This document shows positions 1-64,000 of a stretch of 64,000 nucleotides of DNA, piece after piece; the stretch's first letter is position 1; each line of letters begins with the position of its first letter. The notes beneath the pieces were generated by a model that did not search any database, was not told where the DNA came from, and was given only the letters and a program-made list of their open reading frames with translations. The stretch is from Polytrichum commune (taxonomy: Eukaryota; Streptophyta; Polytrichopsida; Polytrichales; Polytrichaceae): assembly GCA_950295325.1 (NCBI GenBank), contig OX485806.1:16492001-16556000 (forward strand). The letters are read 5' to 3'. A program made the position numbers and the translations under genes.

Positions 1-871
1 CAAGACAATTAAAGTGATTGATGAATAGAATAGAATCGTGAGCCACACTATATCAATTCTCTAAACATAGTATACACGTCAAATAATTCAACATTACATA
101 CTTGGTAATACGAATATTCTCAATATAAAGTTACAACAACATGTAGCTCCAAATCGTGGTCCACACTAATAGGGCAAGTTGGTGTAGCTCACTCCAAAAT
201 GACGTACTCTTAGTAAATTATGATCACAATAAAGTTTTCTAAAAAGTTCGTCAAAGAGGGTCGTAACATTAGTCATACCCATAACAATGTTTTGTGGGAC
301 TAACAATATTCTACAAAATATCCCCATACATGTTCTCCACATTCACATTGAATGTGGGAATATTTCGGGGAATATTGTCAGTCCCATTGAACAATGTTAT
401 GGCTTTGAATAATGTTATGGTAAAAACCGTGGGTTTGATCTTTCTTTGAGAGAACTTTCTATTAAGAGCTCATTAGCTTGTGGTGTATCAAAAAGTATTT
501 TGAAAGTTGGGTGAAACCTTTGGGCCCCCTGTTTTCCACCTCTCATTTTGAGAGAATTTTAGGATCTAAAGTAGGGTATGCACATGGGACATGCTATCCT
601 AAATCTCAAATCAGCCTATGCAAGACTAGCTTGGCCCACTCATCCTAGTAGGACAAGCCAGAAAGCCGGTTTTAATAGCCCGACACCACTTTTGTGTATG
701 GTAATTGAAGTATTAAGAAAATTTGGGTGACTTTGTATTAATTCTCATAAACTCAAGGTTTGGAACCAAACCCCATGCTTTCATTTGTTGTACTTTACAA
801 CTAAATTCTTTATCGCCAATTTTTTGTAATTATTTTTTCCCCAAAATGAAGTCAGTGGTGGTGAGGGCTTA

Positions 872-964
872 TGGTTAGTTTCCATGTAGACTACTTGCCC
901 ACTAGATTCTAGTGGAAATGTAGATTCCACTAGGTGAGCGAGTGGCCTACATGAAAACTAACCC
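872..964. mobile_element. Short hairpin MITE (PIF/Harbinger-like)
   Basis: The ends are inverted: TGGTTAGTTTCCATGTAG on the left pairs with CTACATGAAAACTAACCC on the right, and TTA lies on both sides (869-871 and 965-967), as expected for a 3-bp TWA target duplication. The inner part (CCCACTAGATT) is shared with the ends of the longer element at 54087-54409, so the two look like one family. Confidence 0.55.
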
Positions 965-3149
965 TTAGCTTGGTAAATGTAGCATGAGTTTTAAGGAAGT
1001 GTTCAAATGGGATATGGAGAAGCTGGAGCTACTATAATTCAGTAGGTATAAGCTATTGGTCTTCAAGGGAATGTTGGTCCCCGACAAAGTTGTTGCTTCT
1101 AGATTTGACTCATGGTGTTGGGAGAGAGGGAATTTTCATATACAAGCGCACCTCTCATCTATCTAACATAAAAACTTGACTCCTATATACTTGTGGCCCA
1201 ACTCAAGTCAAATGACTTGAACAAGTCTAATTTGGGTCCTTGAAAATTAATTTCGGTGTCAAAACAACTAAAAATAATAATAGTTGGGTTGCATACTATT
1301 TCATTGCTTTGAAATTTGATGTAATAGAAAATCATTTAGAGAAGAACTATGAACACCACGACAAGAATTCAAAAGACGTTTGTTTTGAATTTTAAAATAG
1401 TAATCTCAACTCTCAAAGTTTGTATTTAAATTTGATTAAATTGCATTCCCAAAATATGACATATCTTGAAATGCTAGGAGTGTCCAATTTAGACACTCAT
1501 ACCATGTTTACTTGCACCTAAGACCAACATGCTCTACGAGGGGCCGTATGTTTGACAACCTCACAAATTTACGTTTTCCTGTAATTCCATGTGCATCTTA
1601 TTGTCCATTGCCTTGAGTCATTTAAGCTTTTTTTTTCAATAAATCATATAACAACAAGGGACATGAATCTATTCAAACACCTACTTTTGGATGCAAAATG
1701 ATTCAATATTTTCCTAAAACAAATGTTTCTTGTATGACTTTGATGATTAGTGTTATGACTCATTGGATGATATAGCCAAATAGTCAATACTCAACACCCA
1801 CTTAGCACTAACCACTTAACCCTTGAACCCTCAGCACCATGGTGGGTCCCAAGCCGCCACACAAGCAATTTTTGACCCCCCCCCCCCCTTGTGCAATAAA
1901 CAAGTTGTATGGCACATGTAGCCATTATGAAGGGGTTCCCTATCATGTGTGTTGGACTTGCACATTTCATAACCAATGGTGCATTTTCTCAAAAGTTATT
2001 AAGGTAGATGGAGCTAATTCAATTAGCTTCCTTAGTTGGACACCATTTTTTGGCTCCTAATTGACAATACAATTACTTCAATTTGGAGAGTGAGTAATAC
2101 AGGGTGATTTAGCCGCCACCTTAATGATATATGGGTTAGTCACCTTGGCAAAATTCAAACTACACCCACCATCCTTCATAACGAGGAGTGTTGTCTAGAA
2201 AGCTATGATGCACTTGATTTTTGTGCTCGAGATGGGCAAATTAGGAGGCGGCATGTGGCTGCGAGATGCTGACTAGCTCGTGTTATGGGTATTCTATAAT
2301 GAAAAAATAATTCGCAACATTCTATCTTACATGTGACCACTTTAGAGACATGCCACAACCAATGTTGACATTGAACTTGGTTTTCATTGCCAAATGACCC
2401 ATGTAGAATCTGCTAATGATATTGTCCTCTTACACAACATTGAACGATAAAAGAGTTCCCCCTAAACACCACATTGGGAAGTAGAGAATCTTTGATTTTG
2501 AAGTGTAGATCAACACCTTTCTCAACTATGATTTCAATGATTTCAAATTCTTTGGTCTTGGTTTGCAATTGCTAACGTGCTCAAGCTTCTAATGTTTGAA
2601 TCCATCGAATCCATTGAATCCTCCACAAAGTTGGAGGTGTCCACATTAGCCTCACCTACCTTAGCACATCTAAAGCTTGGATAAAAAAAAAAAGCTCGAT
2701 GCTTGAATATCTTACTACTATCAAACCACTTGCCGAACAACAAGGGACGTTAAACCTCCCCTTGCAAGCTTTCAAGGGGAGGTGGATAGGGGCTGGGGCA
2801 ACCCTCGAAAAAAATTGAGATATTTTGAACCCAACCAAAAATGTTGCATGCCCTGCCCAACTTCGAAGAAAGCATATCCCTTGCATTTTGAAGGCCACTT
2901 GTCCACAAATCCCATAGTGAGTGCACTTTACCTTTAAGATCCTAAATCCAATATATATGTGCACTTCCACTTAGTAAGTAGCTATTGATTGGGATTTCAT
3001 TTCCAAAGTGAAACCTCCAATAAAGCATGTAATCGACTTGAAAGTCAAGAATACTACAAAATCCCCATAAGCATTTAGGTTATGATTTTTGTAACTAACC
3101 ATTTGAAGAGGTAGTTGTCATTCTAAAATGCAACTTAAATTAATGTGTG

Positions 3150-3255
3150 TTGATTGTATTTAATCACTCTTAATTTAGAAGTATTTACATAAATGCATAC
3201 TTTTAGAAGTATTCATACACATTCAAAGTAATTAAGAGTGATTAAATGTAATCAA
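3150..3255. repeat. 26-bp inverted repeat, hairpin-forming
   Basis: The arm at 3150-3175 is the reverse complement of 3230-3255 with very few mismatches, around an AT-rich 54-bp centre. It may be a small MITE remnant; I saw no clear target duplication. Confidence 0.5.
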
Positions 3256-3642
3256 GTGTAAATAACCATAATTGAACATAATCAAGCGCAAGGCCTAGGT
3301 TTAAGTGTTCATCAACACCCCCCCCCCAAGCAAAACCTATAAACGCCTCCCAATATTGTACTAAAACACATTTTAAATCATATGAATGTCTACGACGCAA
3401 AGTGGAAGCGGGTTTGGGTGAAAAGCAGGGTGGCTGCAAGAAAAATGTGGGGTTAGTTTGGGCAAAAGTGGGATTGGGTTTGAGCAAGCATCGGAATGAA
3501 ATGAAATTGATTTTAAAGTCCGGGAAGCCGAAAAGGCTAATGGGACATAAAGTACATCATGATGGTTTCAAACCAATTAATTCTCTAATATGGCGAAGTC
3601 TGGTAGCCTTTATGAGATAAAGGCTAGTGTTAATTTGTTCGT

Positions 3643-4201
3643 CTAATTGAAAGAAGACTCGAGGTTCCCTAGAGCTACACTCTCAAATAATGATGGAAAC
3701 TTATCTCTAGTGGGTTTGTACAGGGGACATTCCAACATGAAACGTGCCTCCTTTTCAACTACATCATAGGAGCAAACGTGGCATAGTCTAGTATCTCTAG
3801 AGATAGGGATTATTGTCCATCGTCCAATTTCAATGGCAAGTCTATGGTTCGAGGTGCGGTAAGCAACAATGATCTTGCCTTGTGGTGGAGTCAATGGTTG
3901 CTTCAAGTACAATTCACATTCGTATTTAAGAAATTCCTTGAGGTGGAGGACCGTAATCTAGTTTCTTTTTGGAGAGATGGAAAGAGTTCCACTCTTTAGC
4001 AAGAAAAACCTCCTTGATATCAACATATGTTGGCTTTGATGTGGTTGGGTTGTCATGGGTTTCCCGGTGAGATAAACCCCATGATGTCTTCCACATGGCT
4101 GCCAATTTATACCAAGTGTTAAATCCTTGTTCGGCTAGGTGTTGGGATAGTGAGGTTGCTTTACCAACTAGCCCAAGAGGGGGATAGGTGGGCAAGCCCA
4201 T
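3643..4201 (-). pseudogene. LINE (non-LTR retrotransposon) ORF2 C-terminal relic
   Basis: Two adjacent open stretches on the minus strand (4201-3926, then 3912-3643 in another frame) read like the C-terminal part of a non-LTR retrotransposon reverse transcriptase. The second contains SNHRLAIEIGRW followed by a zinc-binding-like C-x2-C...C signature (LCHVCSYDVVEKEARFMLEC), typical of the region after the RT domain. The frame change and the absence of any RT core show that this is a dead 3' fragment. The exact LINE clade is not determined. Confidence 0.65.
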
Positions 4202-4624
4202 AATATGCTTGAGAGCATATAATTCTAATGTGAAGCTCAGAATGTAGGTAGGGGTGGCTCACCTTATATGCATTTATTATGATCACACACGCAAAAAGTT
4301 ATAAGAGCTCAATTTTCTTATTGGGTGGAAAGTTGGTTTTAGTGTGGGGGTGGTTTGGGCACAAGGTGGGGGCAGTTTTGGGAGACAATGGGCTTGGTTT
4401 TGGGTGAAAATAGGGAGCATTTTGGGTGAGTCTCAAGACTATTTTGGGAGCCATTTGCAATGGAAAAAGTGGGAGGTTAGGGATGGATTTAGGAAGCTAG
4501 GGGTAAGTGACTAAAAAACTGTGTAGTATATTCATAAGATGTGCATTTTATTTAATTTTGTTTTTACTATGTCTAAGCCAATTTGCTAAGCCAATCATGC
4601 ATACCACTAATCCAAATGGAGTCC

Positions 4625-5260
4625 AAAAATAGGCTAAATCACTAAAAGTGTTGGCTTAAGCACCCTCTACCTTATAGGCCTCTCAAGTGATTGGCCACGT
4701 CCACTCCACACATAAATGTGGTATACTCTAGGTGGGCATGCGATGTATCAATGTATTCTCATACGGACCCCAATTGCCCAGGCACTGCCAATAGTGGGCC
4801 TAGCTCCAACACAAGAAAGGCATGTGTGGATAGCAAGAGCACATGCTCCTTGTCTATCCAAACTGCACATGTCATTTTTCCAGCTCTCGTACATCCTCCA
4901 CCCTAGCTAGCAAACCGTGTGCCAATTTCTCCCAATTTTTTTTGCGGCTAGGGCCTTGGGCATACCTATTCTATTTGCCCTCACAATACCAATTGTGTTA
5001 ATTCCCAATGCCAAAAGGTCCCGGAGTAAAAATCTACCGATGTAAAAAAGTTGTCAATCAAGAACACATGGCCTCTATGCTCTAGACCTCCCATTAGCTT
5101 CCGCACTACATTAGGCCCAGGATGTGTAGCCCCTCTTGCCGAAGTGGTAGCCCTGGGCTCAACCACATTCTTGCCAATATAGACATCAAATATCCAAGAG
5201 TATTTAAAAAATTGTGAATTGCACAAACACCAAGAATTATCCCCCACTTTCCAAGCTTGG
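4625..5260 (-). pseudogene. piggyBac-like transposase relic (DDE_Tnp_1_7)
   Basis: Read on the minus strand, switching frames several times, the segment follows the order of a piggyBac transposase. First comes WIFDVYIGK. Next is an HRGHVFLIDNFFTS block, the piggyBac 'DN(F/Y)(F/Y)TS' signature with a catalytic Asp. Then come an IGIVRANRIGMPKAL block, a VWIDKEHVLLLST block and an EYTTFMCGVDVANHLRG block matching the 'YN..M.GVD..D' motif. Stops and frame shifts show that it is decayed. No terminal inverted repeats were found. Calling it piggyBac rests on five collinear motifs, so I consider it solid despite the decay. Confidence 0.75.
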
Positions 5261-5270
5261 TAGGAATATA

Positions 5271-5588
5271 GTGACCCATGGGACGCCTTGTCCCCTCACA
5301 ACTACCATCAATTTAGATCCCCAATAGCACATAACCCATCCTAACTGCAAGGGCTATGCTAAGGGGGTAGATGTGAATGGCAACATGTGAAAGCTATAAT
5401 GGTAGGAGCAAACAAAACCCCTGGCCCGTGACCCATGGGACACCTTGTCCCCTTACACCCACCATCAATTTAGATCCCCAACAACACGGAATTCACCCTA
5501 ACCATAAGGGCTATGCTAGGGGGTAGATGTGAATGGTGACATGTGAAAGTTATAATGGTAAGAGTAAACAAAACCCCTGATCCGCGAC
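5271..5588. repeat. Tandem duplication, about 157-bp unit, 2 copies
   Basis: Both copies start at GTGACCCATGGGAC (5271 and 5428) and run through 'ctatgcta..gggggtagatgtgaatgg' to 'caaaacccctg'. They differ at scattered positions, so the duplication is old. It lies directly upstream of the decayed piggyBac transposase and may belong to that element. Confidence 0.75.
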
Positions 5589-5589
5589 C

Positions 5590-7196
5590 AAAATCGATTG
5601 CGGATGTGTTGAGGAATTAAGATCTAGGAGGGGTCCAACAACTCTTTGACACTCTACCATGCATGTTCATCAAACACCATCAAACATTTCAACGACACAA
5701 ATTGACATATGATCTGATCGCATACTAAGGTAGAAATACCATAACCCGTGAAAATAAGGTGATTCGCATTGAAGATCCGGTCTGATAATCATGAGATAAT
5801 TTTCCAAGATAGACGAGAAGGATTCATGAAGAATGCAAGTTGTTTCATAATTTTTTGCCTTATATAAAAAATGCTACAATTTTTCAAAGTGGAAAGTTTG
5901 TCCAATCCACTACTCGTTCACTAGATTCTCCCTACACCGAACACGGTACTCCACATTTCCATACAGAACATTGCCTAAATCGGTTATCTCATGAGTACAT
6001 TAACTCTTGACTCCCATTGGCTACACTAAGTGTACATGCATTGAAATTGCCGCCGAGCCATGATCGGTTTTAGAAATGGCAGTTCACCATTATGACGGCG
6101 GTCTAGTGCATGGCTAGAGGGTGGTTAACGGGTTATGGTATTTCTACCTTATGCGCTCTTTGAAAGTTTGTCACAAACTGAGATTTGGTCACCATATTCT
6201 CATTTCTATGCCATTGGATTTAGTAAAAGATTTACTAATCAAATGGCCTCTTCCCCCCCCCCCCCCCCCCTTTAATTTGAGGCGAAACCTCATAGAAGTA
6301 ACCATAATAGGCTCGTAAACTACCTTAAAAGCAATGGGAAGACTTTCCATCTTCAGCCTATCAATTTGGGGGAATAACTTATTTTGTTTTTCCAAGGGAC
6401 GCGTCTTTTCACGCTACCTGGCATCTCTACAAACACTGTAACATTATAAGCAACTCCTAAGCCACGAAGCTGCAGTGTTGTCACCCGCAATTCCATATGA
6501 GAATAAAAACTCTACAGTGAGCTCCAAAATATCCCCGACCTTGCATGCATTAATATTAATGATTGTCATATGTCGTTGTTAGGATTGATTGTTTCGAAAC
6601 GCATGCTTTGTTCAGCTAAACACACATTTCGAAGACGTTCACTAAGTGTATTTTGTAATGCAATAATTGTCCAGTACATTACCACCGAACACGTTGTAGG
6701 CTCATGTCCATTGCACATGATGATATTCATTGTTTAGGCGTTTGATCTAATAAAAGAATCAGCTGGAAAACAAAACCTATGGATGATTTCTTTCAAAACA
6801 TCCTTCAGTTCACCCAAATTGTTCAGTGGGGTCCCCAGAATATCAGAGAGATGTTCGTGAATCAAACCTCCGGGACGCGTAGGTTCTGTTAATTAATTTA
6901 CGTTGAATCTGCACAGGGCAAGGTGTGAGACCAAGATTTGTAAGTGAACTTGTATTCATTGTTGCTGAAGAATGTTATAGATTTTTGGGTTATTACATCA
7001 TTTCACTTCAAGGATTGCCGAGTCATTCCACTGGTCAATGCCATCTGATCATCATATAATTGGCACAAAATGTGCAAAGAAACTTGGATCGGTGGCTTTG
7101 CAACATTTCACTCGTAATATGAAATGATTATGGATGATGTCACTACGTGCATAGATAACGTATGTGAGAAGTGATGTGGAAAACTAAAAATTCTGC

Positions 7197-7228
<32 letters not shown>

Positions 7229-7472
7229 GACACCAACCAAAGATTGGTATGAATGAGGGATGTTTCAGCCTTGAACCTGGAACATGTTAACGAAGCGTGG
7301 CTATGGGACAAGTCAAATACTACATATATGATGTAATTCATGCGATTTGATGTCAGGGGGGCAGGTGTGAGGTTTCTGGACAACCATTTTGTGATGGTGA
7401 CAAGGAAACACAGTCCAGAGATCTCTTGGATGTGCTTCATTTTACCACAACACTTTCGAAGGTGAAGCCGAA
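5590..7472. other. Gene-poor stretch upstream of the 86-codon ORF
   Basis: No supported gene. A C18 run lies at 6253-6270 and a (GA)n microsatellite at 7202-7228. The microsatellite sits 245 bp before the ATG at 7473, where a promoter or 5' leader would be expected, but no clear TATA element was identified. Confidence 0.5.
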
Positions 7473-7733
7473 ATGGCCGATAAGGCATCGTCATCGAGCA
7501 GCTCGAAGAAGAAGAAACCACCTAGGTCTTCAAAGAAGCCATTCGTTGACCCGGAAATGAAAACAGTGATAACCGAGAACTTGCGTCAAGTGTTGAGGAA
7601 GCTGAGTAACATCGCAGACGTGATTGTGAAGAGGAACATCGAGTTGAAAGGCGAGAATGCGGCCGAACCCCCTGTGGTGGACGCCCTCAAGAAAGCGAAT
7701 GAAGCCTTCAAGAAATTGGAGGATCTGAAGTAG
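7473..7733 (+). CDS. Small Lys/Ser-rich protein of unknown function (86 aa)
   Basis: I do not recognise this protein. It is a single ATG-TAG frame of 86 residues. Residues 2-22 are a Ser/Lys-rich basic tail (SSSSSSKKKKPPRSSKK) that could act as a nuclear-localisation-like or nucleic-acid-binding segment. Residues about 27-86 are predicted by eye to be largely helical and charged, with ITENLRQVLRKLSNIADVIVKRN and a Lys-rich C terminus (LKKANEAFKKLEDLK). The coding stretch is more GC-rich than its flanks and has balanced codons, which argues for a real gene rather than chance. It has no neighbour in common orientation within several kb. The initiator context is AAATGG. Confidence 0.55.
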   Translation: MADKASSSSSSKKKKPPRSSKKPFVDPEMKTVITENLRQVLRKLSNIADVIVKRNIELKGENAAEPPVVDALKKANEAFKKLEDLK

Positions 7734-10700
7734 TAGCAGTAGATGCGTGTAAGTTAAGTATAAAAGATAGGGATCTAAGCACTTGAATCGACACTCCAGC
7801 CACCACAAAGTAGCAATTTTCGTCATGTTCGGACCAAATCAATGATCCTCAACTCACCCCCAACTTAGAATTTGCCATGTAAAGGTGATTGGTCGCATCC
7901 AGGTTGAGAATTTGCATCTTCACAAAGTAGCTGATTGTAAGACATTTTATGTCAAGACATGGTTTTATGGTACACGATGTATTCCTTGAGACTTTTGGTC
8001 AAATGTATCCACTGAACATTAAGCTCAAGTTTGCGCTCTTTCCAAAACTACAGCTGTCAGGTAGGCCCTGCAAGCTTCAAATAGGAACTTTGACGTAATC
8101 CTTCCCGAATGTTTCAGTTATAGAGTTTGGGAGAAAATGGCGAAATTGGCTTAGAGCATGTTCACGCGTTATCGATATACATATATAGACACATGTACAA
8201 GATGTGATCATGTTTCTTACAAATTCTGTTGGATAACATCAATCAGATTCACATGCCTATGAATATTGCAAGTCTGCTAAATAATGGTATCCAAGGTGGT
8301 GTTCAATTTGCAATCAATAAAGAATAGAGATAGTAGTTGCACCATGTAAAACAAATTTCTCATCATTCACTTAGTTTTTGTTTTGTAAATGTGATTGTTT
8401 GCATCCATGTTGAGAAGTTTGAAAATTCGCTAGATTGTATATTTTCTTATGGCATAACATCATTACATGGCACAAGATGACTTTTTTGAAACTTCATTGA
8501 CGTCCAAGGCGGCGTTTGATGCCATTAGTAATAAATGGGGATAGTAAACAAACATTCAAGCCACCATTAACAAAATTTTAGTCATTTCCAGATTAATGAT
8601 GCTCTAGTCACCCACTTTAGTACTTATTTTCTTAAAGTGATATTTCACTTGTTGACAAATTTGCATCTTCAACAAATTGTGCAAAAACTTGAGGAGGAAT
8701 CGCTTCTACGAACATGAACTAATACATTGACTTATGTATATTACCTTGGACCTCCAAGCATATCATACTAGACATGTATACTAGAATTAGGACCTAACTA
8801 TGATTTAATGAACAAAAGACTCATCCAAAATTAATAAATCAATTCAAAGTAGCGTTTTTGTTGTCGATGCATGCATATTACACAACCCCTACACAAGAAA
8901 TTAGTTAGGGAAATAAACAAGAGGAATGTGACTAAATTTCAACTAGGGCACATGCTTCAAAAAGCAATGTGGTCAAAACATCAATCTAGATGTGTATTTT
9001 CATCAACAACACATTGCTATGCATGGAACAAGTACATATTTACAACAAGAGATACAATTAATAACATTACTCAGACCCTTCTACCTGCTCCTTAGGTCCA
9101 AGAACATGGTCAACATTATTCCCCTCTTATGTTGGAGATACCCACACTTTTGGTTTGTTCAGGTTGTGTACTGTAGCTTTAGGGCGACAACAACGGCTTC
9201 GAATTCCAAGAAGTCAACCAAAATGTGAACTCATATGACAAGTTGGGAGTAGGCGGATATATTTTATATTGTTCCACACACTTTAATGTATCATTCCTCA
9301 ACACTGGGGGTTGCACTAGTAGAGCCGCACATGCTTACATTTGCTCTCAACTACATTAGTTTATTTTGAGATCATCTTGTGAAAGAAGGGAGTAGCCATG
9401 AACCGCTTAGTAATCTTATGTCCACATCGAAGACTAGTTTCCGCCATTTTTATCATAGAACATGATGATAAATAACATGCATATGATCCTATATTGTTCA
9501 AGATTCATGAACAAGTGTATATATATATACTGAAAACCTAGTTATGTGCAAGAATCAACACACAAACAAACACGTAGTCTTACCATTCAATGTAGGCCCC
9601 TAGATGTTTTTTTGATGATCTATTGTGGAACCATGTTCATAGAAATTGTAACCTTGTGGTTGAGAATGAGTGGTGTAAGACCACGTCACCCCAAAGTGAA
9701 CTACTGAAGTATTTTTGCAACCTGCATTGCAGCAATCTTCAATGAAGAAGATGAGGGTGAGCTGCTTACTCTTCAGAAAGTAACTCTTATGAAATCACTT
9801 GTGATTTCTTTGGAGGAGACATGTGGCAGCCGTAATTTCTTCACATGCCGACACGTCCAGTAGCCGTAAAGTTACACCGAAATCTAGGGTTCGAGGCAAC
9901 AGTATTGCATACTTGGTCATGCCAACCCTGAAAGACGCAACTATTAAAGTACGTGGGTGTTATTTGGTTCATTTTCTATGTTCTCCAATTTTTACCGATT
10001 ATATTTACACAACACAACTTGTGTTGCATTTGAAAATCTACGATGAAACACCTGCAAAAACCGGATTGAAAATCGGACCTCCCTTTGTTTAGTTATAGTT
10101 GTCGGAAGTGCATGTTTTGTTGATTTCTTGATTGGATACATAGCTCCTCCCAATTGTGTTCATTATTGAGTGTAGAGTAGATATTAATATTTGAAGATGT
10201 AGTCCAATCTCGTTTGAACATGCGTCTTTATGATGTTTGCTCTTTGATCCTCACCAAACCACATACCAATCAAATATAGGGGTCCAATTAAGAAAATGAG
10301 TGGTTACTTTTCCTGAAGAGCCTACATCACCTACGATATGATACACCTGATTAGTATGAGATGGCTAGCAAATCTTTATTGAGGGCATAGTCAATTTCCT
10401 TATAATTTTTGGAGCTCATATGGATATCCTATTCATGATCAAAGTGAAGTTTCTCATGCTTGTCAAATTGTCATGTAGGTTTTTCCAATTATGTTCACTA
10501 TTGAGCTGAGAATGATCATCATATTTTGAACACGTAGTCCAATCGCTTTTAAACACATGTATGTTTGGTATCCATTATGGAGCCACTCTTAAGCATATAC
10601 CACTCAAATATAGGTGTCCTAATAAGAGAAGTAACCAAATACGGGTTGTCTATCTTACCCACCAATCCTACAACTCAAAATAAGTGAGAGGGAATTGTTG

Positions 10701-12474
10701 CACTTACAAGCTTAGTAAAATTTCTACCATCCATCTCCCCATATATTTTGTGGTAATTTCATTTGATGTGTGTTTCTTTGTGTCATACTTATCAATATGC
10801 ATGTTATTGGACAATCATTCAATAGCAGATCCCTCCAGGGGAAAACACATTAAATTTTCTATTATAATAATAAAAATGGAAAACACGTGTAGAATTGTGC
10901 AACATAACATTACTCAACTGATGAGTTGTGTTCAACTGCCAAACTTCACATTTTGACCAAAGCATTGGGATTCCAACATCTAGAGGCTTTATTCCTGAAT
11001 CTACTGCAAGACCCACAAACATGACTCATCAACGAAGTAATGTTATGAAGAAGGAATGATATACCACCAAATACGGAACTTAAATTACTACTACAGTTAA
11101 TAGAAGAAATGGTTGTAGTCATCAGATATATTTAGCAATACTTCACCTCCACTCTTGAGGAAATAGAAGAAATGGTCATAGTCATCAGATATATTTAGTA
11201 ATACTTCACCTCCACTCTTGAGGATAGTATATTTTGAACATCACGTGAAAATACTCGCTTCCATACACTTTGTATCTACTCCAAGGGGATATGGTACACA
11301 AAGGATGCCTAACTTATTAGTGCCTCCCCACGCCCAACATAACCACCTTACTAATCATGAAATCTACACTTTGACTGGACATTCTAGGAGCTTACAAACT
11401 CCAATTGCAAATTCCCGACTGGCATAATGAGTTCATTCTGTTTCTTTGGCAATTTTTAAAAAATTCAAGATAGTTTTTAGCAAGTAGGAAGTATGAAACT
11501 TGCTAAAATAATGGACAGCTTTCAAACCCAGAACCATGCAATGGTGTGTGGTCAAGCAATATACTTTTAATAGATACCAAAACAATAATACCGAGCAGTT
11601 GCAGAAACAATTCATCAGCTGCCGCCACAAGTAATTAGATGATTTTCCCACCAACGATGCAGCAGTAATTAAGTTTTAGGGCTTCAAACATGCCGCTGGA
11701 CATGCACCCTTCTCTCAATGTACATTTACTTCATGTGTTCATGTGTAGTAGTTCTAGGTGCTCATAAACTAGTGAAATACATGACTTGACGTAAAAGAGG
11801 GATACCATTCACTAGACAATGTTCAACTCATTTAGAGACACTTTAACGGGCTCCAATCTGACCCATGTCACCATATCAGGAAAGATGCCATTCTGAGTTA
11901 TGGAGCTTCATTTCATGATTAAGGTTTGTGGCCCTATTGTAGGAACTTCCCACTCAAACATTTATGGTTGTTTGGATCAGCTTGCAAATCAAAAAGCTTG
12001 GCATTTGAAGTTTCCACATTGCAGTGTTGATTTTAAAAGCTCAAAGAGTCGAAGTGAAGATTACCCTTTCTTCAAATGATCGCATAGGCCCTCCTCAATT
12101 GGGTTAGCTATTGACCATGGAATGGTGTCTATATTTTGAGCACATAATCCAATCCCATTGTGACATATGTCTTTGTGATGTCCATACTTAACTACAAGCC
12201 TTGCCATATACCACTAGAACATAGACGCCCGATTAAGAAGAGTGACCACATAAGGCCCACATATCTTATAGTAAGCTGCATAACGCCCTTCTTCAGCTGC
12301 TAAAACTGAGAGAAAGTTAAAACCTCAATGTGGCAAACCAGCCAAAGGGCAATAAAATTTCAATCTCAGTGTTTGTTGATCCCAACGAATTGAGTCTTAC
12401 AAATTCTACAAAATATAGTGTTTTGAAGCAGTCCTTCAATTCCAGAAACTTGAGGCAAAAAGCCAAACGTTGTC
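7734..12474. other. Intergenic DNA with dispersed repeats
   Basis: No gene recognised. It holds several members of a dispersed repeat family (about 10144-10310, 10475-10640 and 12095-12262; see the finding on that family) and a 63-bp tandem duplication at 11101-11223. Open frames here, such as 9823-10092, match no family I know. Confidence 0.5.
11101..11223. repeat. Tandem duplication, 63-bp period, 2 copies
   Basis: The block beginning TAGAAGAAATGG and ending CTCCACTCTTGAGGA occurs at 11101-11161 and again at 11164-11223, with only a few substitutions. Confidence 0.8.
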
Positions 12475-15400
12475 TCAGTTGCCCCAGTACATGTCACCCA
12501 TGATAAGTAGAATGAGAGATGTCCATCCTGTAAAAGGATGTGAGCCTTTGCCTTTGCCATTGTTCGCATTGTCATACTGCTCCCAAAGATATCCACTCTC
12601 GTGATATCTCTTTACCACATTCCTGCACATACATAACAAGTCAAAAACTGAAGTAATGCACCTTGTAACATCCATGAACTATCCTATGTGAAGGTCAGAT
12701 TAGGCCTAAATTGGGAAAAATTAAAAATTGAAATGCCACATGTCATCATGTCATTGAAAAATCTTTAACAATGACATGCAAATTGAATTTAGGTAGAGAG
12801 GTGCCCAATCAGACCTGAACGTATGGTAAGTATCTACAACTCTAGTTGCAGACCGTACTCTTGCTTGAAGGACAATCTTATATACTAAAAGGAATAAGTC
12901 ATGGTTAAATAAGAGATAAAGTGCAGCTACAAGTAGTTGGAGAATATATAGAAATTACTTTAGGGACTCAAGCTACAACACATTACAATAAACTGAAGCA
13001 GTTTCTTTGCTGAGAAGTCTGCAAGAGTTAATATTGACTGGGATGGTCTAGTGCAGAAATTCTATGCACCTGATCAAGTTCGAACGAAGCTCCAATTTCA
13101 TGTCACTGCATCGGGTGCTATGTTCACCTCCACCTGCAGGTGGATTGGTTCACACAATTTTCATAAGTGTATATCCTAACAAACTTCCACATGATGTTGG
13201 TCATGGGAAACATTTGAGAACCCAATATCAAAAATGTGACAAATGCATGAACCACGCCACATCACAGACATTTTTGGTAACCTTTCAAGCTTTCCAAAGG
13301 AAAAAACAGGAAACACATTGATGGTCTACACCTTTTGAACAACGTTCGAGTGCCGAGAGCACAAGATAGTTGATGTTCATCCAAACAGGTCCCCGCCAAT
13401 ATGGTGCATCATGCTCTGTATTGCGCTTCATATAGAGAGAGCTACAAATAAAATAAAAAGTGTTCGAAGTATAGTTAATGTAAAACTTAGATGCAAAAAC
13501 CTGCTATACTTCCATTAATAAATTGACAAGTAGATTCAACCACTTAAAACTCCCTACCAGTAAAAAGGAGGAACATAATTGGACCTTTACACATAATAAA
13601 CACTTTCTAGGCAAAGATTTCAGACAAAGCTATATCAAAAATAAAATAAAATAAACCCATAAGTTCACATGCTGTAGCAAAAGAGAAATTCATCATTGAT
13701 ATTCCTTGGAGGTGCTGAAATAGGTCAGGATATAACCTTGTAGTGGCAAGTGAGCGCAGCCCATAATCTGTCCACAAATTTGATTCGTTGTGTAGAAGAT
13801 CCAACTGAATCTTCAATGCTGGTGAGTCCTGTGAAAGGGCCAATATAACTGACCTTATTAGTAAGTGGCACTTCACATAAGAGCTTGAGGGCCCATGACC
13901 ATTCAAATCCAAAATCTCTCATTGGTGAGAAATGCCAAGACCACCCCACTTCAGTTTATACAAGAGCTTGAGGGCCTAAGGGACCCAGAAAGCTTGAATG
14001 GATAAAAAAACCTACTTGGAGTCCTAGATGGTGTTCAATGGATATTGTGTCATGGTCTACCAGATTTTGCACCAAGCCCACCTCAAAGAGGGGGGTCTAA
14101 CACAAAACCAGGAAAACAGGACACTAAAAAATCTCACAACCCTTGATTTATTATAACTGCTTTGTGTAGAAGGGCCCATGTGCAGGATGCTTGTGAAATA
14201 GCATTCAGTTAAAAGCCTGGCTGCGGATGTATTTGCACTACACTTGAAAGACCGTTACCACACAAAATTCAGTTTCAATTTTCCATGGTATGACCTTCGG
14301 ATGACTTTCAAGGGCTCTCACAATTTTATGGTCAAGGCACTTGACCATAGTGTAAAGTGGCCCTACAGCTGGCAAATTAGTTATTATATAGAACTTTCTC
14401 AAACCCCTCCTGCTCCATTACAGAACCACCCAATGGTGCAAGAATGATATAGAATAATAACTCACCAACGGCAATAGGTCCATGAGCAAGGGAAAGAGGC
14501 TATTGTAACCATAGTGTGGAACCCATCCCAGCTCGGGTGGTTTTGACACTAGCCTCTCCACCTCAGATTGGATGTATCCCGTCACAGGATCCACAAAACT
14601 CTTACGGTGCAACTTCACCTGCAACAAAATAACTCCTTGTGTCTCAGCGAACTTTGTTCCTTGTATTTGCACAAATCTACAGTATTTGGGCCTAAAATGG
14701 ACGATTTAGCTCTCCACCCACATCTCCTAGGCTATGAAACATGCAATTAGTGCAAGATGATTAGCACATCTACATCATGCCCATAACCATTTTCCTCTTA
14801 AGTTTTGGAGCCCAAATGAATTGACCTTATTCATTATCGAAATCCAGATTCTCGTTCTTCCTAAATGATCATGTAGGTTCCTCCAATTATATTCACTACT
14901 GAGCCTAAATGGTTATCAAATTTTGAGCATATAGTCCAACCTCTTTTTAAAACATGGTCTCTTTTTGGTGTCTGTCCTTGAATCCACACCTAACCAGACA
15001 CCACTTAAGAGAAGTAACCAAATTAGGTCCGCTTACATTCTACCAAGAAAGGTGACCTGTACTAGCTGAAGACACTCTGTATGGGTTATCTTTACAATGG
15101 ATTTATGTTGTTGGGTTGATTTTGCATTAGGAGAACTATGGACGCGCTTGAGCCAGATTGGCTTTAACAGGTACTAAGCACCACACAAAAATAGGAATGT
15201 GCCCACAACTACACCACAAACTAGCATATGAGCAATTAATTGACGTGAACCTAGTTGCAGTGAGGGGTCAAAGATAAACATGCCTCTTCAGTGTGAAGCC
15301 CATAATCAAGGTACTGTCCACTCTGATCGTCATAATGAAGCTGCAGTACAATTTGAACACATAGGTTCCTTAGCATGTGTTTTACCTATAAATCTCTACC

Positions 15401-18400
15401 ATAGAGTCGATCCATAATTAGAAGATAATTTGACACAGTTGAGTGAAATTGAAGCATCAAAATGTCTTGCCCTGTTTAGAAGGCTCAAGTCTGTCAGTTG
15501 TGATGCCGTTGCCTCATAGATCTGTAAAACCACCAACAACTCATATAAAATATGCATCTCTTTGATATATGCCAAAGAAATACCTATAGAAATCATAAAG
15601 CACAAAATAGGTTCTAGGAGATCTATAAAGTCACTATTGTCACAATTGAGTGATCATTGTAAAATGAAGACGCTGGTACCTCATTTGGTGTGTCAATGAT
15701 GGAGGCTATTTTGGTCATGGATTGAGCAGCCAGGGCCATCCAGCACCGCAAATCAAGATGTCTCTCATCGTCAGAGGGGTGCGAAGCTCTTGGATAATCA
15801 TCTAAGCCTGACATCAATGTCTGCAAACAAATGAAAGAATGTATTAGTGTGATACGTAAGTCTCCAGATCAGACTAGGGATGAGTTGACTAAAAGGGTAG
15901 TTTGAGAGCTTATGCATAAAGTCGCCCATGTTTTCTTAAGGCTTGAATTAACATGCTAAAAGAGTGCGGTTGGGATATTAAAAAACAGGTTTCTAGCTTG
16001 GCATACTAGGATGGTGGTCCAAGTTAACCTTGCATAGGGCAAGCTGGGATCTAGAGTGACAGGTGCTATGAACAGACCCTATTTTAGATCCTAAAGTTCT
16101 CCCAATTTTATTTCTGGATTGAAAGAGGTGGTCCATGGAGTTTCACCCAACTTTCAAAATTGGGTTCCAACATAAGACGCTCTATCTTTCGAGAGATTGA
16201 AAGTCACAAGCTTGCAGGCTTATTTATTCTTCTTAATTTAGAACGTCATTGCTCAAAATCTGCTCCTGGTTACATCATTTTTTATTTCTAGTATTACCAC
16301 AAGAAGCAAACACACGCTACTAGGAAAGCATGGTAACATTGCGAACTGACAATTGGATTCAGCTCACGCTCCGTTTGTGCATTTCGTCCATGCCAGTAGT
16401 AGCTGCTTGCCACCCTTCCTACCCCACCCTCCAATTTATCCCCTGAGGGTCCCTTCACAAAAGCACTTTGCTTCTAGGTCACCCATACACTTACAAAGTA
16501 GACCCTGACAAAAGGACTAGAGAAGTAGAATATCTGATGTCCACATCGTAGAGTCAACAGTAAGGGGACAAAAACAGAAATGGGACTAGAGCACTAGAGG
16601 ACAGTCGAAACGACAGTGCATCACAAATTTCCAAAGTGTGGTGTGTTATGTAATTATTACATTAAATTACACCTAGTGGTGTAAAATGTGATTATCTAAT
16701 AGTAAATGTGCTATTCTTATGTAACAATTCGCTTCAAAGTAGCATAATGAGACAAATGTTAGGAGAAAATAAGCAAAAAAATTCAATTATGACGTATTAA
16801 TCAGGAATTTCAGATGTTATTTCAACACTTTATTGTTTCTACATTATAATTGTACAATCAGAAGTTTGTGATGTGTACTCACCAGTTTGAGAGGTATTGA
16901 ACCACTGAAACCAAGCTTCCAGCCGAGGGTACAACCTCTCTAAAAACACTTGATCCTCTTCATTCTGCTGTCCAGAGGCTTTCTCAGCTTCATATATTGT
17001 TGCAAGTCCTGCACCCATCCATTTACAGGAACAGATCAATACATGCCTAGTGGTGGATTCAACCAACCACAATCCCATAAACAATTTGAGCTTTATATGG
17101 CTTTTGAAATGCTCCATAGTGAGCTTTTAACATTCTTGAACAGCCTAAAGAGTTTGCACAGAAAGAAATGACAGAAGAAAATCAAAGAACAAAGGGCAGT
17201 TTCAGTACTATGTATAGCCATGAAAAGTGCAGGAGGATTGGCGTTGCTTGTATGTTGCAACACAAACTGGTCAGGAACTTTACTGCGCCCACCAATCGAC
17301 TCATAATTTTGAGAGCCAAGTCTAGTAGTGGTGGTTAAGGTTGCCAGTAATTATTTTGCCTCAATTTGCAAAATCAAGGACAACTGGCAGACTAGTAGTG
17401 AAGGACTACATTCGATCACAAAAATTTACAGTTGCTGTGGATAGAAAGACTTCAAAACTTTCTCAAATATTTGCATAACATCCCATAATGTACCTAGCCA
17501 ATCGCAAGGGAAGAATGCAAGATGTTCAAAGAAACATACCTGCGAGCTTCATCACCCAAAATCTGCTCCCGAGGAATCCAACCGTCAATATTGAGGAGAT
17601 CCAGCCAGTGAGCTATAATTTCTTTACTCATCCTCCGGTCCCATCGGCTGAGCAGGTTTTTGAAGCCAGAAAATACACATATTGACAAATCACACATGTC
17701 AGTCGAATATAGACCTTCTAGCATCACCTCAGGACATGACCCAAGTAATCAGCCATTTCCACAAAGACTCTTTGAATATACGAGACTTAATCCTTTAGCT
17801 CCACAGAACTTTTCGTCAGGAGTTGGTTGTTTTGCATACAGCACCTTCCATGTTTGGTAAGTGTTCAGTGCTTGCTTGAAGGTAGTGTGGAGGCTGAACA
17901 AAGAACATTCTATATTGGTTCATCCAGGGTCCAACTCATTTTGGCATGCCACGAGGTGCTAAGATGAGTTTGGCCCTCAATGAACCAAAATAGGTTGCTA
18001 TTCATTCAAATTCAAACACTACCTTCAAGCATACACCACAAGAGGAAAGAAATTAACAATATTATATATGAAACAACCAATGGGAAATCATAAGGACCAA
18101 CTCCTGCCGAAAATTTTCATTTAAGTTAAAGAATAACTCTTTTGCTTTTCTCCAAAATGAAGTGAAAATAGACATGCATATACCTAACCAAGAGCTGATG
18201 AAAGCCCTCATCCCAAAGGAAACCGCGTGGAAAAAAGGAGCGGCTAGGAACAGCAGTATACAACGCAGCCGGCCAATACTTCCAATGCTCCCCACTTTTT
18301 GTTTCTGCTACCTACTCCATCACAATTTAGAGTGGAGGTTAATATAGTGAAATATTTCAAAAGAATTTTGAAGATGTACAAGTCTGTCAAATACTGCTCC

Positions 18401-21400
18401 CTCATATTGTACACTGCAGTTTATTAGAAAAGCAAGTATAGGATTGAAGTAGTAAACCAATTGGCTCAATAGTCCTACTGGATACTTATAGAATTTTGCA
18501 AGGACACACGCCGTGAAAAACATGAAGGACGACAGGAGTGGAGATTGATATTTTTACTTGATGCTGAGGTGGAATTGCTATGAGGGACTGCCCATAAAAG
18601 TATCCTATGCTACCGAGGAGATTGCTGAGTGCAACTCGTCCCACTTCAATTTCCCCTTCACCCTGCACCTGCCCTCCATGCCCACAACATTGATTCAGAA
18701 TAATGAAAATAGGATATTTGTGAACTTGATCAATAATGGGACATTTGCAAATTTGAGAATATTCTGTTATGTGAGAGGGTTACTATTGTCTCCTCATTGA
18801 TTCAATTACTGAAATACACATATTTACCCTTAGGACCAGGTGACAAATTTGTACCATCTATGTATCTTGTCACTAATTGAGAAAGAGCCCCTGGTGAGAC
18901 ATGACTTCAATGTGAAGAATTTATGTCACCTTGACTTATACTAAACTTACCAGAACAGATCAGATACTACTTTGCTTCACTTCATCCAAGGAATGAGATA
19001 GTTCAGGGGAAAAAAATTAAAAATTAAAAATTACAGCCATACCTTGTTTTGCAATTGAAAAGTGGATTGAAACCGCTGCTCAAACTTTTCTTCACCCTTA
19101 ACTAGACTCTCTGTGAGCCCAACACCTACAGAACAGCCCCAAATATGGTTTATTACGTCCAGTGAGCTGGTCAATATATCCACAAAAATAAAATAAACTG
19201 CAACTTTAAAATGGAAGGTTTTGGGGAACAGAAAGGAATACCTGAAAGATTCTGAACACGACTACCAACTTCAGCATGTTGTTTGTTCGTGCCGGATACA
19301 AAAACTACATCAAAGTCTAAAGGTGCCATTCCTGTAATCTGCACAAAGTTGCTAAGAAATTCAAATTGGAAGGATTTTCATGCAAATACAAACTATGGAT
19401 CATCTGCATTTAATGCTCATGGATCCAAAACTGAATTTGATCATTACTTCATGAGCTCAAACTCTTACAACCAACAATTGAGAACATAGTTAATTCTTCA
19501 CACCTGAAAGATGGCAATGTTTGATGACTTCTCCACTGTATCTGGAAGCTGAATACGACCTTGTGTCCGTGCCTAGAATACCCCAAAATACACAGATCTT
19601 AGTGATCCATGTATAACCAATTGAACCCAATTTGCAATAAGTGAACACCTTCATTTGCTCACAAGTGAGTGGCAGAATCTCAATAATCTAGCGGGTATTT
19701 TGTTGGATGAAAAGTGTGTACAACAAAATTTGAAAATTCCATCTGGTAATGTTCCTACCACTTTCGACAGTACACCCTACAACACAATCACTTCTAGTTG
19801 CCAAAACAGGTCAAATCTTACACCTTAAACCTTCAGCCCTAAACCTCTATGAAAGAGGACAATATTCAGCATTCAATGTGGAGGCATACCTGCATCTCTA
19901 GTGTTTGCCAAACCAGCTGGGTCAAATTGTGTGTGTGTTGACGACGAAGGCCCACAAAACTGATAGAAGCCTTGTCCTGTATGAAAAGTTGAAGCTAATA
20001 ACCTTAAATCACTGCTGCCTGATAATGATCAACAAGTGTTTTGACAGCAGCATAGACTAAGTGTAGTTTGAAGAAAGCATACAAATTTTGGTCATATCTT
20101 CTACAAATACTGTTGATGAGAAGCTACAGTTGATATACCTGACCCTTGACGTGAAGCTCCCACCCACCAATTTCCTGAGATGTACCTCCTGCAAATTTAC
20201 CATTATCCAAGTCGGGAAAGATTTTCAAAGCGGCTCCAGCCTCATCCGCAACATAGAAGAATAAGGACACCTGTCGCTTGGGAGGCTTGTTTTGTTCCCT
20301 ACAAACCCCAAATATTTATTAAACTCAAGGCTGCACTGCAAGTTGTGAACCACCCCCCCGTAAGAAAGTGAATAGAAGTGCAACTCAAATACTGATCAGG
20401 AGTGCTCTATTCTTCATTAGACTTATTTTTTTCTTGAGACTGGATGTTTTGACAACTCTAAACACCTCAAAAGTATAGAATGCAAGTTCATAAGAAGATG
20501 ATCAGCTGAGAAGATGTGTGCAGATTCAATACCTTTCTTCAGGAACTTTTTTCTCTGTTACCTTAACTCGAACTGCCCAGTCACCTCCATAGCCGCTTTC
20601 AGGGGTTTGGCTCTTTAAAAAATATGTGGTGATGGCAAGACCTTGATCTACAATTTCCTGATTTCCCAAGGTTTTATGAGTAGAAATAACCTCCACAGTG
20701 CTAATATCTGTCAAAAGGTCAAGTTATAGGGCATACAGTAGAGTTATCCTTGAACCCGATGGGACATTTCATCAGGAGTTGGTCCCCTACGATTTTCCAT
20801 TGGTTTTTTGCATACAAAACCAATAATTCCTTACTACTTGCGGTGCATGCTCATCAGAGGTAGTGTTTGAATTTGAATGAAAAGCAAGCTATTTCAGTTC
20901 ATTGAGGGCCAAAATCATATTAGCACCTCTTAGCGTGTCCAAAACGAGTTTGACCCTCAACAAACCGATACAGAATGTTCTTCGCTCAAACCTCCACACT
21001 AACTCTAAGCATTGCAAACTTACCAAAAACGGAAGCTGTTGTATGCAAAATAACCAACTCCTCACCAAAAGCCATGTTCAGTTAGGGGATAGCCATAGTA
21101 CAGGTCAAATCTTACTTGCAAAAGCCCCTCACACATACAAGAAAAGTGAAAAACTCAAGACCCAGACCCTCAGCTCTAAAAAATGCAAGCCTGGCACTAC
21201 AAAAAAAAAAGTGTGTTTGAGGAGGTCGAAACCTGTCGGCCATACGTGGCACCATCATGGCGCACCCACGCATACCGAGAAAGTTTATCGGACTCCTCAC
21301 AAGTATGTCGCAGCGAATAGCGGCCTTCCTTCACACCAAGCCACATCAGCCCAGCAAGCAACGATTTCGGAGTCCTGCATTTGGGGATGTAATTAATGTC

Positions 21401-22721
21401 TTGGAGATCCAGAACTAAGAAATGTTCTGGATAATCCACAGGGAAGAAATTACTGAATTTCTCCCAAACTTATACATCATTGGGGTTTATATTGACAATA
21501 TACTACACCTTAAATTGAATGTGTTTGTTTCCACCACATGAATTTAGAATTTATGCAAGCAGCCAAGAATGGTTCACGAGCACAAGTAATGGCCTAACTG
21601 TGTTATGGATGAATTTATGAAGTAACGGATAGCCCAAATTAATCCTAAGACCTAAATTTTTTTTTAATTAAAAATCTGAAGAAAATGAGGTTTCTTCCTC
21701 TTCAATTGGATTAAACATTCGAAGTGAAAGCGTATCCGGTCTGAGTCAGTACCTAGCTCGAATACCCAAGTAAAGAGTTGAGCGATAAGTTCCCCAAAAC
21801 AAGCGCTCTTTGTGTTCTCCTTGAAACTGAAAAACAAACAAGAAATAATAAATCCTCAGAGCAGATGGCACTGATGCACCTACAATAGAATTTGAGGAAC
21901 ATCCTCCAAATTTGTCTCAGCCTGATGATGCAGGCAGTACTTAATATTCAGCCTAACCCATGCATGCCTTGCAAGAGGATTTGAGTATTTGACACAAAAT
22001 GTTGCACTTTGAAAGAATTGGAAACAAATAAGGAACTATGACACCTTAGATTAGATGGCATTTATGCACCTACGACTGAAATCAAGCAATAAAAAGCTAT
22101 GGATCCACCAAATTTGTCTCAGCCGATGATGCAGGCGGTACTTCATATTCAACTTACCCATGCATGCATTGAAATGGATTTGAGTATTTGACACAAAATG
22201 TTGCACAGGAGATTTGAAACACACAAGGAATTATAACACCTCAAAGCAAATGGCATTGATGCAACTAAGCAAGAAATTGAGCAATAAAAAGCGATGTATT
22301 CTCAAATCTGTCTCAACCTGATATTCAACCAAATCCATGCATGACTTCAAGAAAGTGCTCAAAATTTGAGCATTTGATACAAAACGTTGCACTTTAGAGA
22401 GAGTTGGAAACATTTTTGTACCTGAGGTAAATCGGACACAAGCTTCCCAGGAAACGGTGTCAAAGCCCTGGGTATGGGCATCACGGAGTTCCATTGCTTC
22501 ACACACAAGAGTCCGGTGGCAACAACGAGACACAGCAACACAGCCGAGGCTCCGAGAAATGGAAACACATTCCAGCTACACTTGCAGCATGATTCCTTTT
22601 TCTTCTTCTTAATCACACCCGTTGGCTTATTATTCGGTGCAACATTTCTTCGTCCAGGCCGTGTGGTGGCCGACTTCTCCAATGACAAGTCGGGGATCCT
22701 CACACCTCTGCGGTCCCTCAT
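12475..22721 (-). CDS. GCS1: Mannosyl-oligosaccharide glucosidase I (GH63), about 23 exons
   Basis: Alpha-glucosidase I removes the outermost alpha-1,2-glucose from Glc3Man9GlcNAc2 on new N-glycoproteins in the ER. The ATG at 22721 gives a short basic cytosolic tail (Lys cluster about residues 38-42), a membrane anchor at about 52-74 ([20 protein letters not shown]) and then the lumenal enzyme, a type II protein as in the family. Exons (minus): 22721-22422, 21826-21753, 21374-21233 and 20657-20533; about 20301-20139, 19979-19891, 19574-19504, 19339-19242, 19126-19043, 18673-18561, 18300-18180, 17655-17541, 17283-17215, 17010-16882, 16413-16350, 15823-15681, 15533-15410, 15345-15283, 14634-14460, 13838-13738, 13434-13320, 13010-12978 (tentative) and 12622-12475. 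Landmarks: [93 protein letters not shown] and FTGWTSL. Gene order matches plant GCS1 throughout and no break was seen. Confidence 0.93.
17810..18113. mobile_element. MITE in a GCS1 intron, copy 1
   Basis: An element of about 304 bp with inverted ends: TTTTCGTCAGGAGTTGGT on the left and ACCAACTCCTGCCGAAAA on the right. The interior matches the element at 20766-21071 in opposite orientation. It lies between two GCS1 exons, so it is spliced out. Confidence 0.7.
20766..21071. mobile_element. MITE in a GCS1 intron, copy 2 (inverted)
   Basis: An element of about 306 bp with CAGGAGTTGGT at its left end and ACCAACTCCT near its right end. Its reverse complement follows copy 1 (17810-18113) over its full length, with substitutions at roughly one position in six. 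It lies in the intron between the exons at 21374-21233 and 20657-20533. No target duplication was assigned with confidence. Confidence 0.7.
21841..22421. repeat. Three tandem copies, about 185-190 bp, filling GCS1 intron 1
   Basis: The block running from 'GATGGCA.TGATGCACCTA', through 'AAATTTGTCTCAGCC.GATGATGCAGGC', to 'GAGTATTTGACACAAAATG' occurs three times, anchored near 21861, 22051 and 22241. The third copy reaches the exon 1 donor (intron begins at 22421). Copies are diverged, with small deletions. Confidence 0.8.
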
Positions 22722-22823
22722 TGCGAAGAACAATCACAATCCCAATCCCCAACCCAATTTCGCTTTCTCAATCCTTCTGTGACACTTACAATTGCATTCT
22801 GTCCCTTGTGATTCTTCTCCACT

Positions 22824-22839
22824 AAACCCTAAACCCTAA
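22824..22839. promoter_or_regulatory. Double telo-box-like motif upstream of GCS1
   Basis: Two head-to-tail AAACCCTAA units lie about 105 bp upstream of the GCS1 ATG. In plants this telo-box is common near the start sites of housekeeping and translation-related genes. Its activity here is inferred from sequence and position only. Confidence 0.5.
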
Positions 22840-25800
22840 GTCCCAATGTGGGTCATGGCAACTGGGATGATCAGGGCTAAAGGGACCCGGTCAATGCGAA
22901 TTCAACCCCATGTCTGTTCCATCCCTTGCTTGCAAATTCAAAATCTTCACCGTTAACCCAAATCCCTAATTCAACACCTCATTCCTTGCAATTTCTCAGC
23001 GAGCACCAACTCAATACATCTTCACCATGGTGGCCTATCTACAAAATTCTTGTACACTTGTTCTATGGTGATTGGGATCATCATAAGAACAACATCATCA
23101 TCATCATGTGATGATCATAAGCTTAAACCACCTCCAAAAACTTACTCACTCCAAGTTTCCAACACTGATGAAACACTCATTACCCAGAGTCATTTCCGAA
23201 ACTGCGAGCGACTACACAAAGTAGTAACGTAGTACAAGTGCCTGAGAGTTTCGGACACAATTGATTCTAGCCATGAATGCCTTTATGACATTGTTCAGGC
23301 GCCACATGGCATGTTTTCATTGGTCAAGAGCGGTAGTAAGTCTTATGTGGCACCTTGAAAGTTTCTATTTCATTAAATGGGTATCGGTATGGACCGCAAT
23401 GTGTAAGGTGACAGATGCCTTCAACTTTGGATATGAAACACACGATTAGTGCGAGATGATTTACAATTTGCGGCCATGCACGTGTTTTCCTCTTAATTTT
23501 TGGAGCTCATATGAATATCCTATTTATTATCAAAGTCAAGACTTGTTTTATCAACGAATGATCACATAGGCCCCTTCAAACAAGCACATAGAGATAAATG
23601 TTGGTTCTTGTTGGATATTCATTCGCATGCACATTTATTTGGGCATATTATTAATATAGCACATCATGAATTTTTAGGAAAGAAAAAAACAGACAAACAC
23701 GTCACCAACACCAAATACTTTGGAGTTGATCAAGCTTTGAGACACAAAATTGAAGCCTCCCCAATTGTCACAAAAAAAAAAGCTATACCATAGAGCTACA
23801 CTATCATCACATGCAAGTCGCTCTCCTACTTGATTAATTTTTTCCAATTTGCAGATCATTGACCAACAATCTATCAAAGTTTGATAAGTATATAATAGTC
23901 AATCGTATGTTGTCTTCTTAATGCAATCCAATGAAGTCTATTGAGAAAGTTTTTGCTTTGTAATTAATGCGCATGACCTGCCTTAGATTTGGTTAAAATC
24001 GGTTTTGATGATCCGAACTCAATGGGCTTCCTCATCACTATGCCCCTTGCAGTCCGAGGATCCATTTCATAGTGAGGTTTTTATTATTTTGCTAATTTAC
24101 CAACTTTGTTTAAAATAGGATTGAATCATGCACTTCCCTACATTGAGTCTAGAATGGCAAATTGACAAATTTTGAGCAAGTAGTTCAATTTCTATTGAAA
24201 ACATGTCTCTTTGGCATCTATATTTAGACATATACCTAAGCACGCACAACTCAAATCTAGTAGACCATTTGAAATAAGAAACTAAATCAAGTTCACTTAA
24301 CTTAAATTCAATATTGGATTTGGTGTGGATTATAATATTTCCAAGGGGCTCAGATATTGCCATGGGTGTAATTTTTCGTAAACATTGCTAAATTTAAATA
24401 ATTGATACTTAGTCAAACCGTGTCAACAACAAACAAGGGGAGTAAGTAGCCTTACCAAATAACATACCAACTTGTTATCTCCTTTGCACAAATTTGTATA
24501 TTATCTAATTATACAAACATGAGGTGTAAGATTATAGAGAGGGTGAACCAACCCATACAATGGTTCCTTGTTAGATGACTATAACCAGGCCTCAAAGGTA
24601 TCAATGTACATGTTGTTTCCTCCTAGCCTAACAAAACATGATACACATCCAAAACTCCGTTGAGCAAGGGGTCGCAAGTCTTCATTAGCAGGGCATGTGC
24701 TATACACTCTACAATTAGATTTTGAGGGAATTAAGATAACATTGTGTGAAAACCGATTGTGCAAGACTGGAAACATCGCAAATCCATCAACCCTGAATAA
24801 GCAACCGCCACTAGTACACAACATGCAACCTTCAATCTAAGTGTGAGTGGATTGTGCCATACAATGGGCATGCAATGTAGGCTCCTAATTGTCTCATGCC
24901 ATGGTTGGGTGAACTAATACCCTAGCATCAATGGCATGCACCTATTTTGAGATCATCTCTAAATGTTGCCATCAATGTTATAATGCATGTTGTTTATTTC
25001 AAAAATTAGATTACCAATGTTATCCACATTGTAGTCAAACCAATAGTGCAAATGGCGGTATATGTCAAAACCAATAAATTTAGAGATAACCGCCACCATG
25101 TGCCTATGGTCATTTCGACATAATTTCTAGTAATGACCTATAGAAGACTCATAGAGACTATATTGTCTGCATATGAGGTAATATGAAACAAATAATATTG
25201 CGAATCAATTATTTTGGTGAAAAAATAACAAAGTCCTTCACACCGAATTAGTGCTTTTGGTTTGAGCCTTCAATTTGAATCAACCCCAATGGGTCATACT
25301 GCTTCATCCTCAAAATAACCTACGCAATAAAGTTTACTTTCTTGTTTAAGTTACCTTGTGTAAACTGGTAACCAATGGCATTGGGAATCCTTTATTTGAG
25401 CACATGAATGTGTTGTCAATTTAAATTCACTTTTCAGTGGAAGATATTTTTTATAGCTATAAGACTTATCCTACATAATTCTTGGACTGTGTATAAAATT
25501 TGTGCTCTGTGCTGCTACACCCAACTACACCGTTTATGGTATTTAGTGTGAGTGTTATTGTTTTACATTCTAAAGGCACATAAGTGTTATCTATGTAAGT
25601 ATTACAAGTTTCCTTGCTCCAAAGTGTTAACAAATATCAAGGGTGGATTGTACAGTTAGTTACATGAATTGTTGCAAGATCCAACCACAAACGTAAGCAT
25701 TCTCACATCGATTTCAAGACATTTGGCAGCAGATGATGTCAAACAAGTACCTCACTCAGATATTCTCGGCCTACCTATATCGATCCTTCCATCATTCATC

Positions 25801-27013
25801 ACAACCTCCAATCCTCACCATGAGAGGACACAAACGCTGTCAAGGACAAACAGTGATTGCAAGCCTGTAAAACTGAAACATTGTTTGGCCAAACAATTGT
25901 CTATCTACTGCACAAATTCGAACGTTGGAACAACGAGGATGGGTGTTGATGCAGTCACCATTCCAAAGTCCCAAAACAGTTAGTTGTCAATGGTGGCATG
26001 TTTAATGGACGGTGCAGGGACTACCTGCAACATATATTCATATGCATATGTGCAACATACAAGAACGGCAAGGAGCCAAGCTAGTCCCCTACATCCATGC
26101 TGTCCTTTGAGTTAGTTGCCCTTAATACATGAACTTGTTGCACTTGAAAACCAATCCAATGTAGCAAAAAACACAGTTTTTCTAAGAGATTGTACTCTTG
26201 CATGTGGCCTTCCAAAAAGGGTATAATGACTTTAGTTCCCACTTCCTTGCAACGAAGGATTCAAGCAATAAACAACTGAATTTGCATGGCCCACACTATT
26301 CATCATCGACCATATAAATCGTCTTGCAATCATTGGGTGGGCAAATAGAGATGGTGTCACATGACACTTCGTGCTCCATGACAAGTCATGAAGACCACTC
26401 TAATTAACATGGCACACCAAATCGAATGCCACACTCTCTCAGATGTTTAGTTTAGCTACTCACACACAAAGGCCATCAAAAATCTGGACATTGCAACAGA
26501 TTAAGGATCGCAGTTGAGGATGTACTATTAGACAAAGGGAAGTGGCCAAATCACTCATTTGGTCTTCTCCTTCCAAAGAGAATGGACAAGCTTATGTCAA
26601 GCTCTTGAAACTAATTGGTTGCAAAAATTTACAGGGTCAAGTTACTCATTCTCATAGCCCTCATAACAGAATATTGTCTGGCAACAGACTTGAGAGGAAT
26701 GTTCGGCATCTTTGCCCAGATTTTCATTTGACATTTACATGTTCATGTTGCAATATTCCATATCCGTTTTGAAAGCCACAGTTCCGGGCTTCTAGTTTTG
26801 AATGATGACTCCTAAGATCCCAATATCTCCAGCTGTTGCATTATATAGCAACAGTGTGCAAGGTATATACAAAATTCCTTGCCAGAATGCAGCATATATA
26901 TATATATATTGAAATCCAACTCTTTAGGCTGGGAGACCAAATCGATAGACGAAGCTATCAATTAAATTACAAAATTGAGATTGAAATTGAATACAATGGG
27001 CCCTGATTCAACC
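22840..27013. other. Gene-free stretch between GCS1 and the PTRHD1-like gene
   Basis: The two genes on the minus strand are separated by about 4.2 kb with no coding region I recognise. Part of 23500-24310 resembles the dispersed repeat family also seen at 10144 and 14870. A short (TA)n tract lies near 26890-26910. The open frame at 25669-25983 has no recognisable domain. Confidence 0.5.
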
Positions 27014-28782
27014 CTAGCGACAAAGCTTCAGGCTCTTGAAAAAAGAAGCAACCTCACTCTTTCGGTACGGTTTAGTGGCAAGGCAAGTAGGAAAATTTTC
27101 AGGTTGTTCCATCCATAGCTTGTGAGCCACCCCACCAGTCTCCAATTTTTGAGCCAAGTTCCGAAGCTGAGTCTCTCCCTTAACTTCCAAGGTGACCTGC
27201 AAAGTATAGAAGACACACTTTCAGAAAATAAGCGCAATGACCTACAGGATGTCTCAATGTGAGATAGGGTTTTTTTTTTTCAAAGCAGGGGAACTAGAAG
27301 GAAAGCAAGAACCATCTCCTGTTCATCGTCAGTCCATTTAACCGTGTGAACCACAGGGAGGACACACCACTCACAGGTGAACTTGAATCAACAACGTGAG
27401 GATAGGTGCCTGGTGCAAGTATGAAAATGGGTCCACAAATTAATTGGGGCACCACAACACTTAGAGAGAGCGTGCTAAGGTAAGCGGGCCTAATCTAGTT
27501 ATTCATCTTAAACGGATACCTATATTTGAGTGGTGTGTGGTTGGATGTGGATCTAACAGCAGACACCACAAAGGCATTATGTGTTTAGAAGAGATTGTAC
27601 TATGTGCTAAACAATTGTAACCATTCTAGATTTTACTGTCAACATAATTGGAGGAACCTATATGATTGTTTAATGAGGAAGAGAATCTTCACTTCAATAA
27701 TTGAATAAGATATTCATAAGATCTCTGGAAATTGTGAGAAGAATGGCTACAGGCATGATATTGATTTGCTAATCATCTCATGCTACTTGCATGCCTCATA
27801 CCCTACTAGAAGTGGGTGCTAATGATACAAGAATGGGGAGACATGGTGGACAATTCTAACTTTCAATCTAGGTGGTAGACATGACACCAGATACGTGAGC
27901 CTCATTCAATTATTTATCTTAATCAGACACCTGTATTTGAGTGGTGTGTGGTTAGGTTATATCTAAAAACAGACAGCAAAAACGAATCATCTGTTTAGAA
28001 GAGATGGGACTATGTGGTCAAAATCTATCAACCACTCTAGACTCCATAGTCAACACAATTGGGGGCACCTAGGTGTTCAATTACAGAATCAGCACACGTG
28101 CACTTTTCGATAATCATAATTGATCCAAGGGAGCTCCAATTTTCAATCCAATTTTTGTTGATGGTTCATAATAGGGTTTACTAATGCAACACAAGTTTCG
28201 TTGCGTTGCATTGCGTTAATCTGTTCGGTAGAAGCTGGAGAACATGAAAAACCAACTGAACAATACCCACATACCTTGGTCCTTACAAACGCTTCACATC
28301 ACAAATGCATCTGACACATAGCAAAGAAGCAGAAGAAGGCAGGATGAACGGAATACCTTGTGCATGTTGTCCAAATTCTCAGTGCCACAATACTCAGCTG
28401 TGACAGGGTCATCCTTATGAATCCAGATAGCTGCCACAGCAGCATGACACCCCTGCGAAATAACACTCCCCAATGGCCACTTCATTGTGTCCACCAAATC
28501 CTTCCTCAATACAATGTACTGCACCACTGGATCAGGTTTCTGAACAGTCTCTTCGGTGGTGCCAGAAGGAGCCCCCTCCATGGAGGAATTGTGAGCAGGT
28601 AAGGGTGGTACTATGCTATTGGTGCCAATTGAGCTGGAATTTCGAGACAGAAACAACGAATTGTTATGCTCACAAAATGTTAGGGACAATGAGGAAATCA
28701 CACGGGGATTCGCAAAACCGGTGAAGAAATCATGGCCTGGGGATGAGTGACATAGCCGGGTCGTTGCTTGCAGACAGTTCAT
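27014..28782 (-). CDS. PTRHD1-like peptidyl-tRNA hydrolase 2 domain protein, 2 exons
   Basis: Exon 1 is 28782-28357 (142 codons, ending at MHK with an AAG|GTATTC donor). Exon 2 is 27196-27014 (acceptor TTTGCAG, ending at TAG). The product is about 202 aa. The PTH2-fold domain covers about residues 86-202. It begins VVQYIVLRKDL, continues through WPLGSVISQGCHAAVAA and VTLEVKGETQLRNLAQKL to GGVAHKLWMEQPEN, and ends LATKPYRKSEVASFFK. This order and length match the PTRHD1 branch of the family rather than classical Pth2. Family members are annotated as putative peptidyl-tRNA hydrolases, and enzymatic activity is less certain for this branch. The first in-frame ATG (28782) adds a Ser/Arg/Phe-rich segment resembling an organelle transit peptide. 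A second ATG at 28581 (residue 68) would give a short cytosolic form. Triplets upstream of 28782 stay open but contain no ATG. Confidence 0.88.
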
Positions 28783-28936
28783 GGACGTGAACTCTGATGG
28801 AGCCGAAAAATTGCTGCTACTTATTAATCCAGATGCATGTGACAATTTACAATCGAATTGCGTCTGGTGAAACGCAATCTCTCTCGGCGAGTGGATCAAT
28901 TTGATGCGATTCAAGGGACTCAGATGAGACTAGAGC

Positions 28937-28967
28937 AAACCCTAAAACCTACAGTCCTAAACCCTTA
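28937..28967. promoter_or_regulatory. Telo-box-like motifs upstream of the PTRHD1-like gene
   Basis: AAACCCTAAAA at 28937 and CCTAAACCCTTA at 28956 lie about 155-185 bp before the ATG at 28782. The same motif type precedes GCS1. The regulatory role is inferred. Confidence 0.4.
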
Positions 28968-29045
28968 ACTGGGTGATGGCGGAATTGGGGGTCTCAGACA
29001 TAAAACTAGAGGGTCAATACCTGGGTATCAAGGCCACTTTACACA

Positions 29046-29399
29046 ACACTAAATAGTCCCAACACCGTGGGTCACAGTAATTTTCTAAAGCCTACGCTAA
29101 TTCTCATAATGAAAAACAATGTGGGCTGCTTTAATTTCCAAACCACACTAAACTTACCTTTAAAAATTAGCATGAATTACATTAAATGTTATCTAGAAAA
29201 TTAATGTGCTTGATTATTTTATTACTATTTTTTCCTATAACTAACATTTAATGTGTTGGACAAAAGTCTTCATGAAGATTTAAGGGCAAGACTGGTCTTG
29301 GATCCACATCAATTCCACCTTGACTAGAAAATTAGTGTGGCCCACGCTATTTTTTTTTCATGCTAATTTATCACTCACACTAATTGGACTATTTAGTGT
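29046..29399. mobile_element. MITE-like element, about 354 bp
   Basis: Inverted ends of about 16 bp: ACACTAAATAGTCCCAA on the left and TTGGACTATTTAGTGT on the right, with an AT-rich interior and no coding capacity. Target duplication not clear. Confidence 0.5.
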
Positions 29400-29825
29400 A
29401 GGTATGACCATGAGATTAGGAGGGCCCTCAAAACCTATCTGAAAGTTGTATCATGGACAATTGATCTTCAAATTTTGTGCAATCACACCTCGCATGCCTT
29501 CAAATATAGTGTCGAGACTTACACAATCATGATGCTCTTAATTGAATGTGATTTCATTACCCATCCTATTCATGTGGACCCTTCTACATAATAATTTTAA
29601 ATAAATGATCAGATTTGGGAATGTTAGGGTTTCATGATTTTGTGATTAGATCGCTTGTTTGAGATGAGTTTGACTCGAGTTTTGGTAGATCACAAAGAAA
29701 TATCCATTACATGCCATGCAAGGTTTTTCTTCCATCCCTTGCAAAAATTTAATTATTTTGGATCAAAATCTCTACTCTAAGTTTGTACCTCCTCACTTTT
29801 GTTTTGTTGAGGTCACTTCAATGAA

Positions 29826-30010
29826 CAGGGAGAACGGACCACTAGTTATAGATGAACCGGTTGAGTTTGTGAAATAACCAGTTGAAGTTCAAGACTTCAG
29901 GAAGATTACCGATCATTTTAGAGGAATATAATACCTCAAATCAATAAAGAAAAATTGAAAGATCACAACATGCAACCATTTGGACTTGGAAACACTAGGA
30001 TTTTGATTGA
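29826..30010. repeat. Dispersed repeat, inverted copy at 45836-46012
   Basis: About 175 bp here is the reverse complement of 45836-46012 with roughly 85% agreement by eye. Shared blocks include the reverse complement of TCAAAATCCTAGTGTTTCC and of CTTCCTGAAGTCTTGAAC. The element type is unknown. Confidence 0.65.
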
Positions 30011-30183
30011 TTATGTCCAAAAATCTCCTTGGACATTGGGTTATTTTGATACATTCTTGATTGCTAGATTGATTTTCCTTGCATACTTGAATAAACATAT
30101 GGGATTGTTAAATCAACCACACATTCATTAAAACGACCACAAAGTCTCATACTATAGCGTTGGCCAAGTTGTTTAGTTCACTT

Positions 30184-30885
30184 ATCGTAGACATGCTACT
30201 GACCGTGCATATTTGGGTTTCAAATGGTTTTCCACAAGGTGGGTTAAACCTTTTTTATTTTTAAAAAAAAATTGTAATTAGTAAATGAGATGAGAGTATT
30301 GTGGTAAAATGAAATGACAATTGTATTTGAAAAGTTGTAACCTTTCTACAATCAAGTTCACAACTATATGCATCAATGTGTGATCAATGTGCCATTCACT
30401 AACCGTGCATGTTAGGTTTGACTAAAGGAGCTACAAATGTTGCCCTCTTCTTTGTAGGCATAGGAAATTGATGAGGTTTTGATATTGTCCTTTTGACTTG
30501 TGTAGCCATTTTCTTCTCAAGTTGTTGTTGAATTTTTGCTTCTTTTTTGGCCCTGGCAAGGTCTGCTCTTTTCTTCTTCTTGTCCTCTTTCTCATAAAAA
30601 TTTTCCTCTTCTTCTTTTGGAGAACATTGCTACATCTTCATCAAAATGCTACATCTACACCTTGCTATGTGATTTGAGTGAAGGAGACTCCATGATGAGT
30701 GTGAGTTGACAGTGACGTTTTAGGTCATTGGCGCGGTCATGATTGAGTTTGAGAGACATCAGACGGTTGAGATTGCATGTGATATAATTTGACGGCCGAG
30801 ATTAAAAGTACACGGTAAGTGGCATGGTGGAGTATCGTGACATGCACGGTAAGTGGTGCTGCACGGTCAGTAGCATGTCTACGAT
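30184..30885. mobile_element. TIR element, about 700 bp, with a coding remnant
   Basis: A perfect 26-bp inverted repeat bounds the segment: ATCGTAGACATGCTACTGAC... at 30184-30209 and its complement at 30860-30885. TTGGCCAAGTT is found just outside on both sides (about 30161 and 30888), which may mark a target duplication although spacing differs. Inside, an open frame lies at 30629-30399 (minus). The superfamily is not assigned. Confidence 0.6.
30399..30629 (-). pseudogene. Charged, helical ORF remnant inside the TIR element
   Basis: A 76-codon open frame with no ATG at its upstream edge, bounded upstream by TAG. It is very rich in Lys and Glu: EKEDKKKKRADLARAKKEAK, then QQQLEKKMATQVKR, ending FVAPLVKPNMHG and a TAG. 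It may be the last exon or C-terminal tail of a protein carried by the surrounding element, or a captured host exon. I do not recognise the family. Confidence 0.35.
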
Positions 30886-31954
30886 AGTTGGCCAAGTTTA
30901 TTAATTCCTTGCCAACACAAAGTGAATATTGTACCTTGCTCCTCTTCATGTGTAGAATGAGAAATCAAATTTTGACAGGTCATGTGACCACGCAACACGT
31001 CTTTATGGTCATTCTAACAAATTCCGTGGACGACTTTACAATCTTCTAAACATAAGCAATTGGGTATGTGACAATGAAACTAAGGTTGACTTCAAAGCTC
31101 TTAGAATATTCCAGAAACTAGCAAGTTCATTTTTTATTTTTTTTCATGACTTCAAGAACCGTGTTTGCAATTCTATGTATGAACATAAATTTTTTTTATG
31201 CAATGATATGTATAGACATGGAATACATTTTATTACTTACAAGGAATATAAACTATAATAAATTGCATTGGTATGGGAAATATAAGTAATGTTAGGGTGC
31301 AACTAGGTCATTTAAGTGAATTCAGTAACTATCAGGAACTATCAGGAACCTTTAATTCATGCCTTTGAAGTAAATAGCCCTAAACAAATACTCCTCCACC
31401 ACACATGGTACACAAAAATCCTATAGAGTAACCCACTTGTGAAAGTATGCTAGCCACTCTAGGTTCAATAATCAACATATTGAGAGGGGATCTATATGAT
31501 TGTTTACTAAGCAAGTGAATCCTCACCTGATTCTCTATGAATAATCTTCACATCACTACAAATAAGATATTTTGTAAGCTCAAAAAATTCAGAGGCAAAT
31601 GGGTATGTACAAGCACGATTAGGATTTGCCATTTGGGTGATTCATATCCTACGAGAAATGATCTAAATAACACACGTCTACCTTAGTAGGTACGTAAAGA
31701 ACTAGGCAAAATTTCACTTTCTAATAAGAGTTTTTCTTACTTTATGTAATGCACCCCACATATTTCAGAGTGCATTCTGTTATGGATTGGGCGTTACATT
31801 TCTCAAACCAATTAAATTTGTTGCAATCCATCCTTGGGTCGTTATGTTTGGGGGATTGCATCATGAGGAACATAGACACCTATGTTTGGCTACCACTTGC
31901 ATAATATCCTTATTCTCCACAGTTCACTCCCCCTCGTGCATTACCAATTACTAA

Positions 31955-32293
31955 GGGTCACTTCACACACGAGCCAGGGGTTGTGACCATGTAACTACGA
32001 GGACCCTTGATTCTCATCCAAAGGTTGTACCATTGATATGGTATGCGGGAATTTGCGTCGACCCTACCTCTTGGAGGTGGGCATGACGCAAATTCCCATA
32101 GACCATGAAACATTGTTTTATAGTACGCCATGGAGGAATCCATGTAGGCTTTTCATCCATGACAATTTCTTGTAGCCCTTAGGCCTTCACCTTCCAATGT
32201 AAAGTTAACTTGGACGGTCTTTGCCTTTTTGACCAATGAGAGATCTTAGAATGCAATGGTCATGGGCCTTCAGTCTCGTGTGTGAGGTGGCCC
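31955..32293. mobile_element. MITE, about 339 bp, TAA target duplication
   Basis: Ends are inverted: GGGTCACTTCACACACGAG on the left and CTCGTGTGTGAGGTGGCCC on the right. TAA flanks both sides (31952-31954 and 32294-32296). A 3-bp TWA duplication with GGG-starting ends suggests PIF/Harbinger. It ends 51 bp before the LTR retrotransposon. Confidence 0.65.
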
Positions 32294-32344
32294 TAAGAGC
32301 ACATTCACGCGTTATCAACACACACCCCTAAAAACCCTTACCGC

Positions 32345-32775
32345 TGTCACGTGAGGTGACATCGGGGGCTAAATTATATCAATTTAGGAATAAATGGACT
32401 CCATTAGGAGTCCATGTGTGTTGGGATGAGTAACGGACTCCATTGGGAGTCCTAGTTAGTTGTTCATCCACTCCATGGATGAACTCCACATAGGATTGGG
32501 GTTGTATGGAGAGGAAGGCCTCTTGACTTGCCATTGTTGTCAAGTCAAGTCTTGTGAGTGTGTTTTGAGAGAGAGAGAGCTTGTTGTTGCTTTCTCATGG
32601 CTATGGTGTAGTAGATTATGAGTAAAGCCTTTGCATTCTTTCTCCACCACTTGCACTCTTGGATTCTCCCTTCGTGGAGTGAGAGATAGCTTGACTCTTG
32701 TGTGTGAATTTTAGAGTTTCTTAAGCTTTGTAAGGAGACATTTTAGTTTCTTAAGCTTGGAGAGAGAAACCCTCA
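32345..32775 (+). repeat. 5' LTR, lacking its first 107 bp
   Basis: Matches 41908-42338 with a single difference (A here, G there, in TTTAGGARTAAATGG). It begins at TGTCACGTG, which is LTR position 108, and ends at CCCTCA. Without the first 107 bp, part of the U3 promoter region is probably missing, so transcription from this copy may be weakened. Confidence 0.9.
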
Positions 32776-34245
32776 TACTTGACAACAATTGTTCAAATTT
32801 TTCATTTTTGGTTGTATTTCTGAGCCATAATGGCCCAGTAATGAGAGCAAATGAGTGATACAAGTGTTTGAAAGCTTAGTTTGTCATTTCTTGCAACCTT
32901 CAAGAAGATTTTGAGAGAAATCTTCCCATTTTTCTTTTGTTGTCTCTTTGTGTTTTCTTCAAGTGTTGATGGTTGAATCTTGAGATTCCATTTGGTCTCA
33001 AGATTCTCAAGTCACATCATTCTTGCTTGCAATTTGTAAAAGCAAAAGTTTAATTTTTTTTAAATCTACAAACAAATACAAACCAAACTTCAAATCCGAA
33101 TTTTTTTTATAATATTTTTTTTTTTGAGCTCCGGAGCTCCACGGACACTCTTGGAGCTCCTGGAGCTCCTGGAGCTCCAATTCTGCACCCCGAGCGGCAA
33201 AATCCCGGGGCGGGGGCGGCTAATCACGGGCCGGGGGCGGGCGGCGCCAGCCGGGCCCCACGGCGAGGTGGCAGCGGGCCGGGGGCGGGCGGGCGACAGC
33301 CTGGCCGGATGGCGGGCGGCGCCAGCCTGGCCCCCCCTCCCCTTTCCAAGGTACCACCTCCCTCATACTTTCATTTGAAGTTCATTAGTTAAGTTAGTTA
33401 GCTTCATTAGTTAATTAGATTAGCTAATTAAGTTATATTAATTAAGTTACTTAACTTAACTCTTGTTAGTTACTTAACTTAGATTAACTTAATAAATTAC
33501 GTTCATTAGTTTAAGTTAATTAAGTTAAGTTTAGTTTAGTTAAGTTAAGTTGAGTTAAACTAAATTAATTAAGTTAATTCATTTAAGTTAATTAAGTTAA
33601 TTAAGTTAATTAAGTTAAAGTTAAAGTTTATTTTATTTTATTTTTGGTTTTTGTTTTTCATTTTTGGTTTTTGGTTTTTGTTTTTGTTTTTGTTTTTGTT
33701 TTGTTTCATTAAAACAATTATTTTATTTTATTTTATTTTATTTTCACATTTTTACTTTTACCTTCCAAACTTGGCATCCAATTCTCACAAACTTTGAGGT
33801 TCAAATTTGGGGGCATCCTAGCTCCGAACGGAGTGAAATTTGAGCCTATCTTGTGTGAAATTTGCCAAAGAATCCAATGGTGTAATTGGATTGTTGATTG
33901 GAATTCAAAATCATTGCTGAAATTATTAATTTCAACGCTGATTTTTGTTTTTGGGAGCAAATTAACTCCAAACGGAGTGAAATTTGAGCCTAATTTGTGT
34001 GAAATCTTCCTAGGAGTCCATTGGTGCACTTAGTTTGTTGATTGGAGTTCATAATCACCTTGGAAATGAGCCTTTTCAACGCTGATTTTTCATTTTAATT
34101 ACCAATCTCAAACCTTTGCACAATTTTGGAATTCTGGGGGCATAAACACTTGGCATTTGGCAAGGGATTGCCATTTAGATAGCCCGCAACAGGTGCAGGT
34201 TGCCATTACCTTGTAGATAGTTGCAGGTACTCAAGTGATTATTTT
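32776..34245 (+). other. Retrotransposon leader: no standard PBS, GC-rich and AT-rich blocks
   Basis: After the LTR comes T then ACTTGACAACAATTG. This is not the usual TGG start of a tRNA-derived primer-binding site, so priming is unresolved. Positions 33127-33350 are a strongly GC-rich island with repeated GGAGCTCC palindromes and repeated GGGCCGGGGGCGGGCGG-type runs. Positions 33370-33620 are TTAAGTTAATTAAG-type low-complexity DNA, and 33640-33745 are T-rich. About 33800-34090 holds two diverged copies of a 144-bp unit (CTCCRAACGGAGTGAAATTT at 33822 and 33966). No ORF is assigned here. Confidence 0.75.
33800..34090 (+). repeat. Leader tandem repeat, 144-bp period, 2 copies
   Basis: Both copies carry an ACGGAGTGAAATTTGAGCC block, TTGTGTGAAAT, TTGTTGATTGGA and a final TTTCAACGCTGATTTTT. 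The copies have diverged far more than the LTRs, so the duplication pre-dates this insertion and is part of the element. Confidence 0.8.
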
Positions 34246-37200
34246 ATGGTGCAAACTAGGAGCCGATATTATCGATCTCCATCACCAGATTATTTGGAAA
34301 ACGTGCATACCACAAATCTTGAGCCAGAGGTAGATACCAACGAGGCTTTTGAGCCTATTTCGGCGTTGGACACTACTAGTAGGCTTCGGATTTGGAGTGT
34401 CGGCACGTTCGACGAAATGGAGGACGATCGCCACAATTCAGTGCGTGATCGGTTCTCAGGTCGAGCTGGGGGAATTTCCTTGCCCGATTGGAAACTCCGG
34501 TTTCGTACCTGGATTAAGGATAAACGCCAAAGGTCTTCCAATTTCAATGATTGGTATGCCTTTGAACTTCTGCCTCAGCATTTGGAGTATGAGGCACTCC
34601 AAACTTACGAACGCTGGACAGAGGGTCATCAGCGACAACTTCGGGAGGTGGAGCAGTATTGGGAGGCCCGGGTTGAACTTATTTCAGCCCTTAAAGATGG
34701 GGCGATTGCCACCTTAGCTCCACCCACCTTAAAGGAGGAGGATCCACCGGAGGAGTCTAAGGACCAAGAACTGGCATTTGGGCCACTGGTGGCTGGCAGT
34801 AGCACGGCTACCCTTTCACGGATGGCACGTGCTACACAGGCAGCATTGACGGCTGTTGGTCCACCACCTCCATTTAATCCCCTTACTGAATTTGTCGCAC
34901 ATTTGGAAGTGGAGTATGGTGGGTTTCGGCGAGACCAGATGCAGCGCATCCAGGATTTCCGCCGAGAGAAGGATGATACTCCACGGACCATGTATACGCG
35001 ACTCACGCGATTTGCTGTGGAGTCGGGAGGTGTTTTTGCTGAGAGTCAGCTTGTTAAAATATTTTTGTCTAAGATTGACAAGCGGCTACTTGAGTTGGCA
35101 TCACCTCGGATTATCCTCGACTACGAGGGCCGAGCTACGCTTGCACAAGCGTTTGCCGTGGTTGAGAAATGTGATCGGGCTCTTTGCCAACATGATGCCA
35201 CGGATATGGTATCTTGGATGACAGAGAGTCCGAAACCAAGAAGAATTGTCACAGCTACTAGTAGTTTAGCTGAGACTCAACCCGTCAAGGAGCAAAAGAT
35301 TTTGCATTGTTGGGGTTGTGGAGAAGCTGGTCATTCGAAGAATGATCCCAATTGTCCTAAGAAGAAGAAAACTCAGCCTTTGGGAAAATTAAAACAAAAG
35401 ATGGAACCAGTAAGGGCAGGGTACAATTCTAAGAAGAGACAATTGAAATGTAGCCATTGTGGTGGCACTAATCACGATGTGGATCATTGTTTCCTACTTC
35501 ATCCTGAGATGCGGCCTGCCAGTTATGTCACTGGAAAGTCTCCAAGGGAGCAGAGTCTTGAGGCTAAGGTGGCAGAGCTTGAGCAAAAGCTCAAATCTTC
35601 TGCATCTTTTGCTCAAATTTCTGAGCCGCATGTGGGTGGTGGCACTTCGGGTTCGGACATGTATATGTTTGGAGCAGCTGGAGAGGTGGTGGCGGCGGCT
35701 TCTACTCGCTCACAAACATTGGTAGATGCGGTGGCTTCCACGAGTGGTGGTAGCAACGAGGTGCTACATCCTCGCCATGCCGGACCAGCTGATCAAATTG
35801 GTCAAGCACGTTTACCTCTTTCATTTGGATTGGTAGACACCACTGTTGTTGGGGCTAAAAACCCTGTACCTTTGAGAGATGGGGATTCCATCTCGAAGGA
35901 TGTTACGCAGGCATTGGCATATAAAATTCTCCATATGCCAATTTTCTCGGGTTCGGAGTTTATGGCTTCGGATTTCAAGCCTGCTGCAGTTTTTCATTTA
36001 GCTGGGAGAATGTTAGAAGGTAAGGCGGATTTGCCATCCCTTCAAGTATCCCAAGCTGTGGTTGACGTACCTGTGGCTGAGGAGGTGGAGGATTTAGCCA
36101 ATTTGCGAGCGGGTCTTGCGGATGCGGCGATCATTGCTTTTGGTAAGCAAATTGATATTCCTCCAGCATCAATTTCAGCAGTGGATACGTCATTTTCGAA
36201 TTATGCGTCGGGAGCGGCATATCTTGCAGACATTTCTGCAAGGCCTGCTCGCGAACGGCATAATTTGCAACCTGGAGTTGTACGGCTGATGAACGACAAA
36301 TCTTTGTTTGTCGTTTCACGCACGGATATGCCCACTATCCGTGCTACACCACTGAGAGTTATGATGGATTCCGGTGCTCAACCGGTTATGATTGGCAAAG
36401 GACTCGCTGACAGTCTTGGATTGACGCCAGCAAGCTTGGATCCTTGTCCATTCACTATTGTGACTTCAGTAGGGGGCACTGAACGTGCAACAGGTTACAC
36501 CAAGGCACCTCTACGTTTGATTTTTCATGTGGGGGCAGGGCCTACTTACACTCATTTGTCAATGAAGTGTGTTGTTACTAATGCTACCAACTATGATATA
36601 CTTGTTGGTCAGCAAGCTCTTTACCCACTTGGCTTTGGTTTGGATAATTGGACGGAAGAGGCATGGATTAGACCGGGATGGTCCACTGGAGATGGCAGGA
36701 AGGTATTTATTCCCGTCACATTTGCAGCCACTGCTATGACTATGGTTGCGGAGGCAATGTTTGGTTGCAGCGGTTCAGTTGCAGATTTGCCTTGTGCTCC
36801 AGTTTTATTGGAGGAAACAATGGACTACACTTGTAATGCGGCAGAACAACAATTTTTACCATCTTTTCAAATTCCTGCTCGACATTTCAAGGATCCACCT
36901 CTACCATGGCGAACTCCTAAGGAGTTATCCGACCATTGTCGACACATTGTAGCGGATTTGGAGCTTGGAGAGGCACCCCCAACTTCATCCTCATTTTCTT
37001 TTGCTCAACTCATTCGTTGGCAACCATCACCTGAAGGTATTGTCCTTGTGGAGATCTTTGGAGGCATTGGGACAGGTTTGGCGGCAGTGTTGGAAGCTGG
37101 AATTACAGTTTGGCGATATATTCATGTGGACAATGGGTATGCAGCCAACAGAGCCGTCCGACACCACATCCAACAATTGTTGTTGAGATACCCCGTACAA

Positions 37201-37980
37201 TTGTCAGCCTCTGCCATTCATGGATGTTGTGGTCAACTTCCTCAAGATGTCACTATGATTAGTGATGAGGATTTGAGAAGGTTGGGCCACGTGGATTTGA
37301 TTCTTGCAGGATGGCCTTGTCAAGGCCATTCGCGGGCAGGAACTGGCCAGGGATTGGATGATCCTAGGTCTAGTTTGTTTGCGGATTTGATGCGATTGAC
37401 GCAATGGTGGTTTACCCACCAATCAACTCCGCCAGGGTACATTTTCGAAAATGTACAATTATTGGGTGATACCCGGCACAAAGTGGTGAAGGATAGTGAG
37501 TACATTAATCAAATTCTGGGTACTCCAACATTTCTGGATGCTGCATCTTTGGGATCCTTTGCTCATCGGCCTCGTTGGTTTTGGACCAACTTTGTATCAC
37601 CTCGGGTGTTTTCAGTGGCGATTGCCCGCATTCCCCGCCTTATGGATCGCAAGGTGGATGACATTTTAGATGATCATCGTGTTTCCTTGGCAGTTACCAA
37701 AGATGACATCTTGCCATTTGCATTAATTAACAAGGTGGGAATTCCGAGAGGTGCACTACCTACTTTTGTGACATATCCACAGTCTTTTGCATTTCGATCT
37801 CGTGGACCTGGCATGGTTTGGGATTTTAAAAATCCCAAACTTATGAGGAGCCTACGGCAGATGAGCGGGAACGCGCCATGGGTTTTCTTACAGGTACCAC
37901 GGCTGCTCACGGGCTTCAGGAAGGTCAGAGACGTTTCCTATTGGGGCAAGCTATGGATCTTAATAGCATTGTGTGGATAA
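34246..37980 (+). CDS. Gag - protease - DNA methyltransferase polyprotein (1244 aa)
   Basis: ATG at 34246 (MVQTRSRYYRS). Gag capsid-like region about residues 205-335. Two zinc knuckles: C355-x2-C358-x4-H363-x6-C370 and C402-x2-C405-x4-H410-x4-C415, for RNA packaging. A coiled-coil-like stretch lies at about 445-460. Aspartic protease has DSGA at D708. The cytosine-5 methyltransferase covers about 930 to the end: motif I VEIFGGIGTGL (E936), motif IV AGWPCQGHS with catalytic Cys 1025, motif VI FENV (E1068) and motif VIII RPRWFWTNF (R1108). The uninterrupted I-to-VIII order and the RxRWFW block resemble DNMT3/DRM-type enzymes more than DNMT1, by eye only. The last motifs are not in this frame: after about 37836 the family-like sequence continues one frame back, and this frame ends in unrelated residues at TAA 37978. 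Confidence 0.9.
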   Translation: MVQTRSRYYRSPSPDYLENVHTTNLEPEVDTNEAFEPISALDTTSRLRIWSVGTFDEMEDDRHNSVRDRFSGRAGGISLPDWKLRFRTWIKDKRQRSSNFNDWYAFELLPQHLEYEALQTYERWTEGHQRQLREVEQYWEARVELISALKDGAIATLAPPTLKEEDPPEESKDQELAFGPLVAGSSTATLSRMARATQAALTAVGPPPPFNPLTEFVAHLEVEYGGFRRDQMQRIQDFRREKDDTPRTMYTRLTRFAVESGGVFAESQLVKIFLSKIDKRLLELASPRIILDYEGRATLAQAFAVVEKCDRALCQHDATDMVSWMTESPKPRRIVTATSSLAETQPVKEQKILHCWGCGEAGHSKNDPNCPKKKKTQPLGKLKQKMEPVRAGYNSKKRQLKCSHCGGTNHDVDHCFLLHPEMRPASYVTGKSPREQSLEAKVAELEQKLKSSASFAQISEPHVGGGTSGSDMYMFGAAGEVVAAASTRSQTLVDAVASTSGGSNEVLHPRHAGPADQIGQARLPLSFGLVDTTVVGAKNPVPLRDGDSISKDVTQALAYKILHMPIFSGSEFMASDFKPAAVFHLAGRMLEGKADLPSLQVSQAVVDVPVAEEVEDLANLRAGLADAAIIAFGKQIDIPPASISAVDTSFSNYASGAAYLADISARPARERHNLQPGVVRLMNDKSLFVVSRTDMPTIRATPLRVMMDSGAQPVMIGKGLADSLGLTPASLDPCPFTIVTSVGGTERATGYTKAPLRLIFHVGAGPTYTHLSMKCVVTNATNYDILVGQQALYPLGFGLDNWTEEAWIRPGWSTGDGRKVFIPVTFAATAMTMVAEAMFGCSGSVADLPCAPVLLEETMDYTCNAAEQQFLPSFQIPARHFKDPPLPWRTPKELSDHCRHIVADLELGEAPPTSSSFSFAQLIRWQPSPEGIVLVEIFGGIGTGLAAVLEAGITVWRYIHVDNGYAANRAVRHHIQQLLLRYPVQLSASAIHGCCGQLPQDVTMISDEDLRRLGHVDLILAGWPCQGHSRAGTGQGLDDPRSSLFADLMRLTQWWFTHQSTPPGYIFENVQLLGDTRHKVVKDSEYINQILGTPTFLDAASLGSFAHRPRWFWTNFVSPRVFSVAIARIPRLMDRKVDDILDDHRVSLAVTKDDILPFALINKVGIPRGALPTFVTYPQSFAFRSRGPGMVWDFKNPKLMRSLRQMSGNAPWVFLQVPRLLTGFRKVRDVSYWGKLWILIALCG

Positions 37981-38345
37981 TTGGAATTTGTCTTGCTGCT
38001 CAACAACGTATGAATGACCAATTGCTTCCTCTGAGGGCAGAGAACAATGGTCAGGGGGCAATGGAGCCGCAATCCAATGATCACATTGAGGTCAATGACA
38101 TCGAGGGATTATTTCCTTTGAAACTTCATGTTGCGGAAGAGCTTCGAGCCCAACGTGTTTTTTCGGCTTTGGCCCAAGAGTTTGGGAAGTTGGAGGCCCA
38201 TAAAATGTTTCCACTTCTATTTCTTGGTGATACTTCATATGTGGGTAGCTATTTAGCTACACAAACTGATTGTAGTGGAGAGGATACGCATTTGGATTCA
38301 AGTGCAGATGATGGGGGCAAAGGTGTTGCCCTCTCCACGGACTAG
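37830..38345 (+). CDS. Methyltransferase C-terminal part in the -1 frame, then linker
   Basis: The frame opens just after TAA at 37827 and continues the methyltransferase: EEPTADERERAMGF resembles the motif IX region, and LLGQAMDLNSI at about 37941 resembles motif X (usually GNA). No start codon is needed if ribosomes shift, or if this copy lost one base in the CCC run at 37834-37836. An ATG at 37878 could start only a fragment. After the enzyme a linker of about 100 residues of unknown role follows, ending in TAG at 38343-38345. This frame is the same one used by pol downstream. Confidence 0.75.
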   Translation, partial: KSQTYEEPTADERERAMGFLTGTTAAHGLQEGQRRFLLGQAMDLNSIVWIIGICLAAQQRMNDQLLPLRAENNGQGAMEPQSNDHIEVNDIEGLFPLKLHVAEELRAQRVFSALAQEFGKLEAHKMFPLLFLGDTSYVGSYLATQTDCSGEDTHLDSSADDGGKGVALSTD

Positions 38346-38351
38346 CAATCA
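38343..38351 (+). promoter_or_regulatory. Candidate readthrough stop (UAG CAA UCA)
   Basis: The only stop separating the methyltransferase C-terminal part from pol in the same frame is TAG followed by CAATCA. This fits the UAG-CAR-YYA context known from tobamovirus stop-codon readthrough. The first in-frame ATG in pol is 40 bp further on (38385). Readthrough would yield a fused methyltransferase-pol product; the use of this signal here is inferred. Confidence 0.5.
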
Positions 38352-41300
38352 CAGGCTGTGCTAGCACCAATTGGCAATCCTTCTATGAAGAAGGAAACCA
38401 CGGAGTTTGACGATTGGCCAATTGAAGTGGGGCCAAAGCTTACTGGTGCCGAAGCACGAAAGGTACGGGCATTTATTCGCTCTTACCGTAATTGTTTTGC
38501 CTTTAGTCTTCATGATCTTGAAGGATATAAAGGTAAACCTGTTCGTATTCAACTCGAGGACGACCACCCTATTTTCAGACGGCCGTACAGACTTAGTACC
38601 TCTGAAAGGTTGGATGTTCAAACTCGATGTCAAGAGTTATTGGCAGCGGAATTGATTGAACTCTCCAATGGAGAGTATGCTTGTGCCACGGTTATGCCGT
38701 CAAAGAAGGATATCTTCGGCAACTGGACGGAAAAACGGATGTGTGGTGATTATCGTCCAGTCAACCGCAAGACCAAGTCGGATCGATATCCAATGCCGAT
38801 GCCGGAGGAGTTGTTTGATGCACTGGGATTTTCTAGAATCTTCAGCACTCTGGATTTGAGGTCTGGTTATCATCAATTACCTTTGTTGTTGGGTGATCGG
38901 GTGAAGACCGCATTTTGGGGAATTGATAAAGATGGCAAGGATCAACTTTATCATTGGAAATTTCTGCCATTTGGTCTCAAGAATGCACCAGCTGAATTTC
39001 AACGGGTGATGGACCAATTATTGGCTGGTTTGCCGTTTGCTAGATGTTACATTGATGATGTTATCATCTTTAGTAACAGTCCACAGGATCATGTGAGACA
39101 TTTGCAAGCGGTATTTGAACGACTTCAACGGTGGGGACTTCGTTTACATCATGGAAAATGTAAGTTTTTCCATGATCAATTGCCCTATTTAGGCCACATG
39201 ATTGTTCCTGGCGGTCTTGGTGTGCAACAGGCGAAGGTGGATGCTTTGCACAAAATTCCCGCACCTAGTGATGTACCACGGCTTCGTGCATTTCTAGGAT
39301 TGGCAAATTATTATAGGAGGTTTGTCAAAAACTTTAGTTTGATTGCCAAACCGCTTACCATTCTCACGGGGAAAGACCAACCATGGATTTGGAGTCGGGA
39401 ACAACAACAGGCATTTGATACATTGAAGCAGAGGCTCGGTTCAGCGCCAGTGCTTCGACGCCCGGATGTGTCTAGAGCTTTTCAATTGCACACGGATTGG
39501 AGTGCAGTGGGATTGGGAGCGGTATTGACACAGAAAGATGAAGAGGGAAAGGAATATGTGGTGGCTTATGCATCTAGAAGCAATAATAGTGCTGAATCTA
39601 ATTATTCTTCTTATGAAGGCGAGGCCTTGGCGGCCGTTTGGGCCATTGCACATTTTCGACCTTATTTGTATGGGCAAAAGTTTACTTTGGTGACTGATCA
39701 TCAGCCTTTAAAATGGCTTATGGAATCAGATAAGCTCACCGGGAAACTTGCTAGGTGGGCATTGTTACTTCAGGAATATGATTTTGAAGTTGTTCACCGA
39801 GCAGGAATTGCCAACTTGGATGCAGACGGATTGTCTCGCAATCCAAGTCCTTCAGATGAGGATTTAACTGGAGCCAGGTGGCATGGAGATTGTGATCGTG
39901 AGGCAGTGCCGGGTTGGCATGCTGCCACATATCTCACAATGATGTCGGGATTGGCTGCTGAGATCCTTGTAGAAGAACAGGATGAGGAGGTTGATAAATC
40001 TCTCGTTGTTAGTGATGTGTGGGAAGACCAGGCGGTCTTGCACAAACTTCAACAAGGGATATTTCCTCTTGGACTATCTGCTATGGAGCGAGATAGAGTT
40101 AGTCACAGGATAACAAGGTTTCGTTGGGCAAACAGCTTGTTATTTCGTGTGTGGCCGAACGGAACGAGGCGCATCGTTCCAAGGCCAGATCAAAGAGCTT
40201 CTTTGGTGCGGCAAGTGCACGAGGAGCTTGGACATTTTGGAGTGCGAAGAACACACTCTATGTTGCGCAACCAATATTGGTGGACTGGTATGTATCAACA
40301 GGTTGCCGCTTATGTTTCTAGGTGTGAAGTATGTGACCGGGTCAGGTCAAGTTTTAATACTTTATCACCTCAACTTCAGCCTTTACCTATTATGGGCTTG
40401 GGATATCGTTGGTCTTTGGATTTTGCCGGACCGCTTACTATCACTCCACGTGGCTCCAAGTATGTGCTTGTGATGGTGGAGCATTTTAGTAAGTGGATTG
40501 AACTCGTGGCTCTTCCCCAAAATTCCTCAGAATTGGCAGCTATGGCATTTCTTGATCGAGTTTTGGCACGGTTTGGAGCACCTGCAGAGGTGTTGACGGA
40601 TCAAGGGAGAGAATTTCTTGGATCTTTCGAGGCTTTGATTGATCATCGGACAACTTCTAGAGATCACCCTGAGGCAGATGGCTTAGCTGAACGAGTTGTT
40701 CAGACGGTTAAGCGCGGTTTGCGGAAGTATGGATTGCTTCATGGCAACCATCGCGATTGGGACTTGATGTTACCATGGATAGCAATGGGTTATCGTTTCA
40801 GCAGGCAAGCATCTTTGGCATCCTATAGTCCTTACCAACTCTTGTATGGACGGGAACCAATTTTACCTAGCTCGGTGCGAGAGAAATTGGCTCCCGTGGT
40901 AAACTTGGATGATCCAGATGTTTGGGCTCAATGTCTTCATGACCGAGCAGCGTTCTTCCAAAAGGCCATGCCTATGGCTATGGAGAACTTGAATATTGCT
41001 CAACATCGTGATACATTACGGTATGCCCGGATCCGCAGTGGAGCTTATCGACCTCAGGTTCGTAGATTTTCCAAGGGGGATTATGTTTACTTGCAACGGG
41101 AGGCGCCTACGACATTAGATGTCAAGGCTGGGCGCACGATTTTGCGGGTAAAAGATGTCTTGCCAAGTGGTATATTATTGCTTGAAGGCAAGGATGGACG
41201 GGAATGTTGTGAGCATTCAAAGAATTGTGCTCCATGTCGCCTTCCCATCGACGGCTCTGTGCATCCCGAGTTGGCAGTTGTACCACAGGGTCTGCCTTGT

Positions 41301-41474
41301 TATGTTTGTGGAGAGAAGAAAGGAGCTGCAACAATGTTATTGTGCGACCAATGTCAACGTGGATGGCACATGGCATGTTTGACACCTCCCCTTTTTACTC
41401 TTCCTTCTGGCAATTGGGTTTGTCCTCGTTGTCGGAAAGCCTCTCATTCCGTGGCCGTTAATGGTCATGATTGA
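38346..41474 (+). CDS. Pol: reverse transcriptase - RNase H - integrase - PHD finger
   Basis: Numbering from the GTG at 38358: reverse transcriptase about 60-270 with LDLRSGYHQL, FGLKNAPAEFQ and YIDD at 231-234; RNase H about 370-490 with D380 (HTDWSAVGLGAVL), YEGEALAAV and TDHQPL; integrase with an H-H-C-C zinc region (VHEELGHFG ... CEVC), then catalytic D688 (SLDFAGP), D748 (LTDQGREF) and E778 (DGLAERV). The D-E spacing is 29 residues rather than the usual 35, a local 6-residue loss that may harm activity. After the integrase C-terminal region comes a Cys4-His-Cys3 PHD finger at about 981-1025 (CYVCG, LLCDQCQRGWHMAC, WVCPRC) instead of a chromodomain. Expression probably depends on readthrough of the UAG at 38343, or on initiation at ATG 38385. 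Confidence 0.92.
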   Translation, partial: QSQAVLAPIGNPSMKKETTEFDDWPIEVGPKLTGAEARKVRAFIRSYRNCFAFSLHDLEGYKGKPVRIQLEDDHPIFRRPYRLSTSERLDVQTRCQELLAAELIELSNGEYACATVMPSKKDIFGNWTEKRMCGDYRPVNRKTKSDRYPMPMPEELFDALGFSRIFSTLDLRSGYHQLPLLLGDRVKTAFWGIDKDGKDQLYHWKFLPFGLKNAPAEFQRVMDQLLAGLPFARCYIDDVIIFSNSPQDHVRHLQAVFERLQRWGLRLHHGKCKFFHDQLPYLGHMIVPGGLGVQQAKVDALHKIPAPSDVPRLRAFLGLANYYRRFVKNFSLIAKPLTILTGKDQPWIWSREQQQAFDTLKQRLGSAPVLRRPDVSRAFQLHTDWSAVGLGAVLTQKDEEGKEYVVAYASRSNNSAESNYSSYEGEALAAVWAIAHFRPYLYGQKFTLVTDHQPLKWLMESDKLTGKLARWALLLQEYDFEVVHRAGIANLDADGLSRNPSPSDEDLTGARWHGDCDREAVPGWHAATYLTMMSGLAAEILVEEQDEEVDKSLVVSDVWEDQAVLHKLQQGIFPLGLSAMERDRVSHRITRFRWANSLLFRVWPNGTRRIVPRPDQRASLVRQVHEELGHFGVRRTHSMLRNQYWWTGMYQQVAAYVSRCEVCDRVRSSFNTLSPQLQPLPIMGLGYRWSLDFAGPLTITPRGSKYVLVMVEHFSKWIELVALPQNSSELAAMAFLDRVLARFGAPAEVLTDQGREFLGSFEALIDHRTTSRDHPEADGLAERVVQTVKRGLRKYGLLHGNHRDWDLMLPWIAMGYRFSRQASLASYSPYQLLYGREPILPSSVREKLAPVVNLDDPDVWAQCLHDRAAFFQKAMPMAMENLNIAQHRDTLRYARIRSGAYRPQVRRFSKGDYVYLQREAPTTLDVKAGRTILRVKDVLPSGILLLEGKDGRECCEHSKNCAPCRLPIDGSVHPELAVVPQGLPCYVCGEKKGAATMLLCDQCQRGWHMACLTPPLFTLPSGNWVCPRCRKASHSVAVNGHD

Positions 41475-41800
41475 GAATTTTGTGGATGTTTACCACATGT
41501 TTTAGTGGTGAAGTTGTTATTTAGTTGGTTGGAAATTTTATGGGATTAAGACCACATTGAAAGAGTTATCCAAGAATTCAACATTAATTGTTGAAGGCGA
41601 TTAAGGATGGGGCTCACATTGCACCCAGCCTACAGTTCTTGGATTACTTTGTCAATCATGAATTTAATTCCTTCGATTACTACTACCCAATTAAATATGT
41701 GTAGATGTAGCAACAACTTCATCATGTTCAACAACTCTACCGATGAGTGTGTTTGTTCCTAGCCGATTGGAGGGGCTCCTTATCTGCTAGTGGGGGCACT
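41475..41800 (+). other. Retrotransposon 3' untranslated part and polypurine tract
   Basis: About 325 bp between the pol stop and the 3' LTR without a gene. It ends in GTGGGGGCACT. The G-rich run TGGGGGCA is the likely polypurine tract for plus-strand priming, followed by the two bases CT and the LTR start TG. Confidence 0.65.
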
Positions 41801-42338
41801 TGAAGAGGTGGTTGTTTAGCATTTTAGTTTGCTATTTCATTTTGCTAATTGATGTTGACAACGACACTCGATCTGTTGTGTTTAACGATCTTAGTTTACA
41901 CGACAGCTGTCACGTGAGGTGACATCGGGGGCTAAATTATATCAATTTAGGAGTAAATGGACTCCATTAGGAGTCCATGTGTGTTGGGATGAGTAACGGA
42001 CTCCATTGGGAGTCCTAGTTAGTTGTTCATCCACTCCATGGATGAACTCCACATAGGATTGGGGTTGTATGGAGAGGAAGGCCTCTTGACTTGCCATTGT
42101 TGTCAAGTCAAGTCTTGTGAGTGTGTTTTGAGAGAGAGAGAGCTTGTTGTTGCTTTCTCATGGCTATGGTGTAGTAGATTATGAGTAAAGCCTTTGCATT
42201 CTTTCTCCACCACTTGCACTCTTGGATTCTCCCTTCGTGGAGTGAGAGATAGCTTGACTCTTGTGTGTGAATTTTAGAGTTTCTTAAGCTTTGTAAGGAG
42301 ACATTTTAGTTTCTTAAGCTTGGAGAGAGAAACCCTCA
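41801..42338 (+). repeat. 3' LTR, full length (538 bp, TG...CA)
   Basis: It runs from TGAAGAGGTGG to CCCTCA. Positions 41908-42338 equal the 5' LTR apart from one base. The first 107 bp (41801-41907) recur exactly at 42342-42448. The body contains a (GA)n stretch, a run of ACTCCATT-type repeats and two TTCTTAAGCTT blocks. Confidence 0.85.
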
Positions 42339-42448
42339 TCTTGAAGAGGTGGTTGTTTAGCATTTTAGTTTGCTATTTCATTTTGCTAATTGATGTTGAC
42401 AACGACACTCGATCTGTTGTGTTTAACGATCTTAGTTTACACGACAGC
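42339..42448 (+). repeat. LTR-LTR junction and extra first 107 bp of an LTR
   Basis: After the 3' LTR comes TCT and then an exact copy of LTR positions 1-107. T is the base that follows CCCTCA at the 5' LTR, and CT is the pair that precedes TGAAGAGG after the polypurine tract. Together they are what end-joining of untrimmed linear cDNA would leave in a 2-LTR circle. The piece stops at GACAGC, exactly where the 5' LTR piece starts (TGTCAC). Confidence 0.8.
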
Positions 42449-42462
42449 CAATTTACAAGGAG

Positions 42463-42584
42463 TTCCTAACACGTTCTCAATACCACCCCTTTTGAGGGGC
42501 TCTATGCCCTCTAAAGCCTTCCATTCCTAACACGTTCTCAATACCACCCGTTTTGAGGGGCTCTATGCCCTCTAAAGCCTTCCA
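42463..42584. repeat. Tandem duplication, 61-bp period, 2 copies
   Basis: The unit starting TTCCTAACACGTTCTCAA and ending CTCTAAAGCCTTCCA is found at 42463-42523 and 42524-42584 with one mismatch. It begins only 15 bp after the retrotransposon end. Confidence 0.9.
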
Positions 42585-43377
42585 CCCCTTCACCTTTAGA
42601 GGGGTGAGTTCCAACTCTTCCATAAGGAAATGAACACGGTATTTGCAAAAATGTCACACGACACATAAAAATGTCATATATGTCATTTTCTCGAATGCAA
42701 GAAAGCCGGCTTGAATTGGTCTTTGGATGCAACCTTTGTCGACTACACAAGTGTTTGTCAATTATGACCTTTTTCCCAAAGTTCAAGTGCATTCCACAAG
42801 ACTAGAAATTGAGTCAGCCTTGAAAAAAAAAAAGTCACATGTGAATGTGACATTTTCATGAATACTATGCTACTCTAAGCTTCAACCACTTCTATGTAAA
42901 GCCTTGCATATTATAAGATATTAGTTTTGATCATGCGACCCGCAGTTTATGAAACTCATATAGAGTGAATGCAGGGGACACATCACGAGACTACTCCCCT
43001 CTAAAGTAATGTTACCCAAATTAACACCCCTTTATGTTTGTGTTTGGTGTACAATGTGTGGAAGTGGCCCTAACTTGCCTTACCTTAAGGGGTTGCCACT
43101 TCCAATAGTGGTCTCCTTTGTAGATCGAAAGGAAAGACAAGTGATTGGGATAGGGCAGCGGTGACCGGATGAGCCGGTGAGCGGCGTTATCCGGCCATCC
43201 GGGCGGTGATTGGCGGAGGCAGCGTCGAAATCCTGGCGCCCGCGACCACAGGCTCCCCCGAAGGCACACAAGGCAAGAAGCAAGGCACTGCATTCTTCGT
43301 CTCGCGCCCTTCGCCCTCTCAATTCTCCAATTCTGCTCCTCCAGCTTGCATTTTGCAGCAGCCGCTCGATTTCAGCT
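42585..43377. other. Intergenic, upstream region of psaH
   Basis: No gene. The last 150 bp before the psaH ATG are C/T-rich (TCTCGCGCCCTTCGCCCTCTC and similar), typical of a plant 5' leader. No TATA box or light-responsive element was assigned with confidence. A triplet-open stretch begins at 43210 in the psaH frame but gives no recognisable protein before the psaH ATG. Confidence 0.5.
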
Positions 43378-44745
43378 ATGGCTGCCCTCGCAATGAGCGC
43401 CAGCACCTCCGTCGCTGCTGGCTCCAGCTTCCTGGCCGGCCAGAAGTTGGCCTTGCCCGCCAAGCCCACCTCCGTGCGCGCCTCCCGCAAGTAAGACCCC
43501 ATTCCATACACATCACACTCCATTTCCATTTCCATTCGATTCCTCGATGCGTCCTGGGTGCCCCATTTGCTGTGGAGCTCTAATTGCCCGTGTCTTAGGT
43601 ATGTGTTATCGGAGATTTGTGTTTTCATTCAATCTTTACGGGGTGGAGCTGTGATTACCCATGTCTTAGCTTTGACTCATTGGAGATGTAGGCCGTCTCT
43701 TGTTTTGTTATGGGGATGGAGCTGTGATTATCAATGTTCTAGCTATGTGTCATTGGAGAGTTGGGTTGCTACCTGTTCACTCCAAATTTATCATGTGGAG
43801 CTGGAAGAGTGCCTTGTTTTGGTGGCTGGCGGATGGTGGTTTGATTAGTCAGGTTGTGGATTGGGGCATTCTTGAAATTTGCCTATCACACGATTCTGAA
43901 GTTCCATCATCACCTCTGTTGAATATCTATGAAAGGGGTAGGTAGCACCACTTTAAAAGCACTCTAGCTTATGATTGCGGTCTGTGTTGTGTCCAGTGTA
44001 AGTTTTTGTGTAATGGGTTTGCGAGACCGGGCTAAGATGGCGCACATTGCACAATGGGCACTGAAGTTCGTCACTTCTGTCTAGTATCTAGGATTGGTGT
44101 AGATGATAGTACTGGTTGAAAATGGGGAATCTACCACTTTCCTAGAAATTGGGTTATGACAGACAATGTTGCAATGCTTTTTAGAATTGTGTTGAAATTG
44201 ACAGGGGTGATGGTGTCCACATGCAGGGTCGGAGTGGCCTCAGCTAAGTACGGTGAGAAGAGCGTGTACTTCGATTTGGGGGAGATTGACAACACCGTCG
44301 GAAACTGGGATCTGTATGGCAACGATGACCCCAACAGATACAACGGCTTCCAGGTAACACGCACATTCCATTCCAGCTATGGCAGTATCTTGTGGCAGTA
44401 GTTATTCAATGTCTTGTCGGGACGTGAGTGTCTCTCTGGTGGGTCTCAGCTCTCTAAATAAAGTTTGCAAAAGTCGTCGAGATGGAACGGATTCTTGTTT
44501 CAATAATGCATTGCTTTTGGCTGCAGAGATTTTCTTACCATATGATGTCTTTCATGTGATTCCAGAGCAAGTTTTTCGAGACCTTCGGTGGAGCATTCAC
44601 CAAGAGGGGTTTGTTGTTGAAGTTCTTGGTGTTGGGAGGTGCCACAACCATCGGTTACTTGGGCTCCACCTCATCCGGCGACTTCTTGCCCATCAAGAAT
44701 GGTCCCAAGCAGGACCCCATCATGGGCCCACGCGGAAGGAAGTAG
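43378..44745 (+). CDS. psaH: Photosystem I subunit H (PsaH / subunit VI), chloroplast precursor
   Basis: Nuclear gene with three exons: 43378-43490, 44227-44353 and 44566-44745. Together they give 420 bp, 139 aa plus stop (donors CGCAA|GTAAGA and TTCCAG|GTAACA; acceptors ATGCAG| and TTCCAG|). PsaH is a small stroma-exposed PSI subunit on the PsaL/PsaI side and is required for LHCII docking during state transitions. Residues 1 to about 42 ([20 protein letters not shown]..., Ala/Ser-rich, ending near RASRK) are the chloroplast transit peptide. The mature part has [44 protein letters not shown] and one membrane span at about 97-115 ([16 protein letters not shown]), ending IMGPRGRK. The ATG chosen is preceded by a C/T-rich leader and is the family start. 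No break was seen; usual family length is about 140-145. Confidence 0.97.
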
Positions 44746-46767
44746 AGATTTTCCCTCCAGATCTGTGCATAGCGTTTCTCTTCATGTACTTTTTTAACTG
44801 TACTTCTGGTTAATACAACCTATGATTCGTCGACAGATACTCCCCGGAGTCTGCAATTTGTTCCGATGATATTGCCTCGATGAATCTTATCCTTGTTGTC
44901 CATACATGAATTTGAAAGTTGGGACTGGAGCACACAGAACTGAAGTAGATCGGTGACAGTCCTCAGGTATTCCCTTCTCGTTTGGTAACGAGTACGTCTG
45001 TTGGGATTGACTAGTAAAAAGATTGAACAAAAGAAACTCAAATAAGGTATCCATGTCGTGACGGAAGTGGAGTTCTTCTCCCACTTCTAAGTAGAAAGTC
45101 CTCTAAAGAAGGTCGTTTTCCCAGGTAGAATATATATGTGTATACAATTGCCTTCCATTTTTCAAGCATCAAATCGGTTACCATGGTGATCATCCTACTC
45201 AGTCCTGGCCGTTGTCTATTTTCAACCAATTAGGTGTTGCCGTGGCTAACTTACATGGGAGTGGTTTTCCCAATTGGCTTTGGGCGACCATCCACATGTC
45301 GGTTCAAGTTCACCTGCAAGTGCCGCTTCCTTCCCATGGTTCACATTTTATATGAACCGACAATCAATACGATATCGTTTTTTTCCTCCTCTCATCTACT
45401 GGTAGCTAAGAAACTCTCAATTGACAAATCATTTCTTTCCACATCGGCTGACAGGCAGGATGTTTCGAGAATAAGACAAATGTTTGTGGATGATGGCCAC
45501 TTCTGTAATCTCCGCTTCTATAACCTTGTGTTCAAATGAAGGACCTTTTTTAATGGTCAGTTCAGATGGACAGTTTCATTCAACTTGTGAGGTCCATACA
45601 TCAATATGTAGTAAACATTTCTCACTTTCTTATTTTACATCAATTTTACGTCACATTACAACTCCCTATTTCGCATATTCCATTGCTATGTAAAATAAGT
45701 ACGAAGTCAACCTTTTTGTAATTTATATCTCCAGACAGTCTCACAAGTCGGACTTGCTTATGATATGTCATCTCACATTGATGGAGAGAGATGAGATGAT
45801 GCAGTGTCCAGGGAAATTTTTGAGCGCACTTGGTCAAAATCCTAGTGTTTCCAAGTCCAACCAGTTACATGTTGTGATCTTTTGGTGTTTCTTATTAATT
45901 TGAGTTATATTCCATAGATTCCTCTAATATAATGGGTAATTTTCCTGAAGTCTTGAACTTCAACTGATTATTTGTCAAACTCAACTGGTTCATCTGTAAC
46001 TAGCAGTCAGTTGATGAGTTTCAGCCTGCAGGTATATAAACTCCATCTCTCCTTGTGGATTGCACACAGGTGAGCGGTTAGTACAGAGTGAACTATTCTT
46101 TCACCTTTTAGGAATGGACACCATGCGCTGGGTACACAGACCAGCATACCCTCATTTCTGGACTGCCTCTTTCAGGCCCCATATCACAAAACTCGAATTT
46201 GCATATGGTGTTTGGTTGTTTAATTCTAGTGTCATTCTGAAATAAATAACTTAGTTATTATCAAACTACCCAATTGAAGTTACATTTAAATTTAGCAATA
46301 ACTTTTTACCCAAAACTCAAAACTAATTTGAATATGGAACTTCAACACCTATGTAATGTCACCAACACTAAACGTAGACCAAACATTAGTAATAATTCCT
46401 CGTAAGAAAATGTGGGTGTGATAGATTTACAATGTTGCAATTACTATCACTTACTAAGTGATATTTGATCCAAATTTCAATCATTCATGTTAAAATTACA
46501 TCACATAATCCTCAAAATATAGAAAATATATGAATCCTTGTTTCAATAGTTGGAATGGGTTTCATCCAAATTTCAATCATCCATGACTTTACTTGTGAGC
46601 TTGTTCATTAGAAAAAATACCACAGTGACATAAAGTACCATTTGAACTAAATGCGAAGTTTAGTGTACCTTCTTGTATGGTTAAGCCATCACCCTTAAAA
46701 AAAACAAAAAACTCGAACATCGTCTCATTATAAAACTAAAAGCAATGCCTGCCTACTTCAGTGCTTA
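44746..46767. other. Downstream of psaH: no gene recognised
   Basis: AT-rich DNA. It includes the psaH 3' end and the dispersed repeat at 45836-46012 (inverted copy at 29826-30010). The short open frames here have no recognisable domains. Confidence 0.5.
45836..46012. repeat. Dispersed repeat, inverted copy at 29826-30010
   Basis: Begins TCAAAATCCTAGTGTTTCC and ends near CAACTGGTTCATCTGTAAC. It matches the reverse complement of 29835-30003 along its length. Confidence 0.65.
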
Positions 46768-47284
46768 GGGCATCTGTAGTGGATCTAGGTAAAGCTCACT
46801 GCAAACCAAAACCTATCTTTTGACTGACCTAAAATTAGAAACTGAAATTACCATCATTAGAAGCACACCTAAATAAACGTGAGATATTTCTCAAGAAAAA
46901 AGAATTGTAAAAATTTGACGTAGGTGAAATCCCTCATTGAAAACACCACATTTTCAAAATTTAGAGGGAGTGCACCAAATCTTGCTTTAAAATGGAAAGA
47001 TCCTCCCACACTCCCTCCAAATTTTTGACATTTAGAGGGAGTGTGGGAGGATCTTTCCATTTTTAAGCAAGATTTGGTGCACTCCCTCTAAATTTTGAAA
47101 ATGTGGTGTTTTCAATGAGGGATTTCACCTACGTCAAATTTTTACAATTCTTTTTTCTTGAGAAATATCTCACGTTTATTTAGGTGTGCTTCTAATGATG
47201 GTAATTTCAGTTTCTAATTTTAGGTCAGTCAAAAGATAGGTTTTGGTTTGCAGTGAGCTTTACCTAGATCCACTACAGATGCCC
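46768..47284. mobile_element. 517-bp foldback element (PIF/Harbinger-like), TTA duplication
   Basis: The whole element is one near-perfect palindrome. Arms of about 250 bp (46768-about 47018 and about 47034-47284) differ at very few positions around a short centre near 47026. Ends are GGGCATCTGTAGTGG and its complement, flanked by TTA at 46765-46767 and 47285-47287. The 3-bp TTA duplication and the GGGC ends suggest a Tourist-type MITE. It has no coding capacity; transcripts would fold into one long hairpin, a natural small-RNA source. Confidence 0.85.
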
Positions 47285-47287
47285 TTA

Positions 47288-49184
47288 CAGAAGAAGGACA
47301 AACTGTGTGTTTATCACCTTCAAGTACATCAGGAGAAGAGTTCAGCTCCGTCCATGCACTGCAGTTAACTGAGGTGGACTGAGTCATGGTATTTATGTCA
47401 TGAAATGCTTCATATTTCAGACTGTCCATGTTCAGTTTCAACGGTGAATCTTTCCTGCACTGAACACAGTCAGATCACACGTGTCCATGGCCAAAACCAG
47501 TGTTGGTTTACACCGTTTATGGTACATTTCAACCTCCCTAATATCACGCCTGTGTCGACCAAAGTGCACATGATATTAAGGAGGTTTGTAGTGTTGACAT
47601 GGATGCATGATAATAGAGAATTAGTGCAGCATGTGACATCATGGAGTTACACAAAGTCAACATTGCAATAATGGTAATAATGACAACACGGTGTGTGTGA
47701 GCGTGTGGTTTGGATTCTTTGGTGGTTGGTTTTAATGTCAGAACCCACAATATGTAAGAGGGATTTGAATTGTGACAACAAGGAGAGGGATTTGAATTGA
47801 GCACAAACATTATCTAGGGTTTCATGATATAAGAGAGGGAGTGACCTTTCCGAGGGTAATATTACGGAGGTCAAGGTGTCTTTAGTGTCATGTACTATTT
47901 GTGAAGGGCCTAAACTAGATGCCTAGAGGTCTCAAAGCATCACGTTTGCTAATTGCCAATTTGATACTCTTCCTCACCATAAATAACTTTTTATGAGAAA
48001 AAAATATTTGCATTATGATAATTAGCGTAGCACATTGGGATACTTGAGATGATAGATTTACATTTTAGTATGCAAGGGAAGATATTATTGAGCATACTAA
48101 TGACAAGCGTCATATGTTCACATTTCAATATGCAAGAGGAATATATTCTTGAGCATAATAATGCCAAGTGTCATTTGTGTATATTTTCAGTCAACATGTA
48201 GACCATTGTGTAACATAGACATGCACCTCATAACATTATTGAACATATTGATGCCGATATATTATTAGTAAGTGCACTTGAACACCAAGTGTCATGAGGT
48301 ATTGCTAATGATGAAGTTGTTGATCATTAGTGTAACCTAGCAGATGCCTCAGAATAAGGTAAATGACATTATTATGCCAGTGACACTAAATGCCATTTGT
48401 ATTGTAGTATTTTCTTTTGTTTCAATACCATTCATGTATCTATATTGAGGATCTTACTATATTTGATGATATGTTTGTTTTTTATACCATTCAGGTCTAT
48501 ATACCATGTCTGAACATTCGTTCTTAGGTAGTATTGTCCTAATATCAATATGGTCTACATTGGTGTTGAACCAAATAATAACTTGGGCTTACGAATATTT
48601 CTCATGTTGACATACCTACCAAATTTCAAAGTTTGATTGGTATTATAGTCTTGATGATACCCACAAGTAGGTTTTTGTGCTACCATTATTGATGTTGATT
48701 ATTGATACCATGCATTCACTTATATATCAGTCAAACCTACATTCCAAATTAGAATGTTTTGACTTCAAGCACATCACCAATAGATTGTATCTGAGAGTTA
48801 TTTGCAAAAGGTGCATACTATTGTTCAACTACGTTTATTTTGTGTTCTAAGCATTAGATTATATTTCTTACTACTTCAATTATACCCAAATTAAATGTTA
48901 AGTTGTGTGTATGATCGCATCTCACATGTGACATTCACATGTGACACCTATGAATTTGGGGTCTAACAACATCACGGAATAATTCTTTGGGTAGCGAAAA
49001 AAACTATTGGATGTATGAACTCATGTCCATGGCTTAGTCATGTTATCCGAGGTACATGAAGAAACGCATGTTTTTTCCAAGGAGTTTGGGCCAACATACT
49101 ATTCAAAGAGTTCCCAACACACATTCGTGGGAGATCAAACATAGAGCCAAGGTGAAACCCTCGCATGTTTATTTTGAGCATGCC

Positions 49185-49185
<1 letters not shown>
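47288..49185. other. Repeat-rich stretch, no gene
   Basis: About 47506-47920 shares a diverged direct copy with 59500-60020 (for example 'CCAAAGTGCAC.TGATATTA.GGAG'). Two imperfect copies of a roughly 62-bp unit (TATGCAAG..GA.ATATT.TTGAGCATA) lie at about 48050-48174. No coding region was recognised. Confidence 0.5.
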
Positions 49186-49235
<50 letters not shown>

Positions 49236-51103
49236 AACAGATTCTATGCTTACTTACCAGCATAGCTCCTTCTTAGTACATCCTCTTGTTTAGAGGCCAT
49301 ATCATTCTATAACATATCTATAAACCTTCCAAGACCCGGGAGGGTGGGTGGGACCATCCCTCTTGTTCTCATCATTGCAAGATTACTTCTAAGTATTTAC
49401 AAAATGCTTCCACTTGGTATGTGTTCAAAGCATTACTAAAACCTTTGAGTATTCACACCTCTAAGGTTGTAAGCTTTTCAAACCTTAAGTGAAATAAAAC
49501 ATAACATATCCGATACATAACAAGTCACTATCAAAAGAGTAGGTGCCTCTTATTCAAAAAAATATATACTTCAAGTATCATTCACAAGTAAACAAGGCTT
49601 TGTAATAAGCCTTGTACACACAATATTTTTGCATGAAGATGAAATACAAAACCTAAGATGGCCATCCAAAATGTGAAGGGTTTGCCTCACCTGTGCCCAT
49701 GCCACCAAGCAAATCCAAAGAGAGGGTCAGTAACGTACACGAGGTGAATAACAGCAGAACCCAATTATTATCTATGTCACACAAATGAATACGGTAAAAT
49801 CATGCGGTTTGTATCTAAGAATACTTAACAATATTAAGTACTCTACCCGTTCTTTGGCCATTTGAGCTTAGTGTGTAACAATATTGAGGCCGTTAGTGTA
49901 CACCTTCCACAAGTATTCACTAACTCACATTAATCCGAGAAGTTACTTAGGGTAAAACTGCATAAGCGGTTTTAACCTTTGAAAGGAGGTCTCAATACTT
50001 TCCTCACCCTTCATATATGATTAGGTAAATGCTCTCATCCGTGGATCCTTAGTGTGAGATTTATGGTTGAAAACAGTTAGGTAAACCTTACTTAGCCCTA
50101 GAACATTGAGTTCATTAGGGTTATGTTTTTTTACCAAATATGTTCATCTATGGCACAATAAGAACAAAGTATAGAGAGAGTTGGGCATTTCTTGAGTGAA
50201 GCTATGCTTACTTTCAAGCATATTTCTTTCTACAACATCCTCTTGTCAAGAGGCCATTCCATTCTTTCATATATCTATGTATCTATCAAAACCCGGGAGG
50301 GTGGCTGGGATCTTCCCTCCATGTTAGTACATTGCACATTTTAACTTTCACACTTTGGAGCATTTTGAAAATACTTGCAATATGTATAACCTTGGAGTAT
50401 TCACATCACTAAGGTTTGCAAGTGTATATCCTTTCCAAACCAATTTGCAACTTAAGTCCATTATATGCAAAGTCAAGTTTAATATGACAACCTAATATCC
50501 TTTCAAAGTCACTAACAAGGTAGCATTGTAAAACATGCCTTCCAACTTGTGGAATGTTTACTTCCTCTATACACACTATTTCGTAATAAGATGGTATACA
50601 AAACCTAATAAGGCCGTCAAATTTGTGAAGGGTATGCCTCACATGTGTCCATGCCACCAACCAAATCCACGGAGAGGGTTAGTAACGTACACGAGGTGAA
50701 TAACAACATAACCCAATTGTTATCTATGTCACACAAATACATGAGGCATAACCATACATTTTGTATTCCAAAATACTCACTATCCTCAATGAGTATTCTA
50801 CCTGTTCTTTGGCCATTTGAAAATCCACAGCTTGTAGTAAGTCACTTTCACTTCCAACAAGCTCCCACCTTGCTTACCCTAATCACAAACATTACCTAAG
50901 GTAAATTGCTTCCGCGGGTTACTCTTGGAAAGGAAGAACTCAAGTGGGCTTCCTCTTAATATATGATTAGGTAATCATTTAGGACCGTAGATTTGTAGCC
51001 TCATATCTATGGTCGTTTATCCTTAGTTGGCCATTGCCTAGTACTAAGGTAAAACCTTTTAGGGTACATATTACTAAGTGGTGCCAGTTGGTTAAGATCT
51101 TAC

Positions 51104-51148
<45 letters not shown>
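49186..51148. repeat. Tandem repeat, about 950-bp unit, with (GA)n tracts
   Basis: Two direct copies run from a GA-rich start (49186-49231; reduced to TAGAGAGAG near 50172). Each passes CATCCTCTTGT..AGAGGCCAT and ACCCGGGAGGGTGG to GCCTCAC.TGTG.CCATGCCACC (about 49684 and 50636) and ACGTACACGAGGTGAATAAC. A third GA tract (51106-51148) marks the next unit start. The same sequence, inverted, is present at 61405-63659. Confidence 0.7.
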
Positions 51149-51149
<1 letters not shown>

Positions 51150-54083
51150 GTTCGACCCACCATTGGTATTATGCCCACTGGGCATAATAACAGTGGTGCA
51201 TGACTACTAACCCCTCTTGGGGTGGGCATGGACCGAGTCAACGTTGAATCTATCGGTAGCCTTGACATACCTTAACAAAAGGTAAATCCCCCCACATGAT
51301 CTTTTTGCAGTTGATTGCACAAACTTTGAATTCACATTTAAAGTCATCTTGGTCCATCCGTACATTTTATGAATAGTAAAAGGAGATATTATACAAATTA
51401 AATGATATTCCGGTAAAGTTGGAATAAGTTAAAGTCTAGAATGTTGAATTCTATCATAAAATTTTACGATAGGACTATATGGTAAAATCCTCCTATAGAA
51501 TATGCAAGGTTGATTATGATAATGTTATAGCAGTCGTTTTCATTATATTTTCACTCTTCAACATTTATTTGATTTTTTCCATCATATTCTAGTAGCATAA
51601 CATTCAAGCAATTAGTAAGGAGTCACATTTCTCCCATCAAAAGTGTGTCAACAGATCCGTCCATAGAGTTGAAGCGGCCAAAAGGTCCAGATTCTAAAAA
51701 TCTATCCATATTTACTTAAATATGAGTTAATTGCAAATGTGGCTTAAAATATCATAATGTGCATACCTCATCCACATAAAGCTCCTAATACCATTTCTCG
51801 GCATCCAAATGGAAGGATATTGTGTATATTTGGGATGTTGACACCGACCAACACCAACCCTCCAAACACCTTGTTCTACCCTTGCTATGGCGGTGTTGAA
51901 CCTTTCATTTACACAAAGAATGTGGACAAAACTTTGAGAAGACTTTGGATTTCTTTAGAGGTCATGCTAGGAACCTTTTTTTTCTAATGCTCCATCCAAT
52001 CTATGAGATCAAAGCCATTCATCGAAAAGTGAGCTTGTCGATAAACAACACAACATAATCTAATGTAGTCTTGCAAGTGAGATGCGGCATGACGGTGGAT
52101 AGTTGTGTGGCCTACATTCTTCAACACATGTTCATGAAAATGTCAGAGACAAAATTACTATGTTTTAGGTTCACATATGAACAAGCAGCTATGATCAAGG
52201 TGAAGTGCCCCTTGTTCACACCAACACCAGAGGTTGGCGCTTAGAATCAAAAGTATGCAATGTCCACATGTATGCATGTTTGACAAAAGTTCATGTTTCA
52301 CAGCTTTGTGTCCAACTCTTTATCAAAAGCTTCATCCCCTAGGTTTTTTGGAAAGTTTGAAATCAACTTGTTCCCCACAATGACATGTGGTCAAATAAGA
52401 AGTTGCATCATGTGTTGTGTTGCTAAAATATGACATGAATTCAATGAATCAAGACCACACCATGATGCTCGAAGCCTATGAGCACGCCCTTAGTATGGCC
52501 AAGTTTTCTTTTTTTAAAGTAAATTGTGATGCATAACATTATTCAGTTGCTATCAAACGTTTCATTCTAATAATAACAATACATTGTTTCACCCAAAATT
52601 TTCAATGTGAAAGTGTCAATGCAATGCTTTGTTATGAGAATAAACATAGTATACTTCTAAATTAAAATTGGCTTATTCTTGGCCCCGCCTAGCGTACAAA
52701 GTCAGCTAAATTATGTTATGTCTTGCATGGGGAGCTAGACAACTTCTTTTATTTGTGTTAGGGAGGACTTAGGATTGGTGTGCAAAGCTCAAACTCTTTC
52801 AATGGGGTTAGAGCCAATTTAAACTATAGTGAAGAAGTGCACTGGTCAAGAATTTTAGGGGAGTGGAGCAATATGATTGGCTACAAAATGGGGTCTTCAC
52901 CGGCCGGGGTTCACACCCTAGCCAAGACTTCTCTGATGGGGAACTTCAAACACATATGAAAAAATGACATGGATGCCAACATGCCAACACTTTTTGCTAG
53001 GGAAAACACTCCTAAGGTCAAGTTTCTTGGGCAACCTCGAACATGTGAATAAGAAACTTGATCTCCAGAGAACTCTAACTCAAGTTTTTTTATTATTATT
53101 ATTTTAGGTTATCTACCATATGAACCGTTGCCTCGAATAGCCTTGTTTTGGGTGGAAATTCTTGACATAATGATTCACTTTCTTCACCTTAGTCTAAACA
53201 GGGCCTTATTCTCTCTTGACTAGCTTCTCGCTTGTTTGGGCGGATGTTGGTTGTGTGCTACCTTTTGTAATAATAATAATAAGCAACCCATTTGTGCCCA
53301 AAAAATGTTGGTTGGGGGGGGGGGGGGGGATACATGTATCAATCATGTTTGGCAAAAAAAATATATATAAACCATGGTTCAAGAGAATCGTTCTTTGTCC
53401 TTTCCATTCAGTAATCGACATGAATTCAAATGCTCTCAATAGAGATAACATTAAAGTTTTAAAAAAAAATAAGGGAGGAGAACTCCTTTAAATGCTTCTA
53501 TTTTGAGGTTGAGAGCCCTTGAGAACAAAATTTAGTTCTTTCCTTGAGTTTGATTTTATTTGGAGAGTACACAAGAGGCGAGAGGAGCAAGGAGTGCTTG
53601 AATAAGCAAGCATGTGCACATAGATGATAAAGAAAATGACAAGATTCTTTGGTTATATAAAGATGGAACATGTTGACGTTGAACACTAAAAAGAAATCCT
53701 TAAAGCCTTTTTGATTACACTCAAACAATGACCATTAGAGGGTTTCAAGCCCCGTTGATCCCCATACTTTCCAACTAACTATAAAATCTCAAGAATATTA
53801 CCCAAACACAAACCCTAACAAATTCATGGCCCAACTGAAGTTATGAACAAGGTGAGTAATGTTATGGGAGAGGCAAAAGAAGAAAAATCACCGTAAGATT
53901 TTCACTTGGAGGATTTCTTGGCATGAACAAGTATGTATTCTCTAAAACTCTCTTTCCTTCTTTGAAGGTGGTCCTTGCTACAATCGTGTGCAATTCCATG
54001 GCTCTCCGATTCCACCTATGTTTGACTTTGGTTTCATCGTTAGATTATGGCTTGTGTTTCTAGTGATTGGCTTCCAAGTGGCC
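51149..54083. other. Intergenic DNA, nothing recognised
   Basis: No gene or well-defined element seen. A G16 run lies at 53314-53329. Short open frames such as 51757-51987 and 53216-53491 have no family features. Confidence 0.45.
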
Positions 54084-54086
54084 TAA

Positions 54087-54409
54087 AGGTGAGTTTCCAT
54101 GTAGGCTGCTCGCCCACTAGATTATGGATAATAGTGGGTAGGAGGTGTCCTCATGTAGATAAGCGAAGGCAACCAACTAACCACGTTATGGGGGCCTACT
54201 AGAATGTGGAGGGCCGTGGCCTTGGGCCGCTAGACTTCCCTGCACCCACCAAACACTTGAAATAGCAATAGTTGGTTGACACATACAACCATTGAACACT
54301 TGAAATAGTAACAATTGATGGGCACATACAAACACCATCATATTCCATCTACATTTGTCCTTATTCCCACCATAATCTAGTGGGTGAGCGATCTGCATGA
54401 GAACTCACT
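54087..54409. mobile_element. MITE, about 323 bp, long inverted ends, TAA duplication
   Basis: The left end (AGGTGAGTTTCCATGTAGG, then CGCCCACTAGATTAT) and the right end (ATAATCTAGTGGGTGAGCG, then GCATGAGAACTCACT) are inverted over about 39 bp. TAA lies on both sides (54084-54086 and 54410-54412). It is the same family as the short element at 872-964. Confidence 0.7.
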
Positions 54410-57400
54410 TAAGTATGCTACTTATTAACATTCCACACTATTTTTGCATATTTATTACCTTAGTAACTATATACATCATTTACTCATTTAGTGTGGTTGC
54501 TACAAGGATGACAAACAAAGTTACAAGTTTTTTATGATTTGAATTTGACCCAAGGTAATTTGCAAGGGTAAAGAGGCAATGTACACACAAAGGCAACCTA
54601 ATTGCACATATGAGTGGACAAGTCAAGTCATCACACGAGGTGGGGGCCACCACTTTCCCCTTCTGCCAGCTAGGAACCTCCACTGCTCTGGACAATGACA
54701 AACAACCTTTTCACATGCCAGCTGGTGGATGCTCTCACTCCACGTCAGCTCACCTGTAATAGTTGTAACTTATACATGATTCTCGTTCCCTGTCCCAGCA
54801 AGGACTCACCCAATCCTTATAAATATTGTTCCAACACAAAACAATACAGTGCAATATCGGATAGACTTTTGAAGTAACAAGTAAAGGTAGCGTCACTTCA
54901 CCCTAAGGCATGCGGGTGTTATTCGGTTGTTGTTCTTATATTGGACACCTATATTTGATCGGTGTCAAATATATAAAGAACAAAACATCGTAAAGACACA
55001 TATTTAAAAGGGATTAGACAAAGTCTTTGGATTTTATTAACTAATGTATGCTCAATAGTGCACACAATTGGGTGGACCTATGTATACAGTAAAGGAAACC
55101 ACAAAACATGCATTTCTAATCACCGTAACTAAAGTAGGGAAGATATGATTTTCAATTTGATTTTTGTTGATGTTTCATCGTGGATTTTCTAATGTGGTAC
55201 ATGCTTGGTGACATATGTATGATTGATAAAAGATGAAGAATAAGAAAATCTAACCGAAGAACGTGGGATTAACTAAGATTTAAGTTGTTTTGGATTTATG
55301 CATATATTTTGTAAATTGAGAAAACTACATAATATGGTGGTTGACAAACAATGGAATACAAGCATATGTGTTGTTGTTGTTTGATGTTTTTGTCCTCACA
55401 AATGCACATCATATATAGCTCTACTAATGCAACACAAATTTTAAAACGTAAATATGATCAAAAGAACATGGAAACTACTGTTTATATATATAAACTAGAT
55501 AAACCCACGTAACTTGTTAGTAGTAATTGCACTCAAATACTTATATTGGTCATCGATTATCTAGTTGCTCACGGCTATGGGGCCACTACGGGTACTTTCC
55601 TTACCACTTTACCGTAAATAAGGAGTTTATGATATTTGGTGTCACTTATTATCCTGAGTTTCACAATGCTATTGTTTTTTAACAACCAATGACTTACAAT
55701 GTCCAAACAACCAATTTGACCAAGTTTGCTCGTAAGGAGTGAGACCTATAGTAAATAAGTAAGCACTACATGAATCTAAAAGAGTAGACGATGCTAACTA
55801 ACATAAACGGTGTAGCTCTCTTTCATTGGATGTACGGTTTATGGTTTGTTATAAAAGTATGTTTCAAATCCATACTAAAAAAAATGTGATAAAGGATTCA
55901 CAATTCTTGTACACCCTAATGGTATTTAGTGTGACATGGCTAATATTGTCTCTTAACTTATCGTAGGGCCTATCTCAATTACACTAATAACCAACAAGGT
56001 TGACCATTAGTATAATCACATGGCACTTGTCATGCACCATAATATCTTCCTCTTTGCCTTGTTGCTATGTGAAATTCGTCATATACATGGACACGTTACC
56101 TTCTTGTATAGTAAAACACATAAACTATCAGCTCCAACACTTCAATGTGCTACACTAAATGTCAAAATTTTAATAATTTTGCACTTCAAAGAGTTGATTG
56201 TTTTGACAAATAATGTCATGTTGACGAGTAGCGGACGTGACACTTCTAAACCTCTGGCACGGGTAGATCACTTAGTGCATTTTAAAAACGACGTGCAACA
56301 TAATATAGAGAGGATTAAAATCATTTGAAATAAAAATTATAAAGGAATTCCAAATAATGAAGGGGCCATTAAATGTAGACAATCCCATTATAAGTAAGTT
56401 AGATGGACATAAAACGTGGGCCATTATTTTTTGTAAAATTAATATAGGGGCTGAAGATAAGGATCCTAGAAGGATCCTATGTGTTTTCATCATAACAGTG
56501 TTTGCAATGGTATTACTTTGCTACAGTCTCCTATGTATTTTCTTCATAACTTTGTTTGCAATGGTATTACTGTTTACACCCTTCTTTGTTTCCATGCTTT
56601 CCCTCAACACTCGTCAATTGCGTTAGGAAGTAGATTAGCTTTTATTACTTAAAAAGAATATAGAGTACAAAAAATTCCAGTGACTTGGACAATATAAGTA
56701 ATGGAAGAGTGCAAACAAATGGGCCATTTTTGAAATTTAAGTAATTATAGGGAGGCTTTAATTCAACCCTTGAAGGTAAATAGCCCCAAAAGAAAAAACC
56801 CCCAGCCGCACGTGGTGCATAAAAATGCCTTAGAGTGATCTACCCTTGACCTCTGGACATCCAGTCAAGGTCCTTTGCAAATAGTGCACGTGACACAAAA
56901 TACCATAAAACAATGTAGTGGGGCAACATCGGAGCCGAGTAAGTCACAATCAATTTCAAGTGGCCTAAGAGCAACAGAAATAAGTTGCCACGTTTCAAAG
57001 ATTTTATGCAGAAGTGTGCATATTACTGCTATGTACAATTACCCAATTCAATGTTCATGTGCAAGAATCCTTGATGCATATGTACTCTACCGAAAGATGG
57101 AATTATCACATACAAGTGTACCTTTCATCCATCCAACATAGACCCTTGACCCCATATAAGTTTTTAGCCGATTCACCTCGAATGAAATGGGCTAACTTGA
57201 GATCTTTAAGGCTAATTCATGTGTCAAATCAATCTTAAAAAGTAACCTCGTGGATGCATTTTGTTTGTGGGCTTTCTATTGGACGAACGAGAGGTACATT
57301 CATATGCCATAATTCTATGTACCTTACATGTTTTAAGGAACGCGTGACTCATGTGCATTGTGGTCACTTGCTCTCTAATGTGGCTAGCTAGTTCAAGATG

Positions 57401-57940
57401 TTAATTCGGCTTCAAGCACATTTAAATTGGCCACGTTTTGATGTTATCTATATCACTTGTGAAGTTGCCGTTCCAAACATACAAGCCTAGCATGCATCTT
57501 TGCGTATGATCACTTTCATTCATGAACCCTAATCGAGCTCATAAACATTTTTCAACAAACTTTTCATGTTCCGAGGTTCTTGTGCTTCGAACAAGCATCC
57601 ATGATGACGAATTCCGCACATTTCAATCCGAAGCGGAAGGCCAATTTGGGTGTGATTATACAAAGTCACGAGGATAAGCTCATGAAGTTGAATATTGTTA
57701 TGACGGTTGACGAAACATTCTTTTTTTTCATGGCAATGCTTAAAACGTGATGCAATGCACAAATATTTTTAACCGTGTTGGGGCCACTTCCACACAAATC
57801 ACAACTCCTCACAAACAAAGTTCCAAAACACAATACATGTTTGTTGAATCGGTTTTAAAGACCACGTGACACTTGAATAATCACACTACTATGTCACTTT
57901 ATACACATACTAAGCTCAAAGTGCCCCCCCCCCCATTATT
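54410..57940. other. Intergenic DNA with dispersed repeats
   Basis: No gene recognised. About 54940-55090 is a member of the dispersed family seen at 27480, 27890 and 60410. A promoter-like stretch (CACGTCAGC at about 54741, CTTATAAATATTG at about 54817) is not followed by any coding region I can identify. Confidence 0.45.
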
Positions 57941-57949
57941 ATGAATACA

Positions 57950-58840
57950 ATTTGGTTGGATATACCAAGAGTACACGAATTTCAATCGCACATTTCCCAC
58001 CAACCTTTTTCCTCGTTTAAAAGTGGTTACATAGCGGGTTATTCATCTTGGTGCTCCAATGACCAATACTTTCATCCCAATTACATAAATGGCTAGAAAA
58101 TGACGACATAGACAAAATACTATCAAATGACTTTTGGACAAATCCCGCCATCATAGATAAGCAAAAAACATGCTTAATAAAATTCCGCACTGGACAATAT
58201 ATGGGCAACTCCCGGAAACAACTTTTCTTTGGCAGAGAAGCCTTCCCATCAAGAACATGTCCCATTTGTAACTCAACAGATGCGGACACGTGGTTGCACG
58301 TACTACTTAAATGCAAACAACAACACATCCATGCACTAATAATAAAAAGACATATTATGTATTATAGGCCATCCATATAACCAACCCCCCCCCCAAAAAA
58401 AAAAAAAAAAAACCCTACACCTGATATCACCATACAGTTCATCGAACTCACATACTGCAATGATAGATTCGCCACTGAAACCCTAGACAGAAAAATCACA
58501 AAATACCAACCACTCATAAACAACATCATAGCAAAGGGTTGGAATGTAGCCCCACTCATGGTACTAGTCGCAGGAGCAAGAGGCACAACACATATCCCAT
58601 CAATGAAAAAACTAGAAACAACGCTCACAATCCCCATCACGAAAATCAAAAACACGTTTAAACAAATTAACATAATCGCCACACAATATGCATACTCCAT
58701 ATTAGTCCACAAATGAAGGCTAGAAAATCGACAAACTATTAATGATCTCCAAGACCCCGCATAAATAAATAATACCTCCAAACCAACACAGATCCCCCCT
58801 CCCCCCCCCCCCCCACTAACTACCTCAAAACAAGGCTCAT
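57950..58840 (+). pseudogene. LINE (non-LTR retrotransposon) ORF2 C-terminal relic
   Basis: Plus-strand reading gives SLIDKQ-type residues, then LIKFRTGQYMGNSRKQLFFG and REAFPSRTCPICNSTDADTW. The next residues, LHVLLKC, complete a C-x2-C...H-x4-C zinc finger typical of LINE reverse transcriptases. After an interruption comes IQFIELTYCNDRFATETLDR, then KGWNVAPLMVLVAGARG and THIPSMKKLE. Between the two blocks a large part of the normal coding region is missing and replaced by C10 then A18 (58385-58412). Further stops follow (after ILVHK), then a long C run near 58793-58814. It is clearly dead. Confidence 0.75.
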
Positions 58841-61402
58841 ACATAATAATTGGCCACCGAAACTTACTATTCATTACTAAATATAGTGTTTACGTCCTGC
58901 AAAGGGCGAAGTAGTGTTACATCTAACGCCACTGCCGTAAGGCATGGCCTAGGGTGTTCTACGAACAAACACTTTATTCACTCCGGTCTCCTCCGGAGAC
59001 CGGAGTTCTTCTGCTTCTTCTTCTTCATCCCAATTTACTTTTAGTTTATCCAATTTTGATACGTTTTGCATCCCAACATTTATGTAATGAATAATGGTGA
59101 TGGATGATTAATATTTGGATGAAAATCCACTTACTAAGAGATAGCAATTATAACGTTGTAGATCTATAACTGAAACTGAGGAGGTACGACAGTATAATAA
59201 ATCCATCCATGACTGACTACAGCAGGCATCATGTCCCACAATAAATAAAAACTTATGGCTTTCGATGATGAAATGAGACGAATGGCATTGAACTTGGACA
59301 GAGAGCGATCGAGGTATACTTTGTTAAGGCAATTAAGCGGGGTTTAAACAAAGACTATTCTCACTCCACACACTTCTTGTAGGTTATATAATTATTTCGG
59401 AGACCGGAGTTCTTCTTTCTTTAGGTTATATAACTCGCAATTGGTGAGTGAGGTTTAAGGTAGGAAAATGAAAACAGTGAACAGCCATAACTGGTGCACT
59501 ATATCAGGGGTACACTCTAAAGTCCGTAGTACCACGCTTGTGGTAACCAAAGTGCACGTGATATTACGGAGTTTTTTAGTGTTAACATGGATGCGTGACA
59601 CTATAGAATTAGTGTAGAATGTGACACTATGGAATAACACAAAGGAGATGTCAAGATAATTTGAATTCGTTTTCATGTCATCTAGTACGTTAGTGTGGTC
59701 CAATCCACTTGGCCTTCCTGGGCCATGTGGCGGACGCATGCACCAACATTCAACAAGTGGCATAAGAAGAAGGAGGAGGAGGAGAAGAAGAAGACACTCC
59801 ACATGTTGACACATGGCGAGATGCGAGGGTGTGGGTTGACTTCTTGGGTGGTTTGCATTACTGACAAAATTCGTGATATAAGGGAGAGAAATGTGACAAT
59901 AAGGAGTGAGATTTGAACTATAAACATCTGTTCCCTAGGGTTTTGGGATGGTAGAGAGTGTGTGACATTATGGAGGTTGATACCATGGAGTTCAGGGTGT
60001 AGAATGTATCTTGTGTGGACCCAAAATGGCTAATTGTAAAAGCGGTGGTTTGGAAAAGATGCGGTGAATGGTGGGATGCAATGATTGGTTGGACAGGTGT
60101 TGTTTCATACCAATTGCAATCACTTTTGGGTGTCGTTGAGTAAATCGTTTTTTGTGCATCCATATGCATAGTAGGAATTTTTCATGCTCAAATCAGGGAG
60201 ACTCTACTATACAAGTAGGGGGTTTGACTTACTTACCTATTTGGGAAAATGTAACTAATTCTTCACAGGGATTAAAATTAGGGAACAACTTGCATTCCTC
60301 GTCATTTCCTCTAATCCATATTCAAAAAATGAGGTTATTTTCATCATTTTTTGTATATCTACCTTAATGAACTCGAGGATGTCAAATATGCAGGAGTTAA
60401 TTTGTTACTGATCATAATTGGGCACCTATATTTGATTGGTGTGTGGTTAGGTGAGGATCAAACAAACTTCATAAAAACACGTGTTTTGTTTAATAAAGAT
60501 TGGACTATGTATTCACATTTCAATAGTACTCCACACTCAATAGTGAACACAATTGGGAGAGGACGTGTGTATTTAGTTTTAAAAAAATAACAAACATGCA
60601 CTTCCAATAATCATAACTAAGTAAAAGGAGATCCGATTTAGGGTTAAGCTCAGAAACATGCGGCAAAAAACCCTGGAGTTTGCATGAGGCAACCTCCAAA
60701 AGTGCCAAAATCAGCATGTAGTGAAAGCCAAGCAGAGTGGCACTTTGAGTACTAAGGTATGTGGTCCCTTCGGGGTTTCCAACTCCACATACAATTTAGG
60801 CCGTCGAATTAGATCAGGAATTGTCCCATCCAATTAACAATTGTAGATCATAAAGGCTATGATTTCAACTACTGGAGTTAGAGTTGAGGTGGAGAACTTA
60901 TAGGAAGTCAAATTGAAGGTGTTCTTTCTAAAGTGGTTATGAAGATCCTCCCCATTACGTCAACAGATATATAAACCCATTGATAGTTCGTAGTTTTGAG
61001 CACATGGTGAAATATCATGCATTGTTTAACACGTTTTCATTCTTAGATACAACGCAATCGATAAGATGTTGAGACCTCATGTGGTCACATACTCTTCTTA
61101 TGCTTGACTGGTAGAAGAAGTGGTTCACGATTCACAACAAACACTGAAAACGACACGCATTATGATGACATTGGACTATGCGCTCAAAATATGAACACCA
61201 TTTTCATATAATTAACTATCAACACAATTGAGATGGCCTCTGTCGTCGTTTTTTTATTAAAGAAAAGATAAAAATCCTCCACTTGAATATGTTACGATTT
61301 TTGCATCTTAAAACTTGAAATGACATTCTATATGATTTGCTCATGTCCTTGAGTTGGACCGTGATTGCCATTGTATCACTCTTGACATGCAACATCAAAA
61401 GA

Positions 61403-61404
<2 letters not shown>
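58841..61404. other. Intergenic DNA with repeats
   Basis: No gene. It holds a perfect 12-bp-arm hairpin (58980-59006), a diverged repeat (59500-60020; direct copy at about 47506-47920) and a dispersed-family member at about 60410-60580. Confidence 0.5.
58980..59006. repeat. Perfect hairpin, 12-bp arms, 3-nt loop
   Basis: ACTCCGGTCTCC, then TCC, then GGAGACCGGAGT. The right arm with its flank (CGGAGACCGGAGTTCTTCT) recurs at about 59397-59415. It is too GC-rich for its surroundings; it could be a terminator-like or element-end structure, but no function is assigned. Confidence 0.6.
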
Positions 61405-61463
<59 letters not shown>

Positions 61464-63622
61464 ATGCCACTAAAATCTTGATTTTAAACTCTAGATTAAT
61501 CTACCTAGCAATGGTCCTCTTTATAAACATACAACTCTAGGCTCGGAAGATTCTAAGTTTACATACATGGAAAGAAATCATACTTATTATGAAATGGATG
61601 TAACAAGGATTATAAAGCAAAATAAACATAGTTACAAACGTGACCCATGTCTCTAATCCATGATAAAATTAGGGTTTACGAAAACTTACCATGGGCAAGT
61701 TCTCCAATGTAAACCCTTAACCCTAAAAGAAGCCTCTTTTTACCATTCACGCAAGTGAGAGGTGTAGTGAGCTTTGTGTATACTCATTGGGTAGTAGATA
61801 CATGCTAAAAGTAAGAGAAACGAGGGCTCATCACCAAGGGAAGTATTCTACTTGGAGTGACCCAATCATGGCCAATGAACAGGTTTGAACACCCATATGT
61901 AGTTTTAAAATGAGTGCTGTAATTTGAAATATTAAGATGCATTTGAAATGGACTATATGTGTGCGACGTGGATGACAATTGGGTCCTGCTATTATTTACC
62001 TCGTGTACGTAACTAATCCTCAAATGTTTGTTGGTTGGTTGCATGGGCACATGTGAGGCAGGCCCTTCACACTTTCAATACAATGATGTATTATGATTAT
62101 GACATTTTATGCATATTTATTGGTTGAAGTTACTAGGAACATTTCCATTGTAAGTACTCCATACATGTGGTGGATTAGCTATATGTGCTTTAAGATGAAG
62201 CAAGAAGATAGGTGATTAAACTTCCAAGGTATGGGGCAGTCAAAATCACACATTTGTTGTTGGATACCATTTGATAGCATAAACCCTAAGAAAGGTAAAT
62301 ATTCTTGCAAAGCAAAGGAGGTTATAACACAAAATGTCCATGTTGTACAACACACAACTAAGCATGATTGCAAACATCTCTACATGCAAAATGTTATTGT
62401 GGTACCAAATAGGAAGATGCAAAAGAAATAGAAAGAGTCTTGTGGAAATTCCCACCCACCCACCCTTGTATTGCAATGAAGAAGAAGTTGAAGGATTTGG
62501 CCTCTAAAAAGAGGAAGTTCAAACTTTGTAAAAGTTTTGAAAAGTTAGCTCTCAATGCCATGTCATTAAAACATTTGATGGTAAACTCTTACATTAATCT
62601 ACCTAGCAATTGTCTTCTTCGTAAATAAACGACTATATGCTCAAAAGATCCTAAATGTACATACATGGAAAGTGGTCATACTTACCATGATGGAAAGGTA
62701 ACTAGGTTGTAGATGAATGAAGCAAAATAACCATAGTTACAACTGTGACCCACGTCTCTAACCCATGGTAAAAATAGGGTTTGAAAAACTTACCATATGT
62801 AAGAACTCCAATATAAACCCCTAACCCTAAAGGGAGCCTCTTTTTTACCATTCACGCAAGTGTGAGGTGGGGTTGGCTTTATGTATACTCACTAGAGTAG
62901 TAGATACGTGTTAAAAGTGAGAGAAATTAGGGTTAATCACCAAGAGGAGTTTTCTACTTAAAGAGCCCCAATCATGGCCAAGGAACATGTTTGAACACCT
63001 CATATGTCATTATGCAATGAGTGTTGTAATTTGAAACACTACAATGCATTTGATGTAGTTTAAATGTGTGTGACATGGATAACAATTGGGTCATGATGTT
63101 ATTTACCTCGTGTACGTAACCGATTCTCAAATGTTTGTTGGTTGGTTGCATGGGCACATGTGAGGCATGCCCTTCACACTTTCAACACATATCAGTGATG
63201 TATTGTGCTCAATAGCTTCTATACAATGCAATTGGACGAAGTTACTAGGAACTTGTACCCTAGTAAGAACTCCATAGTTGTTAAGGTAATGTTACATATG
63301 TTTCTAGCGAAGCAAAGGGTGTTTGATTGAACTCCCAAGCTACATGACATTCATACTCAAACCCTTGTTGTTAGATGTCATTGAAAGATAGTAACCCTAG
63401 GTATGGTATACATCCTTGCAAAGCAACCTTGCCCAATACACAACTTGTGGATACCTTACCATGCACATACTTAGCTACATTTTAAAACAAACATACTTCA
63501 CCATGCATGGACATACTTCATTACAAGTGTGAATGTTGAAAAAAAAGTTCAAAGAGTCTAGTTGAAATTCTCACCACCTTTGTCATGCAATGAAGAAGAG
63601 TTTGAAAGGATTATTTTGGGGA

Positions 63623-63659
<37 letters not shown>
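61405..63659. repeat. Tandem repeat, about 1.1-kb unit, inverted relative to 49-51 kb
   Basis: Two direct copies contain TTACCTCGTGTACGTAAC (61996 and 63103) and TTGGTTGGTTGCATGGGCAC, with GTGAGGC.GCCCTTCACACTTTC beyond. They are bordered by (CT)n tracts at 61405-61460 and 63626-63659. These are the reverse complement of the units at 49186-51148. Confidence 0.7.
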
Positions 63660-63660
<1 letters not shown>

Positions 63661-64000
63661 AGAGTTATAGGTCAACCCATGGATTTAAAGGTTTTGTGGA
63701 TTTGGAAGTGCTGAAAATAAGGCCACAGACCTATCAGCGTGTATGTTTGACAAATCTCGTTCGACGTTCAACTTCAAATCCAAAGTGTCACGTAACATTT
63801 TTCAAAAACGAAAATGAATGTCAATTGACATCTACATTCCACCCTAAAATATCACTTCAATGTCACATGCCTAGTAGCATGTATCATTTCGTTTTCTAAC
63901 ATGTCAATTGACACGTGGTGTTTCTCTTCACAAGTCACACTACATGCCAGAATCTGAATTGTGCGTGTCAATTGACATGCAATTTATTTTTGTGCAATTA

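Follow-up and report, generated by a model that had tools for sequence, protein, structure and literature searches.

Retrotransposons carrying cytosine methyltransferases (MTases) have been described in a charophyte alga and in dinoflagellates. KnitGypsy-Dnmt3 of Klebsormidium nitens is presented in the main text and figure legends of PMC5890265 with a Ty3/gypsy pol, an MTase related to Dnmt3 and repeats in the DIRS-like order A-coding-B-A-B. The DNMT captures by this element and by the dinoflagellate elements SymbioDIRS-Dnmt3 and SymbioLINE-Dnmt are read there as independent, the charophyte case as a capture within that lineage, and the methyltransferases of DIRS elements are given as Dam-like. 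Ngaro and Viper have split repeats without an MT domain, according to PMC4157794. The statement in an earlier, sequence-only reading of the present DNA, that such elements have precedent in dinoflagellates and a charophyte, thus agrees with PMC5890265. No report of MTase-bearing gypsy elements in land plants was found in the open literature, outside which most subscription papers lie.

The DNA analysed here (the window) is a 64,000-nt stretch of contig OX485806.1 from the moss Polytrichum commune. It holds one integrated copy of an element at 32345-42446 (+), in the order A1-coding-B1-A2-B2. The preferred reading, given a probability of about 50%, is a Ty3/gypsy retrotransposon that has a DNMT3-like MTase beside Gag and protease, is predicted to prime itself, likely inserts from a two-LTR circle and would methylate its own DNA copy before insertion. 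The coding features are as follows.

34246 to 38342, plus strand: ORF1, with gag bearing CCHC zinc knuckles, aspartic protease, MTase and a C-terminal linker; frame break near 37820-37840
37030 to 37830, plus strand: DNMT3-like cytosine-5 methyltransferase domain, motifs I-VIII (Pfam and fold/profile match)
37860 to 37961, plus strand: MTase motifs IX-X (DERERAMGF, LLGQAMDL), in another frame
38343 to 38351, plus strand: TAG CAA TCA stop between ORF1 and ORF2, matching the type I readthrough motif UAG-CARYYA
38346 to 41474, plus strand: ORF2, with reverse transcriptase (RT), RNase H, integrase (H2C2, rve) and PHD finger
41298 to 41432, plus strand: PHD finger (Pfam 4.2e-10; best solved matches CHD4, PHF12, lid demethylase and PHF21A)

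RT was matched by Pfam RVT_1 at 1.2e-30, with RNase H, integrase and the PHD finger downstream. The aspartic protease was matched at 5e-4 (21.2 bits, below the curated cut-off of 24.3), and its D-S/T-G-A-Q motif is preserved in relatives. The PR-RT-RH-INT order with an rve integrase is that of Ty3/gypsy elements, the protease match standing below its cut-off. The placement of an MTase between protease and RT, and the whole order gag-PR-MTase-RT-RH-INT-PHD, both proposed in the sequence-only reading, were borne out by the Pfam domains on either side and the CCHC gag. Of the 58 ORFs of at least 90 aa outside the coding part, 10 were also searched with Pfam, which gave only PTH2 and GH63, the latter just below cut-off.

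The C5-MTase motifs EIFGGIGTG, AGWPCQGHS, FENV and HRPRWFWTN lie where they had been claimed, with GQAMDL in the next frame. The profile search proposed with that claim matched Pfam DNA_methylase to reading frame 34183-37977 at 1.9e-11 (44.4 bits, cut-off 22). The region also has 17 protein matches, with 43-76% identity and 88-97% coverage; these and the Pfam match exclude a chance ORF or a host fragment found in this copy alone. Motifs IX-X lie in another frame because the window copy is broken there; long relatives read through near 37820-37840 in one frame, and the frame switch looks private to this copy. Among solved C5-MTases (PDB chains only, using the fold of relative P0018), DNMT3A and DNMT3B are closest by fold and profile, and no DRM or DNMT2 was present among the 50 fold matches listed, which does not show that such matches are absent. 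Motif IV reads PCQ instead of the PCN of DNMT3, and neither PWWP nor ADD was found among the Pfam matches.

The stop at 38343-38345 between the MTase ORF and RT is present as DNA in the relative L030 too. Reading continues in frame past TAG-CAA-TCA in the window element and in L030, the two elements in which the stop was seen as DNA, and the protein ends of other relatives are consistent with a stop at this boundary. Judged by its motif, it is likely a type I leaky stop. Re-initiation at ORF2 is possible as well, since residue 14 of the window ORF2 is a Met, and the proteins P0138 and P0139 start with Met at about that position.

DNMT3 kin are established de novo enzymes and a PHD finger sits at the integrase end, as would suit an MTase that acts as a regulator, methylating chromatin in or around fresh insertions, or lowering transposition, and so leading to a host-tolerated silent state. 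The discussion in PMC5890265 considers slowed transposition and altered insertion-site chromatin for elements of this sort. This explanation is unlikely, with the MTase in ORF1 and fused to the integrase-PHD part only upon stop readthrough.

The repeats and ends set the element apart from a plain LTR element. The end structure was read from this one integrated copy and from a single contig of the unintegrated form.

32345 to 42446, plus strand: whole integrated element, outer ends TGTCACG...CACGACA, GC flanking both sides
32345 to 32776, plus strand: repeat A1, 432 bp, differing from A2 by 1 mismatch; predicted to hold the promoter, R and U5
41789 to 41798, plus strand: predicted polypurine tract AGTGGGGGCA, directly 5' of B1
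41799 to 41907, plus strand: repeat B1, 109 bp, 100% match to B2
41894 to 41914, plus strand: B/A junction GTTTACACGACAGCTGTCACG, with ACA-GC-TGT palindrome; predicted integrase site
41908 to 42339, plus strand: repeat A2
42340 to 42448, plus strand: repeat B2, with the terminal GC (two bases) outside the ACA end

The A2|B2 boundary is the LTR-LTR joint expected of a two-LTR circle, and the integrated ends fall at the conserved ACA-GC-TGT palindrome inside the LTR. All 21 nt of the B/A junction are the same in L030, a diverged relative. No 4-6 bp target-site duplication (TSD) with identical LTRs at the outer ends was found in this one copy, at most a 2-bp GC. A 2-bp TSD is odd for a gypsy integrase. 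In this copy, which is likely young, the element is Ty3/gypsy by its domains and permuted at its ends.

The same layout could come from DIRS-like replication and recombination into a target at GC, in place of DDE integration of a two-LTR circle. The layout is that of the split direct repeats in PAT elements (PMC4157794), and the GC at both flanks is what a GC crossover would leave. Against this, ORF2 encodes an rve integrase, Pfam scans of three reading frames gave no tyrosine recombinase at E 0.1 or below, and A2|B2 is exactly the joint predicted from the purine tract and primer site, so that a DIRS-like origin is distinctly unlikely. A plain LTR element, with A as the LTR and a 3' flank duplicated later, would make the circle model unneeded and would explain why A alone starts with TG and is present at both ends. 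It is improbable: B2 is an exact repeat of the 109 bp preceding A2, B1 starts after a purine-rich tract and ends at the conserved ACA-GC-TGT, no TSD is seen in the bases next to A1 and A2, and KnitGypsy-Dnmt3 was independently reported with the same arrangement (legends of Figs 1 and 4 in PMC5890265).

Priming was assessed from two sites.

32533 to 32545, plus strand: predicted RNA 5' end and self-primer ATTGTTGTCAAGT, a 13-nt complement to the site at 32777
32777 to 32789, plus strand: predicted primer binding site ACTTGACAACAAT, directly 3' of A1

The 13-nt complementarity between the primer site and the element's own repeat A was reached in 0 of 20000 shuffles, and L030 retains the pairing with two compensatory changes. 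Priming is predicted to be Tf1-like, with the element's own RNA as primer. Priming by tRNA was rejected by eye, the primer site not starting with TGG. Rfam gave no match at gathering scores.

Selection was compared by pN/pS, which with dS saturated was 0.25 (0.20-0.31) for the MTase, 0.08 for RT and 0.05 for integrase; the gag part of the comparison was 394 codons. Selection on the MTase looks weaker than on RT or integrase. The least probable explanation is an MTase that has become structural or idle cargo, the pN/pS of 0.25 and the catalytic Cys in 62 of 63 other rows outweighing the four relatives in which catalytically empty versions persist. These four (P0222, P0226, P0234 and P0247) have long open frames and an MTase-like stretch without catalytic motifs, and five other relatives examined (P0191, P0193, P0196, P0201 and P0225) gave no significant MTase match. 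Methylation is therefore non-essential for these relatives. CpG is not depleted in the element (observed/expected 0.66, with the flanks at 0.44 and 0.47); no trace of CG methylation is therefore seen on its own DNA. As an indirect test of the functions suggested in the sequence-only reading, hiding the cDNA or fixing a silenced state, this result was negative. A young copy would show little CpG depletion.

Relatives were found in green algae as well as in liverworts and mosses; related copies in other seed-free plants, for which the sequence-only reading had suggested a search, are thus represented by the liverwort and moss homologues. A second set of relatives has the MTase after RNase H. The protein matches listed were 120 of 213 and 120 of 2366. 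Rows of the MTase tree were 26 of the 137 proteins P0001-P0137 and 37 of the 41 ORF2 matches with the domain; P0222, P0226, P0234 and P0247 were dropped as weak. The tree was rooted by choice on viral-contig loci, and DNMT3A is a long branch of unsure position. Two of the 27 rows with the MTase after RT had RT parts too short for use, and the other 25 entered the trees with shared rows. Among the matches listed, the K. nitens protein P0190 (MTase, RT, rve), with its MTase upstream of RT, aligns with 89% of ORF2 at 47% identity. It groups on the MT-before-RT side, at an exact position that differs between trees and is weakly supported. The window MTase is likely kin of these charophyte elements. 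Between the MTase and RT trees, P0148, P0149 and P0190 are placed differently within the two sets, with weak support. A wider RT tree had 109 rows, 70 of them without a visible MTase; it cannot separate MTase loss from a separate ORF, because many rows are ORF2 proteins whose ORF1 was not seen. A direct phage source was rejected: of 29 viral-contig loci, 12 were included in the MTase tree, and these form one group apart from the 66 other rows. Scans of viral contigs with P0001, ORF2 and the 20-nt junction gave no relative.

In the proposed life cycle, the RNA would start near 32533 in A1 and end in A2, so that the LTR in RNA terms is B+A (541 bp, U3 being B and the first 188 bp of A). Minus-strand synthesis would be primed by the first 13 nt of the RNA itself. 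Most ribosomes would halt at UAG to give Gag-PR-MTase, and few would continue into the Pol fusion; the MTase would hence be made at Gag level. Linear cDNA (BA-coding-BA) would be joined end to end, giving the exact A2|B2 joint, and integrase would open the ACA-GC-TGT palindrome within the LTR and join the ends to the target, leaving A-coding-B-A-B. The substrate of the MTase would be double-stranded cDNA or the circle, and the PHD finger would guide integrase to chromatin. Methylation of its own cDNA is the least certain step of this proposal.

Hosts silence transposons by cytosine methylation, so an element with a DNMT3-like enzyme of its own turns the usual roles around. The homologues in liverworts, mosses and a zygnematophyte, with the second set in which the MTase follows RNase H, point to a long-standing and durable association of element and MTase. 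A wider version is tentative and somewhat unlikely: a self-primed Ty3/gypsy lineage that predates the divergence of the streptophyte lineages would integrate circles via an integrase-cut LTR palindrome, and its captured DNMT3 would methylate the circle, methylation being part of the element's life cycle and not host defence. Split repeats and methyltransferase, which also occur together in DIRS elements with a Dam-type enzyme, would then be a functional pairing reached repeatedly, of circular intermediate and self-methylation, and every insertion would bear a fossil circle junction, since integrase would cut inside the LTR. Two-LTR circle integration, if true, would be unusual for an element whose integrase is of the retroviral type. 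Through its circle junction and self-primer, the life cycle is open to direct test. What goes beyond the earlier reading is the DNMT3-like nature of the MTase and its likely kinship with the charophyte elements, its placement in ORF1 before an apparently leaky stop, the A-coding-B-A-B repeats and what looks like self-priming.

Compared with known systems, the window MTase has the fold and motif order of DNMT3A and DNMT3B in the PDB, which differ in having PCN in motif IV and in the PWWP and ADD domains that were absent from its Pfam matches. Tf1/sushi-type Ty3/gypsy elements have a primer site complementary to their own RNA start, as the window element does for its predicted start, but they have plain LTR ends and are not known to carry an MTase. 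PAT and DIRS share the A1-B1-A2-B2 layout, and a putative MT domain is given for the DIRS group (PMC4157794), but they use a tyrosine recombinase where the window element has an rve integrase. SymbioDIRS-Dnmt3 and SymbioLINE-Dnmt are likewise retrotransposons with DNMT domains, the former also with A-coding-B-A-B repeats, but they are dinoflagellate elements with tyrosine recombinase or LINE machinery (PMC5890265). The main text of PMC5890265 makes no mention of Marchantia, fern, readthrough or PHD and has no description of self-priming; it carries no KFL numbers, and P0190 is presumably a member of the KnitGypsy-Dnmt3 family. KnitGypsy-Dnmt3 itself shares with the window element a Dnmt3-related MTase in a gypsy element and the A-coding-B-A-B repeats, but has its DNMT in the Pol ORF where the window element has it in ORF1, before the stop (PMC5890265). 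Given this stop at 38343, found also in L030, the window element is classed as a relative of KnitGypsy-Dnmt3 and not as the same family.

The sequence-only reading had placed a C5-methyltransferase (MTase) between the protease and the reverse transcriptase (RT), and this was borne out by a Pfam profile match (1.9e-11). The features of the element are as follows.

32345-32776 (+), repeat A1, 1/432 mismatch to A2
34183-37980 (+), reading frame with gag with CCHC knuckles, protease and C5-methyltransferase (Pfam)
38346-41474 (+), RT, RNase H, integrase and PHD (domain search of the reading frame)
41799-41907 (+), repeat B1, identical to B2
41908-42339 (+), repeat A2, 1/432 mismatch to A1
42340-42448 (+), repeat B2, identical to B1

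MTase motifs I, IV, VI, and VIII share one frame, and IX and X are frame-shifted relative to them; the sequence-only reading had placed GQAMDL in the next frame. Nine long relatives (1330-1437 aa, alignment A3) and others show no frame change at the counterpart, so the window copy appears to have suffered a lesion at the switch near 37820-37840. The long leader of the element contains two tandem 144-nt units (33806-34093, 78% alike) and, upstream of them, a G+C-rich stretch near 33170-33360.

ORF1 (gag-protease-MTase) and ORF2 (RT-RNase H-integrase-PHD) are in the same frame and are separated by TAG CAA TCA, which fits the type I readthrough motif UAG-CARYYA (PMC5382211). The nine stop-context bases are identical in L030, a contig with a diverged related element whose protein is 66% identical to the relative P0001. 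Readthrough would produce the MTase together with Gag, and RT-integrase-PHD as a rarer fusion. Re-initiation at ORF2 appears unlikely in L030, because its first ORF2 methionine is not before residue 117; it would be possible in the window element, which has a methionine at residue 14, and in the relatives P0138 and P0139, which start with methionine at about the same place.

The MTase part of ORF1 matched 17 proteins (three from Marchantia polymorpha), and the MTase domain profile gave 213 matches. The 120 of these listed include M. polymorpha, M. paleacea, Calypogeia fissa, Sphagnum troendelagicum, S. tenellum, and one bacterial MAG, taken as mis-binned. ORF2 gave 2366 matches, with Klebsormidium nitens, Closterium, Riccia sorocarpa, Calypogeia, and Astrephomene among the 120 listed. 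The sequence-only reading had proposed a search for relatives in other seed-free plants, and these were found in liverworts (Marchantia, Calypogeia, Riccia) and Sphagnum using protein and profile searches. Several of the named protein relatives are partial gene models. MTase and RT occur in a single protein in P0190 (Klebsormidium) and in P0220 and P0242 (Closterium). P0140, an ORF2 relative, is a transcriptome entry judging from its name, which makes transcription of some relative likely. The records of L030 and the relative P0018, both retrotransposon sequences of this lineage, bear the titles of bacterial MAGs (Synechococcales, Obscuribacterales), and these public bins are likely contaminated.

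An MTase was detectable in 41 of the 120 ORF2 matches listed, before RT in some and between RNase H and integrase in others. The MTase and RT trees (39 shared rows) both part the two position sets (95/86 and 100/100), and MTase and RT distances correlate (r 0.75 for all rows, 0.60 and 0.885 inside the sets; 0/2000 shuffles each); the two domains have therefore long been carried together, although P0148, P0149, and P0190 are placed differently in the two trees. The two positions may stem from a single capture with a later move of the domain, or from the capture of related enzymes on two occasions. Four long-open-frame relatives (P0222, P0226, P0234, P0247) retain a stretch resembling the MTase in which the catalytic motifs are missing (PCQ, ENV absent) and are possible pseudo-enzymes; in the RT tree, from which P0247 is absent, the first three group as a single clade within the second set (MTase after RNase H).

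Between the window and L030, with dS saturated, pN/pS was 0.25 (0.20-0.31) for the MTase, 0.36 for gag (part compared), 0.28 for protease, 0.08 for RT-RNase H, and 0.05 for integrase. No overall CpG depletion was found in the element relative to its flanks (observed/expected 0.66 versus 0.44 and 0.47; A1 0.21), thus lasting CG self-methylation is not supported, a test tempered by the apparent young age of the copy, as judged from the repeats.

Directly 3' of A1 lies ACTTGACAACAAT, a 13-nt complement to 32533-32545 inside A1. The L030 counterparts, ACTTGACAAAGAT and ATCTTTGTCAAGT, are complementary at 13/13, with two base pairs altered on both sides relative to the window pair; 0/20000 shuffles reached a 13-nt complement, for window and L030 alike. 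Such a complement marks self-priming, which is predicted for this element. If the RNA starts at 32533-32545, the LTR in RNA terms would be B+A, and the A2|B2 joint would consequently equal the exact LTR-LTR joint of a two-LTR circle. B+A starts after a purine-rich tract and stops before the primer site. The integrated ends are at ACA-GC-TGT inside the LTR; the 21-nt segment that contains this site has the same sequence in L030. The simplest account of these ends would be that linear cDNA closes to a circle and integrase then opens the ACA-GC-TGT palindrome. The L030 contig ends are identical over 127 bp; this may simply reflect how the assembly was closed, and it does not prove that a circle physically exists.

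Elsewhere in the window, two tandem 61-nt units (42463-42584) lie just past the 3' end of the element. An inverted pair (29845-30038 / 45802-46000, ~200 nt, 81% alike) flanks the retrotransposon and is perhaps an older dispersed repeat. The near-perfect inverted repeat at 46767-47285 (256-nt arms, 99% complementary, 7 nt apart) is a fold-back element or hairpin locus. Matches to PTH2 peptidyl-tRNA hydrolase at 28297-28929 (-) (2.9e-7) and to GH63 at 14421-14705 (-) (slightly below cut-off) are likely host exons.

Symbiodinium LINE and DIRS elements with DNMT are described in PMC5890265, together with KnitGypsy-Dnmt3, a Klebsormidium nitens Ty3/gypsy element with a Dnmt3-related MTase; the DIRS enzymes gave CG methylation in yeast, and the KnitGypsy result was inconclusive. 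The main text of that paper makes no mention of Marchantia, fern, readthrough, or PHD. The A-coding-B-A-B repeat layout of the window element is known for DIRS-type elements and KnitGypsy-Dnmt3 (PMC5890265, Figs 1 and 4 legends). The Klebsormidium protein shows signs of possible common descent with the window element, but the two elements differ in the ORF placement of the MTase, the stop, and the PHD. Relative to KnitGypsy-Dnmt3, the window element adds the predicted self-priming and the proposed circle model.
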